Assembly: GCA_025924315.1 (NCBI GenBank)
Contig: JAICIO010000056.1
Coordinates: 1-35,787 of the forward strand
Reading direction: 5' to 3'
DNA: 35,787 bases
Source: Phycisphaerae bacterium
GTDB lineage: Bacteria; Planctomycetota; Phycisphaerae; Tepidisphaerales; Tepidisphaeraceae
The position numbers and the translations under genes are program-made. This document shows positions 1 to 35,787 of the stretch, piece by piece (the first letter of the stretch is position 1; every line of letters starts with the position of its first letter). The notes under the pieces were generated by a model that saw only the letters and a list, made by a program, of their open reading frames with translations, searched no databases and was not told the DNA's origin.

Positions 1-510
1 CGCGTCCGACAAATAATTCATCGCGGGAAGGAGTTGTTCCTTGATCTCCACCGCCGCGCTCACGTGAATCGCTGTCGGAATCACATCATTCGAGCTCTGC
101 TCCATGTTCACGTGATCGTTCGGATGGATCGGCTCTTTTCCGCCGCGCTTGCCCGTCGCAATCTCGTTCGCGCGGCCGGCGATCACCTCGTTCGTGTTCA
201 TGTTCGTTGAGGTCCCGCTGCCGGTTTGGAAAATGTCGACGACGAACTGATCGTCGAGCTTTCCGTCGATCACCTCTTGCGCCGCCTGTTGCAGCAAATC
301 GCGGCGCTTTTCGTCGAGCAACCCGAGATCTGTGTTGATCTCGGCGCATGACCATTTGATGATCCCCATCGCGCGAATGAATGCGCGGCTGAAGCGCAGA
401 TCGGAGATCGGAAAATTCTCGACCGCCCGCCCCGTCTGCGCGCCGTAATACGCGTCGCCCGGCACCTGCATCTCACCCATCGAATCTCTTTCACTTCGAA
501 ATTGCTGCAC
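1..510 (-). CDS. fumC: Class II fumarate hydratase, N-terminal 170 residues (runs off the window)
   Basis: The reading frame encodes the N-terminal third of a class II (FumC-type) fumarase, the iron-independent TCA-cycle enzyme that interconverts fumarate and malate in the cytosol. Diagnostic stretches are MGEMQVPGDAYYGAQTGRAV near residue 11 and GSGTSTNMNTNEVIA followed by HPNDHVNMEQSSNDVIPTA, the superfamily substrate-binding segments. I place the start at a GTG at 508-510, ten codons upstream of the first ATG, because a perfect AGGAGG (517-522) lies six bases before it and FumC proteins usually have a short lead before the MGEMQVP motif. About 170 of roughly 460 residues are present; the active-site serine loop lies outside. 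A class I fumarase occurs 2.3 kb away. Confidence 0.95.
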   Translation of the reverse strand, partial: MQQFRSERDSMGEMQVPGDAYYGAQTGRAVENFPISDLRFSRAFIRAMGIIKWSCAEINTDLGLLDEKRRDLLQQAAQEVIDGKLDDQFVVDIFQTGSGTSTNMNTNEVIAGRANEIATGKRGGKEPIHPNDHVNMEQSSNDVIPTAIHVSAAVEIKEQLLPAMNYLSDA

Positions 511-734
511 GGCGCGCCTCCTGATTTCTACACATGATCGCAAACTGACGATCGAGATTATACAAGCACCCGCCAAACAACAGGTTTTTTGTATTGCAGA
601 GGAAGCGGCCCGGCGGCTCGCGCAACTGATGCGCCATGAACAGGCACAATCTTTCTTTCTCCCAAGCTATGTTCCGTGAAACTTCCATGGCGCGACAGCA
701 TACGCTCATTGGGGCGGGGAGAAGGAGCGACGTC
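511..734. other. Divergent intergenic region between fumC and the PAS gene
   Basis: This 224-bp stretch must carry the promoters for both divergent genes. Apart from the two ribosome-binding sites I see no confident promoter hexamers, operator palindrome or structured RNA. Confidence 0.5.
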
Positions 735-1934
735 ATGGACCGGACGCAGATCGAGCGCGCGGGAACCGTTCTGCGTGGTTACACAATCGGGCTATCGTTC
801 ACGCTCGCCGCCATATTACTCAGTCACCTCACGCGCCCCCTCATCGGCCGGGAAGGGCCATTCCTCTGGGGCATGGTCGCGATTCTCTTCAGCGCCTATT
901 TCGCCCGCTGGGGACCGGCGCTGCTGACGATTTTCATTCTCACTTTCGATGCTGGCCGACTTCTCGTCAGCGCGTCAATTCACCCCGGCTTGTATGACGA
1001 AACCATTCCGCTGGTCGTCTTCGTGCCTGTCGGGATCGGCATGAGCGCCTTCCTGGTGAGCCGCAACCGCGCGCTCGATCAGCTGCGGCAGTCGAACGTT
1101 TTGCTGCAGGACCTGCTCAAGCGCGAAACACTCAACGCGAAAGAACTCGCTGACGCCGTCGCGCAGCTGGAGCACAGCCAGCGGCGGTATCGCATCGTTT
1201 CGAGCGTCACCGACGACGCGCTGTGGGAGTGGGATCCGATCCGCGAGGGCTTCGAATGGTCGGATGGCATCACGCGTGTGTTTGGGTACAAGCCCGAGGA
1301 CGTACGAGCGGTTTCCGAATGGTGGCAGAACAAATTGCATCCGGATGATCGCGTGCGCGTGGTGAAAAGTTTCCACCGCGCGATCGGGTCGTCCGAAGAT
1401 GCATGGTCAGACGAATTCCGTTTCCGCAAAGCGGATGGCCAATACGCGACGGTGATGTGCCGCGCGAGAATCCTGCGCTCCGACGACACCGTGGCGATGC
1501 AAGTGAACGGTTCAATGATGGACGTGACCGAACAGCGGCGCGCCGAACGCGTGTTGTCGCGCAATCAGCGATTCCTTCGACAGATGCTGCGCTCATTGCC
1601 AATTCCGGTGATGCTGCTGGACGGCAATGGCCGAATCAAACTGTTCAATCGCGCCAGCGAGCAACTGTCCGGTTACCGCCGAAACGAAGTCATCGAGCAT
1701 CGGCCGGACGAGATTTTCATTCACCCCGACGACACCGCCGCGTTCGCACGAAGAATCGCCGACCCTCTCGCGCCGCACGTGCATGACCGGCACAACATCA
1801 CGTGGCTGACCAAGGACGGCGACGCGAAGCATCTTGAGTGGCAATTCACGCCGGTAAATTCCGACGAAGTCGGCGGCATCCCCTGGCTCCTCGGCGCCGC
1901 GGTGGCGATGCATTCAGAGCCTGCGCATGTGTGA
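735..1934 (+). CDS. Membrane-anchored double-PAS sensor protein without visible output domain
   Basis: The 399-residue protein has three hydrophobic segments at about residues 17-32, 43-70 and 90-108, then a short coiled-coil-like helix (110-150) and two PAS domains (about 150-268 and 275-390). PAS1 carries the PAS_3-type features WEWDP, FGYKPEDV, LHPDDR and a closing MDVTEQRRAE; PAS2 has the LLDGNGRIKLFNRASEQLSGY signature region and a second HPDD. It ends without a histidine kinase, GGDEF or other effector domain, so signal output must go through a partner or it is a truncated sensor. Start chosen at the ATG at 735 because GAAGGAG lies just upstream; an in-frame ATG at 636 would add 33 non-conserved residues. 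It is divergent from fumC. Confidence 0.8.
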   Translation: MDRTQIERAGTVLRGYTIGLSFTLAAILLSHLTRPLIGREGPFLWGMVAILFSAYFARWGPALLTIFILTFDAGRLLVSASIHPGLYDETIPLVVFVPVGIGMSAFLVSRNRALDQLRQSNVLLQDLLKRETLNAKELADAVAQLEHSQRRYRIVSSVTDDALWEWDPIREGFEWSDGITRVFGYKPEDVRAVSEWWQNKLHPDDRVRVVKSFHRAIGSSEDAWSDEFRFRKADGQYATVMCRARILRSDDTVAMQVNGSMMDVTEQRRAERVLSRNQRFLRQMLRSLPIPVMLLDGNGRIKLFNRASEQLSGYRRNEVIEHRPDEIFIHPDDTAAFARRIADPLAPHVHDRHNITWLTKDGDAKHLEWQFTPVNSDEVGGIPWLLGAAVAMHSEPAHV

Positions 1935-1945
1935 ATTTGAGTCGC

Positions 1946-2523
1946 TTAACCTTCGGGCGGACGATTGACTTGTTCTGCCTCGTTGAGCAAGCGCTCGAAT
2001 AAATCGCGAGTGTCGTGAGTATCGCACCATTTACGGATGTATGTGAGATCAAGTCGATTGTATTGGACCGCTAAAACTTGCGCGACATCTGTGACGTCTT
2101 TACTGCGCCGGCCGCCCTTGGACCATCGAAGCTTGGTGATCACGACATCTTCCGGAGCCGGCAGCCATGTTGGATGTCCTTCGAAATCCACCAGTTGCCG
2201 CCTATTGAATCTCGCTTGGTCGTGCGAGTCTGAGCTCAGCAAAAACAGCTCATCTTGAATGCAGTGGCAGGATGATGAAGTATATAACGCGTCGTCATTG
2301 TTACCGTTTCGAAGGACATCTGCGAGTCGACACGGAAGTCTTCACCAAGCAAACGGCTAATCTCGGTTACTTGTGTCGGTTCGATAACAACGACGAAATC
2401 TGCATCATTCGTGGCGCGTTCTCGCCCATAGACGTTGCTGGAATACGAACCAACCAGCATGTAGCTGACGCCGACCTTGTTGAACACGGCTATTAGCCGG
2501 AGAACGAGATCGGTGGAATTCAC
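1946..2523 (-). pseudogene. Nucleotidyltransferase (DUF6036/AbiEii-like), broken by one-base deletion
   Basis: Two overlapping minus-strand frames make one continuous family protein of about 192 residues. The upstream part (GTG at 2521-2523 to about 2252) has the nucleotidyltransferase core LVGSYSSNVYGRERATNDAD, with the GS motif and the DAD metal-binding pair. The downstream part (from about 2251 to 1946) continues with ELFLLSSDSHDQARFNRR and the helical segment APEDVVITKLRW. The join AFKM-ELFLL is what the family expects, but the DNA reads ATGAGCTG where ATGGAGCTG would keep frame; the whole span is 578 bp, one short of a multiple of three. The GTG start overlaps the stop of the upstream small gene by four bases. 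It may be a true pseudogene or a sequencing indel. Function is presumably nucleotidyl transfer in a toxin-antitoxin-like pair, not proven. Confidence 0.75.
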
Positions 2524-2750
2524 AGTCTATTCTCCAGCGCATCGCCGATCGCAATTCGTCGTCGCAGTTCCTTCATCGCCTCTTCGTTCGTGATCCCTGG
2601 GCGTTCACGACGAATTCCAGCCAGCATCCATCGGCAGGCATTATCAAACAAATCACCCCCCGCGCGCAGTTTTAGGGACGCCGAAGTCCGGCGCGCTTGT
2701 TCGATGTCTTCACGACTTAACTGATCGATGAACTCCGACGTGGGATTCAT
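2520..2750 (-). CDS. Small conserved protein partnered with a nucleotidyltransferase
   Basis: The 76-residue, largely helical and charged protein has the core LKLRAGGDLFDNACRWMLAG, followed by a C-terminal RRRIAIGDALENR helix. I do not recognise a characterised family; similar small proteins occur next to nucleotidyltransferase genes in planctomycetes, from memory and not checked here. Its stop (TGA, 2520-2522) overlaps the GTG start of the nucleotidyltransferase as GTGA, which implies translational coupling and a joint function, as in antitoxin/toxin or MNT-HEPN style pairs. It has no visible DNA-binding motif. Start ATG at 2748-2750. Confidence 0.7.
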   Translation of the reverse strand: MNPTSEFIDQLSREDIEQARRTSASLKLRAGGDLFDNACRWMLAGIRRERPGITNEEAMKELRRRIAIGDALENRL

Positions 2751-2784
2751 GGTGGCGGATTATACCAGTTAGAGCCTCCGCAGC

Positions 2785-4389
2785 TTAGAGCTCTTCAAAG
2801 AAATCATTCCCCTTGTCGTCCACGACAATGAACGCGGGGAAGTCGACGACTTCGATCTTTCTCACGGCTTCCATCCCGAGCTCTTCAAAATCGACGAGCT
2901 CGACCTTCTTGATGTTCGACTGCGCGAGGATCGCGGCGGGGCCGCCGATGCTTCCTAAATAAAACCCACCGTGCTTTTTGCAGGCTTCGGTGACGGCTTT
3001 GCTGCGGTTGCCTTTGGCGATCATCACCAGGCTGCCTCCGTGGGATTCGAACAGATCGACGAAGCTGTCCATTCTGCCCGCAGTCGTCGGGCCGAACGAT
3101 CCGCTCGGCATACCTTCGGGCGTCTTGGCCGGGCCGGCGTAGTAGATTGGATAATCCTTGAAGTATTGCGGCATTGGCGTGCCGGCGTCGAGCATTTGCT
3201 TGATGCGCGCGTGAGCTGCATCGCGGGCGACGATCAGCGTGCCGGTCAGCTCGACGCGCGTCTTCACGGGAAATTTGGTGAGGATCTGCCGAACCTTTTC
3301 CATGCCGATCGACAAGTTGATCTTGAGCGCAGGCGCCATCGTGGGCGCCTCGGCCGGAAGATACTGCTCGGGTTTCGTTTCAAGCTGCTCGAGAAACACG
3401 CCATCTTTCGTGATCTTTCCCTTGATTTGGCGGTCAGCCGAACAGCTCACACCGATGCCGATCGGGCAGCTCGCGGCGTGCCGCGGCATGCGGATGACAC
3501 GTACATCGTGAGCGAAGTATTTGCCACCAAACTGCGCGCCGATGCGGCTTTCCTGCGCGATCTTAAGAATCCGTTTTTCCCATTCCAGATCACGGAATGC
3601 GCGTCCGCCGGGCGAGCCCGTCGTTGGGAGATGATCGTAATAGCCACAGCTGGCGAGTTTCACCGTCTTGAGATTCGTCTCGGCGCTCGTTCCACCAATG
3701 ACGACCGCAAGATGATAGGGCGGGCAGGCACTCGTGCCGATGTCCTTGAGCTTGCTGCGAACAAAGTTCTCAAGATCCTTCTCATTCAGCACCGCGGGCG
3801 TCGATTGAAAGAGGTATGCCTTGTTCGCACTACCGCCGCCCTTGGCGATGAAGAGAAACTTGTACTCATCCCCCGGCTCCGCGAGGAGGTTGATCTCCGC
3901 GGGCAGGTTGCTGCCGGTGTTCTTCTCCTTGAACATCTCCAGCGGGGCGATCTGCGAATAGCGGAGATTTCGCTGCTGATAGGTTTGCCAAATGCCTTCG
4001 GAAAGTGCGGCCGCGTCATCGCCCGTCGTAAAGACGAACTGGCCTTTCTTCCCCACGACGATTGCGGTGCCCGTATCCTGGCACGTCGGCAACTGGCCCG
4101 CCGACGCGACCACCGCATTCTGCAGATGCGTGTAGATCACGAATCGATCGTTGTCCGATGCTTCCGGATCCGCCAGTTCCTCCCGCAGCTTCTGCAGGTG
4201 CGATGATCGCAGATAAAACGAAACGTCCGTGAATGCCGCGTTTGCCAGCAGCTTCAGCGCTGCCGGGTCGACCTTCACCATCGTTTGGCCGTCGACATTG
4301 ATTTGCGAGACAAAATCTTTCGTCAGCAGCCGATATTGCGTGTCGTCGTGGTTAACTTGAAACGTCGGTTCATAAGCGAATGGGGACAT
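2785..4389 (-). CDS. Class I (iron-sulfur) fumarate hydratase
   Basis: The 534-residue protein is a single-chain class I fumarase of the FumA/FumB type, which hydrates fumarate to malate using an oxygen-sensitive [4Fe-4S] cluster. The N-terminal catalytic domain covers about residues 20-330; cluster cysteine candidates are C103 ([11 protein letters not shown]), C222 (GTSACPPYH) and C308 or C316 ([13 protein letters not shown]). The C-terminal domain (about 345-534) contains GPTTAGRMD and [14 protein letters not shown], followed by [13 protein letters not shown]. Length is typical for the family. It follows the FkbM methyltransferase gene by 12 bases on the same strand and may be co-transcribed with it. 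Together with fumC at the window start this gives the organism two fumarase types. Confidence 0.95.
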
Positions 4390-4401
4390 AAGAATCTGCT
4401 T

Positions 4402-5232
4402 CTACGGCAAATGTTTGTTCCGGCCGTAAATAAAATCACGGATATTTCCGCGCGGGTCGTTGTCGCGCGTTGTGAGCTCAAAATCGTTGCGCAACAGAAA
4501 CTCGCGGACGATTTCGCGCGTGCGCATTTCTGGCGCCTTGGCTTCTTCGGCCAGAAAATCGTGGCACGAAATCGCAACGTGCCGCGTCCGGCGGATCAGT
4601 CTGGTCATACCCAGGATCGCCAGTCGCTCCGCGCCTTCGATGTTCACCTTGAGAAAATCCAAAACATCGATGTTGTTCGTCGCTGCAAATTCGTCGAGCG
4701 GGACCGCGGGCACGTCGATGCCACTCTGGCTCGCCGCACCGAAGACCGAGTTGGTGGAGTGCACTTCAATGTCGCTGATGCGCAGAGAACCGGGCTTATC
4801 TGCGACCGCGGCATTGATCGGGATGACGTTCTTCAATCCGTTCAGCTCACACAATCGCTGTAGGGCAAAGAAAGTTTTCGGATGTGCCTCGAAGCAGAAC
4901 ACGCGGCCGCCAGCACTCACTAATTTCGAAAAGGTCAGGGCTTCAGTTCCGATCCCGGCGCCCACGTCAATGATCGTGTCATTCGGCTTCGGCGTGTATT
5001 CATAGAGGAAAACCTCTCGCGTCTCCTGTTCCATCATCTCCGGGCTGACGGGACTGATGTCCGGCGATGCAATGGTTGCGCTTCCGAAGTGATGCAGCCA
5101 CGTTCTCTCATGGTGAATCCAGATGAGCCGCCGACGCCGAAGCGAGACGCGCGCGGTGCCCAGGAGGCCCAGGATCCAGCGCCGCCCGGGGCGGTCGAGA
5201 CCGAGAAAAATGGAGCGTCGCCAGGTCGCCAT
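4402..5232 (-). CDS. FkbM-family SAM-dependent methyltransferase
   Basis: The 276-residue protein belongs to the FkbM methyltransferase family, enzymes that O-methylate sugars or other small metabolites in glycan and secondary metabolism. Motif I is DTIIDVGAGIGTEALTFSKL, the acidic strand-2 end is FCFEAHPKTFFAL, and the family's late motif LDFLKVNIEGAERLAILGM is present. I take the ATG at 5232; an in-frame alternative at 5268 adds 12 residues. No glycan gene cluster surrounds it, so the substrate cannot be inferred. It is divergent from the endonuclease III gene and lies 12 bases before the class I fumarase gene. Confidence 0.85.
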   Translation of the reverse strand: MATWRRSIFLGLDRPGRRWILGLLGTARVSLRRRRLIWIHHERTWLHHFGSATIASPDISPVSPEMMEQETREVFLYEYTPKPNDTIIDVGAGIGTEALTFSKLVSAGGRVFCFEAHPKTFFALQRLCELNGLKNVIPINAAVADKPGSLRISDIEVHSTNSVFGAASQSGIDVPAVPLDEFAATNNIDVLDFLKVNIEGAERLAILGMTRLIRRTRHVAISCHDFLAEEAKAPEMRTREIVREFLLRNDFELTTRDNDPRGNIRDFIYGRNKHLP

Positions 5233-5323
5233 GTTGCCAGAACATACGCGACGCTCGAATATTCGCAACGTGATCGAAAATCGCCATCGGCCTCAACGTC
5301 AGTTGCGCGCGACGCGTCGGGGG

Positions 5324-5992
5324 ATGAAATCCATTCTCGCGCGCCTGCAGCGGATGTACGGCCGAAAACCATGGAAATGCTGGGGGAAAGGCGTCGATGT
5401 GCTCGTCGATACGATCCTCTCGCAGAACACGTCGGCGGCAAACAGCGACGCGGGATACAAACAGTTGCGGCGACGCTTCAAGTCGTGGAATCAAGTCGCC
5501 GCCGCGCCCGTCGAAGAAGTCGAACGCCACATCCGCGTGAGCGGTTTGAGTCGTATCAAAGCCCCGCGCATCCAGGCGATCCTCCGCCAGATTAAAGCCG
5601 ACGCCGGCAGGATCGATCTGCAACATCTCGCGGAGTGGGAGCCACAGCGCGCCTACGAGTATCTCACGAATTTCGTCGGCATCGGGCCGAAGACCGCGTA
5701 TTGCATCATGATGTTTTCGTTCGGGATGAAGGTCTTCCCCGTCGACACGCACATTCATCGCATCGCCATGCGACTTGGGCTCGTGGATGCGAAATCGACC
5801 GCGGAGGAAACGTGCGAGACTCTCACGCCACTCATCGCGCCTGAGGATCGCTACGAGATGCACGTGCTCATGATCGAGCACGGACGGAAAACGTGCCGCG
5901 CGCGGAATCCGCAGTGTGATCGATGTGGTTTGCTTCAGTTGTGTCCGTTTGGAAAACGGCGTGCTACTCAGAGATCGGCGCGCCGAGCTTGA
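5324..5992 (+). CDS. nth: Endonuclease III-type DNA glycosylase/AP lyase
   Basis: The 222-residue protein is a helix-hairpin-helix base-excision repair glycosylase. The HhH motif NFVGIGPKTAYCIMMFSFG contains catalytic Lys123, and VFPVDTHIHRIAMRLGL contains catalytic Asp141. The C-terminal [4Fe-4S] motif C-X6-C-X2-C-X5-C is complete (C191, C198, C201, C207). Lysine at position 123 indicates a bifunctional glycosylase/lyase. The start is uncertain: the open frame extends to 5123 with an arginine-rich leader that is antisense to the FkbM gene, so I chose the ATG at 5324 giving the normal family length; an ATG at 5231 is possible. The 3' end overlaps the convergent methyltransferase gene by 29 bp. 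Confidence 0.93.
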   Translation: MKSILARLQRMYGRKPWKCWGKGVDVLVDTILSQNTSAANSDAGYKQLRRRFKSWNQVAAAPVEEVERHIRVSGLSRIKAPRIQAILRQIKADAGRIDLQHLAEWEPQRAYEYLTNFVGIGPKTAYCIMMFSFGMKVFPVDTHIHRIAMRLGLVDAKSTAEETCETLTPLIAPEDRYEMHVLMIEHGRKTCRARNPQCDRCGLLQLCPFGKRRATQRSARRA

Positions 5993-6812
5993 GCGCGCGA
6001 ATCGCCATGAACATCGGGATCTCTTTTCTCGCGGTGTTCTCGGCGCCGGCTCGCGGGCCGCTCGTGCTGACTTTATGACTGGGCCATTCTTCGATTGCGT
6101 CGATCAGCAGTCCCGCGTTGCGGAGACTTTTGACGTACGATTCGATCGGTTTGTGAAAAGTCCAGGTGTACTCGCTATCGGTCTTGCCGGGATGCGTGAC
6201 GATCGGGCTCTTGCGCGGAAGAAGATAGCGCTCTACTCGGCGGAACTGCACATTCGCTTTGTTGTCCCAACCCCAGCTCGTTTCCTTCGGGCCGCGAAAG
6301 GCGGGGTGCATCATGACGATCACGAAGCGTCCGCCGGGCTTGAGTGCGCGGGCGGCGGCTGCAAAAACCGGCTGAACCGGGTTGATGTTCTGGATCGCGA
6401 GAATGCAGCTGGCAGCGTCGAAGTGGTCTTCGGGGAGAAAGTGTAATTCGCGCGCATCGGCGATGTGGTAGTGAATACTCTGCGGTCCGCGCTCGCGGGC
6501 GGCCTTGATCAACTCCGCCGCGCCATCGACGCCGGTGACTTCCGCCCCGCGTTTTTCGAGCAGGCGGCAGAGCACGCCTTGCCCGCAGGCGATGTCGAGC
6601 ACGCGCTGGCCGGGTTGCGGGTTGATCAGCCGCAATACGCCGGGCAAAACAACTTCGCGGTGGTATTCGCTGCCGGATTCGCCGACGAGCTGGTCATACC
6701 AATCCGCGACGTCGCCCCAGTCGGTTTTTTGGGCCGGGCGGTTGGCGTGGGGAACATTCTTCTTCGGTTTACTCACGCGTGCAGTTGTAGCACGACGAGC
6801 GCACATGTGCAT
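5964..6812 (-). CDS. Class I SAM-dependent methyltransferase
   Basis: The 282-residue protein is a Methyltransf_11/25-type enzyme. SAM-binding motif I is VLDIACGQGVLCRLLEKRG at about residues 71-89, followed by the acidic motif II GVDGAAELI and a post-I motif YHIADARELHF. A DWGDVADWYDQLVGESGSEYH-like N-terminal region is typical of small-molecule or quinone/tRNA-like methyltransferases, but the substrate is unknown. The start is uncertain: ATG at 6812, ATG at 6806, or a GTG at 6776 that begins at VSKPKKN; no strong ribosome-binding site distinguishes them. The gene converges on and overlaps the end of nth. Confidence 0.85.
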   Translation of the reverse strand: MHMCARRATTARVSKPKKNVPHANRPAQKTDWGDVADWYDQLVGESGSEYHREVVLPGVLRLINPQPGQRVLDIACGQGVLCRLLEKRGAEVTGVDGAAELIKAARERGPQSIHYHIADARELHFLPEDHFDAASCILAIQNINPVQPVFAAAARALKPGGRFVIVMMHPAFRGPKETSWGWDNKANVQFRRVERYLLPRKSPIVTHPGKTDSEYTWTFHKPIESYVKSLRNAGLLIDAIEEWPSHKVSTSGPRAGAENTARKEIPMFMAIRALKLGAPISE

Positions 6813-6814
6813 GC

Positions 6815-6888
6815 GTGGGGTGCGGTTCGTCGCACTGGTTATTGATCTTCGCGCGAAGGAATAACCGGTGCGCTGAAGCGCACCCTAC
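6815..6888. repeat. REP-like hairpin doublet, copy 1 (GTGCGC stem)
   Basis: Two short hairpins face each other. The right arm (6860-6888) reads AATAACC then GGTGCGC-TGAA-GCGCACC then CTAC. The left arm (6818-6843) is a degenerate mate with stem GTGCG/CGCAC and a GTTCGT loop. The spacer carries GGTTATTGATCTTCGCGCG, resembling the spacer beside the IS200-like element at 29.9 kb. Confidence 0.75.
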
Positions 6889-6903
6889 AAATGCGTTGAC
6901 GTA

Positions 6904-8337
6904 TCACCGCTTGAAGAAAGTTTTGCCCTTCGCGTTGTACTTGCTCAGGCGATTGTTGACGTACAGGCCTTCGAGGATGAACTCGCCGACGCTTGCGAGG
7001 GTCGCGGGGTCGCTTGCGTCGAGGTTCAGCGTCTTCGTGAGCGACTGGGCGGCTTTGTCGAGCGGCTTGATTGCTTTCATGTTCGCGACGAACTCCTTGG
7101 CGTTCAGATCGTCGCCGGCGGGGAACGTGAGATTCCCTTCGAATTGCTCGGAGATCGCCTCGAAATCCTGTCCGCGCGTCATTTTGTTGAAGACGGCTTT
7201 CACCGCTTCGCCGACGAGCGACTGGATGAGCTTGTCTTCCGCGCCGTCTTCTTCAGCAAGGGTCATCTCGATCTTTCCACGGCAGGAGGCGACCAGGAAA
7301 TTCAGGTCGCAGATGCGCGGGACGACGCGCTCTTCGCCGGTCATAATTCCGCGGCGCTCGGCATTACTGGCAACGACTTCCGCATTGGCGATGCTCGTTC
7401 GAACCGACACGCCTGATGCTTGCGAAACGTGCGGGCTCTGCCGCGCGAGGCGCACCACTTCTTCGACGACCTCTGACATAAACGCCGGCATCTCGACGGT
7501 CACACCGCTGGCGGAGTTTTCCTTGTCGCGATTGAGCCAGGCGTTCTCTTTCGTGACGCGAATGCCTTCATCGACCGTTTCCGGATAGTGCGTGCGGATG
7601 ACCGAGCCGATGCGGTCTTTCAGCGGAGTCACGATGCGTCCGCGATTCGTGTAGTCTTCGGGATTCGCGCTGAAGACGAGGCAGACATCGAGGTTCAGCC
7701 GGATCGGATATCCGCGGATCTGCACGTCGCGCTCTTCGAGCACGTTGAACAGGCCGACCTGAATTCGCGGGGCGAGGTCGGGCAGTTCGTTGATCGCGAA
7801 GATGCCACGGTTTGACCTGGGGATCAGGCCATAATGCATCGTCGATTCATCACTGAGATATCGGCCTTCCGCATGTTTCACGAGATCGATTTCGCCAATC
7901 AAGTCCGCGATCGTCACATCCGGCGTTGCGAGTTTTTCCTGATAGCGATCGCTGCGATGCACCCATTCGATCGTCGCGTCGTCGCCTTGTTCCGCGATCA
8001 GGCGTTTGCCGGTTTTGGTCATGGGCGCGAGCGGATCATCGTTGATTTCGGGGCCGGCGAGAACGGGAATCCATTCGTCCAGCAGCGTCGGGAGCAATCG
8101 CAGAATGCGCGTCTTCGCCTGCCCGCGCAAACCGAGGAAGAGCAGGTCGTGTTTTGAGAGAATGCCGTTGACGATCTGCGGAATGACGCTGTCGCGGTAG
8201 CCGACGATGCCGGGGAAGAGCTCTTCACCCGCGCGGAGTTTGCGGATGACGTTTCGGCGAAGCTCGTCTTTGACGGTTGAGGGTTGGTAGCCGGTTTCCT
8301 TGAGCTGTCCGACCGTAGCGGGGCGCGGGTGCGACAT
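6904..8337 (-). CDS. Chelatase/MoxR-like AAA+ ATPase
   Basis: The 477-residue protein belongs to the ChlI/MoxR-like AAA+ group, ATPases that usually act as chaperones inserting metals or remodelling a VWA-domain partner. Walker A is GLRGQAKT (residues 69-76), lacking the usual GxGKS spelling, and the Walker B region is GIFAINELPDL (178-188), with Asn where Asp is usual before the Glu. LVFSANPEDYTNRGRIVTPLKDRI is the sensor-1 and arginine-finger region. These spellings recur in this particular subgroup as far as I recall. No VWA gene is adjacent; the only close neighbour is the small membrane protein gene 68 bp upstream on the same strand. A GGAG lies about ten bases before the ATG. Confidence 0.85.
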   Translation of the reverse strand: MSHPRPATVGQLKETGYQPSTVKDELRRNVIRKLRAGEELFPGIVGYRDSVIPQIVNGILSKHDLLFLGLRGQAKTRILRLLPTLLDEWIPVLAGPEINDDPLAPMTKTGKRLIAEQGDDATIEWVHRSDRYQEKLATPDVTIADLIGEIDLVKHAEGRYLSDESTMHYGLIPRSNRGIFAINELPDLAPRIQVGLFNVLEERDVQIRGYPIRLNLDVCLVFSANPEDYTNRGRIVTPLKDRIGSVIRTHYPETVDEGIRVTKENAWLNRDKENSASGVTVEMPAFMSEVVEEVVRLARQSPHVSQASGVSVRTSIANAEVVASNAERRGIMTGEERVVPRICDLNFLVASCRGKIEMTLAEEDGAEDKLIQSLVGEAVKAVFNKMTRGQDFEAISEQFEGNLTFPAGDDLNAKEFVANMKAIKPLDKAAQSLTKTLNLDASDPATLASVGEFILEGLYVNNRLSKYNAKGKTFFKR

Positions 8338-8405
8338 TGCGAGTGATCTCCGAATCCGTATTGAAACGGAGGATCATAGCGCTGAACGGCCGCATCGACC
8401 AGCGG

Positions 8406-8768
8406 CTATTCTTCTTCGTCAGCGTCGGCGGGCGGGACGTTTTCCATTCTTTTCGCGGATTCGGCCCAGGCATCGACGTATTGCGTTTTGGTCCGGACCG
8501 AGGGTGGCGGGGCGAAATAGCGGCGGACACGGAAGACCAGCATCATCCCGACGATCAGCGTGAAGAGGACCACAGACATCAGCAGCATGGACGCGGCCGA
8601 GAGCCATCGCTTTTCCGCCGGGGTGGCACCTTTGGCGACGGTGATGGCGGGCAGGAGGTAATAGTGCGACACGATGATCAGAAGGACGAAGAACCCGAGC
8701 AGGAAGATAATCAGAGCCCATGGCGCGCGCCAGATGCGGTAATCGCGAAGCCAATGCATCGCGGGCAT
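8406..8768 (-). CDS. Small two-helix membrane protein, unknown function
   Basis: The approximately 120-residue protein has two strong membrane segments, ALIIFLLGFFVLLIIVSHYY (about 16-35) and SMLLMSVVLFTLIVGMMLVF, and a short acidic C-terminal tail ending PADADEEE. I do not recognise a family. It precedes the AAA+ ATPase gene on the same strand with a 68-bp gap, so the two may form an operon. Two close ATGs (8768 and 8759) are possible starts; the open frame extends to 8819 without a better site. Confidence 0.65.
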   Translation of the reverse strand: MPAMHWLRDYRIWRAPWALIIFLLGFFVLLIIVSHYYLLPAITVAKGATPAEKRWLSAASMLLMSVVLFTLIVGMMLVFRVRRYFAPPPSVRTKTQYVDAWAESAKRMENVPPADADEEE

Positions 8769-8800
8769 TGTACGCCGGGTCCAGTGCGCAGATGAGAAAG

Positions 8801-8834
8801 AAAAAGCGGCCCGCCGCAAGGGGCGGCGGGCCGC
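8801..8834 (-). terminator. Rho-independent terminator of the RTX-like gene
   Basis: A perfect 12-bp stem (8806-8817 with 8823-8834, GCGGCCCGCCGC) with a five-base loop is followed on the minus strand by TTTTTCTTTCTC. It lies 40 bp beyond the stop of the calcium-binding repeat protein gene. Confidence 0.9.
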
Positions 8835-8873
8835 GAGATCACATGATTGGGAATCGTCAGGTTTTTCACCCGA

Positions 8874-10391
8874 TTATGGCAGGGTGATATTGGTCCCGGC
8901 GCCTCCGCTGAGCGAATCGCCGCCGCCGAGGCCGATCAGGATGTCGTTCCCGTCGCCGCCGAGCAGTGTATTCTTGCCGGCATTGCCGACGAGAACGTCG
9001 TTGCCGACTCCACCATCTTCCGTGAGCGTGATGGCGTTCGAGCTCAACGTATTCGCGGAGATGACGTCGTTGCCGTCCTGTCCGTTGATCGTCAACCGGT
9101 CGGTGGACTCGCCACCGATCACGTCCACTTGCGCGAAAAGGCCTGACACCGAAACGTTACCGAGCGAGCCGGAGACTTGAACGACGTTGTCCTTACTGCT
9201 GCCGTTCACGACGACGTTGTCGATGGCGCCATCGCCAATGCCACTGCTGGCCGGATTATCGAGCAGCAGATCGACCGCTCTCAGATCCGTTCCGGTAAGG
9301 TCGTTGACGGTGATGTTGTCGGCTCCGCCGAGCGCGGCGAACTGCACTTCTTCGACGCCGTTCAGATCCATCGTGATATTGACGAGATCGCGAGTGACCT
9401 TCGCGCGCGTTCCGTTCGCGGAAATATTCACGGTTTCGGCGAGGGGCGTGCTGTTGAACACCATCGCGTCATTGCCCCCTTCGCCTTCGACGACATCGCT
9501 TCCATCGCCGTTGTTCCAGACGAAGGTGTCGTTGCCGTCGCCCATGAACGCGATATCGGCGCCCTTCCCACCGGTGATGAGGTCGTCGCCATCGCCTCCG
9601 ATCAGCGAATCGTTGCCATCACCACCGGTGATTCTGTCGTTGCCCGCGCCGCCATCGATGCTGAGTGAAATGAGCGGCGCAAGACCTGCTCCGCCGGTGA
9701 AGGTGTCGTTGCCTGCGCCCGCGTTGAGCTGCAGGTTTTCGGTCGTGCCGATGTCGAGGAAAAATGGTGCGGGGCTCACTCGATCGAATCGAACGCGCGT
9801 CCCGTTCGCGACGGCGGTGAAGTTTTCGTCAACCGCGCCGCCGTTTACTTCGACGGTATCAATGCCGTCGCCGCCTTCGTTGATGTCGCTTCCTTCGCCG
9901 GGGTTCCAGATCAGCAGGTCGTTACCGCTTTCACCGGAGGCTGAATCGTTTCCGACTCCGCCGAGAAGCGTGTCGTTGTCGCCGCCACCGAAAAGGCTGT
10001 CGTTTCCGCCTTTGCCCAGGAGCGAATCGCTTCCGCTTTCGCCGAAGAGATGATCGTTTCCGGACCCGCCGGTAAGCGTGTCGTTTCCGTTTCCACCGAT
10101 CAAGCTGGCGGCCGGAAGCGCGCCGTTCGTCTCATCCAGGGTAATCGTGTCGTTGCCGTCCTGTCCCAGCACTTTGATCACGGTGGTGTTCGCGATGGTG
10201 GCGGGCCCTCCCGCGATCGCGACGGCTCCGCCGTTCACGAAGATCTTGCCGCCAACGTCGCGGCTCACGGTAATCGTGTTGTTCGCACTGTCGCCGAGCA
10301 CGGTCAGCACATGCGTGCTCGAACTGAAACTCGCGGAGACCGAGAAATACTTACGGGACTCCAATGACTCAAACTGGCTACGCGTATTCAT
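8874..10391 (-). CDS. RTX/hemolysin-type calcium-binding repeat protein
   Basis: The 505-residue, Gly/Asn/Asp-rich protein consists mostly of GGxGNDxL nonapeptide repeats that form calcium-binding parallel beta-rolls in secreted proteins. Clusters lie at about residues 100-170, 235-290 and at the C-terminus (GGDGNDILIGLGGGDSLSGG), separated by beta-rich spacers with TVNISANGTRAKVTRD-like segments. The N-terminus contains LESRKYFS (residues 10-17), resembling the LEPR/LESR-LLS motif seen at the start of many planctomycete extracellular proteins. No classical signal peptide or enzymatic domain is visible. I start it at the ATG at 10391; the open frame continues to 10865 but that part is antisense to the regulator gene. 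It has its own terminator and is divergent from the regulator. Confidence 0.88.
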   Translation of the reverse strand: MNTRSQFESLESRKYFSVSASFSSSTHVLTVLGDSANNTITVSRDVGGKIFVNGGAVAIAGGPATIANTTVIKVLGQDGNDTITLDETNGALPAASLIGGNGNDTLTGGSGNDHLFGESGSDSLLGKGGNDSLFGGGDNDTLLGGVGNDSASGESGNDLLIWNPGEGSDINEGGDGIDTVEVNGGAVDENFTAVANGTRVRFDRVSPAPFFLDIGTTENLQLNAGAGNDTFTGGAGLAPLISLSIDGGAGNDRITGGDGNDSLIGGDGDDLITGGKGADIAFMGDGNDTFVWNNGDGSDVVEGEGGNDAMVFNSTPLAETVNISANGTRAKVTRDLVNITMDLNGVEEVQFAALGGADNITVNDLTGTDLRAVDLLLDNPASSGIGDGAIDNVVVNGSSKDNVVQVSGSLGNVSVSGLFAQVDVIGGESTDRLTINGQDGNDVISANTLSSNAITLTEDGGVGNDVLVGNAGKNTLLGGDGNDILIGLGGGDSLSGGAGTNITLP

Positions 10392-10577
10392 GGTCTTATT
10401 GGTGTCCTTCGCACCGGTGTGGACCACTTTCACAACCTGATCCCCGCCCGACATCGAGCGGATGACCAAGCGTGACGAGGACCGGTAAGAACCCCTTGGC
10501 GGGCCGGTCATAATGCTGACGTAAATTTGCGGTAAGATGGAAATCAGCGTTTGTCGGGCTAATGGAAGTGCACACGC
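10392..10577. promoter_or_regulatory. Divergent control region of the RTX-like gene and the winged-helix regulator
   Basis: This 186-bp region separates two divergent start codons and must hold both promoters. It contains an imperfect palindrome GACCGG...CCGGTC at about 10480-10510. I cannot assign promoter hexamers with confidence. The neighbouring gene encodes a DNA-binding protein, so control from this region is plausible. Confidence 0.4.
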
Positions 10578-13160
10578 ATGGACGGGACAACCCCTACGCA
10601 ATTCGCCTTCGGCGCTTTCCAGCTGGATTCTGGAAACGCGCGTCTGTCCCGCGGCAATGAGACGATCCCCCTCACGCCGAAGGCTTTCGACGCATTGCGA
10701 TATCTCGCGGGACACCCCGATCAGCTGGTGACCAAGGATGAGCTTCTGAAAGCTGTCTGGCCGGACGTAATCGTCGGTGATGCTTCGGTAAAGGTGTGCA
10801 TCCGCGAAATTCGCAAGGCGCTGGACGACGACGCGCAACAGCCGAAGTACATCGAGACCGTGCATCGCCGCGGATATCGATTCATCGCTAAGACGGGCGC
10901 GCCACTACCGAGTCTGAAGGAGGAGAGCGCGGCGATTCTGGTGGGGCGCGATGAGGAACTGGATTGGCTGCTGGAGCGCTTCGCGAAGGCGGCGAACGGC
11001 GCGCGGCAGACGGTGTTTGTTACCGGTCGGCCCGGGTCAGGCAAGACGGCGCTCATCGATGCGCTGCAGAGCCGCGTAAAGCCAAATGCGACCAGCGCTG
11101 TGGGGCACTGTTTCGAGCAGTTTGGAACGAGCGAACCGTATCTGCCGGTTTGGGAGGCGCTCGAACAGCTGAATTCGGCGCCCGCGCGCAGTAAGCAGGA
11201 ATCTTCGATGGCGCCGGTCCTCGGATCTTCGTCGCGACTATTGCGCGACGTCACCGAGCGCGTGGAGCGTGCCGCGAACGATCGCGCGGTGTTGCTCGTG
11301 CTCGAGGATCTGCAATGGGCGGATTATTCGACGCTCGACGTGATTTCGTCGCTGGCGCGGCGGCGCACGACCGCGAGGCTGATGCTCGTCTGCACGTATC
11401 GTCACGACGAAGTGCTCGACGCAGCGCATCCGCTGCGGGTGATGACGCGCGAGCTGCTCGACCGACGGCTTGCCGAGGCGCGGCCGCTCATCGCGCTGAG
11501 CGAATCGGCGGTCGCGCAGTTTGTGGCTCAGCGCGGGGCGCAAGCGGCTCCCGCGAAGGTCATCGCGGCACTGCATCAACGCACGGGTGGGCATCCGCTG
11601 TTTCTTGTGCAGATTGTCGACGAGCTCATCGGCCAGGGGTTGCTTGCGAGTTCTGAGGTATCTGCGCAGGCGCTGGAGCGGCTCAAGACGCTGGTGCCGG
11701 CGAGCTTGATGGACATGATCGGCGCGCAGATCGAAGCGCTCGAGCCAGAGCAGCGGGAAATGCTGGAGCGCGGCGCGGTAGCCGGCGTGGAATTCTCGGC
11801 CGCGGCGATTGTTGACGCGGGCGACCGCGATGCGATTCTCGCGGCTGAGCGGGTGTGCGAAGAACTTTTACGCCGGCACCGGTTTCTCGAAGCGCGCGGG
11901 ACGGTGGAGTGGCCCAACGGCACGGTCGCCAGTGGATACCGCTTCGTGCACGAGTTGTATCACCACGTCGTGCTGGCACGGATTCCCGCCGCCCGGCGCG
12001 TGCATCTACATCAGGCGATTGGCCAGCGGTTGGAGAATGCATGGGGCGATCGCGCCGGCGAAAAGGCGGCGGAGCTGGCGGTGCATTTCGAGCAGGCCCG
12101 GGACTGGCCGCGCGCGGTGCAGCATCTGCGACGAGCGGCCGAGTCGGCATCGAAGCAGTATGCCCATCGTGAAGCGATCGATTATTTGCGTCGTGCAATC
12201 ACCGCGCTCGAGCGTCTCTCCGACGAGGAGCGTCGCGAGCACGAGCTTCCACTGCTGATGTCCCTTGCGGTGAATTTGCAGGTGACGAAGGGTTACGCGG
12301 CGCCGGAAGTCGCGGATCTGCACGAGCGCGCGTACGCCTTGAGCCATGCGTCCGGCGTGCGACGCGACATTCGCGTGCTCTATCCCGTGCTGTGGGGCAT
12401 GTGGGTGTATCACAAGGTGCGATCCGATTTGCCGCTGGCGCAGGAAATCGCGAACGAACTGCTCTCGCTCGCGGATCAGGAGAATGACGATGGGCTGCGC
12501 CTCCAGGCGATGCAGGCACTGGCGGTGACGGCGCTGTGCCAGGGCAGGTTCGCGGAAACGATCGCACAAGCCGAACGGGCGAGGAAACTCTACGATGCGA
12601 AAAAACACGGCTCAAACGTGCGCGCGTTTGGCCAGGATCCTGGCGTCGCGACCCTTGCATTCGGCGCTCTTGCATTGTGTTTGACCGGAGAAGCCGATCG
12701 AGCGATCGAGATGAGCGGCGAAGCAATCGGCCTGGCGCGGGAGTTGCATCAACCGTCGTCGCTCGCACTCGCCTTGCAGTTCGCTGCGATGATGCATCAA
12801 TGCCGCGGCGATGCGCGCGAGGCGGAAACGGCGGCGGGCGAGGCCATGGAGCTTTCGACGAACGAAGGCTATTCGTTCTGGCGCGCCGGCAGCATGATCG
12901 TTTGCGGATGGGCGCGGGCAGCGCAATCTCGCGACGAGTCGGCGGTGCGAGAGATTCGTGACGGACTCAAAGCGTGGCTCGCGACAGGCAGCCGCACGTA
13001 TCACGAGTATTTCCTCGGCTTGCTTGCCGATGCGTTATTGCATCTCGGTCGTGAAGACGAAGCGAAGCGCGTCGTCGATGAAGCGCTTATAGCTGTTGAG
13101 GAAACGGGCGAGCGGCTCTTCGAACCGCAGTTGCGGGAACTTGAAAACAGGCTGAGATAG
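10578..13160 (+). CDS. Winged-helix / AAA ATPase / TPR transcriptional regulator
   Basis: The 860-residue protein joins three modules. Residues 8-104 are an OmpR/CadC-type winged helix, ending with the typical YIETVHRRGYRFIA. Residues about 120-480 are an AAA_16 ATPase with Walker A GRPGSGKT (150-157) and Walker B LLVLEDLQWAD (239-249). The remaining C-terminal half is alpha-helical TPR-like repeats (for example LAVHFEQARDWPRAVQHLRR). There is no receiver domain, so an unknown ligand or protein sensed by the TPR part presumably drives ATP-dependent activation. The ATG at 10578 follows GGAAG by about ten bases. It is transcribed divergently from the RTX-like gene, a possible target. Confidence 0.88.
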   Translation: MDGTTPTQFAFGAFQLDSGNARLSRGNETIPLTPKAFDALRYLAGHPDQLVTKDELLKAVWPDVIVGDASVKVCIREIRKALDDDAQQPKYIETVHRRGYRFIAKTGAPLPSLKEESAAILVGRDEELDWLLERFAKAANGARQTVFVTGRPGSGKTALIDALQSRVKPNATSAVGHCFEQFGTSEPYLPVWEALEQLNSAPARSKQESSMAPVLGSSSRLLRDVTERVERAANDRAVLLVLEDLQWADYSTLDVISSLARRRTTARLMLVCTYRHDEVLDAAHPLRVMTRELLDRRLAEARPLIALSESAVAQFVAQRGAQAAPAKVIAALHQRTGGHPLFLVQIVDELIGQGLLASSEVSAQALERLKTLVPASLMDMIGAQIEALEPEQREMLERGAVAGVEFSAAAIVDAGDRDAILAAERVCEELLRRHRFLEARGTVEWPNGTVASGYRFVHELYHHVVLARIPAARRVHLHQAIGQRLENAWGDRAGEKAAELAVHFEQARDWPRAVQHLRRAAESASKQYAHREAIDYLRRAITALERLSDEERREHELPLLMSLAVNLQVTKGYAAPEVADLHERAYALSHASGVRRDIRVLYPVLWGMWVYHKVRSDLPLAQEIANELLSLADQENDDGLRLQAMQALAVTALCQGRFAETIAQAERARKLYDAKKHGSNVRAFGQDPGVATLAFGALALCLTGEADRAIEMSGEAIGLARELHQPSSLALALQFAAMMHQCRGDAREAETAAGEAMELSTNEGYSFWRAGSMIVCGWARAAQSRDESAVREIRDGLKAWLATGSRTYHEYFLGLLADALLHLGREDEAKRVVDEALIAVEETGERLFEPQLRELENRLR

Positions 13161-13168
13161 CTCTCACG

Positions 13169-13195
13169 GCCGCCCGGAGCGAAGCGCCGGGCGGC
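13169..13195. terminator. Hairpin between convergent genes (weak bidirectional terminator)
   Basis: A perfect nine-base-pair stem GCCGCCCGG/CCGGGCGGC with a nine-base loop lies between the ends of the regulator gene and livF. No T-tract follows on either strand, so intrinsic termination would be weak. Confidence 0.45.
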
Positions 13196-13201
13196 ATGCC
13201 A

Positions 13202-13972
13202 CTATCCGCCGAGATACGCTTTCTTCACATCCGGATCTTCGAGCAACCTCGCCGCGGTGTCAGTCTTGATGACGTGACCCGTCTGCAGCACGTACGCGCG
13301 ATGGGCGATTGTGAGCGCCATGTGCGCGTTCTGCTCGACGAGGAACACGGTCGTCCCCTCCGCGTTGATCTCGCGGATGATCTGGAAGATTTTTCTCACG
13401 ATCAGCGGAGCGAGGCCAAGCGAGGGCTCATCGAGAAGCAGAAGCTGTGGTTTCGCCATCAGGGCGCGACCGATCGCGAGCATTTGCTGCTCGCCGCCGC
13501 TGAGGGTGCCGGCCATTTGCGTTTGCCGCTCGGCCAATACGGGAAATAGTCGATAGCACCGCTCGATATCCCACCGCAGCTGGTCCTTATTCGTCTGCTG
13601 GTATCCGCCAAGCAAAAGATTTTCGCGCACAGTGAGGTTGGCGAAGACTTGTCGGCCTTCGGGGACGTGTGAGATGCCCATTCGAACAATCTGATGCGGG
13701 GACCGCTCGTGAAGTGGGACAATTGGGTCGGTCAATCCTCTGGCCGCTAACTTCGGGTTGTCAGGAATGGGCCAGTAAATTCCGCCGGCGCTAGGACGCA
13801 ACAGGCCGCTGATGGTTCGAAGAAGCGTCGTTTTGCCAGCGCCGTTCGAACCAATGAGCGTGACGATCTCGCCACGGTTGATCTCGAGTGTGACGTCGTG
13901 CAGCGCCTTAATCGCGCCGTATTGCACGGCGAGATTCTGCACGTTCAGAAGGGTTTGTGGTTCGCTCGACAC
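13202..13972 (-). CDS. livF: Branched-chain amino-acid ABC transporter ATPase LivF
   Basis: The 256-residue protein is the second ATPase of a LIV-type importer. Walker A is GSNGAGKTT (41-49), the signature is LSGGEQQMLAIGRAL, Walker B is LLLLDEPSLGLAP, and the LivF-specific GRQVFANLTVRENL and FLVEQNA segments are present. It is about 20 residues longer than usual because of an insertion after the first strands (from IYWPIPDNPKLAARG onward). Translation starts at a GTG (13970-13972), only two bases after the livG stop, so it is the last gene of the coupled liv operon. Confidence 0.95.
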   Translation of the reverse strand: MSSEPQTLLNVQNLAVQYGAIKALHDVTLEINRGEIVTLIGSNGAGKTTLLRTISGLLRPSAGGIYWPIPDNPKLAARGLTDPIVPLHERSPHQIVRMGISHVPEGRQVFANLTVRENLLLGGYQQTNKDQLRWDIERCYRLFPVLAERQTQMAGTLSGGEQQMLAIGRALMAKPQLLLLDEPSLGLAPLIVRKIFQIIREINAEGTTVFLVEQNAHMALTIAHRAYVLQTGHVIKTDTAARLLEDPDVKKAYLGG

Positions 13973-13974
13973 GG

Positions 13975-14759
<785 letters not shown>

Positions 14760-14763
<4 letters not shown>

Positions 14764-16058
14764 GACACAGCCCTCCGCCAACCGAATCGCCGAAGAATGA
14801 TCGGGAAGTAATCCCAGATCTCGCGGATGCCGAAGAGTCCCTGCGGACGCACGATCATGATGACGATGAGCGTGAGGGAATAAAGGATCATTCGGTAATC
14901 TGACAGGTTGATGCCGATCTTTCGTGCGGCCCAACGCATCGCTTCCCATCCGACGCAGAGCGACGCCAGCACAATTAACGGACCGAGGCGCCGCGGGGCG
15001 AGCAGCCAGATCAGCGCCGCGATGATGATTGCGATGACGAGTCCCCACGGCCAGATGCTCGGCGGATCACGCAGAAGTTCGGGGAGCAGTGTCAGCAGCA
15101 CCGCCGCGAGCGCGGCGCCGGACACGGAACCAAGTCCGCCGAGAACGACCATGATCACGATGTCGAACGATTTGAGAAACGCGAGATCGCCGGAATTGAT
15201 CGAACCGATCTGCATCCCGTACAGCGCGCCGGCGACGCCCGCGAAGAACGCGCCGAACATGAATGCACGAACTTTGTATCGCGTGATGTTCACGCCCATC
15301 GCCTGCGCGGCGATTTCGTCTTCGCGCACCGAGAGCAATGCGCGGCCGTAGCTCGATCGTTTAAGCCGAATCGTTGCTGCGAGGGTGATGATGACGACGA
15401 GCCATACCCAGAAGACCGTCGCGTAAGTTGGAATACCGATGAAGCCGAGCGCGCCGCCGAGGTGATTGAACAACTTTAAGGTTCCCGTCGCGTGCACTGC
15501 ATCGGCGTCGCCGGCATAGAACTGTTCCTGCGTTCCCTGCAGCACGACGCGTACGATTTCGCCGAAGCCGAGCGTGACGATCGCAAGGTAGTCGCCGCGC
15601 AAACGGAGCGACGGCAGGCCGACGACCCAGCCGATGAGCATTGCGAAAATCCCGCCGAGAAGGCACGCGCCGAGGAAAAGCAAATCGCCTGAGCCGATGA
15701 GCGGGCCGTGGAATGCGCCGATGCCCGTCCAGCTGAGCAGTCCGCCATGAAAATCGACGTTGTTCCAGATTCGGAACGAGCCGTAATAAACAATCGCGGC
15801 GGCGAGATATCCGCCGACCGACATGAACCCGGCGTGACCGATCGAAAACTGCCCCGCGAAACCGTTCACCACCGTCAGCGAAACCGCGAGGATGATGTTG
15901 ATTCCCGCGAAGAGAAGCAGGTTGCTTTGGTATTCACCAATGTACGGGCGAACGAAGAAGTGCAGGATCGCAGCGATGACGATCGCAAGAGCGAGAGGCC
16001 ACGTCGCGCGAATGGGTGTGAGCCAGAAGGGCGAGGATCGGTCGGCAGAGTCCGGCAT
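14760..16058 (-). CDS. livM: Branched-chain amino-acid ABC transporter permease LivM
   Basis: The 432-residue inner-membrane protein has about ten hydrophobic segments and the LivM core VNGFAGQFSIGHAGFMSVGGY, LPSLRLRGDYLAIVTLGFGEI and the coupling-loop region YGRALLSVREDEIAAQAMGVN. The C-terminal tail after the VVLGGLGSVSGAALAA segment is extended by additional helices compared with shorter LivM proteins. The start ATG at 16058 shares one base with the livH stop (TGATG); a GTG three bases earlier is possible. It pairs with LivH to form the transport channel. Confidence 0.95.
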
Positions 16059-17014
16059 CACACCTTCTCCACCGCGCCCGTGCCGAGGATTCCCTGCGGG
16101 CGGACGAGCAGCACGAGAATGAGCAGGACGAAGACGTAGACGTCGCGGTAGTTGCTCGAGAGATACGCGACACCGAAGAATTCGATCAGGCCGATGACGA
16201 TTCCGCCGAGCATTGCCCCGCGAACGTTTCCGATTCCACCGACGACGGCGGCGACGAATGCTTTGAGCCCGAGCAGAACCCAGACCGAGTCGGCGGTCTG
16301 CTTCAGCTGCGTGTACTTCATCGAGTAGAGAAACCCCGCCGCCGCTGCAAGGGCGGAGCCGATCACGAATGTGATCGAAATGATGCGATCGACGTTGATC
16401 CCCATGAGCGCCGCGGTGCGCACGTTGTACGACACCGCGCGCATCGCCATGCCGATCTTGGTGCGGTAAATCAGCCACTGCATGGCGATCATGAGCACGA
16501 TCGCGGTGCTCAGCACGACCAGATCGACCAGCCGAAACTGCACATCATGAAAAGTGGCCAGCACGCGATCGGGGAGCAGCTGCGGCATCGCTTTCGGGTA
16601 CGGACCGAACGGCACCGGCAGGGCCTTGCCGTTGTGCAGAAATTGAAGCTGGCCAGCGTTTTCGAGAAGCAGCGATACGCCAATGGCGGTGATGAGCACA
16701 TTCAATCGGGGCGCGCTGCGCAGCGGACGATAGGCGAAGCGTTCGATGAGATATCCCACGACCCCGCAAATGATCATGGCGCTTATGAGCACCGCGACGC
16801 CGACGTACCACGCGGGCGCGACTTCGGAAGTCGCGGAAAGTCCGAACATCATCGCGACGGCGAGAGAGGACCATGCGCCGAGGGCGAAGACGTCGCTGTG
16901 CGCGAAATTGATGAATTGCAGAATCCCATAGACGAGCGTGTAGCCGAGCGCGATGAGCGCATACAGGCTTCCCACCGCGATGCCGTCCATGAGCGTTTGG
17001 ATGAATTGGGTCAT
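16058..17014 (-). CDS. livH: Branched-chain amino-acid ABC transporter permease LivH
   Basis: The 318-residue inner-membrane protein shows the LivH N-terminus QTLMDGIAVGSLYALIALGYTLVYGILQFINFAHSD in two parts, with the INFAHSD motif, eight or so transmembrane helices and the KAFVAAVVGGIGNVRGAMLGG segment near the C-terminus. Motif IYRTKIGMAMRAVSYN is the coupling helix that contacts the ATPases. It is the second gene of the liv operon, 77 bp after livK, and its stop overlaps the livM start. Confidence 0.96.
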   Translation of the reverse strand: MTQFIQTLMDGIAVGSLYALIALGYTLVYGILQFINFAHSDVFALGAWSSLAVAMMFGLSATSEVAPAWYVGVAVLISAMIICGVVGYLIERFAYRPLRSAPRLNVLITAIGVSLLLENAGQLQFLHNGKALPVPFGPYPKAMPQLLPDRVLATFHDVQFRLVDLVVLSTAIVLMIAMQWLIYRTKIGMAMRAVSYNVRTAALMGINVDRIISITFVIGSALAAAAGFLYSMKYTQLKQTADSVWVLLGLKAFVAAVVGGIGNVRGAMLGGIVIGLIEFFGVAYLSSNYRDVYVFVLLILVLLVRPQGILGTGAVEKV

Positions 17015-17091
17015 TGCGAATTATGAATGCAGAATGCAGAAGGATGAAGTTTGGGTTCTGAATTCATCATTCATAAATCATCATTATTGAC
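17015..17091. repeat. AT-rich imperfect inverted repeat between livK and livH
   Basis: In contrast to its GC-rich surroundings, this gap is built from GAATGCA/ATTCAT-type words: GAATTATGAATGCAGAATG on the left and ATTCATCATTCATAAATC on the right, facing each other. It could be a small relic insertion or an mRNA structure setting the livK to livH expression ratio. Confidence 0.4.
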
Positions 17092-18267
17092 TTACTTCGG
17101 CGGTTCGACAGTTGCGAAGTACGAGAACGAGCCGCCCTGGACTTTCTGAATCACGGCGAGTTTCCTGGCGTTTCGTTTTTCGTCGATGGTGATGTTGCCG
17201 GTCACGCCTTTGAAGTCTTTCGTGGAGTTGATGGCGGCGGCGAGGTCTTTGCCGTCGAGCGATTTCGCGCGGGTCATCGCGTCGAAGAGCAGGTTCGCGG
17301 CGTCGTAGCCGAGGGCGGCCATGCTGTCGGGCGTGCGGCCATATGCGGCCTGATAGCGCTTGAGGAACTCCTGCACCTCCGGCCGCGGATCTTCGTGTGC
17401 GTAGTGATCGGAGAAGAAGCAACCATCGAGCGCATCGCCGGCGTTTTTCAGTTCCTCCGAAACCCAACCGTCGCCGCCAATGAGCGGAACCTTGATCCCG
17501 AGCTTGCGCGCCTGCCGGGCGACGTTGACGACGTCGGTGTAGTAACCCGGGACGTAGATGAAGTCGGGGTTTCCGCCACGAATCGCGGTCAGCTGTGCGG
17601 AGAAATCATTGTCGCCTTTGCTGTATGCCTGTTCCGTCGTAACCGTCCCGCCCATCTGCTTGAACGCCTTGATGAAGTCGTTCTTCAGGCCCGTCGAGTA
17701 TGCCTGCGAGCGGTCGTACAGCACCCCTGCGGTCTTCATTCCGCGATCGTAGGCGAACTTTGCGCCGACGTAGCCCTGGAACGGATCGATGAAGCAGACG
17801 CGCGAGATCATGTCGCCGATTTCGGTCACCTGCGGGTTGGTGGATGAAGGCGAGATCATCGGCACGCCGTTGCGTTGGGCAACCTGTCCGCCAGCGATTG
17901 AGAGGCTCGACGCGACTTCACCGATCACCGCGACGACGTGGTCCTGCTGGATGAGGCGCGTGACCGCGGTCACGACTTCCTGCTGCTTGCCCTGGTCGTC
18001 GTAGCTGATGAGCTTGATTTTTCGGCCGTTGACTCCACCGGCGGTGTTGCGCTCCTTCACCGCAAGCTTCACGCCGTTGTCGGTGGAGATGCCGAAGGTC
18101 GCTTCGCTGCCGGTCATCGAGCCGTATTCGCCGACGACGATGTCGCCGGTGGTCGATGCGGCGCCGGCTCCGGCGCTGCTTGCCGTGCTGCCGCTCTCAT
18201 TCTTATTGCAACTGAAACCGACGAGAAGAAATGTGGCAATCAGGACGGCGGCGATCTTGCTTTGCAT
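17092..18267 (-). CDS. livK: Branched-chain amino-acid ABC transporter substrate-binding protein
   Basis: The 391-residue periplasmic binding protein of type 1 fold (Peripla_BP_6) is the first gene of the liv operon. The N-terminus MQSKIAAVLIATFLLVGFSC is a signal peptide with Cys20 as the likely lipidation site, followed by a Ser/Gly/Ala linker; the lipobox is imperfect (Gly at -3). Family stretches include IVVGEYGSMTGSEATFG, LISYDDQGKQQEVVTAV and VAVIGEVASSLSIAGG, with GYDAANLLFDAM near the end. The ATG at 18267 follows GGAG. Ligand is inferred to be a branched-chain or related amino acid from the operon. Confidence 0.94.
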   Translation of the reverse strand: MQSKIAAVLIATFLLVGFSCNKNESGSTASSAGAGAASTTGDIVVGEYGSMTGSEATFGISTDNGVKLAVKERNTAGGVNGRKIKLISYDDQGKQQEVVTAVTRLIQQDHVVAVIGEVASSLSIAGGQVAQRNGVPMISPSSTNPQVTEIGDMISRVCFIDPFQGYVGAKFAYDRGMKTAGVLYDRSQAYSTGLKNDFIKAFKQMGGTVTTEQAYSKGDNDFSAQLTAIRGGNPDFIYVPGYYTDVVNVARQARKLGIKVPLIGGDGWVSEELKNAGDALDGCFFSDHYAHEDPRPEVQEFLKRYQAAYGRTPDSMAALGYDAANLLFDAMTRAKSLDGKDLAAAINSTKDFKGVTGNITIDEKRNARKLAVIQKVQGGSFSYFATVEPPK

Positions 18268-18385
18268 CCGTTTTTCTCCGTGGAATTGCGTCCCGCGCAA
18301 GTTTTAGCCGTACGCGCGCCAACGTGCAAGAAAGGTGACATTCCATTCGCAGGCCGTTACATTTCGCGCCTTGCGAAGGAGATGC

Positions 18386-19336
18386 ATGCGATACGTTGCG
18401 CAGATAGCCGGTGCGGCCGCGGTGATGCTTCCGATGTTCGTGTCGGCGCAAGCGCCGACGACGAAACCGAGCGCCGATTCTCAATCGTCGTTCTTCGATC
18501 ACCCGCTCAAGCTCGCGATGGAACCGGACGCGGAGAGCGTCTACGCGCCGCCGACGCCGCCCACCGAGGAAGAGGGCATCAACCAGGGCGCCGTCAACCT
18601 CGACTTCACCGTGCGGTACATGACCGACTATGTGTACCGCGGGGTTGATTACGGCGAGCACATTCCCGGCACGACCTTCGGGGGCGGACACGAAGATGCG
18701 CCCAATCTGCAATTCGACGGAAAGCTCTCGTTCGATCTGGGGAAATTGCCGCATCCATACGTCGGAGTTTTCGTAAACGTCTACGACTCCGACCCAATCT
18801 CACGCTTTCAGACCGTGCGGCCGTTCTTCGGACTGGAATGGAACCTGCGTCCGCTGACCTTCGACGTGGGACATCAGAACTATATTTATCCGGAGCGCGA
18901 CGATCAGAGCACCGCGGAAGTGTACGGCAAGATCACGCTGGACGATTCCTGGGTATTGCGGACGGAGCAGCCGATTCTCTCGCCGTATGTTTACGGCGCG
19001 TACGATTACGACGTGAACAACGGCTGGTATCTCGAAGCGGGCGTGTCTCACGATTTCGCGCTCGAAGACACCGGCATCGTCGTGACCGCCGTCGCGGACG
19101 TCGCGTACGTCAGCGGAAATCAGTTCTTCCTCCGCGAAGGAACAAACGACACCGGCTTTCAGCACTATGACGTCGGCCTGATCGGCCGCTATTCGCTCAA
19201 CACGCTCTTCAATATCCCCAAGCGCTACGGCGACTTTTCGCTGGAAGGCTACATCTATTACACCGACAACCTCGCGCACCAATTGCGCGCGGACACACAG
19301 ATCTGGGGCGGGATGGGGATACGGTTTCAGTACTGA
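18386..19336 (+). CDS. TorF-like outer-membrane beta-barrel protein
   Basis: The 316-residue protein starts with a signal peptide (MRYVAQIAGAAAVMLPMFVSAQA) and then has alternating hydrophobic/polar strands typical of a beta-barrel. The first strand region VNLDFTVRYMTDYVYRGVDYG resembles the TorF putative porin family, and the last residues MGIRFQY end in an aromatic residue as outer-membrane barrels do. A Pro/Glu-rich linker (PPTPPTEEE) precedes the barrel. Start chosen at the ATG at 18386 because GAAGGAG lies directly upstream; the open frame reaches back to 18335. It is divergent from the liv operon, with a 118-bp gap. Substrate unknown. Confidence 0.8.
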   Translation: MRYVAQIAGAAAVMLPMFVSAQAPTTKPSADSQSSFFDHPLKLAMEPDAESVYAPPTPPTEEEGINQGAVNLDFTVRYMTDYVYRGVDYGEHIPGTTFGGGHEDAPNLQFDGKLSFDLGKLPHPYVGVFVNVYDSDPISRFQTVRPFFGLEWNLRPLTFDVGHQNYIYPERDDQSTAEVYGKITLDDSWVLRTEQPILSPYVYGAYDYDVNNGWYLEAGVSHDFALEDTGIVVTAVADVAYVSGNQFFLREGTNDTGFQHYDVGLIGRYSLNTLFNIPKRYGDFSLEGYIYYTDNLAHQLRADTQIWGGMGIRFQY

Positions 19337-19349
19337 GAACTGTTGATTA

Positions 19350-19825
19350 TTGATTATTGATTAACAGGAGGGGCCGTGAACTTCGAGGAATGGCGGGAGA
19401 CTGTTCCGGTTGAAATGCGACAGGATGTTCTCTGGAAGATGCGGTCGGTCAACTCGCGCTGTTCATCTCGGATCTGGCGTGGATAGACTCGAACAAGCTG
19501 TTACGCCATTCGCGAACGATCAGTACTGCCAATCAGTTAGTACGCGCTTCTGGCAAGATCAGTGCGAACATTTCTGAAGGCTACTCGCGCGGCACCGGAA
19601 AGGGGCGAGCGCTGTTTTACGAATACGCGCTCGGATCGGCGCGCGAGACGAGAGACTGGTATTACAAAGCCAGACACATCGTGACACAGCGCGTGATGGG
19701 ACACAGGATGCAGATCGCGACGGAGTTGATCCGCCTGCTGATTCGGACAATTGCAAACGAGCAACGACACAACAGGCGGTTGGAAGAACGGAAAGAGCGT
19801 CGCCGTCGCGTTAATCAATAATCAA
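19350..19825 (+). mobile_element. Four-helix-bundle gene cassette framed by 16-bp inverted repeats
   Basis: A perfect 16-bp inverted repeat, TTGATTATTGATTAAC at 19350-19365 and its reverse complement at 19810-19825, encloses a single four-helix-bundle gene. The left copy is part of a longer run of TTGATTA words starting at 19343. The right copy contains the gene's stop codon. The AT-rich ends contrast with the GC-rich surroundings. The arrangement suggests a compact cassette, though no transposase is encoded. Confidence 0.55.
19376..19821 (+). pseudogene. Four-helix-bundle (23S rRNA IVP-like) protein, one-base frameshift
   Basis: The gene begins with GTG (19376-19378) behind a perfect AGGAGG (19366-19371) and encodes MNFEEWRETVPVEMRQDVLW-KM; the frame then hits TAG. 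One base further on, the frame continues QLALFISDLAWIDSNKLL and then the family hallmark ISANISEGYSRGTGKGRALF followed by YEYALGSARETRDWYYKARH, ending at TAA (19819-19821). The span is 446 bp, one short of a multiple of three, so one base is missing near 19445. The family (TIGR02436-like) comprises small helical proteins first found in 23S rRNA intervening sequences; related Avd proteins serve diversity-generating retroelements, but none is seen here. Function unknown; broken or a sequencing error. Confidence 0.8.
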
Positions 19826-19834
19826 TAGCGAGCA

Positions 19835-20110
19835 TTATCGCGCGGCCGCTGCGTCCGGCGCCACCGCCTCATCGGTCAGAATCGTCAACCGATTATCCTT
19901 CATCTGTGCAATCCCGCCCTTGATTTGAAAGCGTCGCGATTGTCCGCCGCTGAGGTCGAGGCGGAGCTCGCCTTTACCGAGTTTGACCAGGAGTGGCGCG
20001 CGGTCGGTGAGGATGCCGATCTGGCCGTCGTGAGCGGGGACGATCGCCTGAGTGATCGTCTCGTCAAACATCTGCTGTTCCGGGGTCACCACGACGCACT
20101 TGAATGCCAT
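19835..20110 (-). CDS. atpC: F-type ATP synthase epsilon subunit, short form
   Basis: The 91-residue protein matches the N-terminal beta-sandwich of F1 epsilon: FKCVVVTPEQQMFDETITQA, then IVPAHDGQIGILTDRAPLLV and IKGGIAQMKDNRLTILTDEA. The usual C-terminal helical hairpin (about 45 residues) that inhibits ATP hydrolysis is absent; short epsilons of this kind are known in some phyla. The ATG at 20110 follows AGAGGAG. It is unusual that no atpD or other ATP synthase gene is nearby, so the subunit is encoded apart from its partner genes. Confidence 0.9.
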   Translation of the reverse strand: MAFKCVVVTPEQQMFDETITQAIVPAHDGQIGILTDRAPLLVKLGKGELRLDLSGGQSRRFQIKGGIAQMKDNRLTILTDEAVAPDAAAAR

Positions 20111-20182
20111 TGCTGAGCTCCTCTGAAGCCGCGGAAGTGTAAGGCGTGATGCGACGGTCGGCAAGCCGAGGTGGGGTTGCTC

Positions 20183-20236
20183 GCCGCTTGCGGTTTCGCA
20201 GACGAAGACGCCTTGATCTGCGAAACCGCAAGCGGC
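20183..20236. repeat. Perfect 20-bp palindromic hairpin
   Basis: GCCGCTTGCGGTTTCGCAGA (20183-20202) is perfectly inverted at 20217-20236, with a 14-base loop. There is no T-tract, so it looks like a dispersed intergenic palindrome rather than a terminator. It lies in the gap upstream of atpC and greA, which start divergently. Confidence 0.75.
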
Positions 20237-20325
20237 CAGTCGCACGGTCTTCCTCTCCCTGAATTGTGAACTATCGTCGAAAATCCCTTGTCGATCTGGA
20301 AAATCAGACTAAAATCAAGCCGTTC

Positions 20326-20356
20326 ACCACCGCGCCCCGCGCGGTGGTTCGTTTTT
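20326..20356 (+). terminator. Terminator-like hairpin in the greA leader
   Basis: A perfect ten-base-pair stem (20326-20335 with 20339-20348, ACCACCGCGC) with a CCC loop is followed by TCG and TTTTT (20352-20356). It is oriented as a plus-strand intrinsic terminator but no plus-strand gene ends upstream; greA starts 63 bases downstream. A possible promoter, TTGTCG (20288) and TAAAAT (20310) with 16-bp spacing, lies just before it. Confidence 0.65.
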
Positions 20357-20418
20357 AGATTGACGGTCTTCGCATTGGTCCGACAAGGTGGTCGGAGTCG
20401 TCGCCGAGGAGTTGCTTC

Positions 20419-20886
20419 ATGCAAATTGTCAGCGCCCAGGAAAAAGCCGAGCTCGAAAAAAAGCGCGAAGAGCTTTACAAGCTGCAGATCGATGTTCAGG
20501 AACGCATCCGCAAGGCCGCGGCGCTTGGCGATCTTTCCGAAAATGCGGAATACCACTTCGCCAAGGAAGAAAACCGTCATGTGCAACGCCAGCTCGCGGA
20601 GCTCGAGGCGAAGCTGAAGAGCGTATCGGTCGTCGATACTGAGAATGTCCCCGAAGACGTTGTGTTCCTCGGCCACACGGTGAAGCTCCAAGACCTCGAC
20701 GATGACAGCGAACAACTCGTCCGCCTCGTTGGTGAAGCTCAAACGCCCGATCCCAACAGCGAGGTCCTGCCGGTCTCGGTCAACAGCCCCATGGGCGAAG
20801 CGCTCATGAAGGCAAGAGTCGGCGACACGGTCAAAGTAAAAGCCCCGCGGGGGACGATGGAATTCAAGATCCTTGCAATTGTGTGA
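20419..20886 (+). CDS. greA: Transcription elongation factor GreA
   Basis: The 155-residue protein binds the RNA polymerase secondary channel and stimulates cleavage of backtracked RNA. The N-terminal coiled coil (about 5-75) carries the tip motif LGDLSENAEYHFAKEE with the acidic D and E residues that reach the catalytic magnesium. The C-terminal FKBP-like domain has the usual NSPMGEALMKARVGDTVKVK and a final MEFKILAI strand. Length is typical. GAGGAG lies shortly before the ATG. A terminator-like hairpin sits in its leader. Confidence 0.96.
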   Translation: MQIVSAQEKAELEKKREELYKLQIDVQERIRKAAALGDLSENAEYHFAKEENRHVQRQLAELEAKLKSVSVVDTENVPEDVVFLGHTVKLQDLDDDSEQLVRLVGEAQTPDPNSEVLPVSVNSPMGEALMKARVGDTVKVKAPRGTMEFKILAIV

Positions 20887-21030
20887 GTTGTTTAGCGGCG
20901 CCCCGCAGGGGCGACATCCGCCACGAAATGCGTAGGGTCCGCTTCAGCGGACCGGTTACTCCTCTGCTCGAAAGGCAAATAACCGGTCCGCTGAAGCGGA
21001 CCCTACTTTTGCATCCTGGACCGAATTGAA
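20887..21030. other. Gap between greA and tRNA-Thr, with hairpins
   Basis: Downstream of greA there is a small hairpin CGCCCC-GCA-GGGGCG (20899-20913) without a T-tract, then the REP-like doublet at 20932-21006. I see no gene in the gap. Confidence 0.6.
20932..21006. repeat. REP-like hairpin doublet, copy 2 (GTCCGC stem), intact
   Basis: A perfect 27-bp inverted repeat (20932-20958 and 20980-21006) separated by 21 bases. Each arm is itself a hairpin, GGTCCGC-TTCA-GCGGACC, bordered by GTAG outside and GGTTA inside. This is the most complete copy in the window and serves as the reference for the family. Confidence 0.9.
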
Positions 21031-21103
21031 AGCCGCTCGTCGGAATCGAACCGACAACCTACGCTTTACAAAAGCGTTGCTCTGCCAATTGAGCTAGAGC
21101 GGC
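21031..21103 (-). tRNA. tRNA-Thr (anticodon TGT)
   Basis: The minus strand folds into a full cloverleaf: acceptor stem GCCGCTC/GAGCGGC, D stem GCTC/GAGC, anticodon stem ACGCT/AGCGT around loop TTTGTAA (anticodon TGT, reading ACA), variable loop AGGTT, and T stem GTCGG/CCGAC around TTCGATT. The discriminator base is T. The 3' CCA is not encoded and must be added enzymatically. The gene lies 25 bp from the REP-like doublet. Confidence 0.96.
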
Positions 21104-21211
21104 GAGCTTCGACAATTCTTATCCACCCTCGTCGCTTTGTAAACCGGCCAGTGTTGCTGAGCCCGTCTGGTGGATTCTTTTCGCAACTGCCTCGATCATA
21201 TTAGCACGGTT

Positions 21212-23326
21212 ATGACGACGGCGCGTTCGCAGTCCAAAAAGATCGGTCGAAAGACGATTGTCCAGCGGCGCCGAATTGGCCAAGCATGGATCGCGGGACT
21301 GGCGCTCGTTTTTATGACTTTTATCGTCTATCTGCCTGCTATTCGTGGGGGAGAGATTTGGGACGACGCGCCGAACATCACGCAGAATCCACTGCTCCAC
21401 GACGCGCACGGTCTTTGGGAGATCTGGACGAATTTCCGCTCCATGCCCGCGTACTACCCCGTCACGCACACGAACTGGTGGATTGATTACCAACTCTTCG
21501 GCCTGCGGCTGCCGTTCTACCACATCGAAAACATCGCGATGCACGCTGCGAGCGCCGTGCTGATCTGGCTGGCGCTACGCAAATTGAAGATCGCAGGAGC
21601 GTGGCTCGCCGCGGCACTGTGGGCCGTGCATCCGATGCATGTCGAGTCCGTCGCGTGGATCACCGAGCGGAAGAACACGCTGTCGGTGTTGCTGTATCTG
21701 ATCAGCTTGCATTGTTATTGGCGAGCAATTCGCACAAAGGGTTCAGGGTTCGGGGTTCAGGGTTCAGGAAACCCCATTTCACTGAAACCCGAACCCCGAA
21801 CCCCAAAGCCTTACTGGTACATCGCGTCGCTTTTCGTGTTTGCGCTTGCGCTACCGGCCAAGACGACTTCGGTCACGCTGCCGGCGGTGATTCTGTTGAT
21901 CGCGTGGTATCTGCACGGCGATGACGCGAACTTCTGGCGCACAACCTTCAAGCGAGAACTCATTCGTGTCATCCCGTTCTTCTTGCTCGCGATGTGCATG
22001 GGCGTCGCGACGGTGCTCATCGAACAGCATCACTCGGGCGCGGTCGGGCCGCTGTTCACATTCTCGCCATTGCAGCGGCTTGTGATCGCTGGTCGAGCGC
22101 TGTGGTTCTACGCGTGGAAACTGCTCTGGCCAACGAACTTCGCCTTCATCTACCCGCGGTGGCATATCAATCCGTCGCTCAGCCCGCAGATCCTCTTTCC
22201 GATCTCGATGATCGCGCTACTGATTGCGTTGATCCTGCTGCGAAAGAAGATTGGCCGAGACCCGGCGACTGGGATGCTCTTCTTCGCCGGCGTTGCATTT
22301 CCGGCGCTCGGGTTTGCACCGATTTTCTTTCATCGTTACTCGCTCGTCAGCGATCACTTCGCATATCTCTGCAACCTCGGCATCCTGGTGCTGATCGCCC
22401 GGGCGATCTTGCGTTTCATCCACCCGCGTGTCGCAATGTGCACGGTCGCAGGATTCGCCATAGTCGGATTATCCATTCAAACGTTTCGCCAGTCGATGCT
22501 CTACAAAGACAACTTCACGATGTGGAGCGACGCGCTGAAGACGAATCCAGATGCATGGGTCGCCCAGGGCAATCTCGCCCGCGAATTGATTTTGCGGGGT
22601 CGGGATGACGAAGCGGAAAAGTTGCTCGTTCGGCAGTACCAATCTGCGCCGGACGAAATCGAAGTCGTGCTGGGATACGCGAACTTTCTCGCGACGCATG
22701 GTCGCTTCGATCAGGCTCGGCCGCTCTTCGAGAAGGCAATCCAGATCAAACCCGATTTTCTAAACACGTACGGTTTCTACGGCCGCGCACTGCGAAACAA
22801 CGGCCACGTTGATGAAGCGATCAAGCTGTACCAAAGCACCCTCGCGAAACACCCGGAATGGGACGCGGGGTGGATCGACCTCGCGGAGATTGAAGAGCAA
22901 GCCGGGAATCCCCAGCAAGCGGCCGAGTTGTACCAGAAGGCGCTCGCCGCGGTGCCGGACAGCGTCGGCGCGCGCGTGAATCTGGCGAATCTCTACCTGA
23001 AAGTTGGGAATGTCGAACCGGCGGTCGAGCTGCTGAAGCAAGCCGCGGATCTCGCGGACGACAACGCGGACATTCACAACCGTTACGGGCTCGTCCTGCT
23101 CCAGCTCGGCCGTTATTCCGAAGCGATTCCGCAATTCGAGCGCATGGTCGCATTAACCACAGGCAAAGAGGGCGCGCACATCGCCTACCATAATCTCGGC
23201 ACCGCCCTTGAAGGTGCGGGCCGAAACAGCGAGGCTGTGCAGTGTTATCGCAAGGCGTTGGAGATCAAACCCGATTTCGCCCCCGCGCAGCGCAGCTTGC
23301 AACGGGCTTTGGAAAAACCACAGTAA
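21212..23326 (+). CDS. Multi-pass membrane protein with C-terminal TPRs (TMTC/GT-C-like)
   Basis: The 704-residue protein has a basic N-terminus, about ten transmembrane helices (about residues 23-455) and at least six tetratricopeptide repeats (about 470-700). The first periplasmic loop contains GGEIWDDAPNITQNP, the acidic DD pair placed as in GT-C glycosyltransferases of the TMTC/O-mannosyltransferase type; substrate and activity are unproven. A 26-residue Gly/Pro-rich stretch (about 175-200) is encoded by a palindromic DNA element inserted in frame. Start taken at the ATG at 21212; an in-frame GTG at 21170 is less likely. The stop is two bases before the next gene's ATG, so the ABC ATPase gene is probably co-transcribed. 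Confidence 0.82.
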   Translation: MTTARSQSKKIGRKTIVQRRRIGQAWIAGLALVFMTFIVYLPAIRGGEIWDDAPNITQNPLLHDAHGLWEIWTNFRSMPAYYPVTHTNWWIDYQLFGLRLPFYHIENIAMHAASAVLIWLALRKLKIAGAWLAAALWAVHPMHVESVAWITERKNTLSVLLYLISLHCYWRAIRTKGSGFGVQGSGNPISLKPEPRTPKPYWYIASLFVFALALPAKTTSVTLPAVILLIAWYLHGDDANFWRTTFKRELIRVIPFFLLAMCMGVATVLIEQHHSGAVGPLFTFSPLQRLVIAGRALWFYAWKLLWPTNFAFIYPRWHINPSLSPQILFPISMIALLIALILLRKKIGRDPATGMLFFAGVAFPALGFAPIFFHRYSLVSDHFAYLCNLGILVLIARAILRFIHPRVAMCTVAGFAIVGLSIQTFRQSMLYKDNFTMWSDALKTNPDAWVAQGNLARELILRGRDDEAEKLLVRQYQSAPDEIEVVLGYANFLATHGRFDQARPLFEKAIQIKPDFLNTYGFYGRALRNNGHVDEAIKLYQSTLAKHPEWDAGWIDLAEIEEQAGNPQQAAELYQKALAAVPDSVGARVNLANLYLKVGNVEPAVELLKQAADLADDNADIHNRYGLVLLQLGRYSEAIPQFERMVALTTGKEGAHIAYHNLGTALEGAGRNSEAVQCYRKALEIKPDFAPAQRSLQRALEKPQ
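21735..21812. repeat. Palindromic element inserted in frame within the TPR gene
   Basis: The left part is made of GGGTTCAGGGTTCGGGGTTC-type words and the right part of their complement (CTGAAACCCGAACCCCGAAC), giving an imperfect hairpin about 70 bp long. Its length (78 bp, 26 codons) preserves the reading frame, and it encodes a low-complexity loop between two membrane helices. Confidence 0.7.
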
Positions 23327-23328
23327 CG

Positions 23329-24381
23329 ATGACCGCCGTTCACCTCGATCACATCACGAAGCGATTCGACGAAACCGTCGCTCTTGACGACATCGATCTG
23401 CGCATCAATGCCGGCGAGCTGTTCTTCCTCTTGGGCCCGAGCGGCTGTGGAAAGAGCACGCTTCTGCGCCTGATCGCGGGCCTGCACGAGCCGACGAGCG
23501 GGCGGATCCTGTTCAATGATCGCGACGTCACGAACCTTCACACGGATCAGCGCAATGCAGTAATGGTATTTCAGAGCTACGCGCTTTGGCCGCACATGAC
23601 GGTGCGGGAGAATGTGCGGTTCGGATTGTCGGTACGAAAGGTCGATCGGGCCGAGCAGGAGCGGCGAATCGATGATGTGCTTCAGCTCGTCGAGATGACG
23701 CCATACGCCTCGCGAAAGCCGAATCAACTTTCCGGTGGACAGCAGCAGCGCGTCGCGCTCGCTCGTGCGCTCGCGGTTCGACCCGATTGCTTACTCCTGG
23801 ATGAGCCGCTGTCGAATCTCGACGCGAAGTTGCGTCACGAGATGCGCAGTGAGATCCGTCGGATCTGCAAGACGGCCGGCTTCACGACGATTTACGTCAC
23901 GCACGATCAGAAGGAAGCGCTGAGCGTCGCCGATCGAATCGCGGTGCTGAAGGCGGGACGGCTCGCGCAGGTCGGCACACCCAGTGAGCTGTATCACCGC
24001 CCGAGAAGCGCGTTCGTCGCGGATTTCATTGGACAGACCAATCTCCTCGCGGGCAAAATCGTCGGTCGCGCCGGTTCGAGCGTCGAGATCGAAACCGCCG
24101 CGGGGAAATTCCGCGCCGCCCACGCGGAGTTGAACGGCGATAACGTGACGATCAGCATTCGTCCCGAGCAGATGCAGATCGTGCGCGGAAGTGGAAACGC
24201 GAACCGAAACCGCATCGTCGGCCGGCCCATCGAAACAACTTTCCTCGGCGAAGCGAGCGAGCACGTGCTGCTTGTCGGCGAGGAAAAGCTAAAGGTGATC
24301 AGCGCGCCGCCGGTGTTCGACGTGCCGCAGCAGATGACGGTGGAATTCGATCCGGAAGATGTGGTGGTGCTCGGGAGCTGA
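23329..24381 (+). CDS. ABC transporter ATPase with TOBE domain (iron/polyamine/sugar type)
   Basis: The 350-residue protein is a CUT/FbpC/PotA-type importer ATPase. Walker A is GPSGCGKST (36-44), the Q-loop is VFQSYALWPHMTV, the signature LSGGQ is at 134-138, Walker B is CLLLDEPLSNLD, and the H-loop is TIYVTHDQKEAL. Residues about 245-350 form the TOBE regulatory domain. The ATG at 23329 comes two bases after the TPR-protein stop. A matching type of solute-binding protein is encoded 2.4 kb downstream, but no permease gene is in the window. Substrate is not determinable from the ATPase alone; iron(III) or polyamine is plausible from the binding protein. Confidence 0.9.
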   Translation: MTAVHLDHITKRFDETVALDDIDLRINAGELFFLLGPSGCGKSTLLRLIAGLHEPTSGRILFNDRDVTNLHTDQRNAVMVFQSYALWPHMTVRENVRFGLSVRKVDRAEQERRIDDVLQLVEMTPYASRKPNQLSGGQQQRVALARALAVRPDCLLLDEPLSNLDAKLRHEMRSEIRRICKTAGFTTIYVTHDQKEALSVADRIAVLKAGRLAQVGTPSELYHRPRSAFVADFIGQTNLLAGKIVGRAGSSVEIETAAGKFRAAHAELNGDNVTISIRPEQMQIVRGSGNANRNRIVGRPIETTFLGEASEHVLLVGEEKLKVISAPPVFDVPQQMTVEFDPEDVVVLGS

Positions 24382-24385
24382 TGTC

Positions 24386-24446
24386 GTAGCGTGTGCTTCA
24401 GCACACCATCTCATCGAAAAGAACGGTGTGCCGAAGCACACCCTAC
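24386..24446. repeat. REP-like hairpin doublet, copy 3 (GTGTGC stem)
   Basis: The left arm (24386-24407) is GTAGC then GTGTGC-TTCA-GCACAC, and the right arm (24425-24446) is GGTGTGC-CGAA-GCACACC then CTAC. Compared with the other copies, both sides of the stem have changed together, so base pairing is preserved. It lies between the ABC ATPase and mmsA. Confidence 0.8.
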
Positions 24447-24472
24447 ATGCGAAGAAAGAATCGCAGGCACTT

Positions 24473-25966
24473 ATGACAGCCTCAGCAGTTGAAACCGCGC
24501 CCGTTGTACCTGTCCTCATCGGCGGAAAGTGGTCCGAGCCGAACGCAGCTTCGTATGGGAACGTTTACAACCCATCCTCCGGCGAAGTCATCGGCCGCGT
24601 GCCGATGGGGTCGTCGGCGGATGTCGACGCTGCGGTGCAAGCCGCTCAAAAGGCGTTCCCCGCCTGGTCCGACATGCCGGTCACCAAACGTTGCGCGATC
24701 ATGTTCAAGTTTCGCGAGCTGCTGAACCAGCATTTCGACGAACTCGTCAAGCTCTGCACGCGCGAGAACGGCAAGACAATCGAGGAATCGAAAGGCGACG
24801 TGCGCCGCGGGATCGAAGTCGTCGAATTCGCCTGTGGGGTTGCGCATCTGAGCAAAGGCGAAAGCCTTCCGCAGATCGCGGACGAGCTCGATGCCGTCAC
24901 GATGCGCGAGCCGATCGGCGTTTGTGCGGGCATCACTCCCTTCAATTTCCCCGCGATGGTTCCGCTGTGGATGTATCCCATCGCCATTGCCTGCGGAAAC
25001 ACCTTCATCCTCAAACCCAGCGAAAAGGTTCCTCTCACCGCAAATCGAATGGCGGAGCTGCTCATCGAAGCCGGTCTGCCCGATGGCGTGATGAACGTCG
25101 TTCATGGGGGCCGTGAAGTCGTCGATGCGCTCTGCACGCATCCTGGCATCGCTTCCGTGAGTTTCGTTGGATCCACTCGCGTTGCCAAGCATGTGTACAC
25201 GCTCGCGTGCTCGCACGGGAAACGCGTTCAATCGGCGGGTGGTGCGAAGAACGTGCTGCTTGTCATGCCCGATGCCGATCCCGATCCGACGCTGCGCGCA
25301 ATCATGGGATCGAGCTTCGGAAACGCCGGCCAGCGCTGCATGGCCGGGTCCGTGCTGATGGGCGTCGGCAAGTGCGCCGACGAATGGCGCGAGCGCGTCG
25401 TCTCCTCGATCAAATCCGTGAAGATGGACGACACGAACAGCAATCCGAAAGCCGACATGGGGCCGGTCATTGACGGCACATCGCGCGAGCGAATCCTTGG
25501 CCTGATTGAGACCGCCCCGAAAGAAGGCGGCGACATCGCCGCCGACGGGCGGCAGATGAAACGCGACCGCGGGTTCTTCGTCGGCCCGACGCTCATCGAC
25601 AACGTGCAGCCGAACATGACCGTGTTCAAGGAAGAAATCTTCGGGCCGGTCCTTTCGATGCTTCGCCCGAAGACACTCGACGAAGCGCTCTCGATCATGA
25701 ACAAGGTCGCCTACGGCAACGGCGCGTCGATCTTCACCGCCAGCGGATCGAGCGCCCGCAAGTTCGTCCGCGAAATCCAGTGCGGCATGCTCGGCGTGAA
25801 CGTGGGCGTGCCCGCGCCGATGGCACTGTTCAGCTTCTCCGGCTGGAACCAGTCCTTCTTCGGCGATCTGCACGTGCAAGGGGTCGAAGGCGTGATGTTC
25901 TACACCCGCCAAAAGTGCGTCCTTTCGCGTTGGGACAGCAATTACGTCCGCCAACACGGCTGGTAA
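24473..25966 (+). CDS. mmsA: CoA-acylating methylmalonate-semialdehyde dehydrogenase
   Basis: The 497-residue enzyme oxidises methylmalonate semialdehyde to propionyl-CoA (and malonate semialdehyde to acetyl-CoA) in valine, pyrimidine or inositol breakdown. The catalytic cysteine is C289 in GNAGQRCMAGSV. The general-base glutamate of ordinary aldehyde dehydrogenases is absent: the segment reads QSAGGAKNVLLV, as in MMSDH enzymes that use CoA. NAD-binding features include GITPFNFPAMVPLWM and the FVGSTRVAKH strand; the C-terminal FSGWNQSFFGDLHVQG is family-specific. The ATG at 24473 gives normal length. The liv transporter 6 kb upstream would supply valine, but they are not one operon. Confidence 0.95.
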   Translation: MTASAVETAPVVPVLIGGKWSEPNAASYGNVYNPSSGEVIGRVPMGSSADVDAAVQAAQKAFPAWSDMPVTKRCAIMFKFRELLNQHFDELVKLCTRENGKTIEESKGDVRRGIEVVEFACGVAHLSKGESLPQIADELDAVTMREPIGVCAGITPFNFPAMVPLWMYPIAIACGNTFILKPSEKVPLTANRMAELLIEAGLPDGVMNVVHGGREVVDALCTHPGIASVSFVGSTRVAKHVYTLACSHGKRVQSAGGAKNVLLVMPDADPDPTLRAIMGSSFGNAGQRCMAGSVLMGVGKCADEWRERVVSSIKSVKMDDTNSNPKADMGPVIDGTSRERILGLIETAPKEGGDIAADGRQMKRDRGFFVGPTLIDNVQPNMTVFKEEIFGPVLSMLRPKTLDEALSIMNKVAYGNGASIFTASGSSARKFVREIQCGMLGVNVGVPAPMALFSFSGWNQSFFGDLHVQGVEGVMFYTRQKCVLSRWDSNYVRQHGW

Positions 25967-25974
25967 AGAAACTT

Positions 25975-26045
25975 GCCACCGATGGGGCACCGATGCGCAC
26001 CGATCAAAAATGCTCGATCGGTGTGCATCGGTGTTCATTGGTGGC
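25975..26045. repeat. Intergenic inverted repeat of CCGATG words
   Basis: GCCACCGATG...GCACCGATGCGCACCGATC on the left faces GATCGGTGTGCATCGGTGTTC...GGTGGC on the right around a short A-rich loop. The arms are imperfect, and each is made of tandem ACCGATG words. It fills the gap between mmsA and the amidase gene. Confidence 0.75.
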
Positions 26046-26057
26046 TAAATTGTTTTG

Positions 26058-26750
26058 ATGCGCATCCCTAGGCAAGCACTGCTCTTCCTCATATCGGTGG
26101 CGTTCATCGCCTTCGGCGCCGCTCCGACGACTCAGCCGAAGATCATCGATCGTCTCATGCCAATGACGCATTCGCGCCCGCGGCCGACGACCGCTACCAT
26201 CGATACGATCGTCCTGCATTTCTCCAGCGACTGCTCGCAGCATCCGGATCATCCGTATGACGTCGCTAAGCAGATTCAGATCTACCTCAAGGCGCAGGTC
26301 TCGACGCACTACCTGATCGATCGCGAAGGAAACATTTTCCGCCTTGTCGATGAAAAGCGCACCGCCTGGCACGCGGGCAATGGTTCGCTGCCGTGGGATC
26401 CGTCGCGCAAATCGATGAACAACACGTCGATCGGAATTGAGATGCTGGCGATCGGGTCGAAGGCCGACATGGTCCCGCTGTTCATGAGCGCGACGAAGTA
26501 CGACGACCTCGCGAAGAAACATCCGGAATGGATTGGGTTCACCGATCCCGAATATTCGTCGCTCAAGCGGCTGATCGCCGACATCGAATCGCGGCATCCG
26601 GAGATCAAGCACGACAACCATCACATCATCGGCCACGAGGATTGGGCTGGGCGAAAACGCCGCACCGATCCGGGACAGACGTTTGATTGGGCGAAGATTG
26701 GACTGCCCGATCACGCCGCCGCAATGAAGAGAACCGCCGAACACCAGTAA
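26058..26750 (+). CDS. N-acetylmuramoyl-L-alanine amidase, AmiD-like (Amidase_2)
   Basis: The 230-residue secreted enzyme cleaves the amide bond between MurNAc and the peptide stem of peptidoglycan. An N-terminal signal peptide (MRIPRQALLFLISVAFIAFG, then AAPTT) is followed by the Amidase_2 fold. Zinc ligands are His54 (IVLHFSS), His193 (IIGHEDWAG) and Asp204 (RTDPG); Glu128 in SIGIEML and Lys200 are further conserved residues. Residues VSTHYLIDREGNIFRLVDEK and TAWHAG are typical. Start chosen at the ATG at 26058. No immunity or lysis genes are adjacent, so a housekeeping recycling role is likely. Confidence 0.9.
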   Translation: MRIPRQALLFLISVAFIAFGAAPTTQPKIIDRLMPMTHSRPRPTTATIDTIVLHFSSDCSQHPDHPYDVAKQIQIYLKAQVSTHYLIDREGNIFRLVDEKRTAWHAGNGSLPWDPSRKSMNNTSIGIEMLAIGSKADMVPLFMSATKYDDLAKKHPEWIGFTDPEYSSLKRLIADIESRHPEIKHDNHHIIGHEDWAGRKRRTDPGQTFDWAKIGLPDHAAAMKRTAEHQ

Positions 26751-26753
26751 ATG

Positions 26754-26816
26754 TGTGGCACAGCCGCCCTCGGCTGTGCTCGCGCACCGCACACAGCCGA
26801 GGGCGGCTGTGCCACA
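26754..26816. repeat. Perfect 25-bp palindrome upstream of the solute-binding protein
   Basis: The two 25-bp arms (26754-26778 and 26792-26816), built around GGCACAGCCGCCCTCGGCTG, are perfect inverted copies with a 13-base loop. The element ends 12 bases before the start codon of the next gene and begins just after the amidase stop, filling nearly the whole gap. No T-tract follows. Confidence 0.85.
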
Positions 26817-26827
26817 TAATCTTTCTC

Positions 26828-28258
26828 ATGCGACGATATTGGTTCATCATCCTCTTCCTCATCGTGCTCATCACGCCGTTCGTGCTGCGCAGGGTGGCGG
26901 GCGAGCCTGCGATTGAGCACAGCGCGAAGAACGAAGCTGAACTTGTCATCATCTCGCCACACGTTGAGGGGATTCGACGCGAGTTCGCGGACGCATTCAA
27001 GGAATGGCATCGGCAGAAATACGGCGTGCCGGTGGAGATCGATTACCGCAATTATGGTGGGGCGTCCGACATCGTGCGGTTCTTCGATGCGAGCCGGCCG
27101 ATGTTCAAGCAGCTCGGGACGTACAAGATCGATCTCGTCTGGGGCGGCGGAGATTATCTGTTCGATCAGCAATTGAAAAAGCCCGGCTATCTCCAGCCGC
27201 TGCACATCGATCCGGCGATCATGCACAAGGCATTCCCCGAGCCCGATCTTGGCGGAGTCGCCCTCTACGATCCGTCGAACCCGCCGCAGTGGGTCGGCGT
27301 CGTCCTCGCGAGCTTCGGGATCGCATACAACCGCGATGTTTGCAAATACCTCCGCGTGCACGAGCCGAAGACGTGGAGCGATCTCGCGGATCCTAAATAC
27401 CGCAACTGGCTCGTGCTCGCCGACCCGACGCGCAGCGCCTCCGCCAAGCAGGCGTTCATGACGATCGTCGAACACGCGATGGCGCAGGCGAAGGCGCAGG
27501 GAAGAAGCGAAGACGACGGCTGGGCGGACGGCATGGGCCTGTGCCGCCAGATCGCCGCAAACGCGCGGCAGTTCACCGACGGCAGCGCCTCGATCCCGGT
27601 CATGATCAGCTCCGGTGACGCCGCTGCGGGAATGGCGATCGACTTTTACGGGCGTTCTCAGGTCGATGCCGTCGGCGATGCGCGCATGGGCTACGTTGAA
27701 CCCGCCGGCGCCACCGCGATCAATCCCGATCCCATCGCGATGGTCAAAGGCGCGCCGCACCAAGAGATCGCGACGCACTTCATTGAGTTTCTCCTCTCCG
27801 AAGATGCGCAGCGGCTCTGGAACACGCGCGCCGGCGCGCCCGGCGGGCCGAAGCAGACATCGCTTCGGCGTCTGCCGATCATGCCGTCAGTGTACGAGCA
27901 CAACGAGAACTTCACGGACAAAGTCAACCCCTTCAAAGAATCCGGCGGGTTCAACAAGTCGCTCGCGCGCGAGCAGACCTTCGGTATCCTCGGCGAGCTG
28001 ATTCAATACAGCTGCATCGATCTGCTCGACGATTTGCGCGAGACGCGCGAAGCGATTCTCGCATCGCCCAAAGCGACAGAGCTAGACCGAAAGCTTGGGA
28101 AGTTTCCCTTCGACCAGAAAGAAGCCCTTCGGCGAATGCTCTTGCTCAAGCAATCCACACCGGCAAAACGGCTGGAATTGCAACGGCAATGGACGAACGA
28201 TTTCAGGAATGAATATGCGAAATTGCGAGCGGAAGCGGGGGCTTCAACTTCCCCGTAG
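26828..28258 (+). CDS. Extracellular solute-binding protein (FbpA/PotD-like)
   Basis: The 476-residue protein has an N-terminal hydrophobic anchor or signal (WFIILFLIVLITPFVL) followed by a type 2 periplasmic binding fold. Family-like stretches are VIISPHVEGIRREFADAFKE, DIVRFFDASR, KIDLVWGGGDYLFDQQL, and near the middle WVGVVLASFGIAYNRDV with WSDLADPKYRNWLVLADPTR. FIEFLLSEDAQRLWN is typical of iron(III)/polyamine binding proteins. A C-terminal helical extension of about 100 residues is longer than usual. The ABC ATPase at 23.3 kb is a candidate partner; the permease is missing from the window. The start ATG at 26828 lies just past a large palindrome. Confidence 0.87.
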   Translation: MRRYWFIILFLIVLITPFVLRRVAGEPAIEHSAKNEAELVIISPHVEGIRREFADAFKEWHRQKYGVPVEIDYRNYGGASDIVRFFDASRPMFKQLGTYKIDLVWGGGDYLFDQQLKKPGYLQPLHIDPAIMHKAFPEPDLGGVALYDPSNPPQWVGVVLASFGIAYNRDVCKYLRVHEPKTWSDLADPKYRNWLVLADPTRSASAKQAFMTIVEHAMAQAKAQGRSEDDGWADGMGLCRQIAANARQFTDGSASIPVMISSGDAAAGMAIDFYGRSQVDAVGDARMGYVEPAGATAINPDPIAMVKGAPHQEIATHFIEFLLSEDAQRLWNTRAGAPGGPKQTSLRRLPIMPSVYEHNENFTDKVNPFKESGGFNKSLAREQTFGILGELIQYSCIDLLDDLRETREAILASPKATELDRKLGKFPFDQKEALRRMLLLKQSTPAKRLELQRQWTNDFRNEYAKLRAEAGASTSP

Positions 28259-28294
28259 TCCAGTCGAGCACGCCTGTGCTATTCTCAGTTGTTG

Positions 28295-29170
28295 ATGCCT
28301 GATCCCGCTCACGTAGCAACCCTTCAACACCCGATGGGGGATAAGCCGGAAGTTCAGCACCACGTTCGCCGAGCGCGGCCCTGGGCCGAGCGCTGCGGCC
28401 GATACGGCTTCGGCACCCGCGGGATGGTTTACATTCTCGTGAGCGTGCTCGCGTTTCTGCAGGCGACTGGTTTTCGCCACGGCGCGATCGTCAGCGGACG
28501 CAGCGCGCTCATCCTGATCGCCGCCCAACCGTTCGGCACGATTCTCCTGATTGCGATCGCGCTGGGGTTTTTCAGCTTTGGATTGTGGCAGCTGTTTTCG
28601 GCCATCTTTCTGCCGATGATGCGCCGCCGAAGCTTCATCAAGATGGTCTTCAAACGCTTCGCGCGCGTATGCAGCGGAATCACGCAATTCTGTCTGAGCG
28701 GCGCTGCCATCGGATTGATCATCGGCGCAAGGCGAATGAGCGATGACGCCGCGGCGGTTGGATGGACCGCGTGGCTGATGAATCACATGTTCGGCCGCGT
28801 GATCGTGCTGGGCATCGGCATCGGCATCGCAGTGTTCGGGCTCACGCAGATTTACAAAGGCTGGCGGAAAAAGTTCCCACAGCAGCTCGATGCCTCAGAG
28901 CTGAAAGAGCCCGCGCGCAGCTTCGTCACGAAGCTCGGACAGTTCGGCTTAATGGCCCGCGGCATCGTCTTCTGCCTCGTCGCGGTCTTTCTGATTCACG
29001 CCGCCATCGATCAGAATCCGTACGAAGCGAAAGGCCTCGGCGGGGCGATGCACTCACTGGAGATCCATCGATATGGGCCGTGGCTTCTGAGCCTGGTTGC
29101 GATTGGCCTCTTCAGCTACGGCCTTTATCTGCTCATCGGCTCGCGCTACTGCGCCTTCAGGTTGGATTGA
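28295..29170 (+). CDS. DUF1206-family membrane protein
   Basis: The 291-residue inner-membrane protein has six transmembrane helices arranged as three repeats of two helices, each repeat beginning with a similar motif: RYGFGTRGMVYILVSVLAFL, then FARVCSGITQFCLSGAAIGL, and KLGQFGLMARGIVFCLVAVF. The domain family DUF1206 has no established function. The ATG at 28295 is preceded by two TTG codons, and an ATG at 28334 is another possibility. It follows the solute-binding protein gene by 36 bp but a functional link is unknown. Confidence 0.85.
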   Translation: MPDPAHVATLQHPMGDKPEVQHHVRRARPWAERCGRYGFGTRGMVYILVSVLAFLQATGFRHGAIVSGRSALILIAAQPFGTILLIAIALGFFSFGLWQLFSAIFLPMMRRRSFIKMVFKRFARVCSGITQFCLSGAAIGLIIGARRMSDDAAAVGWTAWLMNHMFGRVIVLGIGIGIAVFGLTQIYKGWRKKFPQQLDASELKEPARSFVTKLGQFGLMARGIVFCLVAVFLIHAAIDQNPYEAKGLGGAMHSLEIHRYGPWLLSLVAIGLFSYGLYLLIGSRYCAFRLD

Positions 29171-29186
29171 TCGCGCCATTGCGTTC

Positions 29187-29214
29187 TAGGGTCCGCTTCA
29201 GCGGACCGGTTATT
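29187..29214. repeat. REP-like arm, copy 4 left half
   Basis: TAG then GGTCCGC-TTCA-GCGGACC then GGTTATT, identical in stem to copy 2. Its mate lies 685 bp away at 29900-29928, on the other side of the IS200-like element. Confidence 0.85.
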
Positions 29215-29295
29215 CACTCATAAAACCACGGCCTCTGGCCGTGCGACGCTGGAAGGCTCCGCCGTTCCAGCGTGCCGAGCGTGCGAAAAGAAATA

Positions 29296-29338
29296 GGCTC
29301 TCCTTCGGAAGGCTCCGTTGGGACAAAGAAGGAGAGCC
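29296..29338 (+). promoter_or_regulatory. Stem that masks the tnpA ribosome-binding site
   Basis: GGCTCTCCTTC (29296-29306) is perfectly complementary to GAAGGAGAGCC (29328-29338), with a 21-base loop. The right arm contains the GGAG ribosome-binding site just before the ATG at 29341, so the folded mRNA would hide it. Similar leader structures restrict IS200 transposase translation in enterobacteria. Confidence 0.75.
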
Positions 29339-29340
29339 AT

Positions 29341-29766
29341 ATGCATGAATGGCAAAGCTTGTCCCACGTGAAGTGGGAATGCAAATACCACATTGTGATT
29401 GTACCGAAGTACCGGCGTAAGCGTCTGTATGGGCGCTTGCGGAACCAGATCGGGTCGATCCTGAAGGATCTGTGCAAGCAGAAAGGGATCGAGTTGATCG
29501 AAGGGCACTGCCGACCGGATCACGTGCACATGTGCTTGGCGATTGCGCCGAAGTACAGCGTGTCGTACACGATCGGTTTTTTAAAAGGAAAGAGCGCGAT
29601 TCGAATCCATCGGCTGCACGACCGGGAGCGTGCAGCGCATGGGAAGCACTTTTGGGCGGTGGGTTACTGGGTGAGCACGGTCGGCTTTGATGAAGCGACG
29701 GTGCGGCAGTACATCCGCGACCAGGAGAAGCTTGAGACGAGTCAAGGGACGTTGAACTTCGAATAA
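29341..29766 (+). CDS. tnpA: IS200/IS605-type Y1 transposase TnpA
   Basis: The 141-residue protein is a single-strand HUH transposase. The HUH motif is H61-V-H63 in CRPDHVHMCLAIAPK, and the catalytic tyrosine is Y124 in ATVRQYIRDQEK. The start of the fold, HVKWECKYHIVIVPKYRRK, and the mid-protein GKHFWAVGYWVSTVG are canonical. Length is typical for an intact enzyme. The ATG at 29341 follows GGAGAG; the open frame extends to 29272 without a family match. No accessory TnpB gene is nearby, so this is an IS200-like single-gene element. Confidence 0.96.
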   Translation: MHEWQSLSHVKWECKYHIVIVPKYRRKRLYGRLRNQIGSILKDLCKQKGIELIEGHCRPDHVHMCLAIAPKYSVSYTIGFLKGKSAIRIHRLHDRERAAHGKHFWAVGYWVSTVGFDEATVRQYIRDQEKLETSQGTLNFE

Positions 29767-29774
29767 GTTTCACC

Positions 29775-29845
29775 GGCCCCAGCGGGGCCTTCCGACTTTG
29801 CCCCTTCAAGGGGCAACCTCTCCCGCACGGCCCCCTCCGGGGGCC
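29775..29845. repeat. Three tandem GC hairpins after tnpA
   Basis: Three compact hairpins follow the transposase stop: GGCCCC-AGC-GGGGCC (29775-29789), TGCCCC-TTCAA-GGGGCA (29799-29815) and GGCCCCC-TCC-GGGGGCC (29829-29845). They precede the right-end hairpin of the IS. No T-tract follows. Confidence 0.8.
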
Positions 29846-29899
29846 TTCCTCATACCACGTCCTACGGGCGTGGTTGTTGATTTGCCTTTCGCGCGGAGG

Positions 29900-29928
29900 A
29901 ATAACCGGTCCGCTGAAGCGGACCCTAC
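29900..29928. repeat. REP-like arm, copy 4 right half
   Basis: AATAACC then GGTCCGC-TGAA-GCGGACC then CTAC, the mate of the arm at 29187-29214. The preceding bases TTTGCCTTTCGCGCGGAGG match the spacer of the intact doublet at 20.9 kb closely when that copy is reversed. Confidence 0.85.
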
Positions 29929-29943
29929 ATGTACTGCGCGAGA

Positions 29944-30384
29944 CTATTCCTCTTCAGGTCGGAAGAACTGCGCGATGGCGGCGGCGACGAGCCCGCCGGT
30001 GAAGTAATACGCGAACGTCATCACCTTCGTGCGATTCGTCCGCTGGCTCGCATCGCGGCCCATGCCGAGGTATGGCGGAAGGATCACGGCTCCCAATCCT
30101 GCGAGCGCGCCGAGGATTGCGCCGCGCATCCATGCCTTTCGGCCGGTGCCGACGAGCGCGTAATACGCGGAATTCAGTGCAATATCACCCACAAGCGCCG
30201 CATTGTGCGCGGTCGCATCGCTCGGCTGCGGCGCATGCAGCCCGCGCGCGATCATGCGCATGCCGCGCTCGCCCAGTGCGTCCATGCGCGGGGCGTCCGA
30301 GACGTAGCGTCGAACCGTTTCGTTGACCAGTGTGACAGCGGTTGCGCCGGCGAGACCGGCGGCGGCTTGGGCAAGTGGTTTCAT
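29944..30384 (-). CDS. Small membrane protein, unknown function
   Basis: The 146-residue protein has a hydrophobic N-terminal segment (LAQAAAGLAGATAVTLV) and probably three more membrane segments, including IALNSAYYALVGTG and GAILGALAGLGAVILPPYLG, with a last helix TFAYYFTGGLVAAAIAQFF before the C-terminal RPEEE. I do not recognise a characterised family. It starts at the ATG at 30384, 50 bp before the xylA terminator in the other direction, and stands alone on the minus strand. Confidence 0.7.
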   Translation of the reverse strand: MKPLAQAAAGLAGATAVTLVNETVRRYVSDAPRMDALGERGMRMIARGLHAPQPSDATAHNAALVGDIALNSAYYALVGTGRKAWMRGAILGALAGLGAVILPPYLGMGRDASQRTNRTKVMTFAYYFTGGLVAAAIAQFFRPEEE

Positions 30385-30422
30385 GAACGCGATGATGTTG
30401 CGGAAGCCAGCATTCGGTCAAC

Positions 30423-30459
30423 GCGCAAAAGAAGACGGGGTCACTGAAGTGACCCCGTC
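30423..30459 (-). terminator. Rho-independent terminator of xylA
   Basis: A perfect 11-bp stem GACGGGGTCAC/GTGACCCCGTC (30434-30444 and 30449-30459) with a four-base loop is followed on the minus strand by TTCTTTTGC. It lies 32 bp beyond the xylA stop. Confidence 0.9.
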
Positions 30460-30490
30460 AGGTGAAAGACGATTGAACTCGTGAGTGCGT

Positions 30491-31654
30491 TTACCGCACG
30501 CCCATGATCACTTCCATCGTCAGCTGATCGAGCCGCTCATAGGGCAAACGCTCCGACGCGATCTTGTGACGATCGAGCGGGGCTTGCTTCAGCTTCTGCG
30601 CGTTGGCGGCGCTGAACTTCTTTGTGAGCTTTTCGAGCGGATCGCTCTGATTCACGAGCTTAACGAGCTGCTGGATTTCCTTGTCGCCGTTCCAGCGATC
30701 CACCTTCTCCTTCAGGATCATGTACGTCCGCATGCATCCGCTGGCGAACGCCTCCACGTCTTCATAATCCGCCTGGCGATACGCGTGCGCATCGAACTGT
30801 CGCGGGCCGTTGTAGCCGTGATCCTGCAGCAGCTTCACGAGGAAGAACGCGTGCTTGAGATTGGCCGAGCCGAAGCGAAAGTCCTGGTCGTATCGGCCGA
30901 ACTCCTGATCGTTCAAATCGATGTGGAACAGCTTGCCCGCCTCGATCGCCTGCGCCACGTGATGCACGAAGTTCAGCCCCGCCATGTGCTCGTGCGCCAC
31001 TTCCGGATTCACGCCGCACATCTCCGGGAAATCGAGCGTCGGAATCACCGCCAGGTAACTTCCCGTGACCGCGAAATACATATGCCCGCGCGGCTCGTTG
31101 GGCTTGGCTTCAAAGCAGACCTTGTAGTTGTAGCCCTGTTCCTTGTTGTAGTGGCAGATGAAGTTGATGCATTCGCGGAAACGCTTGATGGCCTCGACCG
31201 GATCCTTCGTCGCGTCGCTTTCGATCCCTTCGCGGCCGCCCCAGCAAATGTAGTATTTGCACCCAAGTTCCGCCCCGAGATCCATCGCGCGAATCGTCTT
31301 CTGCACCGCATACGCCCGCACGCGCGCGTTGTTGCTCGTATAAGCCCCGTCCTTGAAGATCGGCTCGCTAAAGAGGTTGGCCGAGCACATCGGGATCGCC
31401 AGCCCATTCTCCTTCGCCGACTTCTTAAAATCCTTCACGATCCGATCGCGCTCCTGCTGCGTCGAGTCGATCGGCACCAAGTCGGTATCGTGCAGATTCA
31501 CACCCCAAGCGCCCACCTCGCCGAGCAGATTGCAGATCTCCGTCGGCGAGATCACTTCGCGTGTCGGCAGCCCAAACGGATCACGCCCGGGATTGCCCAC
31601 CGTCCACAGGCCAAAGCTGAATTTCATCTTGGGATCAGGATCGTAAGAGGCCAT
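30491..31654 (-). CDS. xylA: Xylose isomerase (class I)
   Basis: The 387-residue TIM-barrel enzyme converts D-xylose to D-xylulose (and glucose to fructose) with two divalent metals. Catalytic His55 and Asp58 are in WGVNLHDTDLVP. Metal ligands include E182 and K184 in KVCFEAKPNEPRGHMYF, E218 and H221 in NPEVAHEHMAGLNF, and the HIDLNDQEFGRYDQDFRFG segment. Its length and the N-terminal KFSFGLWTVGNPGRDPFG place it with the short, actinobacterial-type class I enzymes. Start chosen at the ATG at 31654, preceded by GGAAGGAAG; an open frame continues to 31720. It is monocistronic, ending in a strong terminator; no xylB or XylR gene is near. Confidence 0.96.
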   Translation of the reverse strand: MASYDPDPKMKFSFGLWTVGNPGRDPFGLPTREVISPTEICNLLGEVGAWGVNLHDTDLVPIDSTQQERDRIVKDFKKSAKENGLAIPMCSANLFSEPIFKDGAYTSNNARVRAYAVQKTIRAMDLGAELGCKYYICWGGREGIESDATKDPVEAIKRFRECINFICHYNKEQGYNYKVCFEAKPNEPRGHMYFAVTGSYLAVIPTLDFPEMCGVNPEVAHEHMAGLNFVHHVAQAIEAGKLFHIDLNDQEFGRYDQDFRFGSANLKHAFFLVKLLQDHGYNGPRQFDAHAYRQADYEDVEAFASGCMRTYMILKEKVDRWNGDKEIQQLVKLVNQSDPLEKLTKKFSAANAQKLKQAPLDRHKIASERLPYERLDQLTMEVIMGVR

Positions 31655-31767
31655 AATTGTGCTTCCTTCCGTATATAAAATTGGGCCGCGAAGTGTCCTC
31701 GAAACCGGATGCTGAATCAAGAAACCATGTAGCGCCGCCGCCTCGGCTATGCTTCAGGACCGCAAAC

Positions 31768-31805
31768 CTGTTGAGCCGACAAGAGATACACGGATATACT
31801 CGACC
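31768..31805 (+). promoter_or_regulatory. Promoter-like repeat, copy A
   Basis: TTGAGC (31771-31776) and TATACT (31795-31800), 18 bases apart, form a plausible sigma-70-type promoter. The whole 38-bp block, including the spacer (CGACAAGAGATACACGGA), recurs at 32.93 and 34.09 kb. It is 50 bases upstream of the ORF at 31850. The rest of the 195-bp gap before it (from xylA) shows nothing else I can name. Confidence 0.6.
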
Positions 31806-31849
31806 CGACTAACCGGCTCGTGGTATAGGTTCGCCCGGAGGCCCCCTTC

Positions 31850-32128
31850 ATGGCCTGGATGAAGATCGCGTTCGACGAGGGCTGTCATGTCGCATGGAGC
31901 GTTCGCACCTCTGCCGGACAACGCTTTCTTCACGCGATTGGTGATGGTCCCGAGGGCAATCGAATCACCGAGGAGATGGCCAAGATGCGGTTCGAGAAGA
32001 GCCGCTTTCGCACACCGTGGCTTCCGATCTTGTTCCCGAAGCGCGCACTGATCGAAGGAAGGCGTTCAATCAACTGCGTCACCGCAGCCACAGGCGCGTT
32101 CTGCCGCGGTTGGTTTTGGTTGCCGTGA
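31850..32128 (+). CDS. Hypothetical protein, 92 aa
   Basis: A 92-residue basic protein starts at an ATG eight bases after GGAGG and 50 bases after a promoter-like repeat. Its N-terminal part MAWMKIAFDEGCHVAWSVRT looks folded, while the C-terminus (GAFCRGWFWLP) is short and aromatic. I recognise no family. The good ribosome-binding site and promoter support expression, but the protein could be a remnant of something longer. Confidence 0.5.
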   Translation: MAWMKIAFDEGCHVAWSVRTSAGQRFLHAIGDGPEGNRITEEMAKMRFEKSRFRTPWLPILFPKRALIEGRRSINCVTAATGAFCRGWFWLP

Positions 32129-32138
32129 CCGCTCTCCC

Positions 32139-32915
32139 ATGCCCACACCGACTGCAGATTCTTCTCTGCAAACGCCACTCATCGAGACCGAACCTCCCTC
32201 CACTCCCCCAATGGCATCCCGCATCGCCCGCCCGCTGCTCAACACACTCCTCACCACGCTCGGCTTCGCCGTCGCCGTGATCATCCCCGCTCGCGGTTGG
32301 AACTGGCACGCCTGGGGTTGGGGGCGCGGGTGGGTGCTGATCGGCGTGCTTCTCGTCGTTGACGTCATCGGCACGCTGCGCATCGTGCGCGCCCATCCCG
32401 ATCTCCTCCGGGAGCGGGCGCGGGTGGGGCGGCAGCCGGGCCGGCCCTTCGCCGACACCGTGCTCATCCTCGCGTGGACCATTAGCTACACGGCGATGCT
32501 CATCGTCTCCTCCGCCGACGCTGCGCGCTGGCATCTATGGCCGGCCCCGCCCGCGGCGCTCGCATGGGTCGGCCTCGCGCTCGCCGCCTTCGGCTCCGCG
32601 CTCGTTCACAAATCGCTCGAGACCAACGCCTTCGCCGTCCGCGTCGTCCGCCACCAACCCGAGCGCGGCCACCGCGTCGTCGACGCCGGCGTGTACAGCA
32701 TCGTCCGCCACCCGATGTACGCCGGCCTGTGCATCGCCGTGACCGGCATCCCGCTCTGGCTCGGCTCAACGCTCGGCGTGCTCTGCGCCCTCGTCCCCAT
32801 CCTCACGCTCGCCATCCGCATCAGCGTAGAAGAGCGCGTCCTGTGCGCGAATGTCCCCGGCTACCCCGCGTACACAGACCGCGTTCGCCACCGCCTCGTA
32901 CCGGGGGTGTGGTGA
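32139..32915 (+). CDS. Isoprenylcysteine methyltransferase-like membrane protein (ICMT/NnrU-like)
   Basis: The 258-residue protein has a hydrophilic N-terminus of about 30 residues, about five membrane helices and the family motif VYSIVRHPMYAGLC, followed by RISVEERVLCANVPGYPAYT and a terminal RVRHRLVPGVW. This is the PEMT/ICMT-like fold of integral membrane methyltransferases, in which the RHP and EE residues bind SAM. Bacterial members methylate lipids or unknown substrates. The coding sequence is markedly GC-rich even for this window. The ATG at 32139 lies ten bases after the preceding hypothetical gene's stop. Confidence 0.85.
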   Translation: MPTPTADSSLQTPLIETEPPSTPPMASRIARPLLNTLLTTLGFAVAVIIPARGWNWHAWGWGRGWVLIGVLLVVDVIGTLRIVRAHPDLLRERARVGRQPGRPFADTVLILAWTISYTAMLIVSSADAARWHLWPAPPAALAWVGLALAAFGSALVHKSLETNAFAVRVVRHQPERGHRVVDAGVYSIVRHPMYAGLCIAVTGIPLWLGSTLGVLCALVPILTLAIRISVEERVLCANVPGYPAYTDRVRHRLVPGVW

Positions 32916-32930
32916 GCGGCGAAGACCTTC

Positions 32931-32968
32931 TGTTTGAGCCCACGAGAGATGCGCGGATATACTCGGCT
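32931..32968 (+). promoter_or_regulatory. Promoter-like repeat, copy B
   Basis: TTGAGC (32934-32939) and TATACT (32958-32963), again 18 bases apart, with spacer CCACGAGAGATGCGCGGA. It lies only 16 bases upstream of the next ATG, so the transcript would be nearly leaderless. Confidence 0.6.
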
Positions 32969-32979
32969 CTCTCCGAGAT

Positions 32980-33708
32980 ATGGAAGTTGCGAAGCAAATC
33001 CCTGAGCTGTATCCCGACCTGATCGAGCAGGGCGGGCTGGCGCATGCTCTTCAAGCGGCTTTGCGCAAGATCGGGTCTTCGCTGTCTGTTTCGGGGCCCG
33101 AGAAGTCGGCTGGTTTTATCGTGTACGCGCGCGTTGAGTCGGGCTGCCGGTTCTCGCAAATCTACATTGATACCGAAACCCGCATGTTCTCCTTCGACCT
33201 ATGGAATCGCGGCGTGTGCCTCGCGAACGGAGCGACGCCCGACATCGTCGAAGTCGCCCGGTCGATCGACAAATGGATTGCGTCAGGCTGCTCGACCGGC
33301 GAGCTGACGAGCGCCTTTCGCTTTGTGCAGGTTCACCCATCGGCCGCCACGTATGAGCGCGGCGAAGAAGTGGAAATGCGTTGGCAAGCGTATCTGGCCT
33401 CTGCCGACGAGAGACCCGAAATGAAGGCCTTCATCAGCGCCGCCGCCGCGGAGCCCAAGCTCAGGCAACTCTTTCCGTTCACGAGTCTAGTCTCGTTTTG
33501 CTTCAGCCGATGCACGGGGTATCCGTTTACGCGCGACATACCTCATGTCGTTCCACTCGGCCGCGATGAATTTGAAGTGAGGAGCTACTCTGACGAGCCG
33601 CTCGGACGTGGTAACGCGGCGGAAGCGGTGGCCATAGTCGTCGCCGCCTTGCCCCCCAACTGTGGGCCCGCAGTGCCTGGCACAGCCGAGCAACTAGCCC
33701 GCGGTTAA
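32980..33708 (+). CDS. DUF6193-like protein
   Basis: The 242-residue soluble protein ends with a conserved block reading LFPFTSLVSFCFSRCTGYPFT, then an IPHVVPLG strand and AAEAVAIVVAALPPNCGPAVP with GTAEQL. I recall this block from the DUF6193 family (annotated as natural-product biosynthesis related), mostly in actinomycetes; that assignment is from memory. The N-terminal half (LYPDLIEQGGLAHALQAALR) fits the same family. Function unknown. It begins at the ATG at 32980 directly behind promoter-like repeat B. Its occurrence here may reflect horizontal transfer. Confidence 0.65.
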   Translation: MEVAKQIPELYPDLIEQGGLAHALQAALRKIGSSLSVSGPEKSAGFIVYARVESGCRFSQIYIDTETRMFSFDLWNRGVCLANGATPDIVEVARSIDKWIASGCSTGELTSAFRFVQVHPSAATYERGEEVEMRWQAYLASADERPEMKAFISAAAAEPKLRQLFPFTSLVSFCFSRCTGYPFTRDIPHVVPLGRDEFEVRSYSDEPLGRGNAAEAVAIVVAALPPNCGPAVPGTAEQLARG

Positions 33709-33801
33709 CAAACCTTGCACTTGACCGGGTCTTCATGACGATTCTTCGAGCCAGTGTTCCTTGCATCTGGCCCGGCAAGTGAAAGAAATCGTAATCCAGC
33801 T

Positions 33802-34020
33802 ATGTCCTTCTTTGTTCCAATCGCATGGTTCATCTCCGGTTTCGCAGGATTCATACTCGCCCTGTATGCCTACAACGAGGACCGGCCGAAACGCCGCGTC
33901 CTGCTTGCCGCCATAAGCGCACCGCTGTTGGTGTTCTTCGCTGTCGGAGCGCTTGCGATCGTCTGGTACGTCTGGGTTGCCAGCAAAAATGGCGGCGACA
34001 TTCTGCCCACGCCGCACTGA
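33802..34020 (+). CDS. Small two-helix membrane protein, 72 aa
   Basis: The 72-residue protein has two membrane helices (VPIAWFISGFAGFILALYAY and LLVFFAVGALAIVWYVWVA) joined by a charged NEDRPKRR loop. No family is recognised. Start taken at the ATG at 33802; the frame extends to 33754 but those residues look non-coding. The 3' end shares a short sequence with the region upstream of the ORF at 34964. Confidence 0.5.
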   Translation: MSFFVPIAWFISGFAGFILALYAYNEDRPKRRVLLAAISAPLLVFFAVGALAIVWYVWVASKNGGDILPTPH

Positions 34021-34025
34021 GTCGA

Positions 34026-34086
34026 GTAGCGTGGGGTTCACCCACCGATTTCTGTCGGGTAATTGGTGGGGTGGACCCCACCCTAC
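34026..34086. repeat. REP-like hairpin doublet, copy 5 (GTGGG stem)
   Basis: The left arm is GTAGC then GTGGG-GTTCA-CCCAC, and the right arm is GTGGGG-TGGA-CCCCAC followed by CCTAC. The outer GTAG/CTAC borders match the family. The stem sequence differs from the other copies but pairs. It lies between the 72-aa gene and promoter-like repeat C. Confidence 0.65.
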
Positions 34087-34090
34087 GTGG

Positions 34091-34128
34091 CTGTTGAGCC
34101 GGCAAGGGATGCGCGGATATACTCGACC
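34091..34128 (+). promoter_or_regulatory. Promoter-like repeat, copy C
   Basis: TTGAGC (34094-34099) and TATACT (34118-34123), 18 bases apart. The block matches copy A at 34 of 38 positions, with all differences being A/G changes. It lies 46 bases upstream of the ORF at 34169. Confidence 0.6.
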
Positions 34129-34168
34129 AACGGGTCAGGTTCATTGCTAGTTACTTGGCCTCAGCCGG

Positions 34169-34441
34169 ATGGCATCACCGAGCGAATCATTACGCAAGTA
34201 TGAAGTGGGCATGTTCGCAGACCTTGCTGCGCGTCCGAATCCTGAAGGTTGGGTTATTGTTACCGTCCCCCCGATCGATGACCTTCTCCCCTTGCTCGAG
34301 CGCCGTGCCGGTCGAAAGTTCACCGAACAGGAAATGAGCGAGCATCGGCGGCGGGCAGCATCGATTGCGCTTCCCAAAGACGAAGCCGATCGGATGGCGG
34401 CTGCGCAAGCGGCGCGACGACGGAGCGGACCGGCCCACTAA
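34169..34441 (+). CDS. Hypothetical protein, 90 aa
   Basis: The 90-residue soluble protein has a short beta-like segment GWVIVTVPPIDDLLPLLERR and a charged helical C-terminus (FTEQEMSEHRRRAASIALPK). I recognise no named family. Expression is supported by promoter-like repeat C 46 bases upstream, but there is no strong ribosome-binding site. It is followed by another small membrane protein gene on the same strand. Confidence 0.55.
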   Translation: MASPSESLRKYEVGMFADLAARPNPEGWVIVTVPPIDDLLPLLERRAGRKFTEQEMSEHRRRAASIALPKDEADRMAAAQAARRRSGPAH

Positions 34442-34465
34442 GCAGTGTTGTAGTTCCTCGTGACC

Positions 34466-34879
34466 ATGAACCAACGTAAACTTCCGACATCACTCATCGT
34501 TGTCGCCGTTCTCTTCATTGTGGGGGGCGTTTTCGCTGCGATCGAGGTTGTTGTCTCGTTGATGCACAGGGAGATCAACATCAACTTTGGCGTGCTGGGA
34601 TCGTTCATCGGCCCGGGCTTGCTCCGTCTCAGCCGAGGCTGGCGAACGTGCGCGCTGGTCTTCATCTGGATCGCACTTATCGGCGTGGCTCTCATGGCAT
34701 TGCTAATTCTTGCAGCGAATCATCCGCTTGACTTCAACGTGTTCGGCCAAAAGGTGGGCCATGCATCGAAGGCGATGGGCGTGATCATTTCTGCGATTGT
34801 TTTCGCCGTCGCCCTTTGGGAGTATCGCGTATTGACGCGGCCCGATGTCCGGCAGATTTTTAGCATCGACGTTGCCTGA
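34466..34879 (+). CDS. Small four-helix membrane protein, 137 aa
   Basis: The 137-residue protein has four membrane helices (for example SLIVVAVLFIVGGVFAAIEV and ALVFIWIALIGVALMALLIL) separated by short loops with the conserved-looking NINFGVLGSFIGPGLLRLSR. Similar proteins occur in several bacterial phyla without known function, to my recollection. Start taken at the ATG at 34466; a GTG two codons earlier is possible. Confidence 0.6.
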   Translation: MNQRKLPTSLIVVAVLFIVGGVFAAIEVVVSLMHREININFGVLGSFIGPGLLRLSRGWRTCALVFIWIALIGVALMALLILAANHPLDFNVFGQKVGHASKAMGVIISAIVFAVALWEYRVLTRPDVRQIFSIDVA

Positions 34880-34963
34880 CATACGCTGGTCGACGGTCTC
34901 ATTACTCCAACTTTGTGATGCTCCCCACGCCGCACTAGATCGCGAGGGGTGGGTTTTCACCTT

Positions 34964-35308
34964 ATGGCGCCGAGACTCTACTATTTACCGCCCACGCCAT
35001 CCGACAGCATGCTGCCGGTAATCTCGATGCTTGTCGGCCTGATCAGCGGCCCTGTCGCGTTTGCCGCCGTCGCATTCGCCGAGCGCAGACCTTGGTTCTA
35101 CATCACATTCGACGTCGTCTCGCCAACCACATACTTGATTCTCTGCGGCGTGCTCGGCGCGGCGCTCGTGCTTGCGATCGTCACGCGCTACGTGTTTGCC
35201 GTGCTTCGCAAGGGGCGCTTGCTCGCCGGCATCGGCATCGTGGCGCCCATCGTTTGGGCTGCTGCTTTGGGCGTCTTTATCCTTATCGCGATCAGCACTT
35301 TGGAATGA
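34964..35308 (+). CDS. Small three-helix membrane protein, 114 aa
   Basis: The 114-residue protein has three membrane helices (about MLVGLISGPVAFAAVAFAE, TYLILCGVLGAALVLAIVTR and GIVAPIVWAAALGVFILIAI) and no recognised family. The start at the ATG at 34964 avoids an upstream extension; a GTG-like start further up at 34949 is less likely. It is convergent with the oxidoreductase gene, 26 bp apart. Confidence 0.5.
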   Translation: MAPRLYYLPPTPSDSMLPVISMLVGLISGPVAFAAVAFAERRPWFYITFDVVSPTTYLILCGVLGAALVLAIVTRYVFAVLRKGRLLAGIGIVAPIVWAAALGVFILIAISTLE

Positions 35309-35334
35309 CATGCAAATACGGTCGGCGACGCCGT

Positions 35335-35787
35335 CTACAGGAGGGGGACAATCTTTCCGGTGCGGATGCTTTCGTTTTCCGCGGCGACGATCTTGAACGT
35401 CGCGGCGCCATCGCTTGCGGTGGCGGTGGTGGGGCGTTGGTTGGTTTTGATGCAATCGATGAAGTAGCGAAGCTCGTGCTCGTAGCCCATGCCTTGTTGC
35501 GTCTCGGGTGTGGTGAGCTCGCCGTTGTGGAAGAGCTTGAGCATGGGTTGTTGGGAGGAATCGCTGACGATCGTCGCGCGCTCGAAGTTGGCGGTGTAGA
35601 CCATCGCGAAGGGGAATTTGTCGGCCATCGCCCAGCCACCCTCGGCCGTCACCATCGGGACGTCGTCGTAGAGGTACTGCGTGAAGACGTGATCGATCTC
35701 GCCGGTGTGGCCTTTGTATCCGCGGCTGAGGACGGCTTTGGGCATGCCGCAGAGCCAGTAGACGAAATCGACGTCGTGCACGTGCAG
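35335..35787 (-). CDS. Gfo/Idh/MocA-family oxidoreductase, C-terminal part (runs off the window)
   Basis: The last 150 residues of an NAD(P)-dependent sugar-type dehydrogenase are visible. HVHDVDFVYWLCGMPKAVLS is the segment after the catalytic region, including the HDxD-like turn characteristic of the family. It is followed by the beta-sheet domain (AEGGWAMADKFPFAMVYTANF) and the YEHELRYFIDCIKTNQRP motif, which marks the C-terminal helix. The N-terminal Rossmann domain lies beyond position 35787. Such genes are abundant in planctomycetes. Substrate unknown. Confidence 0.92.
   Translation of the reverse strand: MHVHDVDFVYWLCGMPKAVLSRGYKGHTGEIDHVFTQYLYDDVPMVTAEGGWAMADKFPFAMVYTANFERATIVSDSSQQPMLKLFHNGELTTPETQQGMGYEHELRYFIDCIKTNQRPTTATASDGAATFKIVAAENESIRTGKIVPLL

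Follow-up and report, generated by a model that had tools for sequence, protein, structure and literature searches.

What kind of element occupies positions 20932-21006, between greA (20419-20886) and a tRNA gene (21031-21103, - strand), and what maintains its folded form? The locus lies in a window of 35,787 nucleotides, meaning the whole stretch of DNA that was analysed, from a Phycisphaerae bacterium. It consists of a perfect 27-bp inverted repeat around a spacer of 21 nt, in which the arm GTAGGGTCCGCTTCAGCGGACCGGTTA is followed by its reverse complement. Each of the two 29-nt arms, which stand head-to-head around a variable spacer, forms its own hairpin (GGTCCGC-TTCA-GCGGACC) with GTAG directly 5' of the short palindrome, as in GTAG-tagged REPs. 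The arms also pair with each other to give one long hairpin, for which a fold of -36.2 kcal/mol was calculated as single-stranded DNA (z = -11.4 versus shuffles). Inverted REP doublets with roughly constant spacing and the capacity to fold into one hairpin are known as REPINs, a kind of tiny mobile DNA, and the doublets described here are a new and well-anchored example of them. A search against Rfam gave no matching family besides a tRNA.

Four copies of the GTAG-tagged palindrome doublet were found in the window. In addition to the complete REPIN of the GTCCGC class at 20932-21006, a REPIN of the GTGCGC class is located at 6815-6888, with a perfect right arm and a left arm decayed to GTGG..GTGCGG. 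The copy at 24386-24446 belongs to the GTGTGC class; its spacer is short and the GGTTATT tail is missing. An ABC-transporter gene, whose stop is at 24381, lies on one side of this copy and a gene for an aldehyde dehydrogenase on the other. The fourth copy, again of the GTCCGC class, is interrupted: its left arm and tail are found at 29186-29214 (+ strand), the rest of the spacer and the right arm at 29880/29883-29928 (- strand). The first-pass annotation had described five loci of one family with a common outer GTAG border. Four doublets stand, the arms at 29.2 and 29.9 kb being halves of one split doublet, and the border holds for most copies but reads GTGG at 6815 and CTAG at 29186. The fifth locus, a GTAG-bordered doublet with a GTGGGG stem at 34026-34086, was set apart from the GTAG-tagged REPIN population because no second copy was present in a 1.9-Mb sample of the genome; it is a singleton of another type and no stem variant of the population. 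The window also contains three direct copies of a 38-nt sequence (31768-31805, 32931-32968 and 34091-34128), about 1160 bp apart around PEMT and DUF6193 genes, and a long ORF (8874-10865, - strand) with repeats at multiples of 27 nt, as from putative 9-residue RTX-type repeats.

The split copy raised the possibility that the family is mobilised from within the window, as a TnpA gene (29341-29766) sits between its two perfectly complementary GTCCGC arms. This gene is part of an insertion of the IS200/IS605 type at 29215-29882 (+ strand, with a 3-nt ambiguity at the right end), which had been missed in the first-pass annotation. Hairpins are located near both ends of the insertion (29227-29243 and 29854-29874), and the TnpA product scored 136 bits on the IS200 model (cut-off 55), which together identify an IS200/IS605 TnpA. 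On the RAYT model the same product reached only 23.5 bits (cut-off 80), and its nearest solved structures were IS200/IS608-type transposases. The element is single-copy and, when 29215-29882 is left out, an ordinary 75-bp REPIN of the usual length remains; the arms at 29.2 and 29.9 kb were thus assigned to a single REPIN whose spacer carries the insertion. The IS200 score, the terminal hairpins and the residual doublet rule out the window gene as a RAYT, and it is extremely improbable that its product mobilises the family. Insertion of IS elements in REP units has been reported previously (Tobes and Pareja, 2006, PMC1525189; ISPpu9, PMC8450116). The present case is similar, with an IS200-type element in the spacer of a REPIN, in one copy only.

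The distribution of the element was investigated in the complete source genome (6.57 Mb), and further statistics were obtained from samples of 1.14 or 1.9 Mb. Gene calls were made with a simple dicodon script; they are approximate and some starts are misplaced. Allowing up to three mismatches, TAGGGTCCGCTTCAGCGGACC matched 820 arms while the reversed pattern matched one, which excludes a chance origin and confirms the existence of further copies. The number of REPINs genome-wide was estimated at about 350-400. Only 13% of the doublets lie mostly inside predicted genes, against 86% of random placements, in agreement with the intergenic location noted earlier; this extragenic location and the high copy number are again those of GTAG-tagged REPs. 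The arrangement as facing pairs was also borne out, since all 83 doublets in the first 1.14 Mb are head-to-head. These comprise 34 doublets of the GTGCGC class, 33 of the GTCCGC class, eight of the GTGTGC class and eight mixed or mutated ones, neighbouring classes being one base pair apart. Doublet length is 69-83 bp (about 75) in the two main classes and 53-63 bp (about 60) in the GTGTGC class, from which the GGTTATT tail is missing.

When only GTAG and TTCA were fixed and the stem was left free, 113 head-to-head doublets were obtained in 1.9 Mb, and in 104 of them both arms had at least six of the seven stem pairs (0/26 in the reversed-sequence control). Information per position is high up to nucleotide 29 and almost nil from nucleotide 31. 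The inner spacer shows 33% identity among doublets of equal length, versus about 91% for the arms across the two main classes. Self-complementarity of the spacer (0.272) was within the range of shuffles (mean 0.250, maximum 0.311), thus the spacer contains no conserved third hairpin.

A candidate mobiliser was identified outside the window, on contig C88 of the same genome. With the NCBIfam RAYT model NF047646 (cut-off of 80 bits), the highest scores in the source genome were those of C31 (175.3 bits), C88 (171.8 bits) and C20 (80.4 bits, just above the cut-off). The C88 RAYT carries the HLH and Y-x-x-Y-N-P motifs of the HUH/Y1 REP_Tyr_transpos family and matched TnpArep (PDB 4er8) with an E-value of 1e-28. 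Its gene, on the - strand, is located between complete GTGCGC REPINs starting at C88:21822 and C88:22499, so that for this class a RAYT gene is flanked by the same REPs, as is typical of REPIN systems. The initial proposal of REP doublets mobilised by RAYT-type Y1 transposases is well matched by these two components, the mobilisation itself being suggested by analogy. The C88 RAYT is probably the cognate transposase and probably spreads the REPINs. No RAYT gene flanked by REPINs of the GTCCGC or GTGTGC class was found in the source genome. It was assumed that the C88 RAYT also serves the GTCCGC class, given the difference of one base pair and the shared tail; the GTGTGC class, without the GGTTATT tail, may have another mobiliser. 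GTAG hairpins whose stems are paired but of another sequence also border most of the best RAYTs in related genomes.

Other transposase genes were considered. The C31 RAYT was rejected as cognate, as it adjoins a small and different GTAG palindrome family (GTAGGTCCGGC, 7 arms in the sample), and the Y1 genes first found by PF01797 were also rejected, several of them bearing other hairpin families. A second doublet family (TGTGGCACAGCCGCCCTCGGCTGTG and its inverse) is present in the window at 26754-26816, with 17 core copies in 1.14 Mb, and a hairpin of this family also adjoins the RAYT-like gene at C20:5060-5449 (80.4 bits). Moreover, palindromes tagged with TTTAGC form several stem families in the genome (20890-20913; L034, L036, L329, L328, L332, L336). 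They flank, in inverted orientation, Y1 transposases mostly displaying an LPND/LPNE..RGSWS motif, on both sides of the transposase in C5, C130 and G024 and on one side in three other genomes. For one such family 51 copies were counted in the source genome, whereas a search of 293 other genomes of the phylum gave none. No description of the TTTAGC tag was found in the REP literature compared, and these palindromes flanking another transposase clade may be newer.

The stem variants had been regarded as possible subfamilies, and their pair-preserving changes as a sign of selection on the fold. When two stem positions were allowed to vary, 149 arms were collected from other taxa; 131 of them have Watson-Crick pairs at these positions, representing six states. 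In 43 distinct arms 92% of the cells are paired, with a covariation score of 0.299, the corresponding values for shuffles being 80% and 0.096; neither of the observed values was reached in any of 500 shuffles, a control in which relatedness is retained. Within the three classes the picture is different. In a set of 217 arms, stem changes were one-sided in 39 cases, 12 of which give a wobble pair, and compensated in 3. Stem covariation hence lies between lineages, i.e. subfamilies and REPs of other taxa, and is nearly absent among the copies of one lineage: paired changes belong to lineages, while resident copies decay largely without compensation. Selection on the fold is supported for the replicating lineage, but is not visible on each resident copy. 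The subfamily status could be retained for the GTCCGC, GTGCGC and GTGTGC classes, the GTGGGG stem at 34.0 kb being outside the population. It has been considered that the classes are separate repeat families without shared ancestry, whose paired differences would be uninformative on fold selection. The class is indeed common to both arms in 100 of 109 doublets, and the GTGTGC class differs in tail and spacer length. However, GTAG, loop, tail and spacer length are common to the GTCCGC and GTGCGC classes, which also resemble each other in the spacer core and are one base pair apart in both arms, and the pairing of the arms from other taxa at the free stem positions is equally at odds with unrelated families. 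This explanation is consequently given little probability.

The genomic context was analysed with respect to a possible role for the host. The median distance from a doublet to a gene end is 7 bp, and of 119 gene ends close to doublets, 29 coincide with the TAG in GTAG. The genes flanking 91 doublets are convergent in 42 cases, tandem in 43 and divergent in 6, whereas 21%, 53% and 25%, respectively, are expected by intergenic length. The REPINs are spaced at random along the contigs (sd/mean 1.04), evidence against a regular mark that organises the chromosome. Their strong preference for the 3' side of genes and for convergent gaps, together with the very stable fold, would be compatible with doublets kept for a host function (transcription termination, protection of mRNA 3' ends or a protein-binding site), each locus being selected for its fold. 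Purging of insertions upstream of genes would nevertheless lead to the same 3' bias. Stem and unpaired loop diverge from the class consensus to a similar extent (1.5-1.7% and 2.2% per site, respectively), and the excess of one-sided stem changes is equally unfavourable to selection at each locus. For GTAG the value is 0.8%, in a set of 217 arms that had been selected for at most one mismatch in GTAG and TTCA. The occurrence of the element in relatives is also informative. The stem-free pattern GTAGGGTNNGCTTCAGCNNACC gave 684 exact matches in the source genome and one in 293 other genomes of the phylum. A slightly looser pattern gave 21 matches in G005 (all GTGGGC), 17 in G015 and 10 in G016 (mostly GTGTGC), single matches in three further genomes of the family and none in 19 of its 25 other genomes, and the element is thus not generally needed. 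A host function of this kind appears improbable, although arm conservation may be due to host function or gene conversion, which was counted against the main explanation.

The preferred explanation, held with high confidence, is that the element is a non-autonomous REPIN and that the HUH/Y1 RAYT (TnpA-REP) encoded on contig C88 most likely copies it in single-stranded form. The unit would be made of two inverted REP hairpins (GTAG, GGTNNGC-TTCA-GCNNACC and the GGTTATT tail) with a short variable spacer between them. The C88 RAYT would recognise GTAG plus hairpin, cleave there and copy the doublet as single-stranded DNA, by analogy with TnpA-REP of relatives, which binds single-stranded REP in a GTAG-dependent manner and cleaves at CT beside the hairpin (PMC8266576). 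In the source genome about 88% of the arms are bordered on the outside by a pyrimidine, and about 60% have T as the next base. Copying would be restricted to copies with intact arms, so that the replicating lineage would retain GTAG, loop and stem pairing, with drift in the spacer. Stem subfamilies would arise from a base-pair change on both sides within a lineage, and surviving insertions would be found mainly just downstream of genes.

Some descent is still visible in the spacers. A neighbour at a similarity of at least 0.85 was found for 22.8% of them, versus 0.4% in a position-wise null, and the pairs with the closest spacers have unrelated flanks, which fits a doublet that moves together with its spacer. 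As the arms differ from the consensus by 1-2% per site while the spacers are nearly saturated, we infer that the lineages long predate the resident copies and that a population of several hundred persists by turnover, with no single recent burst. In 24 closest-spacer pairs the stem class was the same in 50%, against a permutation mean of 49.5%. Since REPINs with similar spacers share their class at chance level, yet the arms within a doublet nearly always agree, arms could be exchanged or corrected between copies and the stem class not be inherited with the spacer. This reading is rather unlikely, its weak point being that spacers of 15 nt carry little information on descent. If true, arm exchange would represent RAYT-driven or recombination-driven concerted evolution around a free spacer.

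In the GI-type REPINs of Pseudomonas fluorescens SBW25, which are about 71 bp long, REP doublets were argued to be the replicating unit (Bertels and Rainey, 2011, PMC3116915). The present elements resemble them in the unit of two inverted REPs, the spacer less conserved than the arms, the intergenic location and the tie to a RAYT; they differ in the REP sequence, in nearly all arms being in single doublets without larger clusters and in a near-random spacer. The REP of Haemophilus influenzae GTAGGGTGGGCTTcAGCCCACC, with RAYT NP_438385 and about 20 copies per variant (Nunvar et al., 2010, PMC2817692), has the same GTAG, GGT...ACC frame and TTCA loop, and only the two free stem pairs differ. Here, in contrast, several hundred doublets occur in another taxon and with other stem classes. 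A scan of one genome per species gave at least 112 stretches, among the matches listed mostly from Pseudomonas and relatives, also from Haemophilus influenzae and Neisseria. As far as described in the text of Di Nocera et al. (2013, PMC3733652), GTAG-tagged palindromic repeats are known in Planctomycetes, are located 3' of genes and supply stop codons through TAG. The features given there (GTAG tag, head-to-head dimers, stem subfamilies with complementary changes, 3' location and TAG stops) are shared by the present family; the sequences given in the running text of that paper include neither the population of the source genome nor its RAYT.

The source genome thus offers a large and clean REPIN population with its RAYT outside the Proteobacteria, where most such work was done. 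Stem classes one base pair apart constitute a minimal pair for stem recognition by the RAYT, and the conservation of the arms around near-random spacers provides a simple argument for long persistence of the population.
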